From: Spirochaetales bacterium
Lineage (GTDB): Bacteria > Spirochaetota > Spirochaetia > JABEVK01
Length of the DNA stretch: 64,000 nucleotides
Assembly (NCBI GenBank): GCA_947478845.1
Contig: CANJXC010000001.1
Span: 310,001 to 374,000 of the forward strand
Direction: 5' to 3'
Both the position numbers and the translations under genes were made by a program. Shown one piece after another: positions 1 to 64,000 of this stretch. Numbering within the stretch: the first letter of the stretch is position 1; every line of letters begins with the position of its first letter. A model generated the notes under the pieces. That model was not told the DNA's origin. It did not search any database and saw nothing but the letters and a program-made list of their open reading frames with translations.

Positions 1-275
1 GCTTATTGGACGGCCTCAAAAAGGACTTTACGTTTGCCAAGGATGTCAAAGGAATGGGGTTACTTCGTGGTTTGCCACTGGCCTTTAACCCCGAGAAAAC
101 GACCTTAATGGCCGAAATAATCTCTTCCTGCCAGTACAGAGGCTTGCTGGTCCTTCGCGCCGGCACCAATATCCTTCGTTTCGCCCCTCCCCTCACGGTC
201 AGCCGGAAAGAGCTCGACCAGGCGGTGGAGATTCTCCGTGAAGTGCTCACCCTGAAGGCCAAGGAGTTTGTTTGA
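1..275 (+). CDS. argD: acetylornithine aminotransferase, C-terminal fragment
   Basis: This is the 3' end of a class III PLP-dependent aminotransferase. The frame is open to the left edge, so the start, the PLP lysine and most of the enzyme lie outside the window. The visible ~90 residues fit the C-terminal domain of the ArgD family, including the stretch GLLVLRAGTNILRFAPPL and the following LTVS segment. ArgD converts N-acetylglutamate semialdehyde to N-acetylornithine with glutamate as amino donor. The argG gene two positions downstream supports an arginine role over the related ornithine or 4-aminobutyrate aminotransferases. The stop overlaps the next start by four bases (TTGA), which suggests translational coupling. 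Confidence 0.85.
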   Translation, partial: LLDGLKKDFTFAKDVKGMGLLRGLPLAFNPEKTTLMAEIISSCQYRGLLVLRAGTNILRFAPPLTVSRKELDQAVEILREVLTLKAKEFV

Positions 276-721
276 AAATCATCCTCGAGTTTGACGACGC
301 CACCGTAACCCAGCTGCTGAAAACCGTGTTCTTTGGTGCGTGGATGAAGAATGCCACCAAGACCGCCGAGGAACGGGACCCCAATATGGATAGTTTTGTC
401 CAATACGTGCTCGGAAGGCTCTGGAACTCGGGCGAAAAGACCCGCGTTTGCGTGAACGGTGAAGGGCTCTTCGCTTTTGCACCTGAGTTCGAGGAGGTTC
501 TTTTTGAGCAGGTGGACGAATACGATCAGGATATTTTTTGGGACGAACTGACCGACCAACTGGCGCGTCGGGATTACTACCAAAAAAATCCCTCAAGAAT
601 CGGCAAAGTTCCTGAAGGCAAGGCCGCTGAAGATCTGGTGACTGCCATCGAACGGGAGAAAGAAAAGTTTGACAAAGAGTTCGAAGAGCGTGGCGTGGAG
701 AGGCTGAGAATTGTCCGTTGA
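272..721 (+). CDS. hypothetical protein between argD and argG
   Basis: I do not recognise a family for this 149-residue soluble, charged protein. It has no signal peptide or membrane segment. The C-terminal third is rich in Glu, Lys and Arg and probably helical. The start is TTG, supported by AAGGAG at 261-266 five bases upstream and by the TTGA overlap with the argD stop. Codon use resembles its neighbours, and its place inside an argD-argG operon argues that it is real. A link to arginine metabolism or its control is only inference from position. Confidence 0.7.
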   Translation: MKIILEFDDATVTQLLKTVFFGAWMKNATKTAEERDPNMDSFVQYVLGRLWNSGEKTRVCVNGEGLFAFAPEFEEVLFEQVDEYDQDIFWDELTDQLARRDYYQKNPSRIGKVPEGKAAEDLVTAIEREKEKFDKEFEERGVERLRIVR

Positions 722-777
722 GATTCCGCACCGGCTTCGAGGCCATGACCCCAAGGGATATTCGAAGGAGTGAACCC

Positions 778-2001
778 ATGAACAAGAAGACCTACAAGAA
801 AATCGCGCTGGCCTATTCCGGCGGGCTCGACACGAGCATCATCATCCCCTGGCTGAAAGAGAACTACGGCGGCGCCGAGATCATCGGTGTCTCCGTTGAT
901 GTGGGACAAAAAGAGGACTGGGAAGCGGTGCAAAAGAAGGGTGAGGCCAGCGGCGCCAGCAAATTGTTCATCGTTGACGCCAAAGAGGAGTTCGCCCAAG
1001 AGTATTTGTTTCCCATGCTTCGAGCGGGGGCCCTGTATGAAGGGAAATACCTTCTAGGAACCGCAATAGCACGTCCGGTGACGGCCAAATACCAGGTGCA
1101 TTACGCCCTGCAGGAAGGCTGCGATGCCGTTGCGCATGGTTGCACCGGCAAGGGCAACGATCAAGTCAGATTCGAGATGACCTACAAGGCCCTGGCCCCC
1201 CATTTGGGCATCATAGCCCCCTGGAGAGAGTGGGACATCACCAGCCGTGAACAAGCCATCGACTACGCCCAAGCCCGGAACATACCGTTGGGCAATATCA
1301 CCAAGCAAAACATTTACAGCCGCGATTGGAACGTGTGGCACATGAGCCACGAAGGCGCCGAGCTCGAGGACCCCCTTCAGCGCCCGCTGGAGCCCATGTT
1401 CCAGCTGACCAAGAGTCCCAAGGACGCCCCCGACGCCGAGACCGAGGTCAGCATCGACTTCGAGAAGGGCGTGCCCGTCGCCGTCAACGGAACGAAGCTG
1501 TCGGGCATCGCGCTCCTCGATCTGCTGAACAAACTCGGGGCCGAGAACGGCATCGGCCGCGCCGACCTCGTGGAAACCCGTACCGTGGGCATGAAGAGCC
1601 GCGGAGTGTACGAAACCCCGGCAGGTACCATTCTCTATACGGCCCTGAGGGAATTGGAGATGCTCTGCCTGGACGGTGAGACCCTCGAAATGAAGAAGAA
1701 TCTCGCCAATACCTACGCCCGCCTGGTGTACACCGGAAAATGGTTCACCGCATTTCGGGTCAATCTGGACGCGTTTTTTACCAGTTCCAGCCGCTACCTT
1801 ACCGGGGAAGTAAACCTCGTACTCTACAAGGGCAACGTGCTGATCTCAGGAAGGCAAAGTAAGTATTCTCTCTACAGCGAGGATTTGGCGAGCTTTGGCA
1901 AGAGCAACTACGACCACCATGACGCGACGGGTTTCCTGAAGCTCTATAGCCTGGCCACAGGCGTCCAGGCCAGCGTGCAGAAGGACTGGAATAAAGCATG
2001 A
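778..2001 (+). CDS. argG: argininosuccinate synthase
   Basis: ArgG joins citrulline and aspartate using ATP, the penultimate step of arginine synthesis. The 407-residue product has the N-type ATP pyrophosphatase motif AYSGGLDTS at residues 12-20 and the family signature HGCTGKGNDQVRFE. Its length is normal for the family. I chose ATG 778 because AAGGAG lies at 765-770, seven bases upstream, and because the protein then begins just before the nucleotide-binding strand. A longer in-frame extension to 718 lacks conservation. The stop overlaps the next ATG (ATGA), so the next two membrane genes are probably co-transcribed with it. Confidence 0.96.
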   Translation: MNKKTYKKIALAYSGGLDTSIIIPWLKENYGGAEIIGVSVDVGQKEDWEAVQKKGEASGASKLFIVDAKEEFAQEYLFPMLRAGALYEGKYLLGTAIARPVTAKYQVHYALQEGCDAVAHGCTGKGNDQVRFEMTYKALAPHLGIIAPWREWDITSREQAIDYAQARNIPLGNITKQNIYSRDWNVWHMSHEGAELEDPLQRPLEPMFQLTKSPKDAPDAETEVSIDFEKGVPVAVNGTKLSGIALLDLLNKLGAENGIGRADLVETRTVGMKSRGVYETPAGTILYTALRELEMLCLDGETLEMKKNLANTYARLVYTGKWFTAFRVNLDAFFTSSSRYLTGEVNLVLYKGNVLISGRQSKYSLYSEDLASFGKSNYDHHDATGFLKLYSLATGVQASVQKDWNKA

Positions 2002-2690
2002 CCGAGTTTGATCCCGCCTGGGGCGTAGGGCTGAGCTTCCTGTTCGTGTTCAGTATTCTGGGCATTGGGCTCGGTTTATTTCATTTCAAGATTGTCGACA
2101 GTTTTGTCAGTCGCAAGCTCATTCATATCGGGGTCGGGCACTGGTGGTTCTTTCACCTTTTTCTGATCAAGGACCCCGCGTGGGGTCTCGTTGGTCCGTT
2201 CTTTTTCCTTGGGTTTAACTTTTTGGCCCGTCAGTTCGGTTTTTTGAAGGCCATGGAACCGGGAAAAGGGGAATCCAACCTCGGGACGATCTACTTTCCG
2301 ATGAGCTTAATCGCTTTGGTGGCATGGTGCGGATGGGGCGGGCTACCCCTCTGGGTGGCCGGTGTAGGGATTATGGTGCTCAGCTGGGGTGATGGCTTGG
2401 CGGCACTCATGGGAAGGGCCTGGGGCCGCCATCCGATCCCCGTCGCTTGGACCCGGAAGTCTTGGGAAGGTACCATGGCACTGTTAGTCGCCTCATTCTT
2501 GGTCATTCTCGTATGCCTGTTCGTTTTTGCCGCGCCTTTGGCCACATATCCACTCTGGTGGGTTACCGCCGTCGGAAAAGCAGTTGCCATTGCTCTTGCC
2601 GTGGCCCTAGTTGAGGCCCTGACCCCCTTTGGGATCGACAATCTTCTCTTGCCTGTGGTTGTCTGCGGGTTACTCCAACTGCTCGTATGA
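1998..2690 (+). CDS. phytol kinase-like (VTE5/SEC59-type) integral membrane lipid kinase
   Basis: This 230-residue, highly hydrophobic protein with about six membrane segments belongs to the CTP-dependent polyprenol/phytol/diacylglycerol kinase group. Visible signatures are RKLIH at 39-43, GDGLAALMGRAWG near 132-144 followed by RKSWEG, and EALTPFGIDNLLLP near the C-terminus. Family members use CTP to phosphorylate an isoprenoid or lipid alcohol in the membrane. The substrate here cannot be read from sequence. It overlaps argG upstream and the DUF92 gene downstream, each by four bases (ATGA). Pairing with a DUF92/VTE6 homologue points to two-step phosphorylation of an isoprenoid alcohol. Confidence 0.8.
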   Translation: MTEFDPAWGVGLSFLFVFSILGIGLGLFHFKIVDSFVSRKLIHIGVGHWWFFHLFLIKDPAWGLVGPFFFLGFNFLARQFGFLKAMEPGKGESNLGTIYFPMSLIALVAWCGWGGLPLWVAGVGIMVLSWGDGLAALMGRAWGRHPIPVAWTRKSWEGTMALLVASFLVILVCLFVFAAPLATYPLWWVTAVGKAVAIALAVALVEALTPFGIDNLLLPVVVCGLLQLLV

Positions 2691-3541
2691 ACGAAGTTCC
2701 GTGGTCGGCCTTCACCGGGCTGTGGCTAGCTAGGTTGCCTTGGGCCCTCCTTGCCACCGCCATTCTCGCCATCTCAGCTTGGGTACGTGGCTCCGTGAGC
2801 GGTTCGGGTGTGGCCGGCGGTGTTGTCGTTGGTTTGATCTTCTATCTCGCTGGTGGCTGGTCTCTCTGGTCCCTTTTGGCTGTCTTTTTTGTCAGTTCCA
2901 GCCTCGTTGGAATACCAGCCAAGAGACTGCGACCACAGTTGGAACACAGGCATCAACGAGGAGCTAGGCGCTCTTGGCAACAAGCTGCTGCCAACACCGC
3001 GCCTATGGTTGTGGCCTCGCTGGCCCTTCCCTGGGCGCAACTTTCAGGCAACCCAGTCCTAGTCAACACACTACTGGTGGCCATTTGCGCTGGATTTGCC
3101 GCAGCCGCCAGCGATACTTGGGCCGGAGAAATTGGTGTGTTATCGAGACATTCACCGAGGCTCCTTTGGGGTCTGAGGAAAGCGGAAGCCGGTCAGTCTG
3201 GCGGAGTCAGCTGGTTGGGTATCCTCGGTGCTCTCGCTGGTGCTCTTGCCATGTCCGTCACGGGTTTCCTCACAGGCCTCGGCGTAATGGCATTCCTAGT
3301 GGCGACTAGTTGGGGGTTTTTGTCCTCCTTGCTCGACTCGCTTCTTGGAGCCACCGTCCAGGCCCTCTACGTGAACTCAGAAGGACAATGGACCGAAAAA
3401 CCACACGATCCGCAGGGAAATCCCCATACTCTCGTTCGTGGTTGGCGCTGGATAAACAATGACGTAGTAAACCTCGTATCGGTGGCGATGGCGGTTACAG
3501 GAGCCGGAGTTTCGGCCGTTGTAATTGGTTCACCGCTGTAG
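2687..3541 (+). CDS. DUF92 family membrane protein (VTE6/phytyl-phosphate kinase-like)
   Basis: This 284-residue polytopic protein carries the DUF92 hallmarks. They are the RRSWQQAAANTAP segment, ASDTWAGEIGVLS near residue 141, a GQSGGVSWLG stretch, SLLDSLLGATVQ, and INNDVVN near residue 255. The plant homologue VTE6 phosphorylates phytyl-phosphate to phytyl-diphosphate. Bacterial members are largely uncharacterised. It starts on ATG 2687 inside the stop of the VTE5-like gene. The two together could convert a free isoprenoid alcohol to its diphosphate. That assignment is an inference from families and adjacency. Confidence 0.82.
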   Translation: MNEVPWSAFTGLWLARLPWALLATAILAISAWVRGSVSGSGVAGGVVVGLIFYLAGGWSLWSLLAVFFVSSSLVGIPAKRLRPQLEHRHQRGARRSWQQAAANTAPMVVASLALPWAQLSGNPVLVNTLLVAICAGFAAAASDTWAGEIGVLSRHSPRLLWGLRKAEAGQSGGVSWLGILGALAGALAMSVTGFLTGLGVMAFLVATSWGFLSSLLDSLLGATVQALYVNSEGQWTEKPHDPQGNPHTLVRGWRWINNDVVNLVSVAMAVTGAGVSAVVIGSPL

Positions 3542-3732
3542 GCAAAGCAACTTGCCAAACCCCTGATGCTTCAGCCGAGGTAAAAGACGCCCTGCTCAGA
3601 GAATTGGCCAGTGCAGCCACCAAAGATACCATAAAGTACCTTGATCGACTGCAAAGCGCCCGAAACCCGGGCCGCGCACAGTTTATGGTCCAACTAACCG
3701 GTCGATAGCCATCGAGCGCAAACCCTTTAGCC
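3542..3732. other. convergent intergenic region with a start-less open frame
   Basis: This gap separates the DUF92 gene from the convergent desaturase. On the plus strand a frame stays open from 3463 (inside the DUF92 gene) to a TAG at 3706-3708 and reads like protein after 3541. It contains no ATG or GTG start; the only TTG is at 3604 and lacks a good ribosome site. It may be a gene remnant or chance. No convincing terminator hairpin is visible. Confidence 0.4.
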
Positions 3733-4749
3733 TTAGATGGCCATTCTAGCCGCTTGTCTGAAACTTAAAAGTCGTTGCGAGCTTTCGTCCCATAAGTGAA
3801 GGAACATTCCCTTCAGGCTCGCGCGAATGGTTAGGGGGTTAAGTACCTGCAACTCTTGGACTGCGAGGTAGCATTCCTCGAGCCGGTAATTTGCAATTCG
3901 GGGTCGAAGATGATGAATGTGGTGAAAACCAATATTGCCTGAAAACCACTGCAACAACCGGGGCAGTTTGTAGTAGGAAGATCCTTGGAGTGCGGCGTCA
4001 AACAGATTCCACCGCTCCTCGCGCTCCCAATAAGCAGGGTCAAACTGATGTTGCACATAAAACATCCAAACCCCACCCAACGTGGCTACATAAACCATGG
4101 GCAGGCCAAAAAGGAGGACAAAGTCCCAGCCGGCAGCAAATCCGAGCACAATGACCCAGAAGCTCGAACCGAGAGTCGTGGAAAGGCTTCCGAGCAGTTC
4201 CGCGCGGCTTGCACCTTTTTCGGGAAGACGGTGCAACACCAGGAACAGCAGCGGTGGAGAAACAAGAAACATGAATACTGGATTACGGTACAACCGGTAG
4301 AGGGCCCTTTTGAGCTTTCCTGCCGCTCGATACTCAGTCAGAGTCATCGTCCAGACGTCCCCAATACCTCGTTTGTCGAGATTGCCGTTGTGAGCATGGT
4401 GAATACCGTGGCTTTTGCGCCAGCTCCTGTAGGGAGTAAAGGTTAGGATCCCTGTTACTGCACCCCAGAAAAAGTTTGCCTTTCGGCTCGACCAGAATGA
4501 TTGGTGGGTGCAATCATGAAAGATAATAAAAGCCCGCACTTGAAACAGGCCAGCAACAATAGCTGCCAGAAGTACCAAGAACCACGGGGCACCGTAGCTC
4601 CATAAGACTGCCGAGGTTAAGACAAGTCCTAACCAGGGCAGGAGTGTATTCACGAGTTGACCAATTGCCTTGCGTCGCAAGGGAGTCTCGAAGACCTTTG
4701 TGCCCGGGTACCACGATGGCACTCGACCTGACTTTGCTGCAGTTTGCAT
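3733..4749 (-). CDS. fatty acid desaturase (delta-12/omega-6 type)
   Basis: This is a membrane di-iron desaturase of 338 residues that introduces a double bond into acyl chains using O2 and reducing equivalents. All three histidine boxes are present: HDCTH at 78-82, HGIHHAH at 114-120 and HHIHH at 276-280, with hydrophobic segments around residues 35-75 and 195-235. The pattern resembles omega-6 (delta-12) desaturases such as DesA, but regioselectivity cannot be predicted. It follows the hemolysin III gene by about 40 bases and is probably co-transcribed. An O2-dependent enzyme implies at least some aerobic exposure. It complements the fabA-containing operon at 23-29 kb. Confidence 0.9.
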   Translation of the reverse strand: MQTAAKSGRVPSWYPGTKVFETPLRRKAIGQLVNTLLPWLGLVLTSAVLWSYGAPWFLVLLAAIVAGLFQVRAFIIFHDCTHQSFWSSRKANFFWGAVTGILTFTPYRSWRKSHGIHHAHNGNLDKRGIGDVWTMTLTEYRAAGKLKRALYRLYRNPVFMFLVSPPLLFLVLHRLPEKGASRAELLGSLSTTLGSSFWVIVLGFAAGWDFVLLFGLPMVYVATLGGVWMFYVQHQFDPAYWEREERWNLFDAALQGSSYYKLPRLLQWFSGNIGFHHIHHLRPRIANYRLEECYLAVQELQVLNPLTIRASLKGMFLHLWDESSQRLLSFRQAARMAI

Positions 4750-4791
4750 ACGATAGTTTAATAAAAAAACAACACTTGGCGTAAATAAACT

Positions 4792-5514
4792 TTAGGATGC
4801 CTTCGCGGCGACCGAACGCAGTACCATTAAGCCGTGGCTGGCGGCACCGCCTAAAATAAACAGGTGAAACAGTTCATGGAAACCGAAAACCCCTGGCTTC
4901 AAGTTAGGCCTCCTCACCGCATAGATTATGGCCCCAACAGTGTACCAAAGACCACCCCACAGCATATCCAAGAAGACCGCAGACGGCATTTTTTGGTACA
5001 AAGGTATCAGGTTAACAACGGCCACCCAGCCCATCAAAACGTAGAGAAGCGGATCCACCCAGCGGGGAGCTTTGGGTACAAGCAACTTGAACAGGAGACC
5101 AGCCAAGGTGATCGACCACTGAAACAGCAGTGTGGGTATCCTCCACGCCGGATCGAACCATATCCAAACAACCGGCGTGTAAGAGGCGGCAATCATAACA
5201 AAAATGGCAAAGTGATCCATCGTGCGCCAGAACGAACGCTCGTTTTCTGCCTGCTTGAATCTGTGGTAGGTAGAACTGCAAAAAAAAAGAAACATCGCCC
5301 CTAGGCCGTACACCAACGCCACAACCACCAAATCGGGATGCGAGTGCGAGAGGTCCACCCGAAACTCTGTGGGAACCAAAGACGGCAACAAGATGACCAG
5401 CCCCATCGAAACGGCCATCAGGGCGAGGGTAAAGGGAATCCAAGCGATAAAACCGAAGAAATGCGTCCAGAAGTTGATGCGCTCGGACTTCAAAAGGGTA
5501 ATCATGGCTGTCAT
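4792..5514 (-). CDS. hemolysin III / PAQR family membrane protein
   Basis: This is a seven-helix membrane protein of about 240 residues in the YqfA/hemolysin III family, related to eukaryotic adiponectin/progestin receptors. The family signatures are the early SSTYHRF segment with its histidine, the MDHFAIFVMIAASYTP region, and FHELFHLFILGGAASH near the C-terminus. These conserved His and Ser/Asp residues are thought to bind a metal in a hydrolase-like site. The start at 5514 is preferred over 5568: AAGGTGA precedes it, and it avoids overlap with the divergent prs-like start. True hemolysin activity should not be assumed. Confidence 0.85.
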   Translation of the reverse strand: MTAMITLLKSERINFWTHFFGFIAWIPFTLALMAVSMGLVILLPSLVPTEFRVDLSHSHPDLVVVALVYGLGAMFLFFCSSTYHRFKQAENERSFWRTMDHFAIFVMIAASYTPVVWIWFDPAWRIPTLLFQWSITLAGLLFKLLVPKAPRWVDPLLYVLMGWVAVVNLIPLYQKMPSAVFLDMLWGGLWYTVGAIIYAVRRPNLKPGVFGFHELFHLFILGGAASHGLMVLRSVAAKAS

Positions 5515-5524
5515 GGTAATCACC

Positions 5525-5553
5525 TTGTCCGTTTCCCGCAAGGAAGATATCCT
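5525..5553 (+). promoter_or_regulatory. promoter for a leaderless prs-like transcript
   Basis: The -35-like TTGTCC (5525-5530) and -10-like TATCCT (5548-5553) are 17 bases apart. The -10 ends six bases before the ATG at 5560, which places the expected transcription start at or next to the start codon. An AAGGAAG stretch at 5540-5546 is too far for a normal ribosome site. Confidence 0.5.
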
Positions 5554-5559
5554 AGCTTC

Positions 5560-6558
5560 ATGGAACAACCCGATGCCATTAAGATCTTCGCTGGAAGTTC
5601 CGGCAAAGCCTTCGCTGAAAGTATGTGCCGATATTTAGGTATTGAGTTGGGCATCTCTGACGTTCGAAAGTTCTCTGATGGAAACCTGTTTGTGCGGGTC
5701 GGTGAAACCGTAAGGTCTCAGGATGTCTACCTCGTTCTGCCAATGGCCCTCAATCCGAACGATGAGTTCACTGAGCTCCTGTTTTGGATGGACGCCTTCA
5801 AACGGGCCAGTGCACGTACCGTGACGGCAATTCTGCCGTATTTCGGCTATGCGAAAGGCGACAAAAAGGACGAACCCAGAGTTTCTATCCGGGCCAGAGT
5901 CTGTGCCGAAAGCATTGAACTGGCAGGTGCCGATCGCATTGTCTGTTTTGACTTGCACAGCCCTCAGATTCAAGGTTTTTTTAAAAAGCCCGTCGACCAC
6001 ATCTACGCCATGCCGATTTTGGCAGCCTACCTACGACGCCAAAGCTTTCATAACCCAATTCTTGTGAGTCCCGATCTTGGGTTTCTGAAGCAGACTCGTA
6101 AGTTCGCCCAGGAACTGGGCTGGCCGCTTGCAGTCGGGGAAAAAATCCGTCGTGGCCATGACGAAAAGGCAGAGGTCGTGGAAATCATGGGCGAGGTGCG
6201 CGACCGAGATTGCCTCATTGTCGACGATTTTACGATTTCCGGAGGCACCCTCACCGACCTCTCCCGTGGGCTTAAAGAGCGCGGAGCCCGACGAATCGTG
6301 GCAGTGCTCAGCCACTGCCTGATTCGTCCTGAGGGAATTGCCAAGCTCGAAGCCAGCCCGATAGAGCAGATCATCACAACCAACAGCGTGGCAAACCCTT
6401 ACTCTTCCTGTCACCCGAAGTTCGTCACGTTGTCGGCCTCACCACTTTTTGCTGAGACTATTCGCCGTATCCACGGCGGGCAATCGGTGAGCCCCATGTT
6501 TGACTCTCCCGACGACCCGGTGATTCGTAGTTGTCTCGATTACTCAGAAAGTTGTTGA
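5560..6558 (+). CDS. prs: ribose-phosphate pyrophosphokinase family protein
   Basis: This 332-residue protein is homologous along its whole length to PRPP synthetase, which makes 5-phosphoribosyl-1-diphosphate from ribose 5-phosphate and ATP. Recognisable parts are the N-terminal FAGSSGKAFAE strand-loop, FDLHSPQIQGFF, the flexible-loop region ending EVVEIMGEV, and the PRPP loop. In canonical enzymes that loop reads DDMIDTGGT; here it is DDFTISGGTL, keeping the two acidic residues and the GGT. The divergence leaves open whether it is the main PRPP synthetase or a paralogue. The 3' end overlaps the convergent dehydrogenase gene by 19 bases. Confidence 0.82.
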   Translation: MEQPDAIKIFAGSSGKAFAESMCRYLGIELGISDVRKFSDGNLFVRVGETVRSQDVYLVLPMALNPNDEFTELLFWMDAFKRASARTVTAILPYFGYAKGDKKDEPRVSIRARVCAESIELAGADRIVCFDLHSPQIQGFFKKPVDHIYAMPILAAYLRRQSFHNPILVSPDLGFLKQTRKFAQELGWPLAVGEKIRRGHDEKAEVVEIMGEVRDRDCLIVDDFTISGGTLTDLSRGLKERGARRIVAVLSHCLIRPEGIAKLEASPIEQIITTNSVANPYSSCHPKFVTLSASPLFAETIRRIHGGQSVSPMFDSPDDPVIRSCLDYSESC

Positions 6559-7577
6559 ACGGCCTCGGGAACATCAAGTCCAAGCTGTTGGGACCAGATT
6601 TTCAAAGCCGAGCAGACCGAGCGGGAAAGTAAGACGCCGTTCAGAAGACCCTCTTCGGAGGCACGGCGGCTGCGTTCGCCGGGGAGGCGTTGGTTCTCGG
6701 CCATAGCTTGGGCACGTTGCTTGAGAGAGGCCACGCGGGCTTCAACTGCCTCACGGCCACCAAAAGCCTCGAGGTCAAACGCAAGTACCATTTGATTGTG
6801 GGTGTTTAGGCCTCCGCCGGTGGCAATTTGATCGAGAGTCGGCCCATCGGCCAACACTCCGGTCAGGAGTTCACCCAACAGGGCCAGGGAGAGTCCCTTC
6901 GGTCCACCAATCGGGCCCACGGCGCCCGCAAGAAGTTCCTGCGCTGAAGTCGTCGGCTCTCCCCGGTCGTTTCTGCCCCAATGGACCGGAGCGTCCGCGC
7001 CTGTAGCCTCCAAAGTGTTGAGGTTACCAAGCGAAGAATAGGCTAGGCAAAGATCAGCCGAAAGACCAGAAGTTCCCACCCCAACTCCAAAGCCCAGGGG
7101 GTTATTGCCTATTTGTCTTGTGTGACTTCCCGGAAAAGCCATTCCCGCATCAGTATTAGACCAAACAACTACCAGAGCCCCTTCGCGGGCCCCGATGCTC
7201 GCATAGGGTGATGCTGCCAAGAAATGATTGGAATTGCGAACCACGGCGTATCCCACCCCTTGACTCCGCGCTAGGCTCAAGGCTCGATGGGTGACGTGGT
7301 GACAAACAACCTCTCCCAAGCCACCGTCACCCTCCCAAACTTCGGTGCCACCTGTCTGTGACACTAGCCTCAAGTCAGGTTGAGGATTGACGAGTTTGTC
7401 GCGAAGCCACCCAAGCCTCTGAGGAAGGTAGGAAAGGTCATGATGACCCAAACCTCTGAGAGAAGCCAGGGTGAACACCTCGGCTGCATTTTCTGCCTGC
7501 GGTTCGGGAACTCCGCTGGCAAAAAGAAGCTTCGTTGTCCAGCTCAGGACCTCCCTGAAGGGTAAAGTGATGGTCAA
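6540..7577 (-). CDS. malate/L-lactate dehydrogenase family (Ldh2) NAD(P)-dependent oxidoreductase
   Basis: This 345-residue protein belongs to the Ldh2/MDH2 fold family, which is distinct from Rossmann-fold lactate dehydrogenases. Signatures include SLRGLGHHDLSYLP near the N-terminus, VVRNSNHFLAASPYA, GNNPLGFGVG, the GPKGLSLALLGELLTGVL helix, and RLPGERS near the C-terminus. Members reduce 2-oxo acids such as oxaloacetate, pyruvate, 2,3-diketo-gulonate or ureidoglycolate-type substrates with NAD(P)H. The substrate here is not determinable. The start is TTG, overlapping the FecR-gene stop as TTGA, so translation is probably coupled to that gene. Confidence 0.85.
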   Translation of the reverse strand: MTITLPFREVLSWTTKLLFASGVPEPQAENAAEVFTLASLRGLGHHDLSYLPQRLGWLRDKLVNPQPDLRLVSQTGGTEVWEGDGGLGEVVCHHVTHRALSLARSQGVGYAVVRNSNHFLAASPYASIGAREGALVVVWSNTDAGMAFPGSHTRQIGNNPLGFGVGVGTSGLSADLCLAYSSLGNLNTLEATGADAPVHWGRNDRGEPTTSAQELLAGAVGPIGGPKGLSLALLGELLTGVLADGPTLDQIATGGGLNTHNQMVLAFDLEAFGGREAVEARVASLKQRAQAMAENQRLPGERSRRASEEGLLNGVLLSRSVCSALKIWSQQLGLDVPEAVQQLSE

Positions 7578-8383
7578 TTGATCTTGATGGTCAGGTTGGC
7601 GGACAGAGCAGCAGCCTGTTCTACCAAGATATCTGACACAACCTTTTGTACAATATCGCTCACCGATACTTTCGCGGTGTCGGTCTTGGTTTCGACCTGG
7701 GATGAAAACTGTTCGCCAAGTTGATCCAACACTCCGCCACCACCACCACCGCCCCCGCTAGCTGCAAACTCTTGTTTTTCCTGCTCTACAACCTTTTCCT
7801 CGTTGACCGTTCCGTCTTGGTTGAGCACGGGCGCAGAAGGGGGTTTGACGGCGATCGGAGCCGCCACGGAAGCCCCCGAACTGGTCTTAGTGAACTCGCC
7901 ACCCTGCACTGACCGGCTGATTCCAAACGCGTTCACGAACTCAACAGAACCGTGGCTAACGAAGATCGATTCGCCGTCGGTATCGAGTCCCGTTCCTCGC
8001 ACCGAGGCCGTCGCGTTGGGGCCCTTAACTTCAAACTGCTGGCTGTTTTCCTCGGATTGAGGCCTAACTTCAGCCTTGACCTTTCCCGATAGGAGCTTCA
8101 GCGTCGTCTTTGAACCCGAACCACTGTTCACCAATTCTTCGAGACTTAGCCGGGTCAAGGGCTTGAGCGAAATCACAGATCCTAGGACAGACAAACTCGC
8201 CGTAGCTTTAAAGCCCGTTGAGATGAGTGTCCCAGCGGGAACGGTATCCCCTACCTTGGCAGCAACCCAGTCCTTTCCCGGAAGTTGAAACTCAACCTTT
8301 CCTTTCACGTCCTTGAACACAGCCTCCTGGGCTCCAAGGGCATTAACAATCAGCAACAGAAAAAACAAGACGGAGATTTTCAT
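7574..8383 (-). CDS. exported FecR-domain protein
   Basis: This 269-residue protein starts with a signal peptide (MKISVLFFLLLIVNALGAQ) and then a FecR domain covering roughly residues 20-165. FecR domains are periplasmic beta-rich modules, here with the typical GDTVPAGTLISTG and VRGTG-like turns. No anti-sigma N-terminus is present, so it is not a FecR regulator of the E. coli type. The C-terminal third is low-complexity, with a run of nine glycines encoded by a GGT/GGC-type repeat (plus-strand 7735-7757), then a charged helix. It sits in one operon with a barrel protein and a small exported protein, divergent from a CHASE2 cyclase. Confidence 0.85.
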   Translation of the reverse strand: MKISVLFFLLLIVNALGAQEAVFKDVKGKVEFQLPGKDWVAAKVGDTVPAGTLISTGFKATASLSVLGSVISLKPLTRLSLEELVNSGSGSKTTLKLLSGKVKAEVRPQSEENSQQFEVKGPNATASVRGTGLDTDGESIFVSHGSVEFVNAFGISRSVQGGEFTKTSSGASVAAPIAVKPPSAPVLNQDGTVNEEKVVEQEKQEFAASGGGGGGGGVLDQLGEQFSSQVETKTDTAKVSVSDIVQKVVSDILVEQAAALSANLTIKIN

Positions 8384-8390
8384 GGTTTCC

Positions 8391-9605
8391 TCACAGTTCC
8401 AAGGTGGCCGTCAACACGGCAAGATAGGTCGGGGAAGTATCGCTGGTAAAAGAGCTAGGGGTTGGAAAAAAAGCCGCGAGGTTCCAGCCTAACGCGAGTT
8501 CGCTGGTAGTGCTCCAGCTTCCGTAGATAGCGGCCTCTTCGCCGAGCAGGAAATCGGTAGATGTGGAAAGCACTCCTGCCAACGACGGCTGGCGACCGGA
8601 CAGGGGTCGAAGTAGAGCGTCGACTTTGAGTCCAGTGCTCATTCGGCGAATGGGGCTGAACGAGTAGTCGATAACCACTGCGGCCGCATTGGCTGCAGTG
8701 TAAGACGCTACCAGCCCTACTCCCTTGCCGGAAACCGGCACAAAACTGTCCGACTCTCCCAAACCTTGGCTCCAAGTGCCATTAAGCACCAAGCGACCCA
8801 CCGCTAGATTGGAACTCCATTCTGTGGAGGCCAAAACTCCGTACGAGGGTACCCAGTCGGTGATCAAAGCACTCACGGTTGCCGTTGTCGTTTGGCGGAA
8901 GCCAAAGAGGAACGGACCCGCAATCGAGACGGTGCTGTAGGCCGAATGCGTTGTCTCTCCGGAAGTCCTTAGGTCATATTGAGCTATATTGTCCCACTGC
9001 AAGTCCTGACGCAAAAACGTTTCATTCCAACCCAAGTTAATGCCGGCAATGGCCCGGCGAGGGGCAAAGGAGTCGGTGGATTTCGGATCCAAAGTACCGA
9101 GACTAACCCGGCTGTTTTTGCTCAGGACTAGGCCGGTGTACCATCCTTGTAGGTCCAAATGGAACTTACCGCTGTAATACGAAACCTTTCCTCCGTCCGC
9201 TTTGCCCCCAAGGACCCAGCCTCCCGACTGGTCGAGAAAGTTAAGGCGTCCGAAGGCAAAATCTAAGGCGCCGGCAGAGTTTCCGTCGGTTCCCGTAGCT
9301 AACGGAATCAGAAAACCCAGGCGGGCCCCTCCCAAATCAAAGCGCGGATCGGTCCACTTGAGCGCACTGGAGGCGTAGGTTCCTCCTAGATCTGCAACTC
9401 CCTCGATTCTGAAATCCGCAAAACCCATCGGCACGTTTAGGTAAGCCGTGGTCTTCAGGCTTTCGGTGAAGATGGGAGAGGAAATTTTGGGAAGAAGAAC
9501 CACAGAAGCCGAAGTTGCAGTTATTCCCAAATCAAAGGCAGACAGGTTTAGCCCCATAAGAGTAACGCACAAGCCTGCCAAGAGCTTATTGGGTCTAAGG
9601 AACAT
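8391..9605 (-). CDS. putative outer-membrane beta-barrel protein
   Basis: This 404-residue protein has a signal sequence (cleavage after about residue 23, LSAF). The rest shows alternating hydrophobic and polar residues rich in Gly, Ser, Thr and aromatics, typical of outer-membrane beta strands. Its last residues (LAVLTATLEL) suit a terminal membrane strand, although a final Phe is absent. I do not recognise a named family. The start ATG overlaps the stop of the upstream gene (TAATG), and the FecR gene follows by seven bases. A role in envelope structure or as partner of the FecR protein is inferred from context only. Confidence 0.7.
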   Translation of the reverse strand: MFLRPNKLLAGLCVTLMGLNLSAFDLGITATSASVVLLPKISSPIFTESLKTTAYLNVPMGFADFRIEGVADLGGTYASSALKWTDPRFDLGGARLGFLIPLATGTDGNSAGALDFAFGRLNFLDQSGGWVLGGKADGGKVSYYSGKFHLDLQGWYTGLVLSKNSRVSLGTLDPKSTDSFAPRRAIAGINLGWNETFLRQDLQWDNIAQYDLRTSGETTHSAYSTVSIAGPFLFGFRQTTTATVSALITDWVPSYGVLASTEWSSNLAVGRLVLNGTWSQGLGESDSFVPVSGKGVGLVASYTAANAAAVVIDYSFSPIRRMSTGLKVDALLRPLSGRQPSLAGVLSTSTDFLLGEEAAIYGSWSTTSELALGWNLAAFFPTPSSFTSDTSPTYLAVLTATLEL

Positions 9606-10078
9606 TATTTGGCTCCCAGAGCGGGATTGGCATCCATCACTTTACCCAACATGCGGATAGCCTCTGCTCCGCTGACGTCGGCACCGGGATCACTACCTCC
9701 AGGAAGATAACCTTGAAACTTGAACTCCCTGAACGCGTATCGTGGTGAAGGAAGCGCGGTGTAAAGGTATCCGCCTTTTACCGACCAGATACGGGCAAGC
9801 AAGTAACTGTAGTCGGAAAGGTTGATATGAGAATCTGGCCCCGTGAAGAAAGGGATCCATCCCAATTGGGAGAGCTGTTCGAACCCCTGCTGGGGCGAAG
9901 CCGACTCTGCTAACTGGCCAGATCCAACGAGGGCAAGATACGCTCCTTGCGACCAACTGATCGACTTATTTTCAATTATTTCATCCAAAACCGACGACGA
10001 CTGTGCCCAAAGTCCAGAAGCAGAAAGCAAAAGCCATACCGCGACACACGTTTTTTTCATCGAGAACGACCTTTTCAT
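9605..10078 (-). CDS. small exported protein, function unknown
   Basis: This 157-residue protein has a clear signal peptide ending near GLWAQ. I do not recognise a family. The mature part contains short aromatic segments and may be a periplasmic partner of the barrel encoded next. It is the first gene of a four-gene operon with barrel, FecR and Ldh2-type genes, and is divergent from the CHASE2 cyclase 61 bases away. An internal ATG at 10060 is an equally possible start; both have weak AAGG-type ribosome sites and both leave the signal peptide intact. Confidence 0.7.
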   Translation of the reverse strand: MKRSFSMKKTCVAVWLLLSASGLWAQSSSVLDEIIENKSISWSQGAYLALVGSGQLAESASPQQGFEQLSQLGWIPFFTGPDSHINLSDYSYLLARIWSVKGGYLYTALPSPRYAFREFKFQGYLPGGSDPGADVSGAEAIRMLGKVMDANPALGAK

Positions 10079-10139
10079 CCAATGACCTTACTACTATACT
10101 TACTTTTTATCATCATTTCCTGTTTCTACGGAGTTTTTT

Positions 10140-12854
10140 ATGGCAACACCGATTAAGAAAATTTCACCGGCCCTCTTGGTCCCGGGAATTGTCAGTGTCG
10201 CCATCATGGCTCTCGGCTTATTTTCGGCAGTGAGGGCCGTCGACAACAACCTGTATGATGTGTATTTACATTTGAAACCTGCGATTCCCGAGTCGCCCCA
10301 GATCTTGCTGATGGATGTGGACGACACTGCAATTTCGAGTCTCGGTCAGTGGCCTTGGCCCCGCAACATCATGGCCGACGGGTTGATCACCATGAAGGAA
10401 CTGGGCCTTGGCACCGCGGTGTTCGACATTGAGTACCTCGAGCATAGTCCGCCAGGAATCGACCGCCACTACATGGAAAACGACCTCAAGACCAGCTTTA
10501 ATCGAAGTTTCGGCGAACTCGGAAGCAACTTCGCCGACCTTTTCTCGGCCATCCGTAACCAGCAGATGACCCTTAGAGACGCCGCACCTTACGTGAATGA
10601 GTTGCTCGCCCAAACACAAACTACGGGCACCGAATTGTACCAGTCTTCCACCAAGGTGGCGCGCAACAACGATTTATACCTAGGGCAGGCCATGGCCTTT
10701 CTGGAAAACACTTTCATTACTCTCAATCGCCTTGAGCAGCCCGAAAACGCGGCCGATAGCCCTCTGGTGAAGCTCTCTCAGGAGAGGTTTCCCGTCATCA
10801 TCGAGGGTCAGGAGGGCCGGATCCCCAAATATGTCGATTTCAAGATTCCCCTTGAGGAGTTGGTGGTTCGGGCCAAGGGTGCGGGACTCACCAACGTGCA
10901 GATTGACAACGACGGAAAGCGCCGGCGCATCCGCCTTTTGGAAAACATCGGTGGAAAGTGGTATCCGCAGCTCGTATTTGGTCCCCTTCTTCAGGTGCTT
11001 GGGCATCCAAAGGTGATTCTGAGTTCGAGCCATCTTCGCCTCGAAGGCGCACACTTTCCCGATGGAACCACACAGGACGTTGTTATTCCGTTGGATGAAG
11101 ACGGCATGATGCTCATCAACTGGAGCCCGGCGACGTTTCTGGGAAGTTTCCAACACGAATCGTTTGCCAGCCTCGTCAACCTCAACAAGGACGAAGACAT
11201 CGTGGTGTCCCGGTTGTTCGACCTAGCACAGCGGGATATCTGGAAGGCGACCGACGGCAGCAATGTGGCTCAGGATCTGCTGACGGCCCATGAGTCGCTC
11301 CTTCCTCTCAAGGATGCGGCCCTTGCTTCAGGAAAGGCGACAGATATTCAGGCTTGGCTTGAGGCAAAAACCTCGTGGCGTAAGGCTCTAGGCGAGTTTA
11401 TGCAACCGGAAACTTTGGCTTCACTCGAGCAGTTTGCCGACCACCAGATCGCAGGTTCTAAGGGTACCGACAGGGAGCTTTGGACCACCGAAAAGGCGCA
11501 GACCAAAGACGTCTTTAATCGTCTCGAAGCGGAGAATAAAAATTACGAGACTCTCCACGAGACGCTGACAAAGAAGGTGGGCGGCAAATTGGCCATCATC
11601 GGCTACACCGGAACGGGAACTTCCGACATCGGCGTCAACCCGTTTCATTCCCAATATGTTAACGTAGGGACCCACTCTTCTTTGGCCAATACCGTTCTCC
11701 AGCGCCAGTTCCTTTCGGAAACTCCTGGGTGGCTTAGCTTGCTTTTAGTGGCCCCTTTGGCCTTCGGCCTGATCTTTGTACTTCGCAACTTGAAGCCTCT
11801 TCAGCAGAACCTTGCCGGATTCGGGATTGTCCTGGGCCTGCTGGCGGTAGGAGTCCTGTTTTTCCTACTCACGGGTATCTTCGTGCCGCTGTCCGGGCCG
11901 CTGCTGGCGATGTTCTTATCGTTTGTCGCGTATTCTCTGGTACGTTTCTTTGGCAGCGAGCAAGAAAAAGCCTTTATCACCAAGGCCTTTAGCACGTACT
12001 TGTCTCCCGACGTCATCGATCAAATCGTGCTTGACCCAAGCAAACTCAAACTAGGCGGAGAGGAAAAGTGGATGACCGCCATGTTCACCGACGTCAAGGG
12101 CTTCTCAACCATCAGCGAGAAACTCACGGCCTCCGAGCTTGTGGCTTTGCTTAATGAGTATCTGTCGGGAATGAGCGACATCGTGCTCGGTGAAAAAGGA
12201 ACGATAGATAAGTTCGAGGGAGACGCCATCATTGCGTTTTACGGAGCGCCTTTGGATATCCCCGACCACGCCTCTCGGGCCTGTATGTCTGCTTTGCGGA
12301 TGCGGCAGCTTGAGCAGACCCTCAACGTCCATTTCCTGGAAGCCAAGATGACCCCCACTCCGCTTATGACCCGCATTGGCATCAACTCCGGGCAAATGGT
12401 TGTGGGCAACATGGGCACCAATGCCAAGATGAACTACACCATTATGGGCAGTGCCGTGAACCTGTCCGCTCGGCTCGAGGGTGTCAACAAGCAATATGGA
12501 ACTTGGATCCTCACGACTCAGGACACTGCCAAAGATACCGGCGAAACCTTTTTGTTCAGGCGGCTCGACAGCGTCCGGGTGGTTGGTATTAACACACCAG
12601 TACTGTTGCAAAACCTGTTGGGCGTCAGGGCTGAGCTTCCACCCGAAACGTTCCAGATGGTGGAAAGATTTCATCAAGGAATGGATGCCTTCGAGAGTCG
12701 CGACTGGAAAAAGGCCAATGACGTTTTCACTCATTTGGAAAAGGACTTTCCTGAGGACGGCCCTTCCAAACTGTACGCGAAGCGAAGTGCCGAATATTTG
12801 GCTAAGCCACCAGCCGACGATTGGGATGGGGTTTTCAATCTCACAGAAAAATAG
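10140..12854 (+). CDS. CHASE2-domain class III adenylate/guanylate cyclase
   Basis: This 904-residue receptor cyclase has an N-terminal membrane segment (about 11-33) and a large extracytoplasmic CHASE2 domain (about 40-525). Three membrane helices follow (about 530-605). A cytoplasmic class III nucleotide cyclase domain (about 640-820) keeps both metal aspartates: D651 in FTDVKGFS and D695 in KFEGDAIIAFYG. The NYTIMGSAVNLSARLE segment matches adenylate-type catalytic regions, so cAMP is the likelier product. A C-terminal helical tail follows. The CHASE2 ligand is unknown. It is divergent from genes for FecR, barrel and exported proteins, a plausible envelope-sensing partnership. A CNB-domain protein at 29634 could read its product. 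Confidence 0.92.
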   Translation: MATPIKKISPALLVPGIVSVAIMALGLFSAVRAVDNNLYDVYLHLKPAIPESPQILLMDVDDTAISSLGQWPWPRNIMADGLITMKELGLGTAVFDIEYLEHSPPGIDRHYMENDLKTSFNRSFGELGSNFADLFSAIRNQQMTLRDAAPYVNELLAQTQTTGTELYQSSTKVARNNDLYLGQAMAFLENTFITLNRLEQPENAADSPLVKLSQERFPVIIEGQEGRIPKYVDFKIPLEELVVRAKGAGLTNVQIDNDGKRRRIRLLENIGGKWYPQLVFGPLLQVLGHPKVILSSSHLRLEGAHFPDGTTQDVVIPLDEDGMMLINWSPATFLGSFQHESFASLVNLNKDEDIVVSRLFDLAQRDIWKATDGSNVAQDLLTAHESLLPLKDAALASGKATDIQAWLEAKTSWRKALGEFMQPETLASLEQFADHQIAGSKGTDRELWTTEKAQTKDVFNRLEAENKNYETLHETLTKKVGGKLAIIGYTGTGTSDIGVNPFHSQYVNVGTHSSLANTVLQRQFLSETPGWLSLLLVAPLAFGLIFVLRNLKPLQQNLAGFGIVLGLLAVGVLFFLLTGIFVPLSGPLLAMFLSFVAYSLVRFFGSEQEKAFITKAFSTYLSPDVIDQIVLDPSKLKLGGEEKWMTAMFTDVKGFSTISEKLTASELVALLNEYLSGMSDIVLGEKGTIDKFEGDAIIAFYGAPLDIPDHASRACMSALRMRQLEQTLNVHFLEAKMTPTPLMTRIGINSGQMVVGNMGTNAKMNYTIMGSAVNLSARLEGVNKQYGTWILTTQDTAKDTGETFLFRRLDSVRVVGINTPVLLQNLLGVRAELPPETFQMVERFHQGMDAFESRDWKKANDVFTHLEKDFPEDGPSKLYAKRSAEYLAKPPADDWDGVFNLTEK

Positions 12855-12860
12855 TAGTAT
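12832..12860 (+). promoter_or_regulatory. promoter for a leaderless rimO transcript
   Basis: TTTTCA (12832-12837) and TAGTAT (12855-12860) are 17 bases apart. The -10 lies nine bases before the rimO ATG, which has no Shine-Dalgarno sequence. The element straddles the end of the cyclase gene. Confidence 0.45.
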
Positions 12861-12869
12861 CTCTGCCCA

Positions 12870-14192
12870 ATGTCGCACACCTTTTACATAGAGAATCTAG
12901 GCTGTTTCAAGAACCAAGTAGACGCCGAGTACATGATTACCTCGTTGCAGGACAAGGGTTATACCCGGGCTGAAACCGCTCAGAACGCAGATCTTATTTT
13001 GGTCAATTCCTGTACCTTCATCGAGTCGGCAAAAAAGGAATCGATCGAAGCCTTCTTCCAGCTCCGACAAGCTCGCAAAAATGCAAAAATTGTCATGACG
13101 GGCTGTATGGCGGAACGTTACGGGAAAGAACTTCTTGAGTTGATTCCCGAGGCCGACGGGATTTTTGGCAACCGGGACCCCCAAAAAATCGCAGAGATTG
13201 CCGATAAAATCATGCAGGGAGAGAAACCTCTCTACTTTCCGCCAAACATGCGACTTGCGCCCCGGAGAAAGCACTTCCTAAGCCTGAAAAACAGCGTCTA
13301 CGTGAAGATTTCCGAAGGTTGCTCAAACGCGTGCACCTTTTGCGCCATTCCCAAGTTTCGTGGCACTTTGAACTCACGCAATTTTGAGGATGTTGCCTCC
13401 GAAATCGAGGGTCTCATTGATGATGGGGTCAAGGAAATCAACTTGATCGCACAGGACCTTGCCAGCTTCGGGCTCGATCGGGGCCAGAGCGAGTTCATGG
13501 CGCTTTTGGAACGAGTTCTCAAAAAACCGGGAGACTACTGGGTGAGAATGCTCTACCTCTACCCTGACCGCTTTCCGGAGGAAGTGCTCGAGCTCTGCAG
13601 GAGAGACAAACGCTTGCTGCCCTACTTTGATCTTCCCTTTCAACACGCTTCGGGCAGACTTCTGAAACTCATGGGTCGCCAAGGAAACTCACAACAATAC
13701 CTAGACTTGATTGAAAGGATCCGTCGGGAGGTCCCGGATGCCGTCATCAGATCGACCTTCATTGTCGGCTTCCCTGGCGAGAGGAACTCCGACTTCGAGG
13801 AACTGGTTGAGTTTCAAAAACAAGCAAAGATAGACTGGATGGGTGTGTTCACCTACTCCCACGAAGAGGGAACCCCCAGTTACCGAATGATTACAGAAGA
13901 CGCTTTTGAACTATTTCGGCCCAAAGCTGAGGAGCGCAAGTTGCTGCTCGAGGATAGGCAGAGCGAAATCACCGCTGCGAATCTCGACCGTTGGGTGGGG
14001 CGTGAGCTGACCGTTCTCATCGAGGAACCCATACAAAAGACGGAGATGGCCCTCGGACGAAGTTTCCTACAGGCCCAAGAAGTCGATGGCCTTATCGTGG
14101 TCCGAGGGGAAGGACTTCAACCAGGTCAGGTGGTTCGCACCCGCATATTGAAGCGCAATGGAGTCGACTTGGAAGCCCAGGTAATGGCTTGA
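12870..14192 (+). CDS. rimO: ribosomal protein uS12 methylthiotransferase
   Basis: RimO is a radical-SAM enzyme that adds a methylthio group to the conserved aspartate of ribosomal protein S12. The 440-residue protein has the N-terminal UPF0004 domain with its three cysteines (NLGCFKNQVDAE, NSCTF, TGCMAERYG). The radical-SAM CxxxCxxC motif is at C151, C155 and C158 (CSNACTFC), and a C-terminal TRAM domain starts near residue 365. The AERYGKELLELIPEADGIFG segment is closer to RimO than to MiaB or MtaB. No ribosome site precedes the ATG. The stop overlaps the next TTG start (TTGA). Confidence 0.92.
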   Translation: MSHTFYIENLGCFKNQVDAEYMITSLQDKGYTRAETAQNADLILVNSCTFIESAKKESIEAFFQLRQARKNAKIVMTGCMAERYGKELLELIPEADGIFGNRDPQKIAEIADKIMQGEKPLYFPPNMRLAPRRKHFLSLKNSVYVKISEGCSNACTFCAIPKFRGTLNSRNFEDVASEIEGLIDDGVKEINLIAQDLASFGLDRGQSEFMALLERVLKKPGDYWVRMLYLYPDRFPEEVLELCRRDKRLLPYFDLPFQHASGRLLKLMGRQGNSQQYLDLIERIRREVPDAVIRSTFIVGFPGERNSDFEELVEFQKQAKIDWMGVFTYSHEEGTPSYRMITEDAFELFRPKAEERKLLLEDRQSEITAANLDRWVGRELTVLIEEPIQKTEMALGRSFLQAQEVDGLIVVRGEGLQPGQVVRTRILKRNGVDLEAQVMA

Positions 14193-15070
14193 ACCCTGAG
14201 ACCAGGCGGGGCTTCGTTTTCGGGTTCTTGGCCTACGCAATGTGGGGATTGCTTCCGCTCTACTGGAAAGCGCTTTCGGCTTTCTCGGCAGAAATCATTC
14301 TGGCCCACCGCATCCTTTGGGCTCTAGTTCTGACGGCTGGTTTTGTTGTGGCGCTTCGACTCGGGAAGGAAACCTGGTCGGTGGTATCCAACCCGCGCAA
14401 GCTTTTGGCGATGATCGGTGCTGCAATTCTGATCAGCATCAACTGGTGGCTCTACATTTGGGCAGTAGGCAACGGTTTCCTCGTGGAATCAGCACTAGGC
14501 TATTTCATCAACCCCCTAGTCAGCGTCGTCTTGGGCATCGTCTTTCTCAGGGAGAAGTTGTCCGGCTGGCAAGGAGCAGCTTTTTCCCTCGCAGCTTCCG
14601 GTGTCCTGGTGATGGGCTGGGGGATCGGCCATGTGCCTTGGATTGCGCTGGGACTGGCGTTCAGTTTCGGATTTTATGGCTTGCTTAAGAAACAAGCCCC
14701 TGTATCATCGCTTGCGAGCTTGCAATTAGAAACCCTTTTTTCTTCTCCCCTTATCTTCTTATTCCTGATCCCGACCGGAACTTTCTGGGGAACTACCAAC
14801 CCGGAAGGGTGGCAGATTGCGATGTTGGTAGTCGCAGGTCCTGTGACTGTGTTACCCCTGTTGCTCTTTGGCTCGGCCGCACGAAAAATCACTCTTGCCC
14901 AGATTGGATTTCTGCAATACATCAGCCCTACCCTCAATCTGAGTCTCGGAATCTTTGTGTTCCACGAACATTTTGACGCCAACAAGGCGGTCGCCTTCGC
15001 GCTCATCTGGTGCGCTTTGGCCCTTTTCAGCATTGGAGAATGGCGGGGTCGAAACTTGGTTGCGCAATGA
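14189..15070 (+). CDS. rarD: RarD-type EamA family transporter
   Basis: This 293-residue protein with about ten membrane helices belongs to the RarD branch of the EamA/DMT superfamily. The early segment FLAYAMWGLLPLYWKAL, then AHRILWAL and INWWLYIWAVGNG, is characteristic of RarD proteins. Their substrate is not established; chloramphenicol sensitivity gave the name. The start is TTG at 14189 inside the rimO stop, because the first in-frame ATG would remove the first membrane helix. The stop overlaps the next ATG, so rimO, rarD and the DUF1456 gene form one coupled unit. Confidence 0.88.
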   Translation: MNPETRRGFVFGFLAYAMWGLLPLYWKALSAFSAEIILAHRILWALVLTAGFVVALRLGKETWSVVSNPRKLLAMIGAAILISINWWLYIWAVGNGFLVESALGYFINPLVSVVLGIVFLREKLSGWQGAAFSLAASGVLVMGWGIGHVPWIALGLAFSFGFYGLLKKQAPVSSLASLQLETLFSSPLIFLFLIPTGTFWGTTNPEGWQIAMLVVAGPVTVLPLLLFGSAARKITLAQIGFLQYISPTLNLSLGIFVFHEHFDANKAVAFALIWCALALFSIGEWRGRNLVAQ

Positions 15071-15540
15071 CAAATAATGACATCCTGCGCCGTGTCCGTT
15101 TCGCTTTGAACATTCCTGATGCGCTTATGATACCGCTGATCGGCGCTGGAGGTCAGACGGTGACGCCGGCGGAGCTGGAACCATGGTACCTCAAGGACGA
15201 AGAACCGGGCTTCATCGCCTGCCCTGCAGCGGTGCTAAATGCCTTTCTCGACGGGTTGATCCTCGAATGGCGGGGTCCAAGGTCAGCCGAAGGTCCTGCC
15301 CCAGTTTCACGCGTCAACAACAACCTGGTTCTCAAGAAACTGCGGATAGCCCTCAACCTTCAAGAAGCCGATTGTCTGGCCGTGCTGGCCAAAGGCGGCA
15401 TGGTGGTCTCCAAGAATGAACTTTCGGCCCTGTTCCGTAAGCCGGGCACCACGAACTTCAAGCCTTGTGGCGACCAGTTGTTGCGGAACTTCCTTACGGG
15501 TTTAATTGGACGCACTAGGCCAATGACAACGCCCGATTGA
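15067..15540 (+). CDS. DUF1456 / YehS family protein
   Basis: This 157-residue protein is made of two repeats of about 70 residues, as in E. coli YehS. Each begins [14 protein letters not shown] or [14 protein letters not shown] and ends with [11 protein letters not shown] or [11 protein letters not shown]. The function of the family is unknown. ATG 15067 is inside the rarD stop (ATGA). A longer in-frame start at 15010 would run into rarD and lacks conservation. The 3' end overlaps the convergent leuA by 26 bases. Confidence 0.85.
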
Positions 15541-17179
15541 CGCCACTGAGTATTGCCTTGATGGACGCCGTTACAGTGTTGCGGTCAATGCCTACTCCCC
15601 ATACGACCGGCCCGCTTTCTCCCAACCGCAGCTCAAGGAAAGCTACCGCTTGACTAGCCGCACCGCTCCCTCCCAGAGAATATTCGCTGTAGTCCATGAT
15701 TTTGACCTCTTCCGGTAGAGCCTTCACCACAGCTTCGATGGGGCCCTCTCCGACACCATGGAACGTACGGAAGGTACCCTCTCGTTCTGCCTCGAGAGTA
15801 AACCGTACTGCGTGGTCGCCAGCCGGGTCGTCGCTGAGGTGGTGGCTTTTGTACCTGTAAGGGGTCTGAGCCTCGAAATACTCTTTGGTGAAGATTTCGT
15901 ATAAGTGGGTTGCAGTGACTTCTTTCCCGGTTGTATCGGTGTGCTGCTGAACGACTTTACTAAACTCAATAGACAGCCTACGAGGAAGCACTAGGCCGTA
16001 TTCCTTCTCAAGCAGATAACTGATACCGCCCTTTCCGCTCTGACTATTGACGCGTATCACGGCGTCGTAGCTGCGTCCCAAATCCTTGGGATCGAGAGGC
16101 AGGTAGGGTACGTTCCAAAGGTTTGAAGGCATTTGCGCCGAGAAACCCTTCTTGATTGCGTCTTGATGGCTCCCACTGAAAGCGGTAAACACCAGATCGC
16201 CCGCGTAGGGGTGCCTGGGATGGACCGGCATCTGGGTACTTTCCTCGTAGAAGCGGCGAATCTCATCAATGTCGGCAAACCTCAGGCCAGGATCGACTCC
16301 CTGTGTGTACAGGTTCAATGCCAAGGTGATCAGATCGACGTTGCCGGTACGCTCTCCATTTCCGAATAAGCAACCTTCGACCCGATCGGCTCCAGCCATG
16401 AGTCCCAGTTCAGTGGCTGCGACCGCAGCTCCTCTGTCATTATGACAGTGTAGGCTAATGAGCACGCTGTCGCGGCGGGTCAAGTTGCGGCTGAACCACT
16501 CGATCTGGTCCGCGTAAATGTTAGGGGTTGCCACCTCCACTGTTGCTGGGAGATTGAGAATCACTTTCTTCTCGGGAGTCGGCATCCAGACATCGAGCAC
16601 CGCATTGCAAACCTGTAGAGAAAAATCCAATTCAGTGGCGCTGAAGGTTTCGGGGGAATATTCGAACCTCCAGTTTGTTGCCGGAGCCGCTGACGCCAAG
16701 TCGCGAACGATGGTGGCCGCCTTTACGGCCAGAGCAATGGTGGCTGTTTGGTCGTTCTGGAAGACGACTTCTCGGAACAAGGGGCTCGTTGCATTGTAGA
16801 AGTGGAGAATGACGTTTTTGGCTCCCTTGACGGCCTCGAAAGTTCTCACGATCAAATCTTCGCGGGCTTGAACCAATACTTGTATCCACACTTCATCGGG
16901 AATCAGCTTCTCCTCGATGAGTTCCCTGACAAACTGGAAATCCGTCTGGCTTGCGGCTGGGAAAGCCACCTCAATTTCCTTGAAGCCAATAGAAGTTAGC
17001 ACCTGGAAAAGGTTTTTCTTACGCCCCGAATCCATGGGCTCAATCAGAGCCTGATTTCCATCCCTCAGGTCTGAACTACACCAAATTGGCGGCGAGGTGA
17101 GAGTCCGGTCGGGCCAAGTCCGGTCCTTGAGACCGATTGGTGCAAAGGGTTTGTACTTGGTATTGGATTGTTTCAGCAT
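15515..17179 (-). CDS. leuA: 2-isopropylmalate synthase (type 2, long form)
   Basis: LeuA condenses acetyl-CoA with 2-oxoisovalerate in the first committed step of leucine synthesis. The 554-residue product opens with the type 2 (LEU4-like) N-terminus and [11 protein letters not shown], the catalytic Arg-Asp-containing strand of the HMG-CoA-lyase-like TIM barrel. The metal-site stretch [11 protein letters not shown] follows later, then a C-terminal LeuA allosteric dimer domain (about 420-554) that normally binds leucine. AGGAGA precedes the ATG at good distance. Transcription is probably controlled by the leader peptide and attenuator at 17196-17319. No other leu genes are adjacent. Confidence 0.95.
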
Positions 17180-17195
17180 CTTTTTCTCCTAGGCA

Positions 17196-17228
17196 TAAAA
17201 AAAGCCGTCCTTCCGGGGGAAGAACGGC
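17196..17228 (-). terminator. leucine attenuator terminator
   Basis: On the minus strand an 11-bp stem (17228-17218 with 17214-17204, one G-U pair) with a three-base loop is followed by seven T residues. It lies between the leader peptide and the leuA ribosome site. The arm TTCTTCC (17224-17218) can alternatively pair with GGAAGAA at 17252-17246. That segment in turn can pair with CTTCC inside the leader's leucine codons. This is the region 1-2-3-4 arrangement of classical attenuation. Confidence 0.85.
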
Positions 17229-17253
17229 CTTCTCAAAGGTGAAGTTTCTTCCG

Positions 17254-17319
17254 TCAACAAAGAGAATGTAGTGGAAGGAGAAGGCCGGCGCAGCGCGTTA
17301 TTCCGTGATCGACTGTCAT
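17254..17319 (-). CDS. leuL: leu leader peptide
   Basis: This 21-residue reading frame runs from ATG 17319 to TGA 17254. Its C-terminal part LLLPLHSLC has five leucine codons within eight, using CTT, CTC and CTA. It ends 26 bases before the terminator hairpin and so has the position and content of an attenuation leader peptide. There is no Shine-Dalgarno sequence; the promoter at 17327-17355 would start the RNA at about the ATG. Ribosome stalling at the Leu codons when charged tRNA-Leu is scarce would favour the antiterminator and leuA expression. Confidence 0.85.
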   Translation of the reverse strand: MTVDHGITRCAGLLLPLHSLC

Positions 17320-17326
17320 GTGTGGG

Positions 17327-17355
17327 AGCTTATTCTGCGTTCTAAAGACTGTCAA
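17327..17355 (-). promoter_or_regulatory. promoter of the leu leader / leuA
   Basis: On the minus strand a perfect TTGACA (17355-17350) is followed after 17 bases by TAAGCT (17332-17327), a weak -10. The distance of seven bases from the -10 to the leader ATG implies a leaderless start. Confidence 0.6.
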
Positions 17356-17433
17356 GATCTGTTTCCTTCTTCGTTGCTTGACAAGAGCGGAGCCAAGCTT
17401 CAAAGTGCTAGAGGGAAGCAAGAGGAGTACTCT

Positions 17434-17805
17434 GTGGGAATCAAGATCCTGATTGTGGAAGACGATAAAAATTTGAACATGATGCTGAAACTGATCCTCA
17501 AGTCGAAGAATCTCGATTGGGAGTTGCATACTGCTCACTCAGGTGACGAGGCTATCAATTTGCTCAAGACGTTCAAACCGGAGGCGGTGGTTCTCGATAT
17601 CATGATGCCTGGAATGGATGGAATCGAACTCGCTAGGAAGATCCGGGGTGACGCAAAACATAGCCGCGTAAAAATTGCCGCCCTTTCCGCCTTGAGCGAT
17701 GGTGACACCAAAAACAGAGCAACTGCAGCTGGGGTCGACGCCTATTGGACCAAGCCCATCATCCCTGACACGCTTGTGGGGAATATCTTTCAACTTCTTA
17801 AATAG
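17434..17805 (+). CDS. single-domain response regulator (CheY-like receiver)
   Basis: This 123-residue protein is a stand-alone receiver domain. It has the acidic pair D10/D11 in VEDD, phosphoacceptor D55 in LDIMMPGMDG, the switch Ser S85 and the conserved Lys K107 in TKP. There is no output domain, so it probably acts through a partner protein or as a phosphorelay intermediate. The GTG start at 17434 is preferred over the open frame beginning at 17305 because AGGAG lies six bases upstream and the protein then starts at the first beta strand. The cognate kinase is not in the window. An Hpt-like protein at 49647 is a remote candidate partner. Confidence 0.88.
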   Translation: MGIKILIVEDDKNLNMMLKLILKSKNLDWELHTAHSGDEAINLLKTFKPEAVVLDIMMPGMDGIELARKIRGDAKHSRVKIAALSALSDGDTKNRATAAGVDAYWTKPIIPDTLVGNIFQLLK

Positions 17806-17815
17806 GGTGGCCTGA

Positions 17816-18517
17816 CTGCGGGCCCTTCTTACGCTCTTCGTTTTCCTGCACGCACCTTTAAATTGTGAGTCTTTTGCGTGGGTCACAGACAGCAAGCTGG
17901 CCCTGCCTGCAACCGAAGCTGGGGGCAAGTTGCTGTTGCTTTACTGGGTGGCCGGTTCCGGTGCTCCGACCTTCGCACAGGAAATGGACAAGGCGTTTGC
18001 CCCTTGGCCACAATGGAGGCGTGAGCTATCTACAGCGGTGACAACGCTACGGCTTCGAAGTTGGGAGACTCGATTGCCACAAGGCCTTCCCCCGCTTCCA
18101 GGCAACGGGATCTCGAGTGTGTTGGCTCTAGGCCGCACCGGTGATCCTGACTGGCTGGTAGCTTGGACAGAAGTTCCACCTGTCCTTGAGCTCTCTCACG
18201 CTTTAGAGTTGGCAGGACTGAGTTTGACGGAGCCGTACAGTTTGGATGTTACCGAGTTTGACCTTCAAGGGCTCAGCGGGCCGTCTTTCCAGCGGAACTT
18301 TGTGAGGCAAAGCAAGGGCCCCTATTGGATAGAAACCCTTGTCGACGGTACGCGCACCTGGAAAGAGGAGGGTCCTGTAGGATCGCTTTTGATTTTGCGT
18401 GACTCGAGTTCATCTCTTAAAGCGGCTTTTCCGCTGCTAGATGATTGGAGCTTTCTGTATAACCCTGTCGCCCAGAGTTGGAGCCCGTGGAGTCGAGTTC
18501 TGGTCAAACACCGCTGA
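17816..18517 (+). CDS. exported protein, probable CTG start; possible degenerate thioredoxin-like domain
   Basis: The frame has an in-frame TGA directly before CTG 17816 and no ATG, GTG or TTG until 17930. Starting at CTG gives 233 residues with a good signal sequence (R-A-LLTLFVFLHAP, followed by a Cys at 17). Starting at TTG 17930 removes it. GGGTGG lies five bases upstream, and the preceding gene ends 11 bases before, so coupled initiation is plausible. The segment GKLLLLYWVAGSGAPTFAQ resembles the TlpA-type active-site strand with both cysteines replaced, which is only a suggestion. I do not recognise the remainder. A conventional annotation would place the start at 17930. Confidence 0.6.
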   Translation: MRALLTLFVFLHAPLNCESFAWVTDSKLALPATEAGGKLLLLYWVAGSGAPTFAQEMDKAFAPWPQWRRELSTAVTTLRLRSWETRLPQGLPPLPGNGISSVLALGRTGDPDWLVAWTEVPPVLELSHALELAGLSLTEPYSLDVTEFDLQGLSGPSFQRNFVRQSKGPYWIETLVDGTRTWKEEGPVGSLLILRDSSSSLKAAFPLLDDWSFLYNPVAQSWSPWSRVLVKHR

Positions 18518-18529
18518 TTGGCGCATACT
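18501..18529 (+). promoter_or_regulatory. promoter for a leaderless helicase transcript
   Basis: TGGTCA (18501-18506) and CATACT (18524-18529) are 17 bases apart. The -10 ends six bases before the helicase ATG at 18536, which lacks a ribosome site. The element lies in and just after the end of the preceding gene. Confidence 0.45.
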
Positions 18530-18535
18530 GCCACT

Positions 18536-21040
18536 ATGGATCCTCATCAACTTCCCGTCTATCGTGAAAAAGAGCGCATTTTGGCCGTTCTTGCCGAGCA
18601 TCCGGTAGTCGTGATCGAGAGTCCCACCGGTTCGGGTAAAACAACTCAGCTACCCCTGATTCTTTATGAAGCTCAATACGCGTCGCGCGGGGTCATAGGT
18701 GTTACACAACCGCGCCGAATCGCCGCCGTAAGTGTTAGTGATTACATTGCCCGCCAACTTGGAACCAAGATTCCCGGTTTGGTGGGCTATAAGATGCGGT
18801 TCGAGGATAGAACGACTTTTGAGACCCGCATGAAGGTCATGACCGACGGAACCCTTCTTCAGGAAATCAAAGCCGATCCGATGCTGACCGCCTATTCTGT
18901 GTTGATGGTCGACGAGGCCCATGAGCGGAGCCTAAACATCGATTTCATCCTAGGCCTGCTGAAGACTATCCTCAAAACCCGGCGCGACTTCAAGGTGATC
19001 ATCAGCTCGGCAACTATCAATGCCCAGGCTTTTGCAGACTACTTCGACGGAGCCCCCGTTGTTCATATCGAAACCCAACCCTTTCCTGTGGAAATCTTCC
19101 ATGAGCCGCCAGCAGTTGCCGGCGATGAAGAAGCAATAGTTCTGAAGATTGCCGATATCGTAGGCCGGGTGGTAAACCGGGGCCTTCCTGGCGACGTTTT
19201 GGTGTTTCTACCGGGTGAAAAGATGATCAAGGAATCGGCGCTGATGCTTGCGTCTCAGCCGTGGGCGAAAAAACTCTGGGTAATCCCTCTCTATGGTCGC
19301 TTGTCGGGTGAAGAGCAAGAACGAGTGTTTCTTGCTACCCCTGAGGGGAAAACAAAGGTCGTACTTTCCACCAACATTGCCGAGACCTCGGTGACAATTG
19401 AAGGCATTACGACAGTTGTGGATACGGGACTGGCCAAAATGAACTTCTATAATCCCAAAACTTTCACCGCCGCCCTCATCGAGAGTCCGGTCAGTAGAGC
19501 CGGGGCCAACCAGCGTAAGGGTCGCGCGGGGAGGACAGCCCCTGGAACTTGCTTCAGGCTTTATTCAAAAGAGGATTTTGAAGGACGGCCTTTGTACACG
19601 TTGGAAGAAATCTACCGGACGGACTTGAGTGAGGTCGTGCTTCGCATGGCAGAATTGGGTATTCGCGATTTTGAAAGTTTTGATTTCCTGTCGCCACCGG
19701 GCAAACAAGGGATTCATGGTGCTGTCGAAGCTCTGAACTTACTGGAAGCTCTGGAGCCAGACCATTCGCTTTCGGCCACCGGAAAAATGATGGTAAAGTT
19801 TCCCCTGCTTCCGAGACATAGCCGCATGATCGTCGAGGCTATACTTCGCTACCCTGAGGTTCTGCGCGAAGTGACGATTGCGGCGACCTTCCTTTCAACC
19901 GATTCGCCGTTTCTCCTGCCTCAAGGCGAAGAAATTGAGGCACGAAGGGCCCATCATCAGTTTCGAGACCCGTTGGGCGACTTTGTGAGCTACCTGCGCA
20001 TCTTTGAACAGTTTACCAAAGCTGCCAACCAAGAGCGTTTCTGCCAGAACGCCTACCTCGATTACAAGACAATGCTGGAACTTGTGAATATTCAAGGCCA
20101 GCTCGAAGAGATCGTGGGTAAAATGGGCATTCCGGTCACCTCCGGAGGAAACAACGACGATTATCTTTGCGCCATTGGCAAAGGACTGATACAGTTTGTG
20201 TGCGTCCATACGGGGCGAGGCATTTACAGGTCGCTCACCGCTGAAAAAATCGGGATTCATCCAGGGTCAGTGATGTTCAAGGAAACGCCACCCTTCCTCG
20301 TGGCCGGCGAAATTGTGAAGACAAGCCGGATGTACGCCCGCTCGGTGTCTCCGATTCGCAAGGAATGGCTCAGCCGTATTCATCCCACTCTTGCCAGTGC
20401 CCTTTTGGGCACCGAAAAGGGCCTTACCCGCCAAGTTGCCGTGCCCCTACGACGGGAAACACTGTCGACCCGCGGGGCAGCATCGGGCCCGGAAGCAGAA
20501 ATCAGACTTGGGAGTGAAGTCTTTCCTGTCCGGACTGAAAAAGGCAAGAACAAGGTTGTTGTATTTGCCTGGGAAGCTCTCGCCCGGTTATTGGGCTCCA
20601 CGAAAGCTACAAGTTGGTCGGAACTAAAGAACGTCAAGGGAGAGTTGAGGGTCGAAGGGTTCACCGTCCTTTCGGGAATCAAAGCCAACAAAATCATCGA
20701 AATCTGTCGCAAGATCGACCCGCAGGCTGAGAGGCTTCAACATTGGCCGCAAGGGGTTACCTTTAGCACCGCCAACCGACTCAAAGGTCTTGTCAACATT
20801 TTGGAAGACCTTATGAAGCTGGCAGAACTAAAGCCTGGCTCACGGGTACTTGGCTTTCTGGCGCTGCTCACCGACAACCGGGGACAATACTGGGTTCGAG
20901 TAGAAAAAGGGTTCCCCGAGGCCCTAGGCGATTGCCTTGCCAGTCTCGAAGCTTTGGCCGACGACGCAGCTGAGTATCTGGACAAAGCAGATTTCAAGGA
21001 AGTTAACGCCGTCTGGAGACGGCTTAACAAGCTACTTTAG
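18536..21040 (+). CDS. DEAH-box ATP-dependent RNA helicase (HrpA/Prp-like)
   Basis: This 834-residue superfamily 2 helicase has Walker A TGSGKTT (31-37), motif II DEAH (126-129), motif III SAT (158-160) and motif VI QRKGRAGR near residue 325. HA2 and OB-fold regions follow. It is shorter than E. coli HrpA (about 1300 residues), close to HrpB length, and its core resembles the eukaryotic Prp/DHX group. It probably unwinds structured RNA or remodels RNA-protein complexes. The C-terminal ~200 residues do not match a domain I can name. ATG 18536 is chosen over TTG 18518 because of the promoter placement. Confidence 0.88.
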   Translation: MDPHQLPVYREKERILAVLAEHPVVVIESPTGSGKTTQLPLILYEAQYASRGVIGVTQPRRIAAVSVSDYIARQLGTKIPGLVGYKMRFEDRTTFETRMKVMTDGTLLQEIKADPMLTAYSVLMVDEAHERSLNIDFILGLLKTILKTRRDFKVIISSATINAQAFADYFDGAPVVHIETQPFPVEIFHEPPAVAGDEEAIVLKIADIVGRVVNRGLPGDVLVFLPGEKMIKESALMLASQPWAKKLWVIPLYGRLSGEEQERVFLATPEGKTKVVLSTNIAETSVTIEGITTVVDTGLAKMNFYNPKTFTAALIESPVSRAGANQRKGRAGRTAPGTCFRLYSKEDFEGRPLYTLEEIYRTDLSEVVLRMAELGIRDFESFDFLSPPGKQGIHGAVEALNLLEALEPDHSLSATGKMMVKFPLLPRHSRMIVEAILRYPEVLREVTIAATFLSTDSPFLLPQGEEIEARRAHHQFRDPLGDFVSYLRIFEQFTKAANQERFCQNAYLDYKTMLELVNIQGQLEEIVGKMGIPVTSGGNNDDYLCAIGKGLIQFVCVHTGRGIYRSLTAEKIGIHPGSVMFKETPPFLVAGEIVKTSRMYARSVSPIRKEWLSRIHPTLASALLGTEKGLTRQVAVPLRRETLSTRGAASGPEAEIRLGSEVFPVRTEKGKNKVVVFAWEALARLLGSTKATSWSELKNVKGELRVEGFTVLSGIKANKIIEICRKIDPQAERLQHWPQGVTFSTANRLKGLVNILEDLMKLAELKPGSRVLGFLALLTDNRGQYWVRVEKGFPEALGDCLASLEALADDAAEYLDKADFKEVNAVWRRLNKLL

Positions 21041-21046
21041 TTCGCT

Positions 21047-22363
21047 CTATGGACTAACCATTGACTCATAGGTTTTTTTGTCGAGCGGGTAGAATTGCAG
21101 AATCAACGCAGCTAGCAGAAACATCACAACTGGTATGGGACTCACTAACAGCACGATGACACTCAATGCCCCTTCAGACTGTGCTTGGTTGGCAATATAG
21201 CCGGCGGCGCTCAGTAGTGTGCCAATAAACCAGTTAGCCAAGGATTGTCCGAGTTTGGTGCTAAACGTCATGAGGCCGTAGTAGGATCCTTCCTCGCGGA
21301 AACCCGTACGCCGTGCCTCGACCTCGATGGTATCGGGCACGAGGGCAAAAGGCGGTGCATAGGCGAAGCCCATACCGATGCCGGCAAACACCATAATTCC
21401 TAAGACACCTCCGCTACCCCATGACGGACCAACCAAGCCTATCATCCCGCAGGCTGCTGCCAATAGGATCATGGCCATCTGGTAGGTACGGATCTTCCCG
21501 ATTTTTCCCGAGAGCCAAACGCTAACGGGAATGAAGGCCGCCGCCACCAAGAGGAGAATTGCCAGGGCCCCGGTGGTTCCTGCTGGATCATGAAGTACGT
21601 ACTCGAAATAGTAAGCCAGCATGGCCGAAACAAACGTGATTCCAAGGATATTGACCACATAGCCCACAATGACAATGACAAACGGTCGGTTCGCGAGCAC
21701 TTTGCCCCAAGCCCCGAAGGCGGAACCTGAAACTTCGACCGGCAACATAGGTTCTCGAACGGAAAACGCAGTGATGAGCGTACTGGCAGCAAAAACACTG
21801 CCGAAAACTAAACCGGCGACGAAGAATCCTCGGGGCGAATCTCCCGGAAAGGCCTGGGCCACAATGCCAAAGGCAACCGCTCCTAGGATGGTTCCTACCA
21901 CAGCAAAACCCATCCGGTAGCCACCAAGGCTCATGCGCTCGTCGTAATCGGTTGTCAGTTCGGGTGTAAGGGAACTATAGGGGATGTTCACCACGGAAAA
22001 CGCGAGGTTGAGCACCACCAGTGTTATGGTTGCCCACCAGAAAAGAAAGTTTTGGTCTTGCGATCCAGGAACCATGAAGAAAAAGACAAACACGGCCGCC
22101 ACAGGGAGAGCACCAAACAAAAGGTAAGGCCTGCGGCGTCCCCAGCGCGTGCGTGTCCGGTCGGATAAAATACCCAACATCGGATCCAAGACAGCGTCCA
22201 GAAGGCGACCGGCCCCCATGGCCAACCCCGCCGCGGCGCCTGCCAAAAGAACGGAGTCGGTGAGGTACTTAAGCCCCCAGAAACTGAGAACCGTAAAGAA
22301 AAGGTTCCCTCCAATGTCCCCTACCCCGAAGCCGAGTTTGGTCGATACCGGAACTTTAGCCAT
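21047..22363 (-). CDS. MFS transporter, GPH (glycoside-pentoside-hexuronide) cation symporter family
   Basis: This 438-residue protein with twelve predicted membrane helices has GPH hallmarks. They are GFGVGDIGGNLFF in helix 1, the DAVLDPMLGILSDRTRTRWGRRRPYL loop between helices 2 and 3 (split here by its Asp residues), and NIPYSSLTPELTTDYDERMSL before helix 5. Members move sugars or glycosides with Na+ or H+. The substrate is unknown and no sugar catabolic genes are adjacent. The ATG at 22363 has AGGAGG five bases upstream; a GTG two codons earlier is less likely. Six bases separate its stop from the convergent helicase. Confidence 0.88.
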   Translation of the reverse strand: MAKVPVSTKLGFGVGDIGGNLFFTVLSFWGLKYLTDSVLLAGAAAGLAMGAGRLLDAVLDPMLGILSDRTRTRWGRRRPYLLFGALPVAAVFVFFFMVPGSQDQNFLFWWATITLVVLNLAFSVVNIPYSSLTPELTTDYDERMSLGGYRMGFAVVGTILGAVAFGIVAQAFPGDSPRGFFVAGLVFGSVFAASTLITAFSVREPMLPVEVSGSAFGAWGKVLANRPFVIVIVGYVVNILGITFVSAMLAYYFEYVLHDPAGTTGALAILLLVAAAFIPVSVWLSGKIGKIRTYQMAMILLAAACGMIGLVGPSWGSGGVLGIMVFAGIGMGFAYAPPFALVPDTIEVEARRTGFREEGSYYGLMTFSTKLGQSLANWFIGTLLSAAGYIANQAQSEGALSVIVLLVSPIPVVMFLLAALILQFYPLDKKTYESMVSP

Positions 22364-22428
22364 GTACACCTCCTCGATGCCTTCTCAGGATCATGCAGTA
22401 TTCCTCTGGGGTCAAGCACAATTCGCAG

Positions 22429-22457
22429 TTGCAAGCCTGTCAACGTGGTTGTAAAGT
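22429..22457 (+). promoter_or_regulatory. promoter for a leaderless Pr6Pr-gene transcript
   Basis: TTGCAA (22429-22434) and TAAAGT (22452-22457) are 17 bases apart. The -10 ends six bases before the ATG at 22464, which has no Shine-Dalgarno sequence. Confidence 0.5.
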
Positions 22458-22463
22458 ATTGGT

Positions 22464-23108
22464 ATGAATCTTCTGATGACTCGCTTGCGCTCTCTCATCT
22501 GGTCCTTGGTTGCCTTTTCCTGCGTCCTTATCCAGTGGTTTACCTTCGACCGTGGAACTACAACAGAGGAAATCCTCACCTCACTGTCCAATTTCCTAAG
22601 CTACTTCACGATCGAGGTCAACTGCATGTTGGGCGTGTGGTATCTGCTCAGAGGCCTCCATCCCCGGCACGATTGGGGAGGAGGGAATCCTGCTGTCCGG
22701 TTATCGTTGAGCACCTATGGTCTGGTCACGATCATCGTTTATTGGTTGTTGCTATCGTCCACCGAGCATCCCGAAGGGATCCGGTTCTATGCCAATTTAG
22801 GCCTGCACCTCGTGGTGCCCTTGGCCATTACCGTAGAATGGTGGTTCGACCGGCCTGTCCAACGAGCGACTTGGGGTTCATGGGCCTGGGCCTTGGCTGT
22901 ACCCGTAATTTACTGTGGCTATTCTTTGGTCCGTGGGTCCATCACCGGATGGTTTCCTTACTTTTTTGTGGACTACCCCAAGCAGGGTGTGGGTCTCACC
23001 GTGGCCTACATCGCAGGTTTGTTTTCGTTCTTTTTGTTGTTGGCAGCAGGACTAGGAGTCGTGTGGAACCGCCTGGCTCAACCTTCTAGCCAAGCAACAC
23101 CAACATAG
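22464..23108 (+). CDS. Pr6Pr family membrane protein (AIG1/ADTRP-like)
   Basis: This 214-residue protein with six membrane helices matches the bacterial Pr6Pr family, related to eukaryotic AIG1/ADTRP threonine hydrolases. It has the conserved FLSYFTIEVN segment (catalytic-type Thr), NLGLHLVVPL (conserved His) and GWFPYFFVDYPKQG. The eukaryotic relatives hydrolyse fatty acid esters of hydroxy fatty acids. Activity of bacterial members is unproven. A second overlapping plus-strand frame (22445-23089) is a shadow. The 3' end overlaps the convergent PPTase by 31 bases. Confidence 0.8.
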   Translation: MNLLMTRLRSLIWSLVAFSCVLIQWFTFDRGTTTEEILTSLSNFLSYFTIEVNCMLGVWYLLRGLHPRHDWGGGNPAVRLSLSTYGLVTIIVYWLLLSSTEHPEGIRFYANLGLHLVVPLAITVEWWFDRPVQRATWGSWAWALAVPVIYCGYSLVRGSITGWFPYFFVDYPKQGVGLTVAYIAGLFSFFLLLAAGLGVVWNRLAQPSSQATPT

Positions 23109-23665
23109 CCTTCATCGTGACTCAGGCTGAGGGTTCCGGCCAATGCACGGCCGGATCTACTAAGCGCGACGGGAGGAACACCCTCAATTTTGGCCTCAGG
23201 CATTCCTAGCGAGGACAACAAAGTTCTTGCCAGCTCGCGGGCTGCTACAGACTCCTCGCCTTCTGCTTTTGACACATTGCGGTATACCCTAGACAAAGAG
23301 GCTTCATCGGTAGAGACCCAGGCATGCACCCATTCAGAATTGTGCTCCCATGCCAAGGCCCAACGGGCGCCGTCAAAGCATACTTCCGGTGTTCCGTGCT
23401 CGAGATTCACTTCAAAACGGCAAGGCGAGAATACGGTGGGATTATCGCGGGATAAAGCCTTAAATGCGGCCTCTTTAGCAGCCCAAAAAGTCCATAGGCC
23501 CAAAACGGTGCTCCCTTGGGATACCCAGAACCGCTTCTCAGCCGGACAGAGAATGCGCTCTACAAACCTTAAGTCGGTGTTGTGGTCTCTGTTCGATACG
23601 GCGGACCAAGCAACGAGGTCGTTTCCGACCACAGGCCTGCTCACACCGTTCAGGCCAGAGTCCAC
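23078..23665 (-). CDS. 4'-phosphopantetheinyl transferase
   Basis: This 195-residue protein resembles AcpS/PPTases, which attach phosphopantetheine from CoA to the acyl carrier protein serine. Family features are VGNDLV with its metal-binding Asp, RFVERILCPAEKRFW, and FWAAKEAAFKAL carrying the Glu and Lys, then LSLSHD near the C-terminus. As the last gene of the fatty acid operon it probably activates the ACP encoded at 24409. GTG 23665 overlaps the plsC stop by 16 bases; GTG 23644 is an alternative start. It is longer than AcpS (about 120 residues) through an insertion between the KEA motif and the C-terminal strand. Confidence 0.8.
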   Translation of the reverse strand: MDSGLNGVSRPVVGNDLVAWSAVSNRDHNTDLRFVERILCPAEKRFWVSQGSTVLGLWTFWAAKEAAFKALSRDNPTVFSPCRFEVNLEHGTPEVCFDGARWALAWEHNSEWVHAWVSTDEASLSRVYRNVSKAEGEESVAARELARTLLSSLGMPEAKIEGVPPVALSRSGRALAGTLSLSHDEGYVGVAWLEG

Positions 23666-24402
23666 CGGTTGAGGTAGGATTGTTCCATTTCAGCCAGCTT
23701 GCGGATGATCTGTTGCGACAAGTCCCGCTGGGCTCGAAGGCCTTGCGAGGCGGTCTGGGGGTCAAGAGCTTCGACCTCGACAAAGAAGTGCTCACCACGC
23801 TTGGGAATCCAACTCTTGGCTCTTTGCTGGCGACCACGAAGGTACATCACCAGCACATTGGCTTTTAGACCATCTTGGCGAACGTCTTGCAGGATTTTAC
23901 CGACTCCGTAAGAGTAGTTTTCGGTGTCAACTCTGCCGCTACGGCTTCTCGTACCCTCGGGAAACATCATCAGGCTCTGTTTCCGAGACATCAGATCACG
24001 CAACTTCTCAAGAAAACGGCGGGTCTGATCGGCCGTACCCTGACGGATCACCGGTAGACACTTGCCCAGATAACAGAAGAAACGCAGTACCGGAACATGG
24101 GAGAAGTTCAGCTTTTCCGGTGTGTTCCAAGGAAACATCCTCGGCTTTGCGAGCGCCTTCCAAGTTGGAGTCATGGCCCAAACCAAAATCAAAGAGTCAA
24201 TCATGGTCAGATGATTAGGACAAACAATGACGGGACCGTGTTTTTCCTTAATTAACTCTGCAACCTTCTGACGAAAGGCGCGAAGGTTTTCAATGCGGTA
24301 GCCCAACAATCCTTTCATCAAAAGGATCGAAACACCAAAGGTAAAGGGCACAGAGAGCTGAGCAACCCAGTTCTGCACGGTAAGGCCTAGGCGTTTGAAC
24401 AT
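23650..24402 (-). CDS. plsC: 1-acyl-sn-glycerol-3-phosphate acyltransferase family protein
   Basis: This 250-residue acyltransferase has the catalytic motif NHLTMID (H64, D69, the HX4D motif) and the glycerol-phosphate-binding motif FPEGTRS (147-153). A hydrophobic N-terminal segment probably anchors it to the membrane. PlsC-type enzymes transfer an acyl chain from acyl-ACP or acyl-CoA to lysophosphatidic acid. Its place directly behind the ACP gene supports use of acyl-ACP made by this operon. Substrate could also be another lyso-lipid. Confidence 0.85.
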   Translation of the reverse strand: MFKRLGLTVQNWVAQLSVPFTFGVSILLMKGLLGYRIENLRAFRQKVAELIKEKHGPVIVCPNHLTMIDSLILVWAMTPTWKALAKPRMFPWNTPEKLNFSHVPVLRFFCYLGKCLPVIRQGTADQTRRFLEKLRDLMSRKQSLMMFPEGTRSRSGRVDTENYSYGVGKILQDVRQDGLKANVLVMYLRGRQQRAKSWIPKRGEHFFVEVEALDPQTASQGLRAQRDLSQQIIRKLAEMEQSYLNRWTLA

Positions 24403-24408
24403 TCGTGT

Positions 24409-24660
24409 TTACTTGCCCTTCAGAACAAGAATCTGGTCTACGGCATCGCCAAGGGTACGGATCTTGTCCGCCGTGTCGTCGTCGATGGCAATATTAAACT
24501 CGTCTTCAAAGGCTAGGATGATGTCCACCAAGCGCGCAGAATTGACACCCAGATCGCTAAGGATCTTGGTCTCAGGAGTTGCGGCCTTGAGGGCGTCGGT
24601 GTTCTTTGCAAAGGGGCCGATGATGGCCACCACTTTCTCCATAGCTTCGGTCTTGGTCAT
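24409..24660 (-). CDS. acpP: acyl carrier protein
   Basis: This 83-residue acidic helical protein has the phosphopantetheine attachment serine S41 within DLGVNSARLVD, where the canonical motif is DLGADSLD. It carries growing acyl chains in type II fatty acid synthesis. Replacement of the usual Asp-Ser by Asn-Ser and the unusual following residues suggest either a divergent main ACP or a pathway-specific one. A strong AAGGAGA ribosome site precedes ATG 24660. It lies between the ketoacyl synthase and plsC. Confidence 0.92.
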   Translation of the reverse strand: MTKTEAMEKVVAIIGPFAKNTDALKAATPETKILSDLGVNSARLVDIILAFEDEFNIAIDDDTADKIRTLGDAVDQILVLKGK

Positions 24661-24690
24661 AAATTCTCCTTTAGGTCGGGTTCTAGCTCT

Positions 24691-25965
24691 CTAGTACTTC
24701 TGGAACAGGACACAGCCGTTCACGTCACCGAACCCGAAACTGGCCTTCGCCAGAATCTTGAACGGTTTGTCAATCGTCTTGCGAACGATGCGGGATGCAT
24801 AGGGCTCGAGGGCCGGATGCAGGTCTTCGCAATTGATAGAACCATGGATGAAGCCTTTTTTCAACTGGAGGACCGCCGCCACGCATTCAATGCCACCAGC
24901 TGCGCCCAGAGCGTGCCCAATCATAGACTTGGTTCCATTGATGAGAGGAATCTGGTGGGCTTCAACGCCGAGGGCAATTTTCCAGTTTTCTACCTCCAGT
25001 GGATCCGCCATGGTTCCGGTGAGGTGACCGTTGATCACATCGATCTGAGATCCATTGATTTTGGCATTGGCCATTGCCGCTTGAATGCACTTTCGCACGC
25101 CAATCGGATTGGGTGCTGTCATGCTTCCCTTGCCTCGTTGGCCTCCCGAATTGACATGCCCTCCGAGAATCTCTCCATAAATCTTGGCACCACGGTCTTT
25201 TGCGCTTTTTAGTGACTCCAACATCAGAATCCCTGCACCCGAGCCGGGAATAAATCCGCCGGTGGAGGCGCTCATCGGACGGCTGGCTTTTTCCGGTGTG
25301 TCGTTGTGCCCCTTGCCCAAGACTCGCATTGCATCAAAGCCCGCCCAGGTGTAGGGCGAAGAGCCCTCTGCTCCCCCGGCAAGCATTCGTTGCGCCCTAC
25401 CCTCCTTGATATGGAAGTAGGCGTTGATGACGGCTTCGGTTCCCGTAGTGCAGGCCGAGGAGTTCGTATACACCTGGCCTCCGAGGCCAAGAAGTCCACC
25501 GATGCGGGCGCTGACCGCCGAAGCCATCGCTTGCTCCACCATGGTGCTTCCCAGACGTCGAACGTTACCCGCATCAGTGCCGGGAGCGACCTTGCCGCAG
25601 AGAGTGTCGGCCCCACCGATACCGGTTCCCACGATGGCCCCGGTGTCCCAGTCGACGGAGCTCTCGTCCGCCGAAGGCTCGGGAAGGCCAGCATCCCGCC
25701 AGCAGTCGAGAGCCGCTATACCGGCATACAACATGGACTCGTTCATAGCCAGAAGAAGGTCTTCACTGAAGTACTGTTTTTTGAGCTCCTCAAGGTTCTC
25801 GGGAATACCACCAACTTGACAGGCAAACTTCAATTCCTGCAACTTTGGGACAAAGCGGATACCCGACTTCCCGTCCCTCAAAGCGGCCTCAAAGGCTTCC
25901 AGCCCATGACCATTGGGGGCGATCACCCCGAGGCCCGTAATAACAACGCGGATAGAATCAGACAT
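24691..25965 (-). CDS. beta-ketoacyl-ACP synthase (FabF/FabB type)
   Basis: This 424-residue condensing enzyme elongates acyl-ACP with malonyl-ACP. The Cys-His-His triad is complete: C172 in SSACTTG, H314 in NGHLTGT and H351 in KSMIGHALGAAG. I cannot decide between FabF and FabB from sequence alone. Coexistence with a FabA homologue in the same operon makes a FabB-like role in unsaturated chain synthesis possible. AGGAG lies six bases before ATG 25965, and the start overlaps the end of the fabZ gene. Confidence 0.9.
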   Translation of the reverse strand: MSDSIRVVITGLGVIAPNGHGLEAFEAALRDGKSGIRFVPKLQELKFACQVGGIPENLEELKKQYFSEDLLLAMNESMLYAGIAALDCWRDAGLPEPSADESSVDWDTGAIVGTGIGGADTLCGKVAPGTDAGNVRRLGSTMVEQAMASAVSARIGGLLGLGGQVYTNSSACTTGTEAVINAYFHIKEGRAQRMLAGGAEGSSPYTWAGFDAMRVLGKGHNDTPEKASRPMSASTGGFIPGSGAGILMLESLKSAKDRGAKIYGEILGGHVNSGGQRGKGSMTAPNPIGVRKCIQAAMANAKINGSQIDVINGHLTGTMADPLEVENWKIALGVEAHQIPLINGTKSMIGHALGAAGGIECVAAVLQLKKGFIHGSINCEDLHPALEPYASRIVRKTIDKPFKILAKASFGFGDVNGCVLFQKY

Positions 25966-26443
25966 TTCGAACTCCTATGCCAGAGGCGGTCGCTGTGGCG
26001 GCCAAGGTTCCGTCGGCAAGATGCATGGTGACACGGGCCTTGAGCTTCTTGCGGCGCCAAAACTCGAGGTCACCGCGCACTGTGACTGTTTCGCCGGGAA
26101 GAACCGACTTGAGGAACTCAACCTCGGCGTCAGAAAACAGCGTCAACCAGTCGTGGTGCTCCTCGGGAGGTAGCTCGAGGCCGACAAGGTAGATTCCTTG
26201 AAGCACCACCCCGATTTGACACATGCATTCCAAGAGGATCACACCGGGGGTCACAGGGTGACCGGGGAAATGGCCGGAGTAGAAAAACTCGTCGTGCCGG
26301 AAGGTGTATTTGCCTACAATATGATGGGAACTGACGTCTGTGATTTCGTCTACAAAGCGAAAAGGCTTCTGCTGAGGGAGTAATTTAAGAAGCTCGGGTA
26401 AACTCAATGCGGGGTATGGATCAGCCAAGGTACATTCCCCCAT
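25958..26443 (-). CDS. fabZ: 3-hydroxyacyl-ACP dehydratase, FabZ-like hotdog protein
   Basis: This 161-residue single-hotdog dehydratase has LPQQKPFRFVDEI near the N-terminus. The active-site region FYSGHFPGHPVTPGVILLE contains His58 and Glu72, matching the FabZ His/Glu pair. It removes water from 3-hydroxyacyl-ACP to give trans-2-enoyl-ACP. It overlaps fabG upstream (23 bases) and fabF downstream (8 bases), so the three are translationally linked. It is longer than typical FabZ because of an insertion of acidic and aromatic residues in the middle. Confidence 0.87.
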   Translation of the reverse strand: MGECTLADPYPALSLPELLKLLPQQKPFRFVDEITDVSSHHIVGKYTFRHDEFFYSGHFPGHPVTPGVILLECMCQIGVVLQGIYLVGLELPPEEHHDWLTLFSDAEVEFLKSVLPGETVTVRGDLEFWRRKKLKARVTMHLADGTLAATATASGIGVRNV

Positions 26444-27149
26444 TCACATGCAGTACCGTACCCGTGCAGTAACTGGCATCCACAGCAAGGTACCTGACGG
26501 CTTTCGCAATCTCTTCAGGCTGCCCCATTCGACCCAGCGGAATCCGGCTGAAGATGCCGGCTTTGATTTCGTCGGATAATTCGGCCGTCATGCGTGTCTC
26601 GATGAAGCCTGGTGCGACGGCGTTGACAAGTATGTTATAACCGGCGAGCTCCAAGGCGGCCGTTTTGGTAAAGTTGTCGATCGCTGCCTTGGTCATGCCA
26701 TAAACCGACTGCGTGACATTGCCAGTAAAGCCGACCACACTGGAAATGTTGATCACCCTTCCTTCTTTGGCGCGAATCATCAGCCGGGTCAGTTTTTTGG
26801 TCAGATACCAGGTCGATCGCATGTTTGTTGCCACCACCTTGTCGAAGTCTTCGAGCTTCGCGCTGAAGATCGGGGCGTCTATGGCCAGGCCGGCGTTGTT
26901 GACCAGCACCGCAAGTTGGCCTTTGCCCTTAAGAGCGTCTGCCACAGCGTCGACTCCGGCTTCCGTGGAAATATCGGCCTCGATGAGGAAGCTGCCCGGC
27001 AATTCCCCGGCAAGCGCCTGAGCCGCTACCGAACTACTGTTGTAATGAATCCCTACGGTGAAACCAGCTTGGGCGAGAACGCGGCAACAGGCAGCACCTA
27101 TGCCAGTAGCACCGCCGGTCACCAAAGCGATTTTCGGATCTTGGGTCAT
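26421..27149 (-). CDS. fabG: 3-oxoacyl-ACP reductase
   Basis: FabG reduces 3-oxoacyl-ACP with NADPH. This 242-residue short-chain dehydrogenase has the cofactor loop TGGATGIG (11-18), NNAG (84-87) and the catalytic Ser137, Tyr150 and Lys154. The C-terminal VNAVAPGFIETRMT region is typical of FabG. Length is normal. Its ATG lies inside the fabA stop (ATGA), and its own end overlaps fabZ. Confidence 0.93.
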   Translation of the reverse strand: MTQDPKIALVTGGATGIGAACCRVLAQAGFTVGIHYNSSSVAAQALAGELPGSFLIEADISTEAGVDAVADALKGKGQLAVLVNNAGLAIDAPIFSAKLEDFDKVVATNMRSTWYLTKKLTRLMIRAKEGRVINISSVVGFTGNVTQSVYGMTKAAIDNFTKTAALELAGYNILVNAVAPGFIETRMTAELSDEIKAGIFSRIPLGRMGQPEEIAKAVRYLAVDASYCTGTVLHVNGGMYLG

Positions 27150-27736
27150 CGTTGCATCACTCCCCCGACGGAGTTCTCGGAAGGATGAGGGTAATCAGGG
27201 TAGCGAATGTTCCGAAACACCCCGACTTTAGCGTCCGTAAGCGTATAGATGGCCTCACCGTCTACGAGAACCTTGGCGCTGCCGATTGCCAAGGCACTGT
27301 TGGACGTCGGAAGGTCCGCAAACCGCCGGATATCGACCTCGTATCGGACGACTTTGTTGAAAGGCCGAATCTGACCGAGAAACTCAACCGAACCGACGCC
27401 TAGCGCTCTCCCGGCCCCCTGAGCACCGCGCAAGCCGGCATAGAGGCCAATGAGCTGCCACACGGCATCCACACCCAGACAACCAGGCTGTACCGGGTCA
27501 TTTCTAAAGTGGCAATGGAAAAACCAGGCATCGACGAGCACATCCTGTTCTGCCACAATTCGTCCCCGATTGCCATTATGACTAATCTCCGTAATCCGGT
27601 CGAACATGAGCATAGGGGGTGCAGGAAGGGAGGCAAATCCGCCCTCGGGCTCGTCTTCTACCAGATTTCCATAGGCCAACGCCAGAATCTGGTGTTTGTC
27701 GAGAGAAGAACTTTTCAGGTAGTCGGCGTATTTCAT
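27146..27736 (-). CDS. fabA: 3-hydroxydecanoyl-ACP dehydratase/isomerase-like protein
   Basis: This 196-residue protein aligns with FabA through WFFHCHFRNDPVQPGCLGVD and then AVWQLIGLYAG, with the active-site pair His76 and Asp90, and through GRALGVGSVEFLGQI. FabA dehydrates 3-hydroxyacyl-ACP. In the classical enzyme it also isomerises trans-2- to cis-3-decenoyl-ACP, the entry to anaerobic unsaturated fatty acid synthesis. Whether the isomerase activity is present cannot be told from sequence. The His/Asp pair, not His/Glu, sets it apart from the neighbouring FabZ. A GAGG-type ribosome site precedes ATG 27736. Confidence 0.9.
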   Translation of the reverse strand: MKYADYLKSSSLDKHQILALAYGNLVEDEPEGGFASLPAPPMLMFDRITEISHNGNRGRIVAEQDVLVDAWFFHCHFRNDPVQPGCLGVDAVWQLIGLYAGLRGAQGAGRALGVGSVEFLGQIRPFNKVVRYEVDIRRFADLPTSNSALAIGSAKVLVDGEAIYTLTDAKVGVFRNIRYPDYPHPSENSVGGVMQR

Positions 27737-27743
27737 CTTTTCC

Positions 27744-28760
27744 TCACAGGACGTTCAGGACCACTCCGCCCCAGGTCAGACCCGAACCCACGACGACCAA
27801 GGCAATTTCGTCACCTTTCGAAAAGTCGTCCCATCTTTGCGAAACTACCGACGGTGCTCCGGCGGCACCGCAGTTCCCGAACTCATTCACATTGTAAAGG
27901 TGACGCCTGTCAGGAATCCCGGCCCGGTCACAGATGGATTGCAGCATCAAAAGGTTAGCCTGGTGGCCCACATAAAAGTGGCTTTCGGCATGGACGTGCT
28001 GACGCAGGGCTTTAAGCATTTCACCAGACTTGCGGATGCCAAAGGCCTGCACTGCAGAACCATTCTGTTGGAAAAAGCCGCCTGTGGGAATAGCAACCTT
28101 GTCCCAGCCTAAAGGGTCGGAAACTAAGGTCGTCCATTTAACACCCAAGGGCCCCTTCTTCCTTGGAGAGACAATTGTCGCCGTCGTGCCATCGCCCCAG
28201 AGCACCGCTGTGCTTCGGTCGTTATAGTCGACGGTTCTCGTGGTGTTTTCCGCGTTAACGATCAGGATGTAGTCGGGAAGGGTTTCGGGTTTCGTGTTTC
28301 GCAGAACGTTTAACTGGGCGGCAAAACTCGAACAAGCGGACACGATATCGTAGCCAGGAGCTTCGATTCCCAACTCAGCGGCAATCACGCAGGCTTCGGC
28401 GGGTATGGTGTGCTGGGGGGAACACCCTCCGGCCACGACTAAGCCGATATCCGACGGTTGCAGACCAGCCCTGTTGAGGGCCATCTTGGCGGCGTTTGCA
28501 CCCGTCTGGGCGTTGGTATAGCCAGAGGCTGCGGCGGCCAGACGCGGGTCAGAGTTATGGCTGGTCACAATGTAGTCGAGTTTTAGCACGGTACGACGAC
28601 GAAGGATACCAGTTCGCTCTACAATCCAATCGTCGTTGGTGCCAATATCAAGTTTTGTCAGAAAAGCGTTATCTATGACATTTTCAGGATGAAAATGACC
28701 CATTCCCAAAACATGGAGTTCGTAGTCGTTCGGGTTACCCGGCAATACGTTCCCCACCAT
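27744..28760 (-). CDS. beta-ketoacyl-ACP synthase III-like (FabH family)
   Basis: This 338-residue thiolase-fold enzyme has the FabH catalytic triad: C143 in SACSSF, H266 in GHQANLLML and N296 in NEFGNCGAAGAP. FabH primes fatty acid synthesis by condensing an acyl-CoA starter with malonyl-ACP. The sequence is divergent from E. coli FabH in the N-terminal half, so a different starter specificity is possible. It overlaps the upstream enoyl reductase gene by 26 bases. There is no fabD or acc gene in this operon. Confidence 0.86.
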   Translation of the reverse strand: MVGNVLPGNPNDYELHVLGMGHFHPENVIDNAFLTKLDIGTNDDWIVERTGILRRRTVLKLDYIVTSHNSDPRLAAAASGYTNAQTGANAAKMALNRAGLQPSDIGLVVAGGCSPQHTIPAEACVIAAELGIEAPGYDIVSACSSFAAQLNVLRNTKPETLPDYILIVNAENTTRTVDYNDRSTAVLWGDGTTATIVSPRKKGPLGVKWTTLVSDPLGWDKVAIPTGGFFQQNGSAVQAFGIRKSGEMLKALRQHVHAESHFYVGHQANLLMLQSICDRAGIPDRRHLYNVNEFGNCGAAGAPSVVSQRWDDFSKGDEIALVVVGSGLTWGGVVLNVL

Positions 28761-29556
28761 CGACCCGAATCAGGGTACCGTTCACCCAAGCCGCCTCATC
28801 TTGGCTGAGGAGAAAAACCATGCCGGCTACGTCTTCAGGCAGAGTGAGCCTCTTGAACGGATTGATCCGACGCGCATGGGCTTTCATTTCATCATTGCCG
28901 GGAATTTTTCGGAGCGCCGGAGTGTCGGTGACACCCGCCTGTAAGATATTGCTCCGTATTCCGTAGGGGGCGTACTCCACGGCTATGGAGCGAGATACAG
29001 CTTCTAGTGCGGTTTTGGCAGCACTTACGGCTGCATAGCCACGCCATGCGACCTCGTTTCCCTCGCTCGTCATGCCGAAAACCCTGGCATCCGAGGCAAA
29101 CATGCCTGCGCGGAAAAGACCCTGAGTCCAAGTAAGTAGACTCGTTCCCATGCTATAGATCGTTCGCGCCATGTCCTCGTCTTCGATGAGAGCGTCGCCG
29201 TAGATTTCCTTCAATTCAGGGGTACTTACGGGAGCAATGGGCTTGAGGTTGCCAAAGGCAATGGAATGCATCAAAGTGCGCACCCGCCCTTGTTCACCCA
29301 TGGCGAGCTTAAGGGCTGACAAAGTTTCTTGCAGTCCTTCAGGGCTCAAGGCATCGAGATTCAGGGCTAGGAATCCGTTTCCCAGCTTCGCTATGGAATC
29401 AAACTCCGGTTGGATAGTGTCCATGCTACCTTTGCGGTCCCTATGGACCACACAGACTCCCATTCCTTCTTTGCTCAACTTTTTGGCTGTCGCCAAGCCG
29501 AAGCCGCTGGAACCACCCAGGATCAGGGCCCATTGGACCTTCTGGAAAACTGACAT
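28735..29556 (-). CDS. enoyl-ACP reductase of the SDR type (FabI/FabL-like)
   Basis: This 273-residue atypical short-chain dehydrogenase has a GGSSGFG cofactor loop (14-20), the LMHSIAFGNL region seen in enoyl reductases, and a Y-x6-K active site (Y174, K181 in GYAAVSAAK). Ordinary SDRs instead have Y-x3-K. It is expected to reduce trans-2-enoyl-ACP to acyl-ACP. I cannot choose firmly between FabI and FabL. The start at 29556 has AGGAG seven bases upstream, and the earlier ATG at 29586 is unlikely. It is the first gene of the operon. Confidence 0.82.
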   Translation of the reverse strand: MSVFQKVQWALILGGSSGFGLATAKKLSKEGMGVCVVHRDRKGSMDTIQPEFDSIAKLGNGFLALNLDALSPEGLQETLSALKLAMGEQGRVRTLMHSIAFGNLKPIAPVSTPELKEIYGDALIEDEDMARTIYSMGTSLLTWTQGLFRAGMFASDARVFGMTSEGNEVAWRGYAAVSAAKTALEAVSRSIAVEYAPYGIRSNILQAGVTDTPALRKIPGNDEMKAHARRINPFKRLTLPEDVAGMVFLLSQDEAAWVNGTLIRVDGGERIAG

Positions 29557-29597
29557 GCGTTCGCTCCTCGCCGGCCGGGGCCGCAACTTTACGCAAG

Positions 29598-29626
29598 ACC
29601 TTAAAATACCACGGGGTCTCTGTCAA
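29598..29626 (-). promoter_or_regulatory. promoter of the fatty acid synthesis operon
   Basis: On the minus strand TTGACA (29626-29621) and TAAGGT (29603-29598) are 17 bases apart, followed by about 40 bases to the first gene and its ribosome site. This is the only clear promoter seen ahead of the nine genes. Confidence 0.55.
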
Positions 29627-29633
29627 GCCTGAG

Positions 29634-30245
29634 TCATTTCTTGGGATAGATGACTTCATTGTCACCCAACGCGGAAGTCACCAGAATTCCGCGCTCCACG
29701 AGAGTCTTCAGGAACTCAGGAATGACGCGTTCTGGTACCCCTAAGTGTTGCCCGGCCCACGCCGAAAACGCTGGTACCGAGATGCGGACACCCTTGATTG
29801 TGTCGGTGCCGTTAGATTGCGCCCATGCGATGAGGCCTTCTTGAATCACCTTAATGGTGTTTCCCGCGAGAGCCTGTTCAATGAGTTTATTCGCACCCCG
29901 CAGGCGCTGGGCAAGGTTGCGGATCATTTTGGAGGCAAACTCAGGGTTGCCTGCAATATACGAGTCAAGCAGGTCATCGCTCATCACTAACAGCTTGCAG
30001 GGGACCGAGGCGATGGCCGTTGCAGACCTTGGCCGATCATCGATCAGGGCCATCTCTCCGAAGAACTCCCCCTTGCCCACCGAGGTCAGCACTTTGGAAC
30101 TTCCCCCTTGTGCTTCTTTGAGGATCTCAACGACTCCCTCGAGAATAATGTACATCTTGTCCCCCGGGTCATTTTCCCGGAAGATGACCTGTCCGGCCGC
30201 AGCCTGAATGAGGGTTTTTTGTGGGCTTGTAGTTCTGGATTCCAT
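29634..30245 (-). CDS. cyclic nucleotide-binding domain protein (Crp/Fnr-like)
   Basis: This 203-residue protein begins with a CNB domain (about 12-125). Its phosphate-binding cassette is intact: FGEMAL at 62-67 and R73-S74-A75, the Arg and Ser that contact the cyclic phosphate. This predicts real cAMP or cGMP binding. The C-terminal part (about 145-203) is helical and may be a winged helix, but I cannot name it confidently, so DNA binding is uncertain. The start at 30245 has GGAGG six bases upstream and overlaps the aroB stop (TAATG). It is a candidate effector for the CHASE2 cyclase at 10140. Confidence 0.85.
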   Translation of the reverse strand: MESRTTSPQKTLIQAAAGQVIFRENDPGDKMYIILEGVVEILKEAQGGSSKVLTSVGKGEFFGEMALIDDRPRSATAIASVPCKLLVMSDDLLDSYIAGNPEFASKMIRNLAQRLRGANKLIEQALAGNTIKVIQEGLIAWAQSNGTDTIKGVRISVPAFSAWAGQHLGVPERVIPEFLKTLVERGILVTSALGDNEVIYPKK

Positions 30246-31273
30246 TATATGCCTCCGGCAAGAGTTGCTAGCACCTGAGCGTCGTCGGCAGTTGTCTGCA
30301 AGCACTGGCCAAAGCCTGTTTGCAGTACAAAACGGACGTGTCCATTGTACTTCTTTTTATCGTGCTTGAGTGCAGATAACAAGGCCCCAGCATCTTTATG
30401 CGGTGCACGCAAAACAAATCCATAGGACAAAAGGAGGGACTCAACCTCCCTCTGGTAACCTCGTGGAGTCAACCCAAGACGGACTCCTAGGTCGAGGGCA
30501 CGACCTATACCCCAACAGACAGCCTCACCGTGAGTCCACGAGCCATCGAATCCTGCCACCGCTTCGAGAGCATGGCCGAAGGTGTGGCCGAGATTTAAGA
30601 AAGCCCGCTCTCCCTTTTCACGAAAATCCCTTTCCACGAACCCGACCTTGACCATGATGGCCTTGTAGATCAGTTCCTCCAGAACATCCGGTTCGCGAGC
30701 CAAGATTGCCTGGCGTTGGTTGACAAGCAGGCTATGAAGGTCAGATTCGCCCAACAGGGCGTGTTTAATTACCTCAGCGAGGCCGCTACGAAAGTCACGT
30801 TCCGGGAGATTCTGCAAAAAGCCAGGCCAGATCCGCAGTTCCGCCGCAGGGTAAAAACTGCCCACCAGATTCTTGTAGCCGTTGTAATCGATGCCGGTTT
30901 TGCCGCCGAGTGCCGCGTCAACCATAGCCAGGAGGGTCGTGGGAACCAGAACCAGTTTGCAGCCCCTCATGTACAGGCTAGCTGCGAACGCAGCCATGTC
31001 CGTTACGACACCACCACCGACACCGGCAAGAACGCCGTCGCGGCCAAGCTCCAACTCCAGCGCTTTCGAAAGTGCCGAATCGATTTGAGCCCACGACTTT
31101 GAGGATTCGCCGGCAGGCCAAACCACCTCAGGGCCGCTCCACGAACCCAGTAGCGGACGAGTGTTTGTGTCAAAAAGCGCGAGTTGTACGCCCTCGAGAG
31201 CTTGGGTGGGGTCGCTCAAAAACCGGATGCTTGTGGAGAACTCGCCGGCGGAGAAACGAACATCATCGAGCAT
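30245..31273 (-). CDS. aroB: 3-dehydroquinate synthase
   Basis: AroB converts DAHP to 3-dehydroquinate in the shikimate pathway, using NAD and zinc. The 342-residue protein has the NAD-binding GVGGGVVTDMAAFAASLY, then VPTTLLAMVDAALGGKTGID, and the metal ligands in GLAEVIKHALL and NLGHTFGHALE, with a further His in WTHGEAV. Length is normal for the family. It is directly followed by the CNB-domain gene and preceded by an ArsR-type regulator gene. No other aro genes are in the window. Confidence 0.94.
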   Translation of the reverse strand: MLDDVRFSAGEFSTSIRFLSDPTQALEGVQLALFDTNTRPLLGSWSGPEVVWPAGESSKSWAQIDSALSKALELELGRDGVLAGVGGGVVTDMAAFAASLYMRGCKLVLVPTTLLAMVDAALGGKTGIDYNGYKNLVGSFYPAAELRIWPGFLQNLPERDFRSGLAEVIKHALLGESDLHSLLVNQRQAILAREPDVLEELIYKAIMVKVGFVERDFREKGERAFLNLGHTFGHALEAVAGFDGSWTHGEAVCWGIGRALDLGVRLGLTPRGYQREVESLLLSYGFVLRAPHKDAGALLSALKHDKKKYNGHVRFVLQTGFGQCLQTTADDAQVLATLAGGI

Positions 31274-31282
31274 AGAACCAGA

Positions 31283-31594
31283 TTAAACCGGAACCGCAAC
31301 CTTGAGAAAGTCCTGCACCATTCGTCGGACCATGGAATCTTCTATATGGTACAGTCGCTTGTTCCCCATCACGGTGCTTCCCACGATGTTTTTTTCCCGA
31401 AGTACCGACAAGTGCTGGCTGACCACCGGTTGGGGTTGTTCCAAACACTTCCAGAGCTCCGTGACGCAAGCCGCCTGCCGTTCGATCAGGCATAAGATCT
31501 TCAGGCGGGTGGGGTGTCCGCAGACCCGAAGTTTACCCGACCATTGGTCCAGCAATTCGGGCGAATAATCCAACTTTTCCTTCATAGTTACCAT
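31283..31594 (-). CDS. ArsR-family HTH transcriptional regulator
   Basis: This 103-residue winged-helix protein has the ArsR pattern: GHPTRLKILCLIE in helix 2, then QPQPVVSQHLSVLREKNIV as the recognition region. No typical CVC metal box is present in helix 3. C44 and C50 could still sense metals or redox, but this is not clear. A second in-frame ATG at 31585 is an alternative start. It is divergent from hisS, with a near-palindrome GATTCTATATAGGATC at 31603-31618 as possible operator, and lies upstream of aroB. Confidence 0.85.
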   Translation of the reverse strand: MVTMKEKLDYSPELLDQWSGKLRVCGHPTRLKILCLIERQAACVTELWKCLEQPQPVVSQHLSVLREKNIVGSTVMGNKRLYHIEDSMVRRMVQDFLKVAVPV

Positions 31595-31602
31595 ATAGCA
31601 CT

Positions 31603-31618
31603 GATTCTATATAGGATC
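31603..31618. promoter_or_regulatory. candidate ArsR operator
   Basis: The 16-base sequence GATTCTATATAGGATC is an inverted repeat with a single mismatched pair. It lies 9 bases upstream of the ArsR-family ATG and overlaps its -10-like TAGAAT on the minus strand, as expected for an autoregulatory site. It also lies upstream of the hisS promoter. Confidence 0.45.
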
Positions 31619-31636
31619 AAGGACGTTTACCGGCGC

Positions 31637-31665
31637 TTTACAGGGTTTAGGCTTCTGACTAAACT
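31637..31665 (+). promoter_or_regulatory. promoter for a leaderless hisS transcript
   Basis: TTTACA (31637-31642) and TAAACT (31660-31665) are 17 bases apart, and the -10 ends seven bases before the hisS ATG. No ribosome site is present, and there is no room for a T-box leader. Confidence 0.6.
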
Positions 31666-31672
31666 CGGCAAC

Positions 31673-32965
31673 ATGGATTCTTTTATTGAGCCCCAAGTTC
31701 TCAAGGGCTTCCGTGACTCGCTCCCTCAGCAAGAGATACCCAAAAGAGCGCTTATGGCCCGACTGGAGACTGTCTTTGAGTCTTTTGGGTTTGTTCCCAT
31801 CGATACCCCGGTTCTCGAGTACACGGAAGTTTTGCTTGGCAAGGGTGGCGGTGAAACCGACAAACAGGTTTACCGCTTTGAGGACCATGGTGGAAGAGAC
31901 GTCAGCATGCGCTTTGATCTCACAGTCCCCTTTGCGAGGTTTATGGCGGCCCACGCGGGAACACTGGCCCTGCCCTTCAAGCGCTACCACATGGCCAAGG
32001 TATGGCGGGGAGAAAATACCCAACGCGGTCGCTACCGAGAGTTCGTGCAGTGCGATTTTGACATAGTGGGAGCCGATACCGCCGCGATTGACTTGGAAAT
32101 CCTGCTGATGATGACATGTTCCATGGATGTGCTGGTAGGCGGAAATGCCACCATCCGACTCAGCCACCGCGGGGTCTTCAACCGATTTCTTGACAAGTTG
32201 GGGGCGAAAGCCCATTCGGTAGCCATCCTTAGAGCCGTCGATAAACTCGCGAAAATCGGCCCGGTAGAGGTGACCAAGCTGCTCGAGGAAATTGTACCGA
32301 CTCAGTCTGCCCAACAAATCCTGACTTACATCGCGGCCAAGGGTTCTTTCTTGGACGTGCTTTCCAAGCTCGAATCCTTGGCGGGTGGCGAGGCCGACGA
32401 TACCCGGCGCCTGAAAGAGTTGTATGCACTCATCTCGGAGCTCGATATCAGCTCCCGTTTTGTGCTCGATCCTTCCATAACGCGGGGTTTGGATTATTAC
32501 ACGGGCATCGTTTACGAAACCTTTCTTGATGACCTTCCCGGGCTTGGGTCTGTCATGTCTGGCGGCCGCTACAACAATCTGGCCGACCTTTACACCCGGG
32601 AGAAACTTCCAGGAGTGGGGGCCAGCGTTGGCCTCGACCGCTTGCTTGCTGGTTTGGAAGAACTAGGGCTGTTGCAGTCTTCGGCGGGCAAAAGCCATGT
32701 TTTGGTGCTTGGCGGTGGATCAGTTGCCTCAGGCGCTGGTGCGTCACAGAAGCTGGCACAAAGCCTCAGGGGCCTTGGCCTCAATGCAGAAGTCTATCTG
32801 AACGACAAAAAGACGGCCCAACAATACAAGTATGCCGAGGCAAAAGGAATCCGCTATGTTTTGCAGGTGTCTTCGGAAGGAATCGTGTGCAAGGACACCA
32901 CGACTGGCGATTCCCGCAGTGGCCTAGGTCCTGCGGAGGTGGCTGCTTGGATCAACCAAAGGTAA
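31673..32965 (+). CDS. hisS: histidyl-tRNA synthetase
   Basis: HisRS charges tRNA-His with histidine. The 430-residue class II synthetase shows VLKGFRDSLP at the N-terminus, motif 2 around RGRYREFVQCDFDIVG, the histidine-binding RGLDYYTG, motif 3 around GVGASVGLDRLL, and a C-terminal anticodon-binding domain from about residue 335. It is not HisZ, since the anticodon-binding domain is present. ATG 31673 fits the family N-terminus; the open frame extends to 31514 without conservation. The 3' end overlaps the convergent dipZ-like gene by 14 bases. Confidence 0.93.
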   Translation: MDSFIEPQVLKGFRDSLPQQEIPKRALMARLETVFESFGFVPIDTPVLEYTEVLLGKGGGETDKQVYRFEDHGGRDVSMRFDLTVPFARFMAAHAGTLALPFKRYHMAKVWRGENTQRGRYREFVQCDFDIVGADTAAIDLEILLMMTCSMDVLVGGNATIRLSHRGVFNRFLDKLGAKAHSVAILRAVDKLAKIGPVEVTKLLEEIVPTQSAQQILTYIAAKGSFLDVLSKLESLAGGEADDTRRLKELYALISELDISSRFVLDPSITRGLDYYTGIVYETFLDDLPGLGSVMSGGRYNNLADLYTREKLPGVGASVGLDRLLAGLEELGLLQSSAGKSHVLVLGGGSVASGAGASQKLAQSLRGLGLNAEVYLNDKKTAQQYKYAEAKGIRYVLQVSSEGIVCKDTTTGDSRSGLGPAEVAAWINQR

Positions 32966-34652
32966 ACGCGTAGATCTGTACCCGTCCCGAGAACTCGAGT
33001 TCCAGCAGGCCGCTGTTTTTTCCGGGTTGGTCTACGATCTGGTAAAGCCGGTCTGCATCTAGGATAAGTTTGCCATCTGTGACTTCGCCTCCCGCGTACG
33101 GTTTGCCGTCCAACGAAACCCCAATAGCTTTGGCTTGGCCTTCCAACGCATGGATGACCAGGTAAACCCTTTCTCCCTGAAACCTCAGCCTCAGTCGGCT
33201 TCCCGCAGAAGAGGCGGAAAACTCTTCGCCAATGGTCCAGTTGCCTTCCAGGGCCCAAGTATCGGTTTTAAGGTTGGTAGGGAAAGAGTACAGCGAAGGC
33301 TGATCAGAAACGACGTCTTCAATACTCGCAAACCGAGCTCCGTGTCCAAAGCCAAGATAAGTCTCGGGAGTCTTTTTCCCTTCGAGGACGGGGACAACTC
33401 CTGCCACGTTTCCGCTTGGCATGAACGGTACTCCGAGGGCTGTTGCGATAGCCTTCTCGGTCTGGGCATAGTTTCCTTCTCCAAAATGAGTTTCCAACAG
33501 CGAACCGTCGCGTCCATAGAGGTAATGGGCAGGCCAGTACTGGTTTTCGTAAGCTTTCCAGATACCAAAAGCGTTGTCCTGGACTACAGGCCAGCTAACT
33601 TCCAGCTCAGACATGGCGCGAAGAACGTTGGAGGCGCGACGTTCGAAAGCAAACTCGGGACTATGAACCCCGATTATCACAAATCCGAGGTCTTTGTACT
33701 TGGCATACCAAGTCTTCAGATAGGGTAAGGTGCGGACGCAGTTGATACAGCTGTAGGTCCAAAAATCGACCAAGACAACTTTTCCCTTGAGGCTGGCCAG
33801 GGACAGTGGCGTGGAATTGAGCCACGGACTAACACCATCGCCTTGGCCCGAGGCGAGTTTGTCGGCAGTGGTGGCAGGAGGAACCTTCGAGCTGGCAAGC
33901 AGGTTGCGTCGATTCTGTAGTGCGGCTTTCACATCATCCTGATTTTCGATCGACGTCAGCCCGGATCCATAGCCCGGAAAAACCGACAGCAGCCAAGTGG
34001 AAAACGTGCGGTCGAGTCCCGAAAAAAGCGCGAGCGACGTGAGCAGCATCAGAGCTCCGAAAACCCGTTGGATTCCCGAAGTGTTGCGGGTAAGCCAAGG
34101 TAGCCTCGCCAGGAGCGAACGTCCGCCGAGCATGAGGCCCAACATCGGAAGCGAAGTGCCTAGGGTGTAGCACAGGGTGATAAGCACGCTCGCCGAATCA
34201 AGGGAACTGGTGAGTGCCAGCGCTATAACACTGGCCATGATGGGCCCCACGCAAGGGGTCCAAACTAGGCCCAACCCAAGACCCAAGAGGAGCCCGGGCC
34301 AGTAGCCGGCCACAGGTTTAACGATCGCGGAGGGCGAACGGCGAACCGCGAAAGAGGAGGTCCATACCAGGAAGCCGTTCTTCAGGGCCGGAACCACCAG
34401 AATCAGACCGAAAAGAAGAATTACCACGGCGGCAAGAGTGCGCAGTAGCTCGGAGTCGAGCCCCAGGTTCTGAACCAGAGTCGACAAAGTGAGGGTGAAC
34501 ACGGTGAAACTGAGGGTAAACCCGGAAATTACACCCCAGGGCCTGCCTCTGCCACCCGCGATTCCACCCGCCAGTACCGGCAATACGGGCAAAATACAAG
34601 GAGAGAGCACGGTGACCACGCCAGCGAGAAAAGCAAACCCGAAAAGAAGCAT
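32952..34652 (-). CDS. DipZ-like CcdA-thioredoxin fusion protein
   Basis: This 566-residue protein has an N-terminal CcdA/DsbD-type membrane domain (about 1-225) with its two redox cysteines C19 (SPCILP) and C134 (TPCVGP). A periplasmic TlpA/thioredoxin domain (about 275-420) follows with CINC (C302, C305). A C-terminal beta-rich domain of about 130 residues completes it. This order matches mycobacterial DipZ. Such proteins carry reducing power from cytoplasmic thioredoxin across the membrane. The target outside is not known. The 3' end overlaps hisS. Confidence 0.87.
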   Translation of the reverse strand: MLLFGFAFLAGVVTVLSPCILPVLPVLAGGIAGGRGRPWGVISGFTLSFTVFTLTLSTLVQNLGLDSELLRTLAAVVILLFGLILVVPALKNGFLVWTSSFAVRRSPSAIVKPVAGYWPGLLLGLGLGLVWTPCVGPIMASVIALALTSSLDSASVLITLCYTLGTSLPMLGLMLGGRSLLARLPWLTRNTSGIQRVFGALMLLTSLALFSGLDRTFSTWLLSVFPGYGSGLTSIENQDDVKAALQNRRNLLASSKVPPATTADKLASGQGDGVSPWLNSTPLSLASLKGKVVLVDFWTYSCINCVRTLPYLKTWYAKYKDLGFVIIGVHSPEFAFERRASNVLRAMSELEVSWPVVQDNAFGIWKAYENQYWPAHYLYGRDGSLLETHFGEGNYAQTEKAIATALGVPFMPSGNVAGVVPVLEGKKTPETYLGFGHGARFASIEDVVSDQPSLYSFPTNLKTDTWALEGNWTIGEEFSASSAGSRLRLRFQGERVYLVIHALEGQAKAIGVSLDGKPYAGGEVTDGKLILDADRLYQIVDQPGKNSGLLELEFSGRVQIYAFTFG

Positions 34653-34673
34653 GCCCTAGTCTAGCACAGGCTG

Positions 34674-35444
34674 TTAACGGCGACTCTCCAGAACGGCAAG
34701 ACGCTTTCCATCTTCGGCAAAGGCGTCTTCTAGGATTTCTTTGCGGCTGAGCAGGTAAAGCTCCTCAAACTTGAGAGCTTCGCCGACAACTTCGGGACGA
34801 CTAAACAGAAGCGAACCAGGTATGACGACTTTTCGGGTTTCAAAATGGCTCACATGAGCGCAAATGCCCGGGCGTTGGGCTAGAACGCCAATGCTCTTCT
34901 GGCTGAGGCTTCCACCCATCCACACCTCCCAGCCGCGTCCGGAGGCCTTGAGCGCTACTTGCTCAACAAGGTCAAGGAGAAAACTGCTGTCTGGAGTAAC
35001 AAAGGGATCAAAGTAAGACCCCGAAAGATCGCTGCGACCGATGGTGAATCCATCAAGCTTCCCCAAACCGTACTCGAGGATGCCATCAAGGTTCTCGACG
35101 CAGCTTTTGGTTTCCACATTGAAGGCCAGCCGGGGCCGACGGCCGGTACGAAATACCTTGTTGACCGCTTCCCAAAACTTCGAAAGAGCGAACGCACTCT
35201 CGATCATGGGCGACACGATCGCATCGGCCCCGAGTTCCAGAGCATCGCGCAGATCGCGGACCGACTCGCAGCCGCCAATCTTGATCAACAGTCCCAATCC
35301 GGCGCTGGCCGTCAGACGGCGAAGACGCACGATATCGCGAAAACTTGAGCCTTCGGCCTCGAACTCTGCTTTGATCCAACGGATACCAAAATCTACCTTG
35401 AGGAGCGTTAACTGGTGAAACAGGTCTTCTTCCAAGCCGTACAT
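34674..35444 (-). CDS. HpcH/HpaI aldolase/citrate lyase-like TIM-barrel protein
   Basis: This 256-residue protein fits the PEP/pyruvate-superfamily TIM barrel. It has IKAEFEAEGSSFRDIVRLR, LIKIGGCESVRDL, the metal-region GADAIVSPMIES and LAFNVETKS. Enzymes of this group cleave or form C-C bonds with divalent metal. The SPMIES and NVET segments carry plausible acidic ligands. The specific reaction is unknown, and the closest relatives I recall are of undefined function. GGAGAGG precedes ATG 35444. Neighbours do not reveal a pathway. Confidence 0.65.
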   Translation of the reverse strand: MYGLEEDLFHQLTLLKVDFGIRWIKAEFEAEGSSFRDIVRLRRLTASAGLGLLIKIGGCESVRDLRDALELGADAIVSPMIESAFALSKFWEAVNKVFRTGRRPRLAFNVETKSCVENLDGILEYGLGKLDGFTIGRSDLSGSYFDPFVTPDSSFLLDLVEQVALKASGRGWEVWMGGSLSQKSIGVLAQRPGICAHVSHFETRKVVIPGSLLFSRPEVVGEALKFEELYLLSRKEILEDAFAEDGKRLAVLESRR

Positions 35445-35485
35445 GGATTACCTCTCCTTTTGAGTATCGGCGTGGCAAATAAAAA

Positions 35486-36472
35486 CTAGATTCCTAGGCG
35501 TTTCATCCCTGTCTCGTCGTAGCGGGTTCCTGCCACAGACCCCTGCGGAACCAGCTCGGACAGATGGCTAAGTTCGTCGTCGGTGAGAAGGATCTCTGCC
35601 GCCGCCAAGTTTTCTTGAAGGTACTTGAGCCGCCGGGTGCCAGGAATGGGCACGATGTCGGTGCCTTGCGCCAGAACCCAAGCTAGAGCCAACTGGGCGG
35701 TGGTAACACCCTTTTCCCTGGCCATGACTTCCACCGAGCGCACCAGCTTCAGGTTATGTTCAAAGTTTTCGCCCGACATGCGCGGATTTACCGCCCGGAA
35801 GTCGCCAGGTGCAAAGTCGCTTGGCTGAGAGATGGCGCCAGTTAGAAAGCCTCTTCCCAGCGGACTGTAAGCCACAAATCCGATGCCAAGCTCGCGGGTG
35901 GTGGCCAAAATATCGCCTTGGGCGTCGCGCGTCCAAAGGGAAAGTTCGGTCTGCAGGGCGGTGATGGGATGAACCTTGTGAGCCCTGCGGATGGTCGAGG
36001 CACCGGCTTCCGAAAGCCCTAGAAAGCGAACCTTGCCGGCTTTCACCAGTTCCGCCATGGCTCCCACTGTTTCTTCGATGGGGACGGTGGGGTCAACCCG
36101 GTGCTGGTAGTAAAGGTCGATGGTTTCAACCCCCAAGCGCTTGAGGCTCTGTTCGCAGGCGGCCAGGACGTACTCGGGCCGGCCGTTGACGCCTAAGTGG
36201 GCGCCGTCAAGCCGACGCATGTTGCCAAACTTGGTAGCCAAAAACACCTGGCTGCGCACCTTTCGGAGGGCAAAACCCACCAAGGACTCGTTGGCCCCGA
36301 CCCCATACATGTCTGCGGTGTCGAAGAACGTGACCCCCATTTCTACTGCGTCCTTGAGGAGTTTCAGCGACGACTTGTTGTCGGAGGGACCATAAAAGTC
36401 AGAAATGCCCATACAACCAAGACCGATGGCCGAAACCTGCGGTCCGTTTTTTCCTAGTGTTCTCGTTTGCAT
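35486..36472 (-). CDS. aldo/keto reductase
   Basis: This 328-residue NADPH-dependent TIM-barrel oxidoreductase opens with [18 protein letters not shown]. It has the catalytic Asp in FFDTADMYG (with Tyr), Lys in LATKFG and His in YYQHRVD, plus the C-terminal cofactor region IPIPGTRR. The type is close to YajO/AKR13-like general aldehyde reductases. Physiological substrate is unknown. It appears to be a single transcription unit with a leaderless start. Confidence 0.92.
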
Positions 36473-36478
36473 CTTCGC

Positions 36479-36507
36479 AAAGTACGACCCTTTGACGGGC
36501 CAGTCAA
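36479..36507 (-). promoter_or_regulatory. promoter for a leaderless aldo/keto reductase transcript
   Basis: On the minus strand TTGACT (36507-36502) and the weak -10 TACTTT (36484-36479) are 17 bases apart, with six bases from the -10 to the ATG. Confidence 0.45.
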
Positions 36508-36542
36508 ACCACGAACCTCTTTCTCCGACTCAAGTTGTGGCA

Positions 36543-37466
36543 TCAGCGGATGAAAGTGCCGTCGTTTAGCTCCTTCAGAGCCTGCCGGATTTCAGTCTGT
36601 GTGTTCATGACGATTGGTCCGTGCCAAGCGACGGGCTCACCTAGCGGAGAACCCGTCGCCAGAAGAAACCGCAGGCCTGCGGTTTCTTGACCACCCTTAG
36701 CGTCGCTGGAGGCGGTGACGACGATCTCATCACCTTGATCAAAGAGCACAAGGTGGCGATTCTCGACAGGACGGGAACGGGTGACAATGTCGGTCGCCAG
36801 GTCCTCGGTGAGAACTCCCTTGGGCTCGGAGGCATCATGAAAAAAACCCTTTCCCTCGAAGACGTAAGCAAAAGCGTGCCGGTCTACCCCCACTGGAAGG
36901 CGTTTTGTAAGCCCTGCAGGCACAAAGATATCCAGATAAGTCGGGTCGGCGGCAATGCCCTCCACAGGTCCGGATTTTCCCCAGAAGTGACCGGCCAAGA
37001 CCCTTACGATGGTGCCGTCGTCTTCGTGGATTTCCGCTACGGCGGCGGTAGGAATATCTTGGTAGCGCGGTGGCGCCATTTTGAGTCGGGAAGGCAAGTT
37101 CGCCCATAGCTGAAAACCGTGCATCCTGCCGCGTGAATCACCTTCGGGCATCTCCTGATGGATGATTCCCCTCCCGGCTGTCATCCATTGGAGGTCGCCT
37201 GGTCCCATCATACCGTGGTTGCCTAAGCTGTCACGGTGCTCAACAACCCCGGCGAGAACGTACGTGATGGTCTCAATGCCACGGTGAGGGTGCCACGGGA
37301 AGCCAGCTCGGTAATCCTCGGGCCGGTCGCCACGGAAATCGTCAAAAAGCAAGAAGGGATCAAACTCATCGGTTTTGCCGAAGCCGAAACCACGTCGAAG
37401 TCTGACACCGGCACCTTCCATGGTGGGCTGAGAGGCAGAAACTGAACGGATTCCTCGTACCGACAT
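36543..37466 (-). CDS. pirin family protein
   Basis: This 307-residue bicupin protein has the pirin signatures FDPFLLFDDFRGD, FPWHPHRGIETITYVLAG (metal His residues) and the later WMTAGRGIIHQEMP. The N-terminal cupin should bind a metal through three His and one Glu. Bacterial pirins include quercetin dioxygenase-like enzymes and regulators, and the specific role cannot be told. AGGAG precedes ATG 37466. It stands between the aldo/keto reductase and DTW genes with no sign of a shared pathway. Confidence 0.92.
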   Translation of the reverse strand: MSVRGIRSVSASQPTMEGAGVRLRRGFGFGKTDEFDPFLLFDDFRGDRPEDYRAGFPWHPHRGIETITYVLAGVVEHRDSLGNHGMMGPGDLQWMTAGRGIIHQEMPEGDSRGRMHGFQLWANLPSRLKMAPPRYQDIPTAAVAEIHEDDGTIVRVLAGHFWGKSGPVEGIAADPTYLDIFVPAGLTKRLPVGVDRHAFAYVFEGKGFFHDASEPKGVLTEDLATDIVTRSRPVENRHLVLFDQGDEIVVTASSDAKGGQETAGLRFLLATGSPLGEPVAWHGPIVMNTQTEIRQALKELNDGTFIR

Positions 37467-37536
37467 CGGCTAACTCCTAAGGCCTACGGCCACCTGCCCA
37501 TAATGTCCGTCATTTTTGGCAATACGGCAATTCCAA

Positions 37537-38277
37537 CTAACGACGTGGCAGATTGACCGGGTCGAACGGTTGCCAGAACAGATTACGGTGGCCCCTTCGG
37601 TGTTTGGGCAGAGTGTCGCGCTGAGGGGGAAGTTTGTAGGGCTGGCGGCGGTAACCGTGTCGCTCAGGGTCGCTGGCACAGGCGATCTGGTAATCCTGCA
37701 TCTGGCGAAAGACACGAGGCAATTGCAAAGGATCGGGATACACATCCAACCCGAAGGATTCCAGAGCCAGAAGAAACTGGTGGGTCGCCTCGAGGGTGCT
37801 GAGGCAAAACTCGTGGGGTTGGCGCTTGATGACAAACTGGCTTTTTTCGGTAGGCGTGAACATCAACTTCTCTAGCCGTTGCAGGCTGGGGCTGAGGGTC
37901 AGCATTTTTTTTGCACAGGCCCAGGTGCCGTCAAGCAGAAAGACCACCAGCCTCCGGCCCGCTAAATCGTTTGGTGTCAAACCGCCTTCGGACACATTGC
38001 GGGCGCCAGCGGCGGGATACAGGAGAACCGGATAATTGGCAGGATCAGAAATCAGACCCTGAACAACCCGATTGTCGTCGAAGGCGATTCCCATCTCGAT
38101 CTGGCTGTCGGCCAAGGCCAAAGCCGTCAGGCGTCCTGTGCCGTTTTTTTCCTGTTTGAACTCTTTGGGATGCATGAGGAAGACAAACCTCGTGCGAACC
38201 GGCATGCTCGTAATCTCGCCGCACCAGCAGCGTTCCTTAGGCCAAAAGCAGCGCCAGCAGAATGCCCGACCGGTCAA
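37537..38277 (-). CDS. DTW-domain protein (tRNA-uridine aminocarboxypropyltransferase family)
   Basis: This 246-residue protein begins with the cysteine-rich CWRCFWPKERCWC segment and has the DTW signature as LLDGTWACAKKM (here Asp-Gly-Thr-Trp). In known members such as TapT/DTWD the enzyme transfers a 3-amino-3-carboxypropyl group from SAM to a tRNA uridine. The C-terminus is basic, which suits RNA binding. The start is TTG at 38277, overlapping the upstream stop as TTGA. Confidence 0.85.
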   Translation of the reverse strand: MTGRAFCWRCFWPKERCWCGEITSMPVRTRFVFLMHPKEFKQEKNGTGRLTALALADSQIEMGIAFDDNRVVQGLISDPANYPVLLYPAAGARNVSEGGLTPNDLAGRRLVVFLLDGTWACAKKMLTLSPSLQRLEKLMFTPTEKSQFVIKRQPHEFCLSTLEATHQFLLALESFGLDVYPDPLQLPRVFRQMQDYQIACASDPERHGYRRQPYKLPPQRDTLPKHRRGHRNLFWQPFDPVNLPRR

Positions 38278-38648
38278 TCCTCACCCTCAACCACGGTAAT
38301 GAGTTCGGCCTCGGAGCGTGCCGAAGCCAGCGAGAGTTTATAAATCGTGGCTAGGGCCTGCCAAAGTTTTTCGGTTCGCAGGCCCGCCCGATGCAAAATC
38401 TGGAACATCCACTCGATGTCGACATACACCCCCGTAGGGTCCGCGGCATCGCTTTCGTGCCATACCAATTCTGGGGCCTCATGGCTCCCCTTGATGCGAC
38501 CGTCTTCCAACAAATAGTTCCATGCCGTCTCGATGCCTACCCCGACCTCGGAGGCACTGGTTGCAAGAGCGTAGGACGGCTGTTTACCATCGGCAAGAAT
38601 ACGGGTATAGAACCAGAACTGCAGGTCCTCTTTTTGTTCGTCGGTCAT
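38274..38648 (-). CDS. hypothetical protein upstream of the DTW gene
   Basis: This 124-residue soluble acidic protein has no signal peptide and no family I recognise. It contains an EVGVGIETAWNYLLEDGRI stretch that could be a helix-turn-helix-like element, though this is weak. It shares a TTGA stop/start overlap with the DTW gene and is probably co-transcribed with it. It is divergent from ileS. Confidence 0.65.
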   Translation of the reverse strand: MTDEQKEDLQFWFYTRILADGKQPSYALATSASEVGVGIETAWNYLLEDGRIKGSHEAPELVWHESDAADPTGVYVDIEWMFQILHRAGLRTEKLWQALATIYKLSLASARSEAELITVVEGED

Positions 38649-38704
38649 GGTGGATTCACCTTGTCACCGGCCCCTGTTCTTGTCAACCTCGCGCAACGCA
38701 AGTC

Positions 38705-38734
38705 TTGACCAGAGACCATCTTCTCCCGTTTAAT
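38705..38734 (+). promoter_or_regulatory. promoter for a leaderless ileS transcript
   Basis: TTGACC (38705-38710) and TTTAAT (38729-38734) are 18 bases apart. The -10 ends eight bases before the ATG at 38743, and no ribosome site is present. This leaves no room for an isoleucine T-box. Confidence 0.55.
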
Positions 38735-38742
38735 ACTGGCCT

Positions 38743-41700
38743 ATGTACAAGCCTGTTGATCCCAAGGTCCACTTCCCAACCATGGAAGAAGCCGTGCTCG
38801 CCTTCTGGGACCAGAAGCAGATTTTCCAGCGTTCGATGGAGCAGCGCCACGGCCGTGAGGAGTTCGTCTTTTACGATGGCCCGCCCTTTGCCACGGGATT
38901 GCCACACTACGGACATATAGTTCCTGGCACTATTAAGGATATCATTCCCCGGTATCAGACCATGAAAGGCAAGTTCGTCGAAAGGCGTTTCGGCTGGGAC
39001 TGCCACGGCCTCCCGGTTGAGAACATTGTGGAGAAAGAACTTGGCCTCAACAGCCGGCACGAGATAGAGGAATATGGCATTGCCAAGTTCAACGAAGCCT
39101 GCCGCAGTGCCGTTCTCCGCTACACCGAGCAATGGCGTCAGATCATGTCCCGGGCCGGGCGTTGGGTCGACTTTGACAATGATTACAAGACCATGGATCC
39201 CGACTACATGGAATCCATCTGGTGGGTGATGAAAGAACTATGGACCAAGGAATTACTCTACGAGGGCCACTACATCCTTCCCTACTGTCCCCGTTGTGCC
39301 ACGGTGCTCAGCCTCCACGAGCTCAATCTTGGGGGCTACAAAGACGTCCACGACCCTGCAGTCACCATTAAGTTCCGACTGCAAGATGAGCCACACACCA
39401 GCTTCCTAGCTTGGACGACTACCCCTTGGACACTTCCCTCCAATCTTGCATTATGTCTCGGTCCTCAAATAGATTACGTCAAGATTCAAGACGGTGATGA
39501 ATACTTCATTTTGGCCAAGGGGCGCTTGGGAAGTTATTACAAGGACGCTGACGCAGTCCAGATTCTGTGGACCAAAAAGGGCTCCGAACTAGGCAACATT
39601 TCCTATCAACCCCTGTTCTCCTACTTTGCCTCCGAAGCCGGTAACGGGGCCTTTCGCACTTTCGTAGGCGACCACGTCACCGATTCGGATGGAACGGGGA
39701 TTGTACACACCGCGCCTGGTTTCGGTGAAGATGACTACCGTATTCTCAAAAACACCGCAATTACGGTGTTAAGTCCTATCGATGCCGAATGCCGGTTCAC
39801 CGACGAGGTGCCCGACTTTACGGGACGCTTTGTCAAAGACTGCGACAAAGACATTCTTGATCGTCTCAAGGGTGAGGGTAAGCTATTCAAGCGGGACCAG
39901 ATTTTGCATGCTTACCCCCACTGCTGGCGCTGCTCGAGCCCGCTCATTTACCGGGCTATCTCGAGCTGGTTTGTGAGCGTTGAAAAAATCAAACCTCGCA
40001 TGCTGACGCACAATAATTCCATCAACTGGGTGCCCAGCCACATTCAACAGGGGCGCTTCGGAAAGTGGCTAGAAAATGCACGCGATTGGGCAATTAGCCG
40101 TAACCGCTTCTGGGGTAATCCTTTACCAATTTGGCGGTGCGATGAGGAAGGCTGTGACCAAGAGATCTGTGTGGGAAGTCGTGACGAACTGAAGGAACTC
40201 AGCGGAACCCGGCCGGATGATCTGCATAAACACTTTGTCGACCAAATCAGTTGGAACTGCTCCTGCGGAAAAGGGACCATGCGCCGCATCCCGGAAGTAC
40301 TCGACTGCTGGTTCGAGTCTGGGGCCATGCCCTACGGCCAGGTGCACTACCCGTTTGAAAACAAGAAGAAGTTTGACGCTCATTTTCCGGCCGATTTCAT
40401 TAACGAGGGCCTCGACCAGACGAGGGGATGGTTCTACACCCTTCACATCCTAGGTTCGGCGCTCATGGACCGGCCGGCTTTCCAGAACTGCATCGTTTCA
40501 GGATTGGTTCTCGCCACGGACGGAAAGAAAATGTCCAAGAGCCTGCGAAACTATAGCGACCCCTATGAGGTGATGAAGAAGCACGGAGCCGATGCCTTGA
40601 GGCTTTTTCTCATGTCCGGACCGGTAACCAAGGCAGACGACCTTCGCTATAGCGACGACGGTGTTCAGGCCGTTCTGCGCGACGTTCTGCTGCCTTTGTG
40701 GAACAGCTACAGTTTCTATGTGACCTATGCCAACCTTGACAAGGCCGACCCTTCGGGAACTTTGGCAAACCCGCACAACCCTCTTGACGGGTGGATTCTT
40801 TCCGAGGCTGAACGGGTAACCGCATCGGTGACCGAGTTGCTGGACAGTTATGAAATCAGCCGTGCCATAGACTCGCTTACCGGTTTTCTCGATCTGCTCA
40901 ACAACTGGTACATCCGGCGTTCCCGACGGCGTTTTTGGAAGGGTGATACCGACACCGACAAACGGGAAGCCTACGACACACTGTATCAGGTACTTCGGCG
41001 ATTTGTGGTCCTTGCCGCCCCTTTTATTCCCTTCATCACTGATGAAATCTGGCAGAATCTGCGGAAGGATTCCGATCCTGAGTCGGTACATTTGGCCGAT
41101 TGGCCTCAGGCCGATTCCAGGAGAAGGCGCACAGACCTCGAGACCAAAATGACCATAGCCCGGCGCGCTGTTGTCCTCGGTCGCTCCCTTCGCAACAGTC
41201 ACAACCTCAAGAATCGGCAGCCTCTCAAGACGGTCTACTTGGTTACTCGTAATGCCGAGGAGAAACGGATGCTGAGGGAAATGGAAGACCTTATACGTGA
41301 AGAGCTCAACGTCAAGGAAGTTCTGGTTCAGGACAACGAAGAAGCCCTGGTGGAATACAGCGCCAAGGCCAATTTCAAGGTGCTGGGAAAACTCTTGGGC
41401 GGGTCAATGAAGACTGCAGCGGCGCGCATTGAAACCCTTCATGCTTCAGAAATTGTCTCGTTGCTTGAAGGCAACAACCTTCACATCGAGGTGGACGGTC
41501 GCGCGGTCGAACTCAACCAAGAATCCGTGTTGGTTGCCCGGAAAGAAAAAGCCAGCCTTAAAGTCATTAACGAGGGGAGCCTGACGCTGGCCCTTGATGG
41601 TGAAGTGACGCCTGAGTTAAAGCTCGAAGGCCACATGCGCGATATGGTCCGGGCCGTGCAAAATGCGCGCAAAGAACGCGGCCTGGAGGTAAGCGACCGC

Positions 41701-41883
41701 ATCCTGCTCGTCGTTTCCGGTGGGGAGGTAATCCGCGATACCCTCGAGGCATTCGGCTCTGTATTGGCCGTAGAAACTTTGGCTGCGAAGGCCGAGTTCC
41801 GCAGGCTGGACTTTCCCTCCCCGGGGGTTCAGGAGGCAGAATCCGGTGATGAGCGCTTCATTTTTCGCATCGAGAAAGCCTGA
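38743..41883 (+). CDS. ileS: isoleucyl-tRNA synthetase
   Basis: IleRS charges tRNA-Ile and edits misactivated valine. The 1046-residue class I synthetase has the HIGH-type motif in GLPHYGHIVPGT, the CP1 editing domain including TTPWTLPSNLALCLG, and the KMSKS motif near residue 594 (DGKKMSKSLRNY). A long C-terminal domain follows. It is the long (type 2, eukaryote-like) form, which ends with a region of low conservation, not the short bacterial zinc finger. Type 2 IleRS is often less sensitive to mupirocin, a family-level point only. The end overlaps the next gene by about 38 bases. Confidence 0.95.
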   Translation: MYKPVDPKVHFPTMEEAVLAFWDQKQIFQRSMEQRHGREEFVFYDGPPFATGLPHYGHIVPGTIKDIIPRYQTMKGKFVERRFGWDCHGLPVENIVEKELGLNSRHEIEEYGIAKFNEACRSAVLRYTEQWRQIMSRAGRWVDFDNDYKTMDPDYMESIWWVMKELWTKELLYEGHYILPYCPRCATVLSLHELNLGGYKDVHDPAVTIKFRLQDEPHTSFLAWTTTPWTLPSNLALCLGPQIDYVKIQDGDEYFILAKGRLGSYYKDADAVQILWTKKGSELGNISYQPLFSYFASEAGNGAFRTFVGDHVTDSDGTGIVHTAPGFGEDDYRILKNTAITVLSPIDAECRFTDEVPDFTGRFVKDCDKDILDRLKGEGKLFKRDQILHAYPHCWRCSSPLIYRAISSWFVSVEKIKPRMLTHNNSINWVPSHIQQGRFGKWLENARDWAISRNRFWGNPLPIWRCDEEGCDQEICVGSRDELKELSGTRPDDLHKHFVDQISWNCSCGKGTMRRIPEVLDCWFESGAMPYGQVHYPFENKKKFDAHFPADFINEGLDQTRGWFYTLHILGSALMDRPAFQNCIVSGLVLATDGKKMSKSLRNYSDPYEVMKKHGADALRLFLMSGPVTKADDLRYSDDGVQAVLRDVLLPLWNSYSFYVTYANLDKADPSGTLANPHNPLDGWILSEAERVTASVTELLDSYEISRAIDSLTGFLDLLNNWYIRRSRRRFWKGDTDTDKREAYDTLYQVLRRFVVLAAPFIPFITDEIWQNLRKDSDPESVHLADWPQADSRRRRTDLETKMTIARRAVVLGRSLRNSHNLKNRQPLKTVYLVTRNAEEKRMLREMEDLIREELNVKEVLVQDNEEALVEYSAKANFKVLGKLLGGSMKTAAARIETLHASEIVSLLEGNNLHIEVDGRAVELNQESVLVARKEKASLKVINEGSLTLALDGEVTPELKLEGHMRDMVRAVQNARKERGLEVSDRILLVVSGGEVIRDTLEAFGSVLAVETLAAKAEFRRLDFPSPGVQEAESGDERFIFRIEKA

Positions 41884-42655
41884 CTCCAGCGCAAACTTTT
41901 TTTTCGAGGCGATTTTTATCGTCTTTTGTTTCACTTCTTGTGTCACAGCACCGCCAGCACCTGCTTTTTCGGTTCCAGCCTGGGTGAGTTCGGGGCAAAC
42001 TGTGGTGCTGAGAGTCGAAGCTACTCAATTGGAAGCGTTTTCAGCACTGTCGAAGGAGTTTCCTGCACTGACTCCCGCTCTAGCCCGAACCCAGGTGGTC
42101 TGGTTGAGCTGGTCGCCAAAAAACTCTGTCAGAATCGCCCTCGACGGTGATTTCCCCCCCTTAGTCACTGCCTGGATTCTATTCTGGAACCGACCGCCCC
42201 TGCCTTGGGTAGTCACCCAACCCACCAAAGGAGTGGTGATTGCACAGGCGTCCAACCCCGACTTTTTGCCCGGCTATTCGTCTGAAGACGGGGAGTTTTG
42301 GCCCGAGGGTGCACTGAGGGTCGTCGTTTCTGACCCTGTAAACCTTGTGCTTGGCGATTCAGTTGGCAAACTCCTGCCTGCCAAGCGTATTGTGGTCAGC
42401 CTTGAAAATCAGGATTCCACTCTCCGGGGAGAAGTTGAACTGGAAATGCCCGATTCCCGTTCAGCCGCCATGGGCCTGATCCTCCTCAAACTCGGCAAAG
42501 ACTTCATCAACGAAAAACTGGGCCAGAACCTCACTTGGCGGGCCGAGGGCGAGCTTCTTGTGGGTGAGCCATTTATATTGTTGCAGGCTGACCTGTTGCC
42601 TTGGGTCTACCAAAGGCTAAGCCTGCTCCAGAAAACGCCGAAGGAAACACGCTGA
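41846..42655 (+). CDS. putative lipoprotein, function unknown
   Basis: This ~269-residue protein has a charged N-terminus, a hydrophobic stretch and a lipobox-like IVFCFTSC at about residue 32, so it is probably a lipoprotein. I do not recognise the mature domain. Start choice is uncertain: GTG 41846 lies nine bases after AGGAGG (41831-41836), and ATG 41849 is also possible. Both start inside ileS. The stop overlaps the hisH ATG (TGATG), so it is likely translated from the ileS transcript and coupled to hisH. Confidence 0.7.
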   Translation: MMSASFFASRKPDSSANFFFEAIFIVFCFTSCVTAPPAPAFSVPAWVSSGQTVVLRVEATQLEAFSALSKEFPALTPALARTQVVWLSWSPKNSVRIALDGDFPPLVTAWILFWNRPPLPWVVTQPTKGVVIAQASNPDFLPGYSSEDGEFWPEGALRVVVSDPVNLVLGDSVGKLLPAKRIVVSLENQDSTLRGEVELEMPDSRSAAMGLILLKLGKDFINEKLGQNLTWRAEGELLVGEPFILLQADLLPWVYQRLSLLQKTPKETR

Positions 42656-43266
42656 TGACGGGTATTTTGGATTACGATGCAGGCAATCTGACGAGCGTTC
42701 AAAACGCTTTAGATTATCTGGGTGAGCGCTGGGTAGTGTCTCGCCACCCCTCGGAGTTGCAGGACGCGGACCGGCTCATTGTACCAGGCGACGGACATGC
42801 TTCGACCTGCATGGCAAATCTTCGCATGCTGGGACTAGACCTCTTGCTCGGCGATTTCTTGGCGCGGGGTCGACCAGTGCTAGGCATTTGCGTTGGCAGT
42901 CAGATTGTGCTGGAATCCAGTGATGAGGGTGGAACACAATGCCTTGGCTTGGTACCCGGATACTGCCATCTTTTGCCCGGTGGACGTGGCCTCAAGGTTC
43001 CTCACATGGGTTGGAATACCGTCACCTTTCCTGAGAAAAATCACCCGCTGGTCAGGGGCGTTACCTCGGGTTCTTCGTTTTACTTCGTGCATTCCTACTA
43101 CACTTCCCCAGCAGAAGGTGTGCGGGTTCTGGGATCCACGGTCCACGGCCTTGAGTTCACCGTCGGGTTTGTACAGGGGAGCCTCGCAACCTGGCAGTTT
43201 CACCCTGAAAAGTCGGGGGCCTCGGGCCTTCGTCTTTTGGGCAATTTCCTCGCGTGGAGGCCCTGA
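42655..43266 (+). CDS. hisH: imidazole glycerol phosphate synthase, glutaminase subunit
   Basis: HisH is a class I glutamine amidotransferase that supplies ammonia to HisF. The 203-residue protein has the nucleophile C79 in LGICVGSQ (canonical GICLGMQ) and the catalytic His/Glu in WQFHPEKS near the C-terminus. ATG 42655 fits the family start GILDYDAGNLTS. The open frame runs further upstream to 42601 but that is inside the lipoprotein gene. HisF follows directly with no gap. Confidence 0.92.
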   Translation: MTGILDYDAGNLTSVQNALDYLGERWVVSRHPSELQDADRLIVPGDGHASTCMANLRMLGLDLLLGDFLARGRPVLGICVGSQIVLESSDEGGTQCLGLVPGYCHLLPGGRGLKVPHMGWNTVTFPEKNHPLVRGVTSGSSFYFVHSYYTSPAEGVRVLGSTVHGLEFTVGFVQGSLATWQFHPEKSGASGLRLLGNFLAWRP

Positions 43267-44049
43267 ATGCTTCAAAAGCGTGTCATTGTCTGCCTCGATG
43301 TTCGCGACGGAAAGACGGTTAAAAGCGTCAAGTTCGTCGACACCAAGGAGCTAGGAGATCCGGTTGAAATGGCTGCCGAATACTACCGGCAAGGAGTAGA
43401 TGAACTGGTTTTCTACGACATCACGGCCAGCGCAGAACAACGGGGAATCCTGATTGATGTGGTCCGAAGGGTTGCCCAGCGCATCTTCATCCCCTTCTGT
43501 GTCGGAGGAGGAATCAAGACGGCCGAGGACATCCGCCAAGTCATCCTCGCTGGCGCCGAAAAAGTCAGCCTCAACAGTCAGGCCGTACGAAATCCGCAAC
43601 TGATCAGCATCGGTGCACGACTTTACGGGAGCCAAAGTATGGTACTCGCCATCGATGCCTTGGCAGATGCAAGCTTTCCAAGCGGCTACAGGGTTGTCAT
43701 CGACGGAGGGCGGACACCTACGGGCCTTGATGTTCTGGCTTGGGCCCAACAGGGTCACGCTTTGGGCGCTGGGGAACTGGTACTCAACAGCATTGACGCC
43801 GACGGTACAAAGACAGGCTACGACCTGAAACTGACCAGCATGCTTTCTCAGGCTTTGCCAATACCCGTGGTAGCCTCTGGCGGTGCAGGTACACCCGAGC
43901 ATCTGCGTGCGGTCCTGCAGGAAGGTAAAGCGGATGCAGCACTTGTTGCCAGCATGGTGCATTACGGCACCTACACCGTTCCCATGATCAAGGAGTTCCT
44001 TTTAAAAAAAGGAGTTCCCGTTAGGGTACCGGAGCCTCTCGATGGATAG
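43267..44049 (+). CDS. hisF: imidazole glycerol phosphate synthase, cyclase subunit
   Basis: HisF uses ammonia from HisH to form imidazole glycerol phosphate and AICAR from PRFAR. The 260-residue TIM barrel has both catalytic aspartates (CLDVRDG and [12 protein letters not shown]) and the phosphate loops CVGGGI and ASGGAG. It is a standard HisF. No other histidine genes are near, so the pathway must be completed elsewhere, or the pair may serve another ammonia-dependent reaction. The stop overlaps the next ATG by eight bases. Confidence 0.93.
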
Positions 44050-44710
44050 ACTCACTTGGTCAAAGTTTCGAAACGGGCTTGTCCATTTTGCTTCCGACTA
44101 CACCTGGACGTTTGTCGTAGTCTTGATTATCACAGTCGTGAGTACCGCTTTCTCTATCCAGTATCTCACCGCCATCGAATCCCGCCTCCAGGACGTCTTC
44201 GAGAACGATGTTCGAGGGGGAGATGGAGTCCAAGCTGCCTTGACCGCCCTCGTGTGCATCGAAAGCGCCGCCAAGGACCTCGCACTCAGCACCTCTGCCT
44301 CAGAACACTCGCAAGCCGTAAAGGACTTAAGCGATTCCACCAACCGCCTCAAGAGTTTCGTCCGCAATTCGGCCCCCCGGTTCTACACGCCCAAAGCAAA
44401 AGCAGCCCTGAGCTCAACACAAAGCTCTCTGAAGCAATTCCTAGAGGTGGAAGCCCGACTGCTGGAAGCTGGAGCCAAGACCCCCGATGGCGCGGGGCTG
44501 GCGGAACTCAAGGCCAGTGCTGCTAAACTCCGCAAAGGCTTGGAGTTGCTGGTTTCCAACCGGATTGCCAATAGTACCAAAGGAGTCGATGGGCTTCTCG
44601 ATCAGCTCAAAACTACGTTGATTTTTACGATTGTCCTTCTGGTATTGACGGTACTGGTCAGAATTGTGCTGTATTGGGCGGGACACCCCCGTCGTCAGGC
44701 CGACTCGTAA
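44042..44710 (+). CDS. membrane protein with four-helix-bundle sensor-like domain
   Basis: This 222-residue protein has two membrane helices (about 22-44 and 190-212) flanking an extracytoplasmic helical region of about 140 residues. The topology and the TAIESRLQDVF start resemble the 4HB_MCP ligand-binding domain of chemoreceptors and kinases. No HAMP, methyl-accepting, kinase or cyclase domain follows; the cytoplasmic tail is about ten residues. It may transmit signals through a partner protein or be a truncated receptor. It overlaps hisF upstream and the convergent dtxR-type gene by 16 bases. Confidence 0.65.
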   Translation: MDRLTWSKFRNGLVHFASDYTWTFVVVLIITVVSTAFSIQYLTAIESRLQDVFENDVRGGDGVQAALTALVCIESAAKDLALSTSASEHSQAVKDLSDSTNRLKSFVRNSAPRFYTPKAKAALSSTQSSLKQFLEVEARLLEAGAKTPDGAGLAELKASAAKLRKGLELLVSNRIANSTKGVDGLLDQLKTTLIFTIVLLVLTVLVRIVLYWAGHPRRQADS

Positions 44711-45375
44711 CCAATGTGCGCGGCAAAGCGTGCAGGAACGTGAATTTCCCCTTCGGCCTTCGTCATCGTGACGAGTTCGGTTGTAACATGCTTAACCTGA
44801 AAGCGTGCGCCGGGTTTGACACCATTCGTCTGGCAAAACGGCAACATGTCTGGAATGCCTTCTCCTTCTTCGGTAATCCTCAAAATTAAAAGGTTGTCTC
44901 CCACCTGACAGTGGTTCAGCCTCGTGGCGGCAAGAAGCTTTTTCTCGATAACGGCTCCGGGCATTGGATTCCCATGGGGGCAAGTTTGGGGATGACCAAG
45001 CTTGGCGTCAAGGTGCTCGGCTAGATCGTCGCTGATCTGATTTTGGAGCACTTTGGCTTCGTCATCTGACTTGTCCCACGCAAAGTCTAGGGTACGAACC
45101 AGCAGATGTTCCAAAAGAAAGTGCCTCTTGAGGACTTTGAGGGCCAACAGACGTCCTGGTTCCGTCAGATGTACGTGCTCGTAACGCTCCTGCTCCACCA
45201 ACCCCTGTTTCTTCAGGCGACCAAGAGCTTGGGTCACGGCAGAGGTGGAGACTCCCATCCAATCGGCCAACCTGTGGTTGGCAGCAAACCCATAATCTCG
45301 GCAAATCAAATGGATACTCGACAGGTATTCCGCTGCTGCGGGGAAGGCTTTAAGGATAGCTGTATCGTTGCTCAT
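44695..45375 (-). CDS. DtxR/MntR/TroR-family metal-dependent transcriptional regulator
   Basis: This 226-residue regulator has an N-terminal winged helix (RLADWMGVSTSAVTQALGRLKKQGLV) and a dimerisation and metal-binding domain. The signature HPQTCPHGNPMPG is present, and a C-terminal SH3/FeoA-like domain begins near residue 150. Members repress metal uptake genes when Mn2+, Fe2+ or Zn2+ is bound. The metal is not predictable. No transporter gene is adjacent. The transcript appears leaderless from the TTGACA promoter at 45405. Confidence 0.92.
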   Translation of the reverse strand: MSNDTAILKAFPAAAEYLSSIHLICRDYGFAANHRLADWMGVSTSAVTQALGRLKKQGLVEQERYEHVHLTEPGRLLALKVLKRHFLLEHLLVRTLDFAWDKSDDEAKVLQNQISDDLAEHLDAKLGHPQTCPHGNPMPGAVIEKKLLAATRLNHCQVGDNLLILRITEEGEGIPDMLPFCQTNGVKPGARFQVKHVTTELVTMTKAEGEIHVPARFAAHIGYESA

Positions 45376-45382
45376 GTGAAAA

Positions 45383-45410
45383 AGTTAAGCCGGAACAACA
45401 ATACTGTCAA
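45383..45410 (-). promoter_or_regulatory. promoter for a leaderless dtxR-type transcript
   Basis: On the minus strand a perfect TTGACA (45410-45405) is followed after 16 bases by TTAACT (45388-45383), seven bases before the ATG. The rest of the 139-base divergent gap up to fmdB shows nothing else definite. Confidence 0.5.
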
Positions 45411-45514
45411 GCAGAGAAATCAGGTTGATGAGTAATTTAGTCATAAAGCAGGAAGCAGTGAAGGCCCTTGTCGAGACTCCCTCCGAATGGTATTTTTCTG
45501 CAACGAGGGATACC

Positions 45515-45754
45515 ATGCCGACCTACGATTACGTTTGCCAGGAATGTGGCCATGAGCTCGAAACATTTCATTCCATGCAAGATGAGCCCCTTTCGGTATG
45601 CCCGAGTTGCCGTGGACGGCTGAAGCGCAAGGTAGGCGGTGGCTCAGGGATCATTTTTAAAGGTAGCGGCTTCTACGTCAATGACTCCCGAAAGACCGAT
45701 CCGGCCAAGGTGGAGACCAAAGCGGTCGAGCCGGCCACCAAAGCGTCTGAATAA
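45515..45754 (+). CDS. FmdB-family zinc ribbon protein
   Basis: This 79-residue protein opens with MPTYDYVCQECGHELE and then a second CxxC (CPSC), giving the four-cysteine zinc ribbon of the FmdB family. The C-terminal half is charged and probably disordered. FmdB was named as a putative regulator, and the function is not known. GAGGGA lies before ATG 45515. It is the first of four genes (fmdB-like, mrp, pcnB, smr) with short gaps or overlaps. Confidence 0.88.
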   Translation: MPTYDYVCQECGHELETFHSMQDEPLSVCPSCRGRLKRKVGGGSGIIFKGSGFYVNDSRKTDPAKVETKAVEPATKASE

Positions 45755-45771
45755 GTTTGCAGGAGTTTTCC

Positions 45772-46596
45772 ATGCACGGTCCCGAAGGCGAAGAGAAGCT
45801 AGCCCAGATGATGCGCCTTCGGGCGAACATGGCGAAGATCAAGCACAAGATTGTGGTCCTGTCGGGCAAGGGCGGAGTGGGGAAGTCTACGGTGAGCGTA
45901 AACCTCGCTCTCGGTCTGTCCCTTAGGGGCCATCGCGTGGGCCTTCTAGATACTGATATTCATGGCCCTAATCTCGCCCACATGCTTGGGCTCGATAAGA
46001 TGCAGATGAAGGTTTCTGGAACAACGATCGAACCTTTGGAAGCGCGGCCCGGCCTATTTATCGTATCGGTCGCCTTGACGGGTAAGCCGGCCGATACGGC
46101 CTATATCTGGCGCGGACCAATCAAGATTGCCCTTATTAACCAACTTTTGGCCGACGTCGCTTGGCCAGAGCTGGACTATCTGGTTGTCGATTCGCCACCC
46201 GGTACCGGCGATGAACCTCTTACTGTGGCTCAATCACTAAACTCGTCGCCGAGTCGGGGAAGCATCATCGTCACCACTCCGCAGTCGGTTTCTGTGCTCG
46301 ATGCCCGCCGTACGATAGACTTCAGCAAACAGCTCAAAATGCCGTTGCTCGGCCTCCTGGAAAATATGGCTGGCTACCTGAATCCCACCGACGGCACTTT
46401 GCTGCCCCTGTTCGGGCAGGGAGGTGGCAAGCAAGCCTGCGAAGAACTTGATGTCCCATTTCTTGGGTCGATAGCTATGGATCCTCGAGCGGTTGATCTG
46501 TGCGAAGCCGGGAAGGCGATTCTCGAAGGAGAAACCAGTCTGAAACCAGCTTATGAAGCGCTCCTAAATCACATTGAGGCGGCCATGCCATGCTGA
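45772..46596 (+). CDS. mrp: Mrp/NBP35-family P-loop ATPase lacking the CxxC
   Basis: This 274-residue protein has the deviant Walker A GKGGVGKST (32-40), DTDIHGPN and VVDSPPGTGDEPL, all typical of Mrp/ApbC iron-sulfur carriers. In those proteins a CxxC following the ENM segment binds the bridging cluster between two subunits. Here that place reads ENMAGYLNPTDGTLLPL with no cysteine pair, so cluster binding by the standard site is unlikely. AGGAG precedes ATG 45772. Its stop overlaps the pcnB start by seven bases. Confidence 0.85.
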   Translation: MHGPEGEEKLAQMMRLRANMAKIKHKIVVLSGKGGVGKSTVSVNLALGLSLRGHRVGLLDTDIHGPNLAHMLGLDKMQMKVSGTTIEPLEARPGLFIVSVALTGKPADTAYIWRGPIKIALINQLLADVAWPELDYLVVDSPPGTGDEPLTVAQSLNSSPSRGSIIVTTPQSVSVLDARRTIDFSKQLKMPLLGLLENMAGYLNPTDGTLLPLFGQGGGKQACEELDVPFLGSIAMDPRAVDLCEAGKAILEGETSLKPAYEALLNHIEAAMPC

Positions 46597-47726
46597 TCCG
46601 CTACATCAAGAATGCACAGGGCAAGGCAGTTAAGTCGGCGGACATCTACACCAAAGAGGAGCACGGTCTTAAACTTGAGGACATTGATCCGGATGCGCTA
46701 TTCATCACGCGTAAACTCAGATCAGCAGGTTTCGAGGCCTATGTGGTCGGTGGAGCGGTGCGCGACTTGTTGTTAGGGCGTAAACCGAAAGACTTCGATA
46801 TCGCCACGGATGCTCACCCACGGATGATCAAAAAAGTGCTTCCTTTCAGCCGCATCATAGGAAAGCGGTTCCGTTTGGTGCACGTGTACTTCGCACAGAA
46901 CAAGATCATCGAAGTAGCTACCTTCCGGAGTAATGTTGAAGGCGACAACAATGTCTTCGGGACTCTCGAAGAGGATGCTAAGCGTCGCGACTTTAGTTTC
47001 AACACCCTATTTTATGACCCCAAAGACCAGTACATCGTGGACCTTTGCGGTGGAGTGAAAGACATCCGGGCTCGTTGTCTCAAAAACGTGATTCCCCTCG
47101 AGGTGATTTTCGATGAGGATCCGGTTCGGATGATTCGTGCAGCTAAATATGCCACGACCAGCGCTTTCCATATTCCCGGAAACATCCGGGCCAAAATCCG
47201 CCAAAAAGCTCACCTACTGAAAAGCATTTCACCTTCCCGTCTCACAGAGGAGTTCTATAAAGTGCTTTTTTCCGGCCAGGCGCAACCTATCTTCGCGGCT
47301 ATGGAGAAGCTCCACGTTCTCGCAGCTTTTGTGCCCAAGCTGGCCGAGTCCTTGCACCGAACAATTTTTGGCTACAGGTCTGCGCAACTCCATCAGGCTC
47401 TTGCGCTCCTTGATGCCGAGGTCAACTCCGGTAAGGAACCAGACCGCTCAGAGGCCGTGAGTTTCTTGGTTGCTCCGCTACTGGAGTCTTTAGGTTGGCC
47501 CACGAGAGCGACCCTGGAAAACTTTGAGGAGGTCCTGCAGATCCTTAAGGACTGGTTCAAGCCCATCATCCCGTCTAACCTGGAGCTCGAGACGGCTTTG
47601 CGCACCTTATACCGTGTCTGGGCCGTCCGGGCCCCTCGCAAACGTCCTCCTCGGCAGCGCCATAGGCGGGGAAATGGTTCGTCGACAACGGGTATCCATC
47701 ACAAGCCCGAGGCGCCCTCGCTGTGA
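46590..47726 (+). CDS. pcnB: poly(A) polymerase / tRNA nucleotidyltransferase family (PcnB-like)
   Basis: This 378-residue class II nucleotidyltransferase has the GGAVRDLLLGRKPKDFDIATDA catalytic region (two Asp) split around LLLG, then RRDFSFNTLFYD and the DEDPVRMIRAAKYA RNA-binding helix. A Pro/Arg-rich basic tail (APRKRPPRQRHRR) follows, as in PcnB. It probably adds 3' poly(A) tails that mark RNA for decay, but CCA addition cannot be excluded. The shared operon with a Smr endonuclease-type protein suits an RNA-turnover role. The stop overlaps the smr GTG start (GTGA). Confidence 0.85.
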   Translation: MLIRYIKNAQGKAVKSADIYTKEEHGLKLEDIDPDALFITRKLRSAGFEAYVVGGAVRDLLLGRKPKDFDIATDAHPRMIKKVLPFSRIIGKRFRLVHVYFAQNKIIEVATFRSNVEGDNNVFGTLEEDAKRRDFSFNTLFYDPKDQYIVDLCGGVKDIRARCLKNVIPLEVIFDEDPVRMIRAAKYATTSAFHIPGNIRAKIRQKAHLLKSISPSRLTEEFYKVLFSGQAQPIFAAMEKLHVLAAFVPKLAESLHRTIFGYRSAQLHQALALLDAEVNSGKEPDRSEAVSFLVAPLLESLGWPTRATLENFEEVLQILKDWFKPIIPSNLELETALRTLYRVWAVRAPRKRPPRQRHRRGNGSSTTGIHHKPEAPSL

Positions 47727-47995
47727 GCGACGAAGAACCTGTGGTCTTGCCGCTCGGTCGCGAGTTTGACCTGCATACGTTCCGGCAGAACGAGATTCCC
47801 TTGGCGACTAGAGAATACTTGGAAGAAGCCCGGCGGCTGGGATTCCTGCAGGTCAGAATCATTCACGGAAAAGGTACAGGCTACCAGCGAGAGGTCGTTC
47901 GTAGCATTTTGTCGCAGACGCCCTTTGTGGAGAGTTTTGGCGATGACATGAACGGAAATCGCGGAGCAACTTGGGCTTCTTTGAAAGCGCCATAA
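47723..47995 (+). CDS. Smr-domain protein
   Basis: This 90-residue protein is a stand-alone Smr domain as found at the C-terminus of MutS2. It has the FDLHTFRQNEIPLATREYLEEA segment (Leu-Asp-Leu-His type) and IIHGKGTGYQREVVRSIL with the HGKG motif. Smr domains nick DNA or cleave RNA, for example in ribosome rescue. It begins with GTG inside the pcnB stop. A terminator follows directly. Confidence 0.88.
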   Translation: MSDEEPVVLPLGREFDLHTFRQNEIPLATREYLEEARRLGFLQVRIIHGKGTGYQREVVRSILSQTPFVESFGDDMNGNRGATWASLKAP

Positions 47996-47996
47996 A

Positions 47997-48020
47997 AAAG
48001 CCGCCTGATTCGGCGGCTTT
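47997..48020. terminator. bidirectional terminator between smr and rpmE
   Basis: A perfect nine-base stem AAAGCCGCC / GGCGGCTTT with a six-base loop sits between the convergent genes. On the minus strand it is followed by an extended T run and should end the rpmE transcript well. On the plus strand the T run is short (TTTCT). Confidence 0.88.
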
Positions 48021-48037
48021 CTAGCAGGCAGCGCAGG

Positions 48038-48286
48038 TCACTTCTTGATATTGTATTTCTTGTTGAAACGCTCGACACGCCCTGCAGTGTCGACCAGCTG
48101 TTGCTGGCCAGTGAAAAACGGGTGTGAATCGGCAGAAATTTCCACCGTGACGAGCGGGTATTCCTTTCCGTCGCTGTGCTTAACCTTATCCTTACTGCTC
48201 ATGGTTGAACGGGAAAGGAAGGTGGTTCCTGTCAGGCCGTCTTTAAAAACGACGAACTGGTAGTTGGGGTGGATTCCTTCTTTCAT
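48038..48286 (-). CDS. rpmE2: 50S ribosomal protein bL31, type B
   Basis: This 82-residue protein begins [16 protein letters not shown] and has [16 protein letters not shown], matching L31. It lacks the CxxC zinc ligands, which marks it as the C-minus, type B form that is often expressed under zinc limitation. A strong AAGGAGG ribosome site precedes ATG 48286; the open frame reaches 48367 but is not conserved. It ends at a strong terminator. Confidence 0.95.
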
Positions 48287-48408
48287 ATGTGCCTCCTTGC
48301 CTAGACTGCCTTTCATCTCGAACACAGTCCGGGTAGATACCGTAGGGCAAATCTCACATTGGGTCAAGACGTTGACGGGGCTGGAAACTCGTCAGGGTTT
48401 CGGGCAAA

Positions 48409-49650
48409 ATGTCAGCCATGATAACGATCAACGAAAATTACCTTAAGCTTCAGGCTTCGTACTTGTTCACAACCATCAGCCGCAAGGTAGAGGCCTATCA
48501 GAAGGCGAATCCAGACAAAAAGATTATCCGTCTAGGCATCGGCGACGTTACACTCCCCCTGAGCCAGAGCATTGTAGCGGCCTTTCATAGGGGAGTCGAC
48601 GAGATGTCGCATGCGGAAACCTTCCGTGGTTATGGACCGGAACAGGGTTATGGATTTCTGCGAGAAGCGATCGCAACCGTAGACTTTCAAGCCCGCGGTG
48701 CCGCGGTTCAGGCTCATGAAATTGTGGTCTCGGATGGTTCCAAGTGCGATACCGGCAACTTCCAAGAACTTTTGGGAAACCAATTGCGTATAGGAATCCC
48801 CGACCCGGTGTACCCGGTCTACGTGGACACGAATGTGATGGCCGGAAGAACCGGAGTAGCCATTGACGGTCGCTACGAGGGAATTCACTACCTAGAGGGC
48901 AACCATGCGAACGGCTTTGTGCCCTCACCGCCAGAGTTTCCCCTCGACTTAGTCTACCTTTGCTTCCCCAACAATCCAACTGGGGCCGTGGCTACTAGAC
49001 GGCAGTTGCAGGCTTGGGTCGACTATGCAAGAGCTCACAAAGTGCTCCTATTGTTCGACGCCGCCTACTGTGCTTTCGTTCGGGACCCCAAGATTCCTCT
49101 CTCTATTTTTGAGATTCCAGGCGCACGAGAATGCGCGGTCGAGTTCAGGTCTTTTTCGAAGACCGCGGGATTTACAGGGGCCCGCTGCGCCTTCACTGTC
49201 ATTCCCGATTCCGTACTCGTCTGGGACTCAACGGGAAAAGCCCATAAACTTCTGGACCTCTGGAACCGCCGCCATAGCACCAAGTTTAACGGTGTTTCCT
49301 ACCCGGTACAGGTTGCAGCAGCCGCGGTCTATTCACCTGAAGGACAAAAAGAAGTGAGGGAACTCACCGATTATTACATGTCCAATGCGCGGATGATTCG
49401 TGACCGGCTGCTTTCTTGGAACCTGGAGGTTACCGGCGGTGAAAACGGCCCCTACGTATGGGTCAAGACAGGAAACGACAGCTGGGAAAGCTTCGATACC
49501 CTGCTGAACGAGGCCCAGGTTGTGGTTACTCCGGGCTCAGGTTTCGGAACCTGCGGCCAAGGCTATATCCGAATCAGTGCCTTCAACCACCGGGAAAAAG
49601 TGGAGGAGGCTCTTGGCAGGCTCGAGCAGGTGCTCGGAAAAACACCTTAG
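48409..49650 (+). CDS. dapL: LL-diaminopimelate aminotransferase
   Basis: DapL makes LL-diaminopimelate from tetrahydrodipicolinate in one step, bypassing the acyl branch of lysine synthesis. The 413-residue PLP enzyme begins with [14 protein letters not shown]. It has [25 protein letters not shown], and the PLP lysine in [16 protein letters not shown]. Length is normal. ATG 48409 and ATG 48418 are both possible, neither with a clear ribosome site. I see no lysine riboswitch in the 120 bases upstream. The stop overlaps the convergent gene by four bases. Confidence 0.94.
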
Positions 49651-49988
49651 CCCACCAGCTCTTTGTTGATCTCCGACATCAGGTGCTCTGTGAGGGCGAC
49701 CACTTCGAGGATATTTGACTCTCGACTGGCTTCATCGAGATCAGAAACTTGATGGGCGAGCTCCTTAAGCCTAAAAAGCTGGAGATTTTCGACAAGGGTG
49801 ACGTGTTTGTGCCGGAACAAGTGGAGCTCCTGTGCGTCGTTGCGACGGGCGATTGCGGGATAGTTGTCGTGGTAGAATTGAAGCATGTCGAGCAGTATCC
49901 CCAAAAGCTCCCTGAACTCAGGAGTTCTGCTGCCGAAGATCTCTTCGAAATAGGCCAACGAATAGGTGTAATGAGGAGAAGTAGCCAT
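49647..49988 (-). CDS. small helical protein, possible histidine phosphotransfer (Hpt) domain
   Basis: This 113-residue, all-helical protein contains [25 protein letters not shown]. Here a His is followed at helix spacing by residues resembling the HxxK/L-x(5)-L pattern of Hpt domains, but the match is loose. If correct it would relay phosphate between a hybrid kinase and a receiver. The start at 49988 begins [11 protein letters not shown]; the frame is open further right without conservation. It is divergent from the 5-formyl-THF cyclo-ligase, whose start region is unusual. Confidence 0.5.
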
Positions 49989-50637
49989 AAAATATTTTAG
50001 CTCCGCTTCAGAAATCGGGCAAGGGGAGAGTAGCACCAAGTTTGAACTACGCCAACATTTCCAGCGCCTGTTGAGTTTGCAGACCCGGCAACAGAAGTTG
50101 ATGGGGAACCAATCCCTGTGCAGTTCCCTCGGACAATGGTTCCAGAGCAATCTGTTTGACACAGTGTTGGCCGTCGTTCCCCTTGCGGGCGAAGCCGACC
50201 TGCTCCCCTGGTTGAGCACGCTTTCGGTGGGCGGGGTAAACCTCGCTTTTCCGTGCCTCGGAGAACAAGGACTTGAGTTCCGCCATTGCGCTGCGATAGG
50301 TCCTTGGGAATTGAATCCGTTAGGAGTCCGTCAACCGCTTTCTTCTCACCCGGTTTGGGTACCCGTAGCCGGCGAGCACATTTTGGCTCTGATTCCTGGC
50401 TTGGGCTTCTCTCCGGGCTCAGCACTTAGGCCCGGATTTCAAAGGTTGGGAAGAGGTGGGGGCTACTTCGACCGGTTCCTCTCGGCTCGTCCACAAGGAT
50501 TGGTGGCTTTCGGTTACGGTTTCGGCTTTCAGATGGCGGCAGAATTACCGTTAGACCCGCATGATCAGCCTCTCGACGGTTTGATTTTGGGGCCAGGTTC
50601 GGATATCTTTGAGCAGGGAGTACATCTATGGCATTGA
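49987..50637 (+). CDS. 5-formyltetrahydrofolate cyclo-ligase, start unresolved
   Basis: This enzyme (MTHFS/YgfA family) converts 5-formyl-THF to 5,10-methenyl-THF with ATP. The diagnostic RLGRGGGYFDRFL and IPGLGFSPG are present. The conserved basic N-terminus (K-F-E-L-R) lies at about 50038-50052. The frame is open from 49975, yet has no ATG, GTG or TTG before TTG 50071, which would cut off that part. Candidates are ATA 49987 with AGGAG eight bases upstream, ATC 50014, or another non-standard codon; a sequence error is possible. I give 49987 as a provisional start. Confidence 0.7.
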   Translation: MKYFSSASEIGQGESSTKFELRQHFQRLLSLQTRQQKLMGNQSLCSSLGQWFQSNLFDTVLAVVPLAGEADLLPWLSTLSVGGVNLAFPCLGEQGLEFRHCAAIGPWELNPLGVRQPLSSHPVWVPVAGEHILALIPGLGFSPGSALRPGFQRLGRGGGYFDRFLSARPQGLVAFGYGFGFQMAAELPLDPHDQPLDGLILGPGSDIFEQGVHLWH

Positions 50638-51209
50638 TCAAATCGGCGTTGGAACTGGCCTTGGAGAGAACCGAAGGCTTAACCGTCGACAAGGACGAAC
50701 TCCGTCGGAAAGACCTTTTCAATCAAGGGCGTATCCTCTCCGCCAAGGGGCTCGAAGAAGGGCCCGAGCAGTTTTCAAAGGCTCTGGCCGCCAGGGTCAA
50801 GGAACTCAAGGGAGAGGAAGTCAAAGCTTTCCGCAACGGTGCCGGTGAAAATCTCGTGAGCCGTATCAACCTTGCTTTTGAAAACCCCGCTCTCAAAGAA
50901 CCTGAAAAGGTGGCGGGTTTGCTTGAGGTGCTTACCCAAGGGAAATCGGCGGCGGTACTTAAGTCGTTGGCGACACTGTTTCAACAGTATGGCCAAGAGG
51001 TGGCCCAGCTCAAAACCGCTATCGGGCAGCAGTTGGGTCCGCAATTGCGCCAGAGAGCCCAGCAGGCCGGAGCAAACCCAGCGCAATACCAGCTCGAGCG
51101 AGACCCTGCCTACCTCAAAGTGTTGGCAGAAAATCTCGATCCCTTGAGAACCGAATATCAGGCCCACCTCGACGCGGCCAAAACGCAACTGCGGCAACTT
51201 TTCGGCTGA
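50628..51209 (+). CDS. conserved helical protein, function unknown
   Basis: This 193-residue, strongly charged, mostly helical protein has no signal peptide or membrane segment. It may be a spirochaete-conserved hypothetical, but I cannot name a domain. AGGGAG lies before ATG 50628 and the start overlaps the cyclo-ligase end by ten bases, so the two are probably co-expressed. Its stop abuts the convergent folE stop with no base between. Confidence 0.75.
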   Translation: MALIKSALELALERTEGLTVDKDELRRKDLFNQGRILSAKGLEEGPEQFSKALAARVKELKGEEVKAFRNGAGENLVSRINLAFENPALKEPEKVAGLLEVLTQGKSAAVLKSLATLFQQYGQEVAQLKTAIGQQLGPQLRQRAQQAGANPAQYQLERDPAYLKVLAENLDPLRTEYQAHLDAAKTQLRQLFG

Positions 51210-51779
51210 CTACCGGTCCCCGAGTGGGCCAATCAAAGACAGAAACTCTTCGCGAGTCTTTGGGTCTGAGCGGAAGTTGCCAAGAACAGCGCTGGTCACC
51301 ATGGACGAATGCTGTTTCTCGACACCGCGCATCATCATGCAAAGGTGCTTGGCTTCGACGACAACTCCTACTCCCAATGCGTTTGTTGCTTCCATGACAG
51401 CTTGTGCCAACTCTTCGGTCAGGCGTTCCTGAATCTGAAGACGACGCGCGAAAACATCGGCGAGCCTGGCAATCTTGCTCACTCCCAGCACTTTGTCGCG
51501 AGGAATGTAGCCGACTTGACAGCGACCAAAAAAGGGCAGCAGGTGATGTTCGCACAAGGAAAAAATTTCAATGTTGCGAACAATCACCATGCTACTTCCA
51601 GAGGCCTGAAAAACGGCTTGGTTCAATACTGCTTGCGGCGTCTGGCGGTATCCGCGGGTCAAGAACTCCCAGGATTTCGCTACCCTTTCTGGCGTGCGGG
51701 CAAGGCCCTCCCGCGACGGATCTTCACCGAGTTCGACAAGTAGCTCGCGGATCAACTGGGCCACACGGTCCTGATTCAT
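51210..51779 (-). CDS. folE: GTP cyclohydrolase I
   Basis: FolE turns GTP into 7,8-dihydroneopterin triphosphate, the first step to folate or other pterins. The 189-residue protein has [17 protein letters not shown], zinc ligands C76 and H79 in [10 protein letters not shown] and the third zinc Cys in [12 protein letters not shown]. Length is normal. It follows hsp20 by about 36 bases on the same strand and could be in its transcript. folB and a pteridine-reductase-like gene lie just upstream of hsp20. Confidence 0.95.
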
Positions 51780-51815
51780 GTTGCAAGTGTAGGTTAACCA
51801 AGTTAGCCCTGCAAG

Positions 51816-52175
51816 TTACGCCGCGGGTTGAACAACGACCTTGCGGGGCTGAGCTTCCGGTAGCTTGGGAAGAATCACCACAAGCAACCCGTTGTCAAAC
51901 TTAGCGGCAATGGCGCTTTGGTCGACGTCACGGGGCAACCGGAAGCTACGCTGGTAGCCGGAGACGGAACGTTCTCGCAGCAGCCAGCGAGCTTCTTCGG
52001 TTTGGACCTCCGGTGTGGGCACGCTCAGTTCGAGAACTCCATCGGCAACTTGGATTTGAACCCGGTCCTGCGGTATTCCGGGCAACTCGGCCGTTAACTG
52101 GTATTCCCCCTTGGTTTCAGCGACATCCACTCGGGGTGCGCTCACCTGGTTGAATAGTAAAGTGTAAGCATTCAT
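51816..52175 (-). CDS. small heat shock protein (Hsp20/alpha-crystallin)
   Basis: This 119-residue protein is an alpha-crystallin domain protein. It has the VDVAETKGEYQLTAELPGI strand start, ELSVPTPE, and GYQRSFRLPRDVDQSAIAAKFDNGLLVVILPK, split here around the A-x-x-x-N-G-L signature. Such proteins hold unfolded clients in large oligomers. The N-terminal arm is short and the C-terminal tail lacks a clear IxI motif. AGGAGG precedes ATG 52175. A perfect sigma-54 promoter lies upstream (52213-52228), so expression probably depends on RpoN and an enhancer-binding protein. Confidence 0.92.
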   Translation of the reverse strand: MNAYTLLFNQVSAPRVDVAETKGEYQLTAELPGIPQDRVQIQVADGVLELSVPTPEVQTEEARWLLRERSVSGYQRSFRLPRDVDQSAIAAKFDNGLLVVILPKLPEAQPRKVVVQPAA

Positions 52176-52212
52176 GGGAAACCTCCTATTGATTCCTCAG
52201 ATACCTACACTA

Positions 52213-52228
52213 AGCAAGTACCGTGCCA
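52213..52228 (-). promoter_or_regulatory. sigma-54 (RpoN) promoter of hsp20
   Basis: The minus strand reads TGGCACG (52228-52222), GTAC, then TTGCT (52217-52213). This matches the -24/-12 consensus TGGCACG-N4-TTGCW at every position. The predicted start is near 52203, about 28 bases before the ATG with its AGGAGG site. Confidence 0.8.
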
Positions 52229-52337
52229 ATAACCAATTTTTAGCAAGCAAATGCCTGCAATATATAATCTTATTAGAAATTCCACCTCAAATAAACCAGG
52301 TCTCAAGGCAGACTTGCATGGATCTAATTGATACAAA

Positions 52338-52406
52338 TGAGTCAAATATATACATACGGAGATATTTTCAATCTTTCAGTTTCAAAATGACTCACTGAGT
52401 CATTTT
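52338..52406. promoter_or_regulatory. candidate enhancer (upstream activating) sites for hsp20
   Basis: A perfect palindrome lies at 52384-52406: arms AAAATGACTCA and TGAGTCATTTT around a single C. A further TGAGTCA lies at 52338-52344. They are about 140-190 bp upstream of the sigma-54 promoter, across visibly AT-rich DNA that could bend. This is the usual place and form of enhancer-binding-protein sites. The palindrome overlaps the folB stop codon. Confidence 0.5.
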
Positions 52407-52756
52407 CTTCTGGTCATCGAGCAACTTATCTGGAGAGGGGGTTGTGCGCCAGGCTTTTCCACGGTGACTTTCACCGCGTCAATTCCATCTCGGGCTAAGA
52501 AAAAACCACACAGGTCGCTCGTCAGGGTCTCAAGTAGCACCCAACGCTTCGTCGTCGCCCAAGCCTCGAGATCTTTCCGCAGGAGTGCATAGTCTAAGGC
52601 TTTCTCAAGCCGATCGGACTCGGCGGCTCGCTGGAAGTTTCCCCGAACTTTCACGTCTAGTACGACTTCTTGGGTCGAGTCCTGTTCGTGTTCGTAGGCC
52701 CCCAAGAAGACAAAAATGCTCCAGTTTCGGACCCGGAGCTGATCATATTGAGCCAA
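52400..52756 (-). CDS. folB: dihydroneopterin aldolase-like protein
   Basis: This 118-residue protein resembles FolB, which cleaves dihydroneopterin to 6-hydroxymethyl-dihydropterin. Visible are the VFLGAYEHEQDSTQEVVLDVKV strand with the conserved Glu, the ALDYALLRKDLEAW helix, the LLETLTSDLCGFFL helix with Glu, and VTVEKPGAQPP near the C-terminus. Sequence is divergent but the pattern is complete. It overlaps the pteridine-reductase-like gene by 14 bases. Confidence 0.8.
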   Translation of the reverse strand: MAQYDQLRVRNWSIFVFLGAYEHEQDSTQEVVLDVKVRGNFQRAAESDRLEKALDYALLRKDLEAWATTKRWVLLETLTSDLCGFFLARDGIDAVKVTVEKPGAQPPLQISCSMTRRK

Positions 52757-53474
52757 ATAAATCTCCCTTCAAATGACGACCCCCGTCTACCGCAAGGATT
52801 TGGCCTGTCAGGTAGGGGTTACCGACCACTGCCGCCAGCGCCTTCATCACGTGAGAGGCGTTACCAGGACGTCCTAGGGGCGTAGACTCTCGGGCCGTTG
52901 CCGTCCATTCTCGACTCGGCATTTTCTCAGGTTTGAGCACCATTCCTAGCGCCAAGCCGTTCACCCTCACGCTCGGGGCCAGTTCCGCAGCCAGAAATCT
53001 GGTCAGGGAAGCCATTTCCCGTTTGGCAAAGCCATAAGAAAAGTGTTGTGAATCACGATCCCGCGAACGCGCATCGAGAATAGTGACCAAATGTCCACCC
53101 CCCTTTTCCCAAAGGTATCTGGCCAAGAGGATGGCAGTCCAAGATTGGAGCCTATGATTTTCTTCCCAATCAGCAAGACCAGCTGTCCACCAATTGTCCG
53201 CGGTCCAAAGCGAAGCCGAATGCACTACCAACGAGGGAGAAAAAGGTTTCATCTGTTCTACCAAACTTTCGGCTCCGCCAAGGGTTGCAAGATCGGCCTC
53301 GACCACCCACACCTTTTGGTTGGCTCTCAATACCTCCGCCAGACGATCGGCCTCCTTGCGCGACTTGTTGCAGTGAATCACAACGTCCCAACCCCGCTTG
53401 GCCAAATCGGTCGCGACAAGGGCGCCAAGCCGTCGACCCGATCCGGTCACCATAGCCACCTTGGGCTCAGGCAT
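52743..53474 (-). CDS. short-chain dehydrogenase, pteridine reductase/FolM-like
   Basis: This 243-residue SDR has the cofactor loop TGSGRRLG (10-17), whose Arg-rich form is typical of pteridine reductases and FolM and differs from ordinary SDRs. It also has VVHSASLW and the Y-x3-K active site in SYGFAKREM. It probably reduces dihydrofolate or dihydromonapterin-type pterins with NADPH, which fits its place next to folB and near folE. The start at 53474 (MPEPKVAMVT) is chosen over the open frame to 53669. It overlaps pyrD by eight bases. Confidence 0.82.
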   Translation of the reverse strand: MPEPKVAMVTGSGRRLGALVATDLAKRGWDVVIHCNKSRKEADRLAEVLRANQKVWVVEADLATLGGAESLVEQMKPFSPSLVVHSASLWTADNWWTAGLADWEENHRLQSWTAILLARYLWEKGGGHLVTILDARSRDRDSQHFSYGFAKREMASLTRFLAAELAPSVRVNGLALGMVLKPEKMPSREWTATARESTPLGRPGNASHVMKALAAVVGNPYLTGQILAVDGGRHLKGDLFGSI

Positions 53475-54384
53475 GAAGAGACCCGAGGAGTCCACCGATT
53501 TGTCCCGCACTCTCCAAACCCTCAGCGCTTCCCCACGCCAAAATACCTTCATAGACCTCCTGGGCCAAGCGGGGATTTGCAAACGTGGCAGAACCAACCT
53601 GGACGGCCTTCGCTCCGGCCAGCAGATGCTGGATGGCATCTTCCCAGCAAGTAATACCCCCAATCCCAATTACCGGTATCTTGATACGGCGGCTAACTTT
53701 ATATACGGCAGCTACGGCCACAGGCAAGACGGCGCGACCCGATAGGCCACCGGTTCCTAACGGAAGCACGGGGCTTTTGGAGCCTATGTCGATGACCATG
53801 CCCACCAGGGTGTTGATGCAACTGACCGCATCTGCACCCTCGGCCTCGGCGGCCTCGGCCGTGGCTCCGATGTCGGTAACGTTGGGCGACAGCTTGAGAA
53901 TCAATGGCTTTTTCGTACGTGAACGCAAGGAGCGGGTAATCTCGGCGACCAGCCGAGGATTTGTACCAAGGGCCATCCCACCGTGACGCACATTGGGGCA
54001 CGAGACGTTGATTTCGAAGCCATGAATACCGTCAACCTGCTCAAGGGTCTCAACAACCCTTTCATAGTCCTCATTTACCGCACCGGCAACATTGACCACT
54101 ACAGCTGAGGGAAGAGTCCGCAGAAAGGGCATTTTGTCATGGATAAAAGCTTCCAAGCCTACGTTGGCCAGACCAATTGAGTTCAAGAGTCCTGAGGCCG
54201 TCTCCACCAGGCGGGGGGAGGGATTGCCCATCCTAGGCTCGGGGGTAACTGCTTTCGTGTAAATGGCACCGATGAACTGAAAGTCAAGAAGTCCTTCGTA
54301 CTCCTTGCCGTAGCCGAAAGTTCCCGAAGCCACCCCAACCACAGAGGTGAACTTCCTGCCACGGAGGGTAAAGCTCAGGTCCAT
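53467..54384 (-). CDS. pyrD: dihydroorotate dehydrogenase, catalytic subunit (class 1B)
   Basis: This 305-residue FMN enzyme oxidises dihydroorotate to orotate in pyrimidine synthesis. It has ASGTFGYGKEY near the N-terminus, the NSIGLANVGL segment, the class 1 catalytic Cys in NVSCPNVRHGG, and the FMN phosphate loops GIGGI and QVGSATF. Class 1B enzymes pair with PyrK and use NAD+. The pyrK gene upstream overlaps it by ten bases, which confirms the class. Confidence 0.94.
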   Translation of the reverse strand: MDLSFTLRGRKFTSVVGVASGTFGYGKEYEGLLDFQFIGAIYTKAVTPEPRMGNPSPRLVETASGLLNSIGLANVGLEAFIHDKMPFLRTLPSAVVVNVAGAVNEDYERVVETLEQVDGIHGFEINVSCPNVRHGGMALGTNPRLVAEITRSLRSRTKKPLILKLSPNVTDIGATAEAAEAEGADAVSCINTLVGMVIDIGSKSPVLPLGTGGLSGRAVLPVAVAAVYKVSRRIKIPVIGIGGITCWEDAIQHLLAGAKAVQVGSATFANPRLAQEVYEGILAWGSAEGLESAGQIGGLLGSLHA

Positions 54385-55148
54385 TTAATCGCCTCGGAGT
54401 CGAACACGGGCCCCTCGGTGCAAACCCTGACGAACTTTCGCTCATCCACGGTTTCCACAGTGCAACCCATGCAGGCTCCGACACCACAGGCAATAATCTG
54501 CTCAAGCGAGACAAAGCAGGGAAGTCCGCGAGGATGTGCCCAATTGTGTAAAGCCTTCAGCATCGCTTGGGGACCGCAGGCCCAAACAAATCCGTCTCGA
54601 ATGGCCTCGGTCGAAAGAGTTGACAGGTAGTCAACCACCGTGCCTTGGAATCCCTGGCTGCCGTCGTCGGTGCACTTCTGAAGGCGAACTTCCGGATTGA
54701 GGCGTAACTGCGGGAAAGAAGCGCTGTTTCGGTGGCCGAGCACCAGCAAGGGCTTATAACCCCTTTCCGCGAGGGAGTTGGCCGCGTAGACGATGGGTCC
54801 CGTGCCTGTACCACCCCCCACGAGAAATGGGCGGTTCTGAACTCCGGTGCGGAAATAAAACCCCCTGGGACCTAGAAGGTCGAGCTTTTCACCCGGCTGG
54901 ACTCGTGACAAAATTTCGGTTCCCGGTCCGCGCACGTGGTAGATGATACTGGCAACTCTCAGCGGCTTATCGAAAGAAGCAACGGCGAATGGACGCCTCA
55001 AAAAAGGTACCGTAGAACGGTTAACTCGAAGCGAAAGGAACTGTCCGGGAAAGGGAACTCTCACCTCGTCGGGCCACCTGACGAAAACTTCCCGGTAATC
55101 CTTGGCTACCACGGAATTTTCGAGCACGTCAGCGACGAATTGCTTCAT
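54375..55148 (-). CDS. pyrK: dihydroorotate dehydrogenase electron transfer subunit
   Basis: PyrK passes electrons from PyrD to NAD+ through FAD and a 2Fe-2S cluster. The 257-residue protein has a ferredoxin-reductase FAD domain (HVRGPGTEIL, LDLLGPRGFYF), an NAD domain starting LVGGGTGTGPIVYA, and a C-terminal cluster motif C-x4-C-x2-C-x13-C in CGVGACMGC and onward. ATG 55148 is selected from a longer open frame because it fits the family start and a leaderless promoter lies just upstream. Confidence 0.93.
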   Translation of the reverse strand: MKQFVADVLENSVVAKDYREVFVRWPDEVRVPFPGQFLSLRVNRSTVPFLRRPFAVASFDKPLRVASIIYHVRGPGTEILSRVQPGEKLDLLGPRGFYFRTGVQNRPFLVGGGTGTGPIVYAANSLAERGYKPLLVLGHRNSASFPQLRLNPEVRLQKCTDDGSQGFQGTVVDYLSTLSTEAIRDGFVWACGPQAMLKALHNWAHPRGLPCFVSLEQIIACGVGACMGCTVETVDERKFVRVCTEGPVFDSEAIKWT

Positions 55149-55156
55149 GATTGGCG

Positions 55157-55185
55157 AGTATATGTTGCTTGATTTTTTTTGTAAA
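55157..55185 (-). promoter_or_regulatory. promoter for a leaderless pyrK transcript
   Basis: On the minus strand TTTACA (55185-55180) and TATACT (55162-55157) are 17 bases apart, each five of six consensus bases. The -10 ends eight bases before the pyrK ATG. It is one of the best of the ten such arrangements in the window. Confidence 0.65.
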
Positions 55186-55220
55186 CTGTGGAAAATTGGG
55201 CATCTGACAGGAGGGGCCGA

Positions 55221-55883
55221 TTGACCCTGAAAGCCGTCGCCTTTGACGTGGATGGGACGCTCTATTCGAACGCATCCATGATCTGGCGCTCCCTTCCGCT
55301 GGCCCTGGCCAACTCCCGCCTCCTGAAAGCCCTCGAAAAGGCCCGGATCGAGTTGCATAATCATCCGCACCACCTTACCGACGTTCACAAAACGCAGGCA
55401 GAAATCGTTGCTAAAATTCTGGGTCTTCCCTTGGAGACAGCCCTCAGCCGCATTGAAAAAACCGTCTACACGGACTGGTACAAGCTCTTCCATCGTCTGA
55501 AACCTTACTCGGGTCTGAAAACTCTCATAGGCCGGCTGAAAGCAGAAGGCTTTAAGTTGGCTGTCATGTCGGACTTTTCAATTCGGGGAAGGCTCGCGGC
55601 GCTCGGCCTCGAAGACGGTTGGGATCTGGTGTTTTCGTCCGAGGAGATTGGTTGGCTCAAGCCACACCCGGAGCCGTTTCTGCACATCGCCGAGAGCTTG
55701 GCCCTCCCCCCTGAACAAGTTCTGTACGTTGGAAACTCGGTCACCTACGATGTCGCCGGAGCCCACGCCGCTGGTATGCCCTGCGCGCATTTAGGACGCT
55801 CGGCGAACGAGTCAACGGCTGCGTTCACATTCCGCAGCTACCGTGAATTGGAAGCTTTCCTCTTCCCTAGGGGCCTTCCATGA
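55221..55883 (+). CDS. HAD-superfamily hydrolase (phosphatase-like)
   Basis: This 220-residue protein has HAD motif I FDVDGTLY (catalytic Asp pair), motif II MSDFS, the motif III Lys in GWLKPHPEPF, and motif IV VGNSVTYDVAGAHAAG. The helical cap between motifs I and II fits subclass I phosphatases such as phosphoglycolate-type enzymes. Substrate is unknown. The start is TTG 55221 with AGGAGG six bases upstream; the in-frame ATG at 55188 adds eleven non-conserved residues. The stop overlaps the coiled-coil gene ATG. Confidence 0.88.
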   Translation: MTLKAVAFDVDGTLYSNASMIWRSLPLALANSRLLKALEKARIELHNHPHHLTDVHKTQAEIVAKILGLPLETALSRIEKTVYTDWYKLFHRLKPYSGLKTLIGRLKAEGFKLAVMSDFSIRGRLAALGLEDGWDLVFSSEEIGWLKPHPEPFLHIAESLALPPEQVLYVGNSVTYDVAGAHAAGMPCAHLGRSANESTAAFTFRSYRELEAFLFPRGLP

Positions 55884-58800
55884 CCTTTGACTGGGGTTAC
55901 CTCGTTGTTCTGGGAGTCGTTTTCGTCATGCTGGTGGTTTTCCGCCAGCTGGATAGGAACAACCGCTCCCTAGAGAAGATCCGTAAGTTTGCCGAGACTG
56001 TCCGGCACGAACTGAACACTTTCGTCGATGAGCGGACCGCCTCCATCAAGGACTTTGAAACCATTCTTAAAGTGCACGACAAGACAGCCGGCGAAATTCT
56101 TCGTCGCATACAGGCCGTTGAGTCCGGGCTCCTTGGCCGCATGCCCGAGATCGAGGACATGCAGGCCCGCCTGAACCGCTATGCACTGTCGATCAAGGAT
56201 CTCGATGCCATGACGTTGCGGGTCGAGAGCAATTTCCAAAAGCTCGAGGAAGAAACCGTTTTTGTGGACAAAATCGGGCTTCGCATCAAGGGTGCCTCTG
56301 ACCAAATGACAGACTTGGAGGCCACCTTCGTCCAGATTCGGCAGGAGTTTGCTGACATCAATCAAAAAGACCTTGAGACGGTACGTCGCAATGCGTTGCA
56401 AGTCTTCGAAGCCGAGACTCTTGTTTACGTGGAGCAACTGAACGCTGCCAACGCCAAAGTTGACCAGTTTCAAGCGACGATGGATGCCCTCCAAGCCACC
56501 CGTGACATCATGGTTGCAGAGACAGCAGCTCTCCTTGAAGAAAACGCCCGCAAGACGCTGGACAAGGCCGATGCCACCTTTCAGAGCACCGCAGCACAAG
56601 CAGAGAACTTGGGCCTCCAGGTGTTCCGCGATCTGGACGCCCGTATTCAGGCTCTCGCCTCCCAGTCGGAACTCAATCTCCGGCAACAACTCGATATCCT
56701 CGGCCAAAACTTCGACGATGGAGTGTCTGACCTAAACCAGGCGCTTCAGAGAACCCGAGCTGATGCCAGCGCCCTGCGCACCGACACCGACAACGAACTC
56801 AACTCGCTCCGTGAACGCTTTGAGGTAACAAGTTCCAACCTGAGGTCGGAGTTCCAAAGCGAGCAGGCCCAGTTGATGGGGATGACCGCCCAGCTTAAGG
56901 GTGATCTGGAAGCAAAACTCCTCAGCGTCCGAAAAGAAACCGTAGCTGAAGCCGACACGATGCGGCACGAGTTGCTGGCTACCCTGGAACTCAGCCAAAG
57001 GGCTGCGAAGGACTACCTGACCGAGGTGCAGAACCACGAGGCCCGTATGGCCGAGAACTTAGATTCCAGGATCAAGGACTATGAAGCCGGTTTTGCCTAT
57101 CGTTACCAGAAATTGGAAGAGGCCGAGAAGGACATTCTGCTGCTCGATGCTAACCTCAGGCAGACGATGGATCGCGTAGCTGAAAAGGTCGTTCAGGACT
57201 TCCAGAACTTTGACCAGCGGATGAAAGTTCATCGGGAGGAAGAACAGGCCCAGCTCGAGAGCAAGATTGCCGCCGGCCGCGAGTCTGTTCAACAGCTCGA
57301 CAAAGAACTAGAGGAACTCAAGTCCCGCGCCTACGACAACGTCAGCGAAAAATTACAAGGCTTTGAAGAAAGTTTCTTCCTGGACCTGCAGAAGCGCAAC
57401 GCTGAGCTCCATCAGGCGCTTGAGGAATGGCAGGCGAGTCTGAAAGTTCAGCTCGATGAGAACAAGCAAGCGGCTTCCCTCGACATGGACGAAGCGCAAA
57501 GAAACTTTTCCGAGTCAGCCCGCCTCAAGACCCAGGAATTGCAGGCGAGCACTTGGGGCCAGCTCGACCGCTTGGAGCGCCAGATTCATGAGTCACAGGA
57601 AGCTGCGACCAGCCAGATACGAAGTCACCAGTTAGAACTCGACGAAACCAGGGCACAGCTCAGGGATCAGCTTACCGAACTTGAGAAAGCCCTCAGTGCC
57701 CGTTACAAGCAGGAAGTCAGCCGTGCCGAGCTCGAAGCTAGTGAGGCCGTTACTAAGCTCGAACGCGACGCCGAAACCCGGATCAGGCAGATTACCGAAC
57801 GCCTCGACCAGTTCCGTGCCGACACCCAGGAAACTCTGGACTCAACTCAAACCGAGTTCACCGCCGGTCAGGCTCGCTTTACCCAGCGGCTCAAGGACGC
57901 GGAAGGTGAGATGGGTGAACAATACCGTTCGTTCAAGCAGTCTCTGAACGAAAAGATCTCGGCCTTGACCGAAGAGTTCACCCTGCAGAAAGAGGAGTTA
58001 GTCACGCGGTCGGCCGAAGACCGGGCCTCGCTCAAGAGTGACTTGGCGCAAATGCGCTCTGGAATAGACGAGCTCGACAGCACCCTCCGAATCAAGACCC
58101 AGTCCGCCTCGGAGGCTTTCGAGCGGGAATACGAAACTTCGCTTGCTGATTTCCAGAAAAAAAACCGCGACCTTTTGCTCGATATGGAGAACAAGTTGCG
58201 CGACTACCGCTCGGCGGTTCAAGACACCCGGGAAAAGTTTGATGCCCAACAGAAAAAACTCTTCGGAAAGGTCGAGGACCAAGCCAACTTGCTTACGGTT
58301 AGTCTCGAGGAAATCGACAAGAAGCAGAAATCGTTTGTGAGCCAAACCAAGGTGTTCGAGCGCGCCGATTCCCTGAAACAGGAACTTCAGGAGTCTATCG
58401 AGGACCTGAAGGGCGATCTAGCGCGGATCGACGTCCAGCGCAAGGACTTGTTTGAAGTTGAGGCGTCTATCAGCCGGATCAAAAAGCTTGGCGAGGAAAC
58501 TAGCGAAAAATTGGCCCGATTTGCCACAGAGAAAAAGCGGATCGACTTGATGGATACCGACTTCCAGCGCATCCTGGCTCTCTCTCAATCGATGGAAGTA
58601 CGGCTCGAGCAAGTGACTTCAAGTAGCGACCTTCTGCAGGATATTCAGCTCAAGATCCGCAAGCTCGAAGATTACTCGAAGGATATCGAGATTCGATACG
58701 ACAGACTTGAAAAGCGCCGCGAGTTGCTCGACAACACCACCGACGGGGTGGACAGAAACTTCTCGATTCTCGAGCGAGTTGAGAAAGACCTCAAGGGTGC

Positions 58801-59227
58801 TCAATCGGACCTTCGCCAACTTCCTGGGGAAGTAGAGGAACTTCGGAAACGCCTTAAAGTTCTTGCTGCCGGCAAAGAAGATGCCGACAAGGCCGTCGAG
58901 CGCCTTTCGCAGCTCGACCAACTGATCAAGGATGTCGAAACCCGCATGAGTCGGATGGAGGAAGCACGGGACTGGATTGCCCGCACCGAGACACGGCTTA
59001 TCGAAACCAAGGACGCAGCCGAGGCGCAAATTGGTACGTTCCAGTCGTTGGCCAAGGCGAACAGCCCAGTTGGAGCATCGGTCAAGGGAAAGAGTGCTGT
59101 CGACAAGGACCTTCGCGAAACCGTCCTGAAACTGTCTCGGCAGGGTTGGGGAAAGGAAGAAATCTCACGAGCCACCAAGCTTTCCATGGGCGAAGTGGAG
59201 CTTATCCTTGAATTAGGTCCGCGTTAG
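55880..59227 (+). CDS. SpiroCoCo-type membrane-anchored coiled-coil protein
   Basis: This 1115-residue protein has one N-terminal membrane segment (about 6-22). About 1050 residues of nearly unbroken heptad-type coiled coil follow, rich in Glu, Gln, Lys and Leu and almost free of Pro. The last ~35 residues, including RQGWGKEEISRATKLS and GEVELILELG, form a helix-turn-helix-like tail. The architecture matches the spirochaete-specific SpiroCoCo family. It may form a cytoplasmic or periplasmic filament tied to the membrane and help cell shape or division, which is inference. It overlaps the HAD gene and ends seven bases from convergent murD. Confidence 0.9.
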   Translation: MTFDWGYLVVLGVVFVMLVVFRQLDRNNRSLEKIRKFAETVRHELNTFVDERTASIKDFETILKVHDKTAGEILRRIQAVESGLLGRMPEIEDMQARLNRYALSIKDLDAMTLRVESNFQKLEEETVFVDKIGLRIKGASDQMTDLEATFVQIRQEFADINQKDLETVRRNALQVFEAETLVYVEQLNAANAKVDQFQATMDALQATRDIMVAETAALLEENARKTLDKADATFQSTAAQAENLGLQVFRDLDARIQALASQSELNLRQQLDILGQNFDDGVSDLNQALQRTRADASALRTDTDNELNSLRERFEVTSSNLRSEFQSEQAQLMGMTAQLKGDLEAKLLSVRKETVAEADTMRHELLATLELSQRAAKDYLTEVQNHEARMAENLDSRIKDYEAGFAYRYQKLEEAEKDILLLDANLRQTMDRVAEKVVQDFQNFDQRMKVHREEEQAQLESKIAAGRESVQQLDKELEELKSRAYDNVSEKLQGFEESFFLDLQKRNAELHQALEEWQASLKVQLDENKQAASLDMDEAQRNFSESARLKTQELQASTWGQLDRLERQIHESQEAATSQIRSHQLELDETRAQLRDQLTELEKALSARYKQEVSRAELEASEAVTKLERDAETRIRQITERLDQFRADTQETLDSTQTEFTAGQARFTQRLKDAEGEMGEQYRSFKQSLNEKISALTEEFTLQKEELVTRSAEDRASLKSDLAQMRSGIDELDSTLRIKTQSASEAFEREYETSLADFQKKNRDLLLDMENKLRDYRSAVQDTREKFDAQQKKLFGKVEDQANLLTVSLEEIDKKQKSFVSQTKVFERADSLKQELQESIEDLKGDLARIDVQRKDLFEVEASISRIKKLGEETSEKLARFATEKKRIDLMDTDFQRILALSQSMEVRLEQVTSSSDLLQDIQLKIRKLEDYSKDIEIRYDRLEKRRELLDNTTDGVDRNFSILERVEKDLKGAQSDLRQLPGEVEELRKRLKVLAAGKEDADKAVERLSQLDQLIKDVETRMSRMEEARDWIARTETRLIETKDAAEAQIGTFQSLAKANSPVGASVKGKSAVDKDLRETVLKLSRQGWGKEEISRATKLSMGEVELILELGPR

Positions 59228-59234
59228 GCCACAT

Positions 59235-60662
59235 TTAGGGTTTGGTTCCACCCTCCGAAAACCTGCTCCGAACTAATGCCTTGAAGGTGTTGCCGCGGTC
59301 GAACTCATTCTTGAAGAGCTCAAACGAGGCCGCGCCCGGAGACAACAAAACCACTGAACCCGGGCGGGCGTGGGTGGCTACCACCTCGAGGGCTTCTTCG
59401 AGAGTGCCATAAGGCCCGTTCCACGAGAATCCACGTTTGCGGAACTCAGGAACCATGCGGTCGGTGGCGGAACCTCGTAGCAACGTAAGAGAGGCCGGTT
59501 CGGGGACTCGAGCTAGGGCTGTTACATCGATATTTTTGTCAGTTCCGCCGGCAATCCAGTGTACGGGAACTTCAAAGGCCCCCACAGAGGCGGTCGCAGC
59601 CTCTGGTATCGTGGCTGTCGTGTCGTTGTAGAAGGAGATTCCCTTCCAAGTATGGAACTTTTCAAGGCGGTGCTCCACCCCGGCGAAGCCGTCGAGGGCG
59701 CTCGGAACGAGGTCGGGGTTGGCACCCCAAAGTACAGCCATTCCAGCAGCCATGAGGCAGTTCTGACGGAAAGGCTGACCGGGAACCTGAAGCTTTTGGG
59801 GAAGGAGAAACTCCGATCTTGGACGACCGTGGGGATCAAGCCACTCACCTTTCCCGTCAAGACTTTCTGCCGTGAGCCAGAAGCGGGCCTGAACAGGATG
59901 GCCCGGAATCTCAGGCCTTCCACGGTGGCTGAACAAAGCCGTCCTCCCGGGATTGCGGGACGCAAACCAGGAACCCCACGACTGGTCGGCATTGAGCAGT
60001 GACCAGCCTTGCGGCCCAACACCGGCCATCACTTCGGCCTTATCGGAGGCATAGGCCTCTTGGTCCGGATAAGCGTTCATATGGTCCCAGAGCAGGTTAG
60101 TCACCGACGCTACCCGCGGCCGAAGCAAATTGCGCCCTCGAAGGTCGCTAAGTTGCCAAGACGATAGTTCTAAGATCACCGGCGCACCTGGTTCAAGCTC
60201 TTCGAGAAAGGTCAGCGGCGAGACAGTAATATTCCCACCGAGCCTAGCGCGCGGGTCCTGAGCTTTCAAAATCGTATGGAGCGCCGTCGCGGTGGTTGAC
60301 TTGCCCTTGCTTCCCGTGACGGCGAGAACCGGATTCTCGAGCGCCGACAGGAACAAACTCAGGTCGGTCTCGACTCGGCCAGCCAACTTAAGGAACGGGT
60401 TGTCGGCGCGGACAGCGGGGTTTTTCACCACGAGATCGGCCTTGCTGAAGTCGTCCACTTCGTGACGGCCAAGGACGAAGCGCAAGTCGAGACCTTCCAA
60501 CTGCTGAAGTGATGGTTCGAGCACCTCTTCCAACCTGAGGTCGGTCACGGTAACCTTGGCGCCGCGGGTAGCAAAATAGAGGGTGCTCGCCACGCCACCG
60601 CCGTTGAGGCCCAGTCCCATCACGGTGACCTTCAAACCATCGTAGCGCCGAGTGTCAGCCAT
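59235..60662 (-). CDS. murD: UDP-N-acetylmuramoylalanine--D-glutamate ligase
   Basis: MurD adds D-glutamate to UDP-MurNAc-L-Ala in peptidoglycan synthesis. The 475-residue protein has GLGLNGGG in the N-terminal UDP-binding domain, the ATP loop TGSKGKSTTA, the ELSSWQL and TNLLWDHMNAY region, HRLEKF, NDTTATIPEA, and WIAGGTDKNID in the C-terminal domain. All are normal Mur-ligase features. ATG 60662 overlaps the upstream gene's stop; ATG 60686 is an alternative. Confidence 0.92.
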   Translation of the reverse strand: MADTRRYDGLKVTVMGLGLNGGGVASTLYFATRGAKVTVTDLRLEEVLEPSLQQLEGLDLRFVLGRHEVDDFSKADLVVKNPAVRADNPFLKLAGRVETDLSLFLSALENPVLAVTGSKGKSTTATALHTILKAQDPRARLGGNITVSPLTFLEELEPGAPVILELSSWQLSDLRGRNLLRPRVASVTNLLWDHMNAYPDQEAYASDKAEVMAGVGPQGWSLLNADQSWGSWFASRNPGRTALFSHRGRPEIPGHPVQARFWLTAESLDGKGEWLDPHGRPRSEFLLPQKLQVPGQPFRQNCLMAAGMAVLWGANPDLVPSALDGFAGVEHRLEKFHTWKGISFYNDTTATIPEAATASVGAFEVPVHWIAGGTDKNIDVTALARVPEPASLTLLRGSATDRMVPEFRKRGFSWNGPYGTLEEALEVVATHARPGSVVLLSPGAASFELFKNEFDRGNTFKALVRSRFSEGGTKP

Positions 60663-61599
60663 GGAAGAGGTACTCTTTCTGCTCATGGGAGTTTAGGTAC
60701 GCCTCAAGCCGGTAGTTGCCAAGTCGGGGCTCCACCAATGGCTGGCAAGCTTCCCTCACCTTGAGCAACAAATGGTCATCCTCGGTGAACGGAATCTCCT
60801 GTAGTCGGCTCTGAATCTCGGAAGCCCGCTTCGCTAATTGAGTCCAGGCCAGTTCGAGAATCGTGGCAGCCTTGCGGCGGCCTTGCGAATCGAGTTCGAT
60901 ACAGGTGGCCGAGAGGGTATTGAAGCGACAACGCAGGGGGTAAAAGGGAAAAGTCTTGCGGCCGGGAGACAGGACCGCCCGGGTGACAAACTTGGTGATA
61001 TCTTGATCGATCCACTGGCCTTCCACGTGATACCGACGTCCAGATTCTCCTTTCCAAGTATTTTGGAACAGCTTTGCTAGGTGAAGCCGTTTTTCTGTGG
61101 CGCTTGAGTACAAAGTTTCCAACGGGAGGATTTCCGATTCGATGAAAAGGCTGTTGGTTCGGTACTTGGGAGTACGGCTGTTACTGCCACGTTCGAGGAC
61201 CTCGCAGAAGCGGGCGCGCCAGGTGAGGTCAACCCGGAGCACGTAAAGGTAACGCTTGTCTTTGGCGCCGAGCATTTGGATAAACAGAGGATGAAGAGTA
61301 TCGCGAGGGTCAAAAAACCAGGTCAGCCCGGAGAACAACGCTGGCAGTCGCCGGGCCAATTCGGAGCTGAGGTGCTGGATGAAACCTACATACTCAGCGG
61401 AAGGAGTGTTTTTTGTCACGTCATGGTGAATATCGATCGAGGCTACCAGCAGAGGTTCACTGAGTCGAACAAACAACTCCTCTTCCTGGGTGAAACAGCG
61501 CGGGAGAGGCTCACCTGAGCTGACAGGATTCAAGTTCCTGAAAAGTTCTGTAACGGAGGGAATCGAAGCTCCCAACAGAAAGTCCGAGGTCTTTTCCAT
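60655..61599 (-). CDS. hypothetical protein, 314 residues
   Basis: I do not recognise this protein. It has no signal peptide or membrane segment, and its composition is that of a normal soluble protein. Paired hydrophobic strands (LLVASIDIHHDV, RYLYVLRVDLTW) may form a beta sheet with a nucleic-acid-like or metal-binding surface, but no catalytic motif stands out. It overlaps murD by eight bases and follows the 462-residue membrane protein by 28 bases, so the four genes murD to rqcH are probably one transcript. Confidence 0.75.
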   Translation of the reverse strand: MEKTSDFLLGASIPSVTELFRNLNPVSSGEPLPRCFTQEEELFVRLSEPLLVASIDIHHDVTKNTPSAEYVGFIQHLSSELARRLPALFSGLTWFFDPRDTLHPLFIQMLGAKDKRYLYVLRVDLTWRARFCEVLERGSNSRTPKYRTNSLFIESEILPLETLYSSATEKRLHLAKLFQNTWKGESGRRYHVEGQWIDQDITKFVTRAVLSPGRKTFPFYPLRCRFNTLSATCIELDSQGRRKAATILELAWTQLAKRASEIQSRLQEIPFTEDDHLLLKVREACQPLVEPRLGNYRLEAYLNSHEQKEYLFHG

Positions 61600-61627
61600 G
61601 AGTTTCTAACCTAGCTCCAGAATGTTC

Positions 61628-63016
61628 TCAGGGCAAGGGCCGGATGCTTCGCTGAATGTCGGCGATTTTCCACCCCTTCCACGTCTTCTGAAACCTGATC
61701 ACATCTTGAAAGATTTCTCCGAGCGCGTTCACAGATGCCCCCGCTTCGGCGGGAGCCACTGACACCCACTTTGTGTAGTCGGCCACGAGTTGCTCCGGAA
61801 TGGCTCCTTGCTGAATCTTGAGTCCCGAAAGGCCATACAGCAGTTGTCCCGAATCAAGCGCCGGCCGCCCCTTGGCGATCCAGTCTGAGGCTTTCAACAG
61901 GGGTGACTGCCTCTCGTAGGCCGTACGCACTTGAACCAGCACAAACAAGTTTGTCGTCTGCTCGTCATCCTGGCCCAACGCTGTGCCACCCTCGGGATTT
62001 TTAGACAAAAGTTTCCGCAACTCCGTTCCCTGAAGTTCATCGAGGGCCTGATAGTACCCCTGCGCTACCTCGCGAGGCGTCCAGTGGTCCGAAAGGTCCG
62101 GCTTGACGATGTTCCACACAATCGATCCCGCGACAAGGAGGGCCGCAAGGACCGAAGCACCGATGAAGAGCACCAAGGTTCCCCTGCGCCTCCAGAAGCT
62201 GCGGAACTCCCTGCCCTGCAAACGGTTCTGAGAGGCAAGGGCTTCCCGTTCCTCGATTGCGGGCATCTGTTCGTGAGTCGTCGCCCACTCACTCCAGCGT
62301 GCTGACCAATCAGGACTTTGATTCTTTTCCTGGCGGCCGGCACTGGCCAGCCAAAGCTCGCGAGTACTTGAATCGACGCCCACGGGCAATTCGGTCCCTT
62401 CGAGCGACTTGGCTAGGTCACGGATTTCCTGACGCAAGAAGCTTTCATCGCCTTGCTGCCAAGGCAAAACCGTCTCAACAGCACGCCACAAGAACGCCAT
62501 AGAACTAAAGGGCCAAGAACGTTGTCCACTGTCGGGCAAAAGAAAGGGTTCCCAGTCTTCTCGGCACCGTAAAGGAAGCACCGAAGTGAGCACGCTGGCG
62601 AGGTCATCGGGTAGGAAGGCTACTGCCCAATCCAAACCGTCGCGGGCCAAAAGCACGGTCGATGGGTTAAACTTGGCTGGGAGGGCACCTTGCCGGGCAA
62701 GAGTGGTCCAGGCCTTTACAAGTGAAACTTGAAGTTGCCAGGCTTCTTTCCCGTCTAAAACCCATTCTGAAGCCACGAGACCTTCGAGGTCATGCGCAGT
62801 CTCTCCCCAGATGACCAATTGCCCGTCTTGAAGCACGCCGCGGGTCTCCCACGGTTCCAGGCGGCCGTTTCTCCAAAGCCAGCCACTGCCGCGGCTTGAT
62901 TTAACCAGCCTAAGACTCTCCAGCGAATCTGCCGGGTGCCCGGTGCGAACCGCCAGAACGGGGTTGCCTTTCTGGGTTCGCACCTCCAGTGAAGCTGTAT
63001 GACTCAGCCTGCTCAT
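61628..63016 (-). CDS. hypothetical single-pass membrane protein, 462 residues
   Basis: This protein has a cytoplasmic N-terminal region of about 275 residues with many Trp and Leu residues, one membrane helix (about 280-300), and an extracytoplasmic C-terminal domain of about 160 residues. The N-terminal region has the feel of a degenerate kinase-like domain, but I see no catalytic motif and do not make that call. The ATG overlaps the rqcH stop (ATGA), so its synthesis is coupled to rqcH. No function can be assigned. Confidence 0.75.
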   Translation of the reverse strand: MSRLSHTASLEVRTQKGNPVLAVRTGHPADSLESLRLVKSSRGSGWLWRNGRLEPWETRGVLQDGQLVIWGETAHDLEGLVASEWVLDGKEAWQLQVSLVKAWTTLARQGALPAKFNPSTVLLARDGLDWAVAFLPDDLASVLTSVLPLRCREDWEPFLLPDSGQRSWPFSSMAFLWRAVETVLPWQQGDESFLRQEIRDLAKSLEGTELPVGVDSSTRELWLASAGRQEKNQSPDWSARWSEWATTHEQMPAIEEREALASQNRLQGREFRSFWRRRGTLVLFIGASVLAALLVAGSIVWNIVKPDLSDHWTPREVAQGYYQALDELQGTELRKLLSKNPEGGTALGQDDEQTTNLFVLVQVRTAYERQSPLLKASDWIAKGRPALDSGQLLYGLSGLKIQQGAIPEQLVADYTKWVSVAPAEAGASVNALGEIFQDVIRFQKTWKGWKIADIQRSIRPLP

Positions 63017-64000
63017 GCACTCTCCTCGGTTTCGGTGTTGCGCATCAGTCGTTCGATGCGCAAGGGGTCCACGACGATGGTCAGATTCTTCTCTTGGGTC
63101 GGCAGCACCATTCCCAGAGGCCCATCCTTGGCCCGTCGCAAGTACTTCACAGCGGTATAGTACAGGTCGGCGCGTCCTTCAGACTTGGCTCGGCTATACC
63201 ATACCGCAAGGTTTCCAGCATCAAGAAGAACTTCGAGCGGGAAGGTTTTGCCTTTGAGCGCGCGCACGAAAACGTAGCCCCCAGGAAGGTCTCGCGTATG
63301 GAGCCAAAGGTCGTTTCCGCGCACCCACCTGCGTAGCAAGACATCGTTTTCACGGGCATTGCGACCCACCCAAAGCGTCCAGGACCCGCTGGTGAACTCC
63401 AGGCCAGGACGATCCTCCCCTTTTCGGACGGTTTGAGCGGTACGGACCACACGATACTTGCTCAGAAACGATTGGAGGCCATCGACTTCGAGCCCAGGCA
63501 AAGTCTCAAGCCACTGGAGCCATGCGGACTCCTCTTCCCTCTGAGAAGCCAGTTCCGCTTCAACCAGATGCTGGCCGTCGCGGGCCTTTTGATATTTCCG
63601 GTACCACGTTTGAGCGTGCTCGTGCGGGGCCAGTTTGGGGTCAAGTTCCAAACGGAACGCGGAACCGTCCCGCCAGTCGTTACCTTCGAAAACGGTGTCG
63701 CCTTTGTGAATCTTCCAGAGGTCGGCGGTCAAAGCATCGCCATAAAGTTTCCAATCATCTTTTCGTGAGAAATCTCGGGCTTTGGCCAGCGTCTTTTCCC
63801 GGGCCTGACGCAAACTTTCTTGGCGCCGTTCCACTAGGCGAAGGGCCTGCTCGCGCAGTTTCTCTACTTCGATGGCTGGAAGCGACCGGTAGTGGAGCTC
63901 GACCAGCCGGTTGTACGAGGCCGCGGGCTCGAGAGCAGTCTCGAGTTCAAAAACACGGGCTGTGAAGACTTTTTCGGAGACGACAGCCGAGGCTAGCAGC
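63013..64000 (-). CDS. rqcH: NFACT-family ribosome quality control protein RqcH, C-terminal part
   Basis: This is the 3' portion of an RqcH/Rqc2/FbpA homologue; the frame continues past the right edge, so the N-terminal NFACT-N domain is not visible. The seen part holds the end of the coiled coil and the NFACT-R domain. The latter includes LEFTSGSWTLWVGRNARENDV followed by RWVRGNDLWLHTRDLPGGYVFVRA, split by an LLR linker. RqcH binds obstructed 50S subunits and adds C-terminal alanine tails that mark nascent chains for degradation. It is the first visible gene of the run toward murD. Confidence 0.88.
   Translation of the reverse strand, partial: LLASAVVSEKVFTARVFELETALEPAASYNRLVELHYRSLPAIEVEKLREQALRLVERRQESLRQAREKTLAKARDFSRKDDWKLYGDALTADLWKIHKGDTVFEGNDWRDGSAFRLELDPKLAPHEHAQTWYRKYQKARDGQHLVEAELASQREEESAWLQWLETLPGLEVDGLQSFLSKYRVVRTAQTVRKGEDRPGLEFTSGSWTLWVGRNARENDVLLRRWVRGNDLWLHTRDLPGGYVFVRALKGKTFPLEVLLDAGNLAVWYSRAKSEGRADLYYTAVKYLRRAKDGPLGMVLPTQEKNLTIVVDPLRIERLMRNTETEESA

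Follow-up and report, generated by a model that had tools for sequence, protein, structure and literature searches.

How a small heat-shock gene is switched on in a spirochaete is the question raised by the folB-hsp20-folE locus of a Spirochaetales bacterium, located in a window of 64,000 nucleotides (the whole stretch of DNA that was analysed). The original prediction placed hsp20 under RpoN control, with a perfect sigma-54 promoter, a distant 23-bp palindrome as the enhancer of an unknown enhancer-binding protein, and an AT-rich bendable spacer in between. The genes and promoter elements of the locus are as follows.

51210..51779, minus strand: folE, GTP cyclohydrolase I, above the NCBIfam folE cut-off
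51816..52175, minus strand: hsp20, small heat-shock protein of 119 aa, with its ATG at 52175
52182..52187, minus strand: AGGAGG ribosome-binding site of hsp20, read from the sequence
52202 (give or take 1-2 bases), minus strand: predicted +1, placed 12 bases downstream of the -12 GC
52213..52228, minus strand: predicted sigma-54 -24/-12 element TGGCACGGTACTTGCT, an exact consensus conserved before hsp20 across Spirochaetia
52400..52756, minus strand: folB-domain gene (dihydroneopterin aldolase-like), upstream neighbour of hsp20, TIGR00526 above cut-off

Comparison of TGGCACGGTACTTGCT with TGGCACGN4TTGCW upstream of hsp20 gave zero mismatches, so the exact TGGCACG-N4-TTGCT had been read correctly, as had its fitting distance from the AGGAGG site, the predicted +1 lying about 27 nt before the hsp20 ATG. 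The 224 bp of intergenic DNA between folB and hsp20 (52176-52399) are indeed AT-rich and unlike the rest of the window, with 35.7% GC vs 54.6% in the window, and only 0.1% of 224-bp windows are equally AT-rich. Downstream, the gap between hsp20 and folE is 36 nt, and the gene order folB-hsp20-folE recurs in one relative (L057, gap to folE about 40 nt), where it appears to link the folate genes to hsp20; the short gap and the shared order make it plausible that folE belongs to the hsp20 transcript in this family only. A predicted coiled-coil-rich protein of 1115 aa is encoded near the locus (window 55880-59227).

The absence of rpoN, the main refutation envisaged for the original prediction, can be set aside because the source genome (G000) carries both rpoN (PF04552, E 8e-46, C17:33177) and eight full enhancer-binding proteins, while four weaker matches resemble generic AAA+ proteins. 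Exact TGGCACG-N4-TTGCW strings occur seven times in the genome against about 0.7 estimated for random sequence. A genome scan allowing two mismatches returned more than 400 -24/-12 matches, no more than the control, so that only strict sites carry weight alone and the statements on this genome use only sites with at most one mismatch.

Relatives of hsp20 in Spirochaetia were collected as one set from genomes and one from named records, which partly overlap some genomes being present in both, and the searches for sigma-54 sites and operators were drawn from the closest relatives, not from a random sample. Among the first loci of the genome set, a -24/-12 site was present in 30/30 with at most two mismatches and in 22/30 with at most one, and 18 of 20 further loci, including a second hsp20 lineage, also had a site; at the Borrelia-like hsp20 loci, L247 showed no -24/-12 site and L248 a weak match only. 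The named spirochaete loci gave 17/19 with at most one mismatch, the other two having two mismatches, and none of 61 non-spirochaete hsp20 loci had a site with at most one mismatch.

The presumed recognition element of the activator was sought by the same comparison. The most strongly over-represented 6-mer was GTGTCA/TGACAC, found in 40 of 57 spirochaete hsp20 upstream regions against 4.9 expected, and it is arranged as a 15-bp inverted repeat, GTGTCA-WWW-TGACAC, with a 3-bp W-rich centre (23 cases vs 0 expected). In these 57 regions 32 pairs of whole operators are spaced exactly 40 bp apart, and the next spacings are 18 and 22 bp, indicating that operators often come in arrays of three. At a threshold of 11 bits, 55/56 spirochaete hsp20 regions had operators vs 1.2 in shuffles, and 23 had exact 40-bp pairs vs 0 in shuffles; at the same threshold only 2/58 non-spirochaete hsp20 regions had operators and none had pairs. 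The scores barely moved when the family of the window was omitted from matrix training. The corresponding elements of the window are listed below.

52379..52393, minus strand: putative operator 1, GAGTCATTTTGAAAC, at -165 from the -24 element, 14.9 bits
52339..52353, minus strand: putative operator 2, GTATATATTTGACTC, at -125, 11.1 bits, exactly 40 bp from operator 1
52320..52334, minus strand: putative operator 3, GTATCAATTAGATCC, at -106, 12.6 bits, with comparable third sites in L055 and L056
52397..52402, minus strand: everted extra half-site TGACTC, overlapping the folB stop codon
52384..52406, no strand: 23-bp perfect palindrome AAAATGACTCA-C-TGAGTCATTTT, RNA fold -12.9 kcal/mol

Upstream activator sites of sigma-54 promoters typically lie at 80-200 bp, a range that includes all three positions. 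With its own family left out, operator 1 still scores 14.7 bits, the top match in the 64-kb window is at 52379, and 3/7 of the matches of at least 10 bits fall inside one 75-bp stretch upstream of hsp20. The window operators are weaker than those of relatives, operator 2 reaching about 11 bits. Both an enhancer and the palindrome are real, and the second TGAGTCA copy was located at 52338-52344, but the palindrome is not the unit: relatives have lost or never had the full palindrome but retain the 15-bp operator, which shares one arm with it, and the perfect symmetry is due to the additional half-site next to operator 1. Such everted half-sites 3 bp apart occur seven times in spirochaete hsp20 upstream regions against 0.03 expected. 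TGACTCA was likewise discarded as the consensus, the class form being GTGTCA/GGGTCA/GAGTCA/GTATCA, and the supposed bendable spacer is AT-rich but partly consists of operators.

Taken at sequence level, the region upstream of hsp20 is a genuine sigma-54 promoter with paired putative activator sites, kept across nearly all Spirochaetia, and the proposal that hsp20 is under sigma-54 control is supported by rpoN, the enhancer-binding proteins and this class-conserved arrangement. The second, distant hsp20 lineage in other spirochaetes (L258-L263) has the sigma-54 site as well, mostly with operators. Sigma-54 control of hsp20 with operators is also predicted at L375-L378, L381, L391, L394, L397 and L401, which come from other classes of this phylum, the operators of L376, L377 and L378 being 40 bp apart, and the arrangement was absent from some other members of the phylum outside Spirochaetia. 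Its origin may predate the class.

Within the source genome, 30 sigma-54-like sites have no more than one mismatch, and operators scoring 10 bits or more lie upstream of only two of them, namely those of hsp20 (-165/-125) and of a gene for a sigma factor (-166/-126).

G000:C4:174798-175664 (L295), divergent from groES: sigma-70-family gene of ~290 aa, with an exact -24/-12 site and putative operators at -166/-126

Together with its sigma-54 site and operator pair this gene occupies G000:C4:174798-175872 (L295), and it belongs to a class-wide clade distinct from RpoD. It provides an independent test, as the operator matrix was trained on hsp20 alone and the relatives of the sigma gene were absent from training. 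Operators of at least 11 bits precede the gene in 38/38 upstream regions vs 0.5 expected, and exact 40-bp pairs in 19/38 vs 0 expected, the 38 being those sigma genes for which a sigma-54 site was found and the upstream DNA was long enough; five more sigma genes, outside the 38, had no sigma-54 site with at most two mismatches. A search of the source genome for the exact single-operator pattern GNGTCAWWWTGACNC gave one match, at the sigma gene, and the hsp20 operator is one of ten with one mismatch to it. The nine others were dismissed as further targets, those inspected having no nearby sigma-54 site and lying mostly inside ORFs.

Other exact or near-exact sigma-54 sites of this genome have no operators (G000:C17:14514 and 26627; L015, L017, L034). 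Several of the operator-less sites precede short secreted-looking proteins, and a separate envelope regulon under sigma-54 is possible, since two of them are close to rpoN and to the genes for two other enhancer-binding proteins. Another exact site (G000:C9:100641, L018) stands directly before a gene that begins MSDTLDAQSGVPALFGSKTF and may encode a glutamine synthetase.

For the enhancer-binding protein that had been supposed, and left unknown, a candidate can now be named with fair confidence.

G000:C20:24651-26027: REC-AAA+-Fis protein, candidate activator, with PF00072, PF00158 and PF02954 over cut-off

The protein contains GSFTGA, a loop of the GAFTGA type, and it is the only one among the eight candidates to give reciprocal best matches in nearly all genomes compared, with orthologues at least 56% identical in 59/60 genomes. 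In G017 and G042, both of which carry a sigma-54 hsp20 with operators, the sole clear enhancer-binding protein is of the C20 type (E about 1e-74), the next matches lying near 1e-7 and resembling generic AAA+ proteins, and in G012, whose sigma gene has a 19-bit operator, the C20 type is again the only one. A comparison of positions by hand showed that in 24 genomes the activator gene and the operator-bearing type of sigma gene share a strand, with the sigma gene 3-11 kb further downstream. The activator gene follows a PAS-type kinase gene in an operon that includes murG and a holB-type gene, an order (murG, holB-type, kinase, activator) seen in L294 and shared with L304, a 1.2 Mb genome that appears Borrelia-like on grounds including gene order and a 267-aa RpoS. 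The Fis helix GNKSKAAEILGIGRKTLHRK is conserved among the activators, a comparison to which the alignment rows of G001 and G017, in the wrong reading frame, give no support. On these sequence comparisons, the REC-AAA+-Fis protein encoded at C20:24651-26027 is the most likely activator of hsp20. Operator-like sites were also seen at the start of murG, the first gene of the activator operon (L303:843-857 in G017 and L306:393-407 in G029), and autoregulation of the operon is possible.

The main live alternative, which we consider unlikely, accepts the operators as real and assigns them to a different binding protein, either one of the other enhancer-binding proteins among the eight or a protein of another type that acts as repressor or co-activator. 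Motif and protein were matched by co-occurrence and neighbourhood, the source genome has eight enhancer-binding proteins to choose from, two of them near rpoN, and larger genomes have up to about 12, so that another could have replaced the activator in some genomes, including this one. Against this alternative, G017, G042 and G012 have operator-bearing sigma-54 targets yet a single clear enhancer-binding protein each, and in the 24 genomes mentioned an operator target lies close to the gene for the activator; the operators, moreover, accompany sigma-54 sites at enhancer distance.

Two further readings would take the DNA elements themselves for something else. With an A tract and a T tract placed symmetrically, a fold of -12.9 kcal/mol (z = -4.1) and an overlap with the stop codon of folB (TGA 52400-52402, minus strand), the palindrome could be an intrinsic terminator of that gene whose resemblance to an operator is secondary. 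An intrinsic terminator is, however, a conserved G+C-rich hairpin with a T tract, whereas each arm here has a G+C of only 4/11, the hairpin is imperfect in L055 and L056 of the same genus (without a T tract in L056) while the operator half-sites are kept, and operators also stand before the unrelated sigma gene and where no upstream folB was detected. We therefore regard this reading as improbable, although the two roles could coexist, an additional terminator for folB being possible given the stability of the fold. Because promoter scans, such as the two-mismatch scan above, are rich in false positives, coincidence in AT-rich intergenic DNA might be suspected behind the -24/-12 match as well as the repeats. 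Both their position and their sequence are nevertheless conserved across the class with a shuffled expectation near zero, by which coincidence is already refuted at the level of conservation and retains a negligible share of our belief.

The model as a whole, in which a sigma-54 hsp20 promoter, an operator array and the C20 activator as counterpart of Rrp2 act together with the sigma gene as co-target, is considered quite probable. It is built on the promoter, the operators, their spacing, class-wide conservation, the single-activator genomes and the gene neighbourhood. Sigma-54 RNA polymerase would transcribe hsp20, probably with folE, from the element at 52213-52228, and a response-regulator enhancer-binding protein, most likely the C20:24651-26027 product of the murG-holB-PAS kinase-regulator operon, would bind the 15-bp operators at -165, -125 and -106. 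The bound activator would remodel the closed complex, looping through the AT-rich DNA, and would be phosphorylated by the neighbouring kinase, with protein-folding stress as the presumed inducer. The same activator and operators would also drive the sigma-70-family gene next to groES; with a common activator, a single signal would increase hsp20 expression directly and that of a further sigma regulon by an indirect route.

To our knowledge, no DNA-binding site is known for Rrp2, the regulator of Lyme-disease spirochaetes. The candidate activator is probably the orthologue of this protein from the Hk2-Rrp2 pair, because the murG-holB-type-kinase-activator order is common to the Borrelia-like L304. 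Activation of rpoS by Rrp2 in Borrelia was reported to need no enhancer, Rrp2 showed no binding up to 238 bp upstream, and searches by gel shift or deletion found no enhancer (PMC1976401). Additionally, the signal for Hk2-Rrp2 is not known there, growth requires Rrp2 independently of RpoN and beyond its enhancer-binding role, and heat-shock genes are altered in rrp2 mutants independently of RpoN-RpoS (review PMC12472547). The Borrelia Hk2-Rrp2-RpoN-RpoS cascade thus shares with the proposed circuit a probably orthologous response-regulator activator and kinase, the order from murG to the kinase-regulator genes and the placing of a sigma-70-family gene behind a sigma-54 promoter; it differs in that paired putative operators are found here whereas rpoS activation is enhancer-independent there (PMC1976401), that hsp20 is a proposed direct target here, and that the sigma gene is not of the RpoS clade. 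Orthology of the sigma gene with Borrelia RpoS was rejected, as the two form separate clades with full support in a tree in which long branches meet, and the cascades are therefore parallel, not orthologous at the target.

Consistent with PMC1976401, rpoS in the Borrelia-like genome has a sigma-54 site and no operators. Two Borrelia-like genomes keep the activator and a near-identical helix with no operator beside any sigma-54 site, so operators cannot be predicted from the helix alone; the few operator matches in these genomes, which fall within coding sequence that has no sigma-54 site, were not accepted. Since the Fis helix of the Borrelia-like activator (NNKSKCAEILKIGRKTLHNK) differs little from that of the class, the DNA specificity may persist.

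Among other known systems, the NtrC-type enhancers of glnA and similar genes also combine two activator sites 100-165 bp upstream of -24/-12 with a REC-AAA+-Fis activator, but NtrC sites have another sequence and spacing than the GTGTCA-N3-TGACAC operators 40 bp apart described here. NorR operators have the form GT-N7-AC, a possible likeness in that the half-site spacing here also fits it, whereas the candidate activator has a receiver domain and not the sensor domain of NorR. In E. coli, ibpB is a heat-shock gene under sigma-54 control. A predicted sigma-54 heat-shock cluster including the IbpA family has been reported as enriched in Planctomycetota and Bacteroidota, and the available part of that paper neither names Spirochaetia for the cluster nor assigns an enhancer or activator (PMC12316311); a small heat-shock gene under sigma-54 is what both precedents have in common with the present locus. 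A literature search of partial coverage returned no paper linking sigma-54 and hsp20 in Spirochaetia.

The arrangement would mean that small heat-shock genes throughout a bacterial class are controlled by a sigma-54 switch that depends on ATP, and not by sigma-32 or a repressor. Beyond this, we give even odds to the view that Hk2-Rrp2-RpoN began as a spirochaete folding-stress circuit, acting through paired operators on hsp20 and a sigma-70-family factor, and that Borrelia lost the operators and rewired it to rpoS and virulence. A class-wide operator with a named ancestral target offers a defined piece of DNA with which proteins of the Rrp2 type can be probed, and it suggests protein-folding stress as the original Hk2-Rrp2 signal. 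If the view just given is true, the operator of this locus would be the DNA target that has so long been missing for Rrp2.
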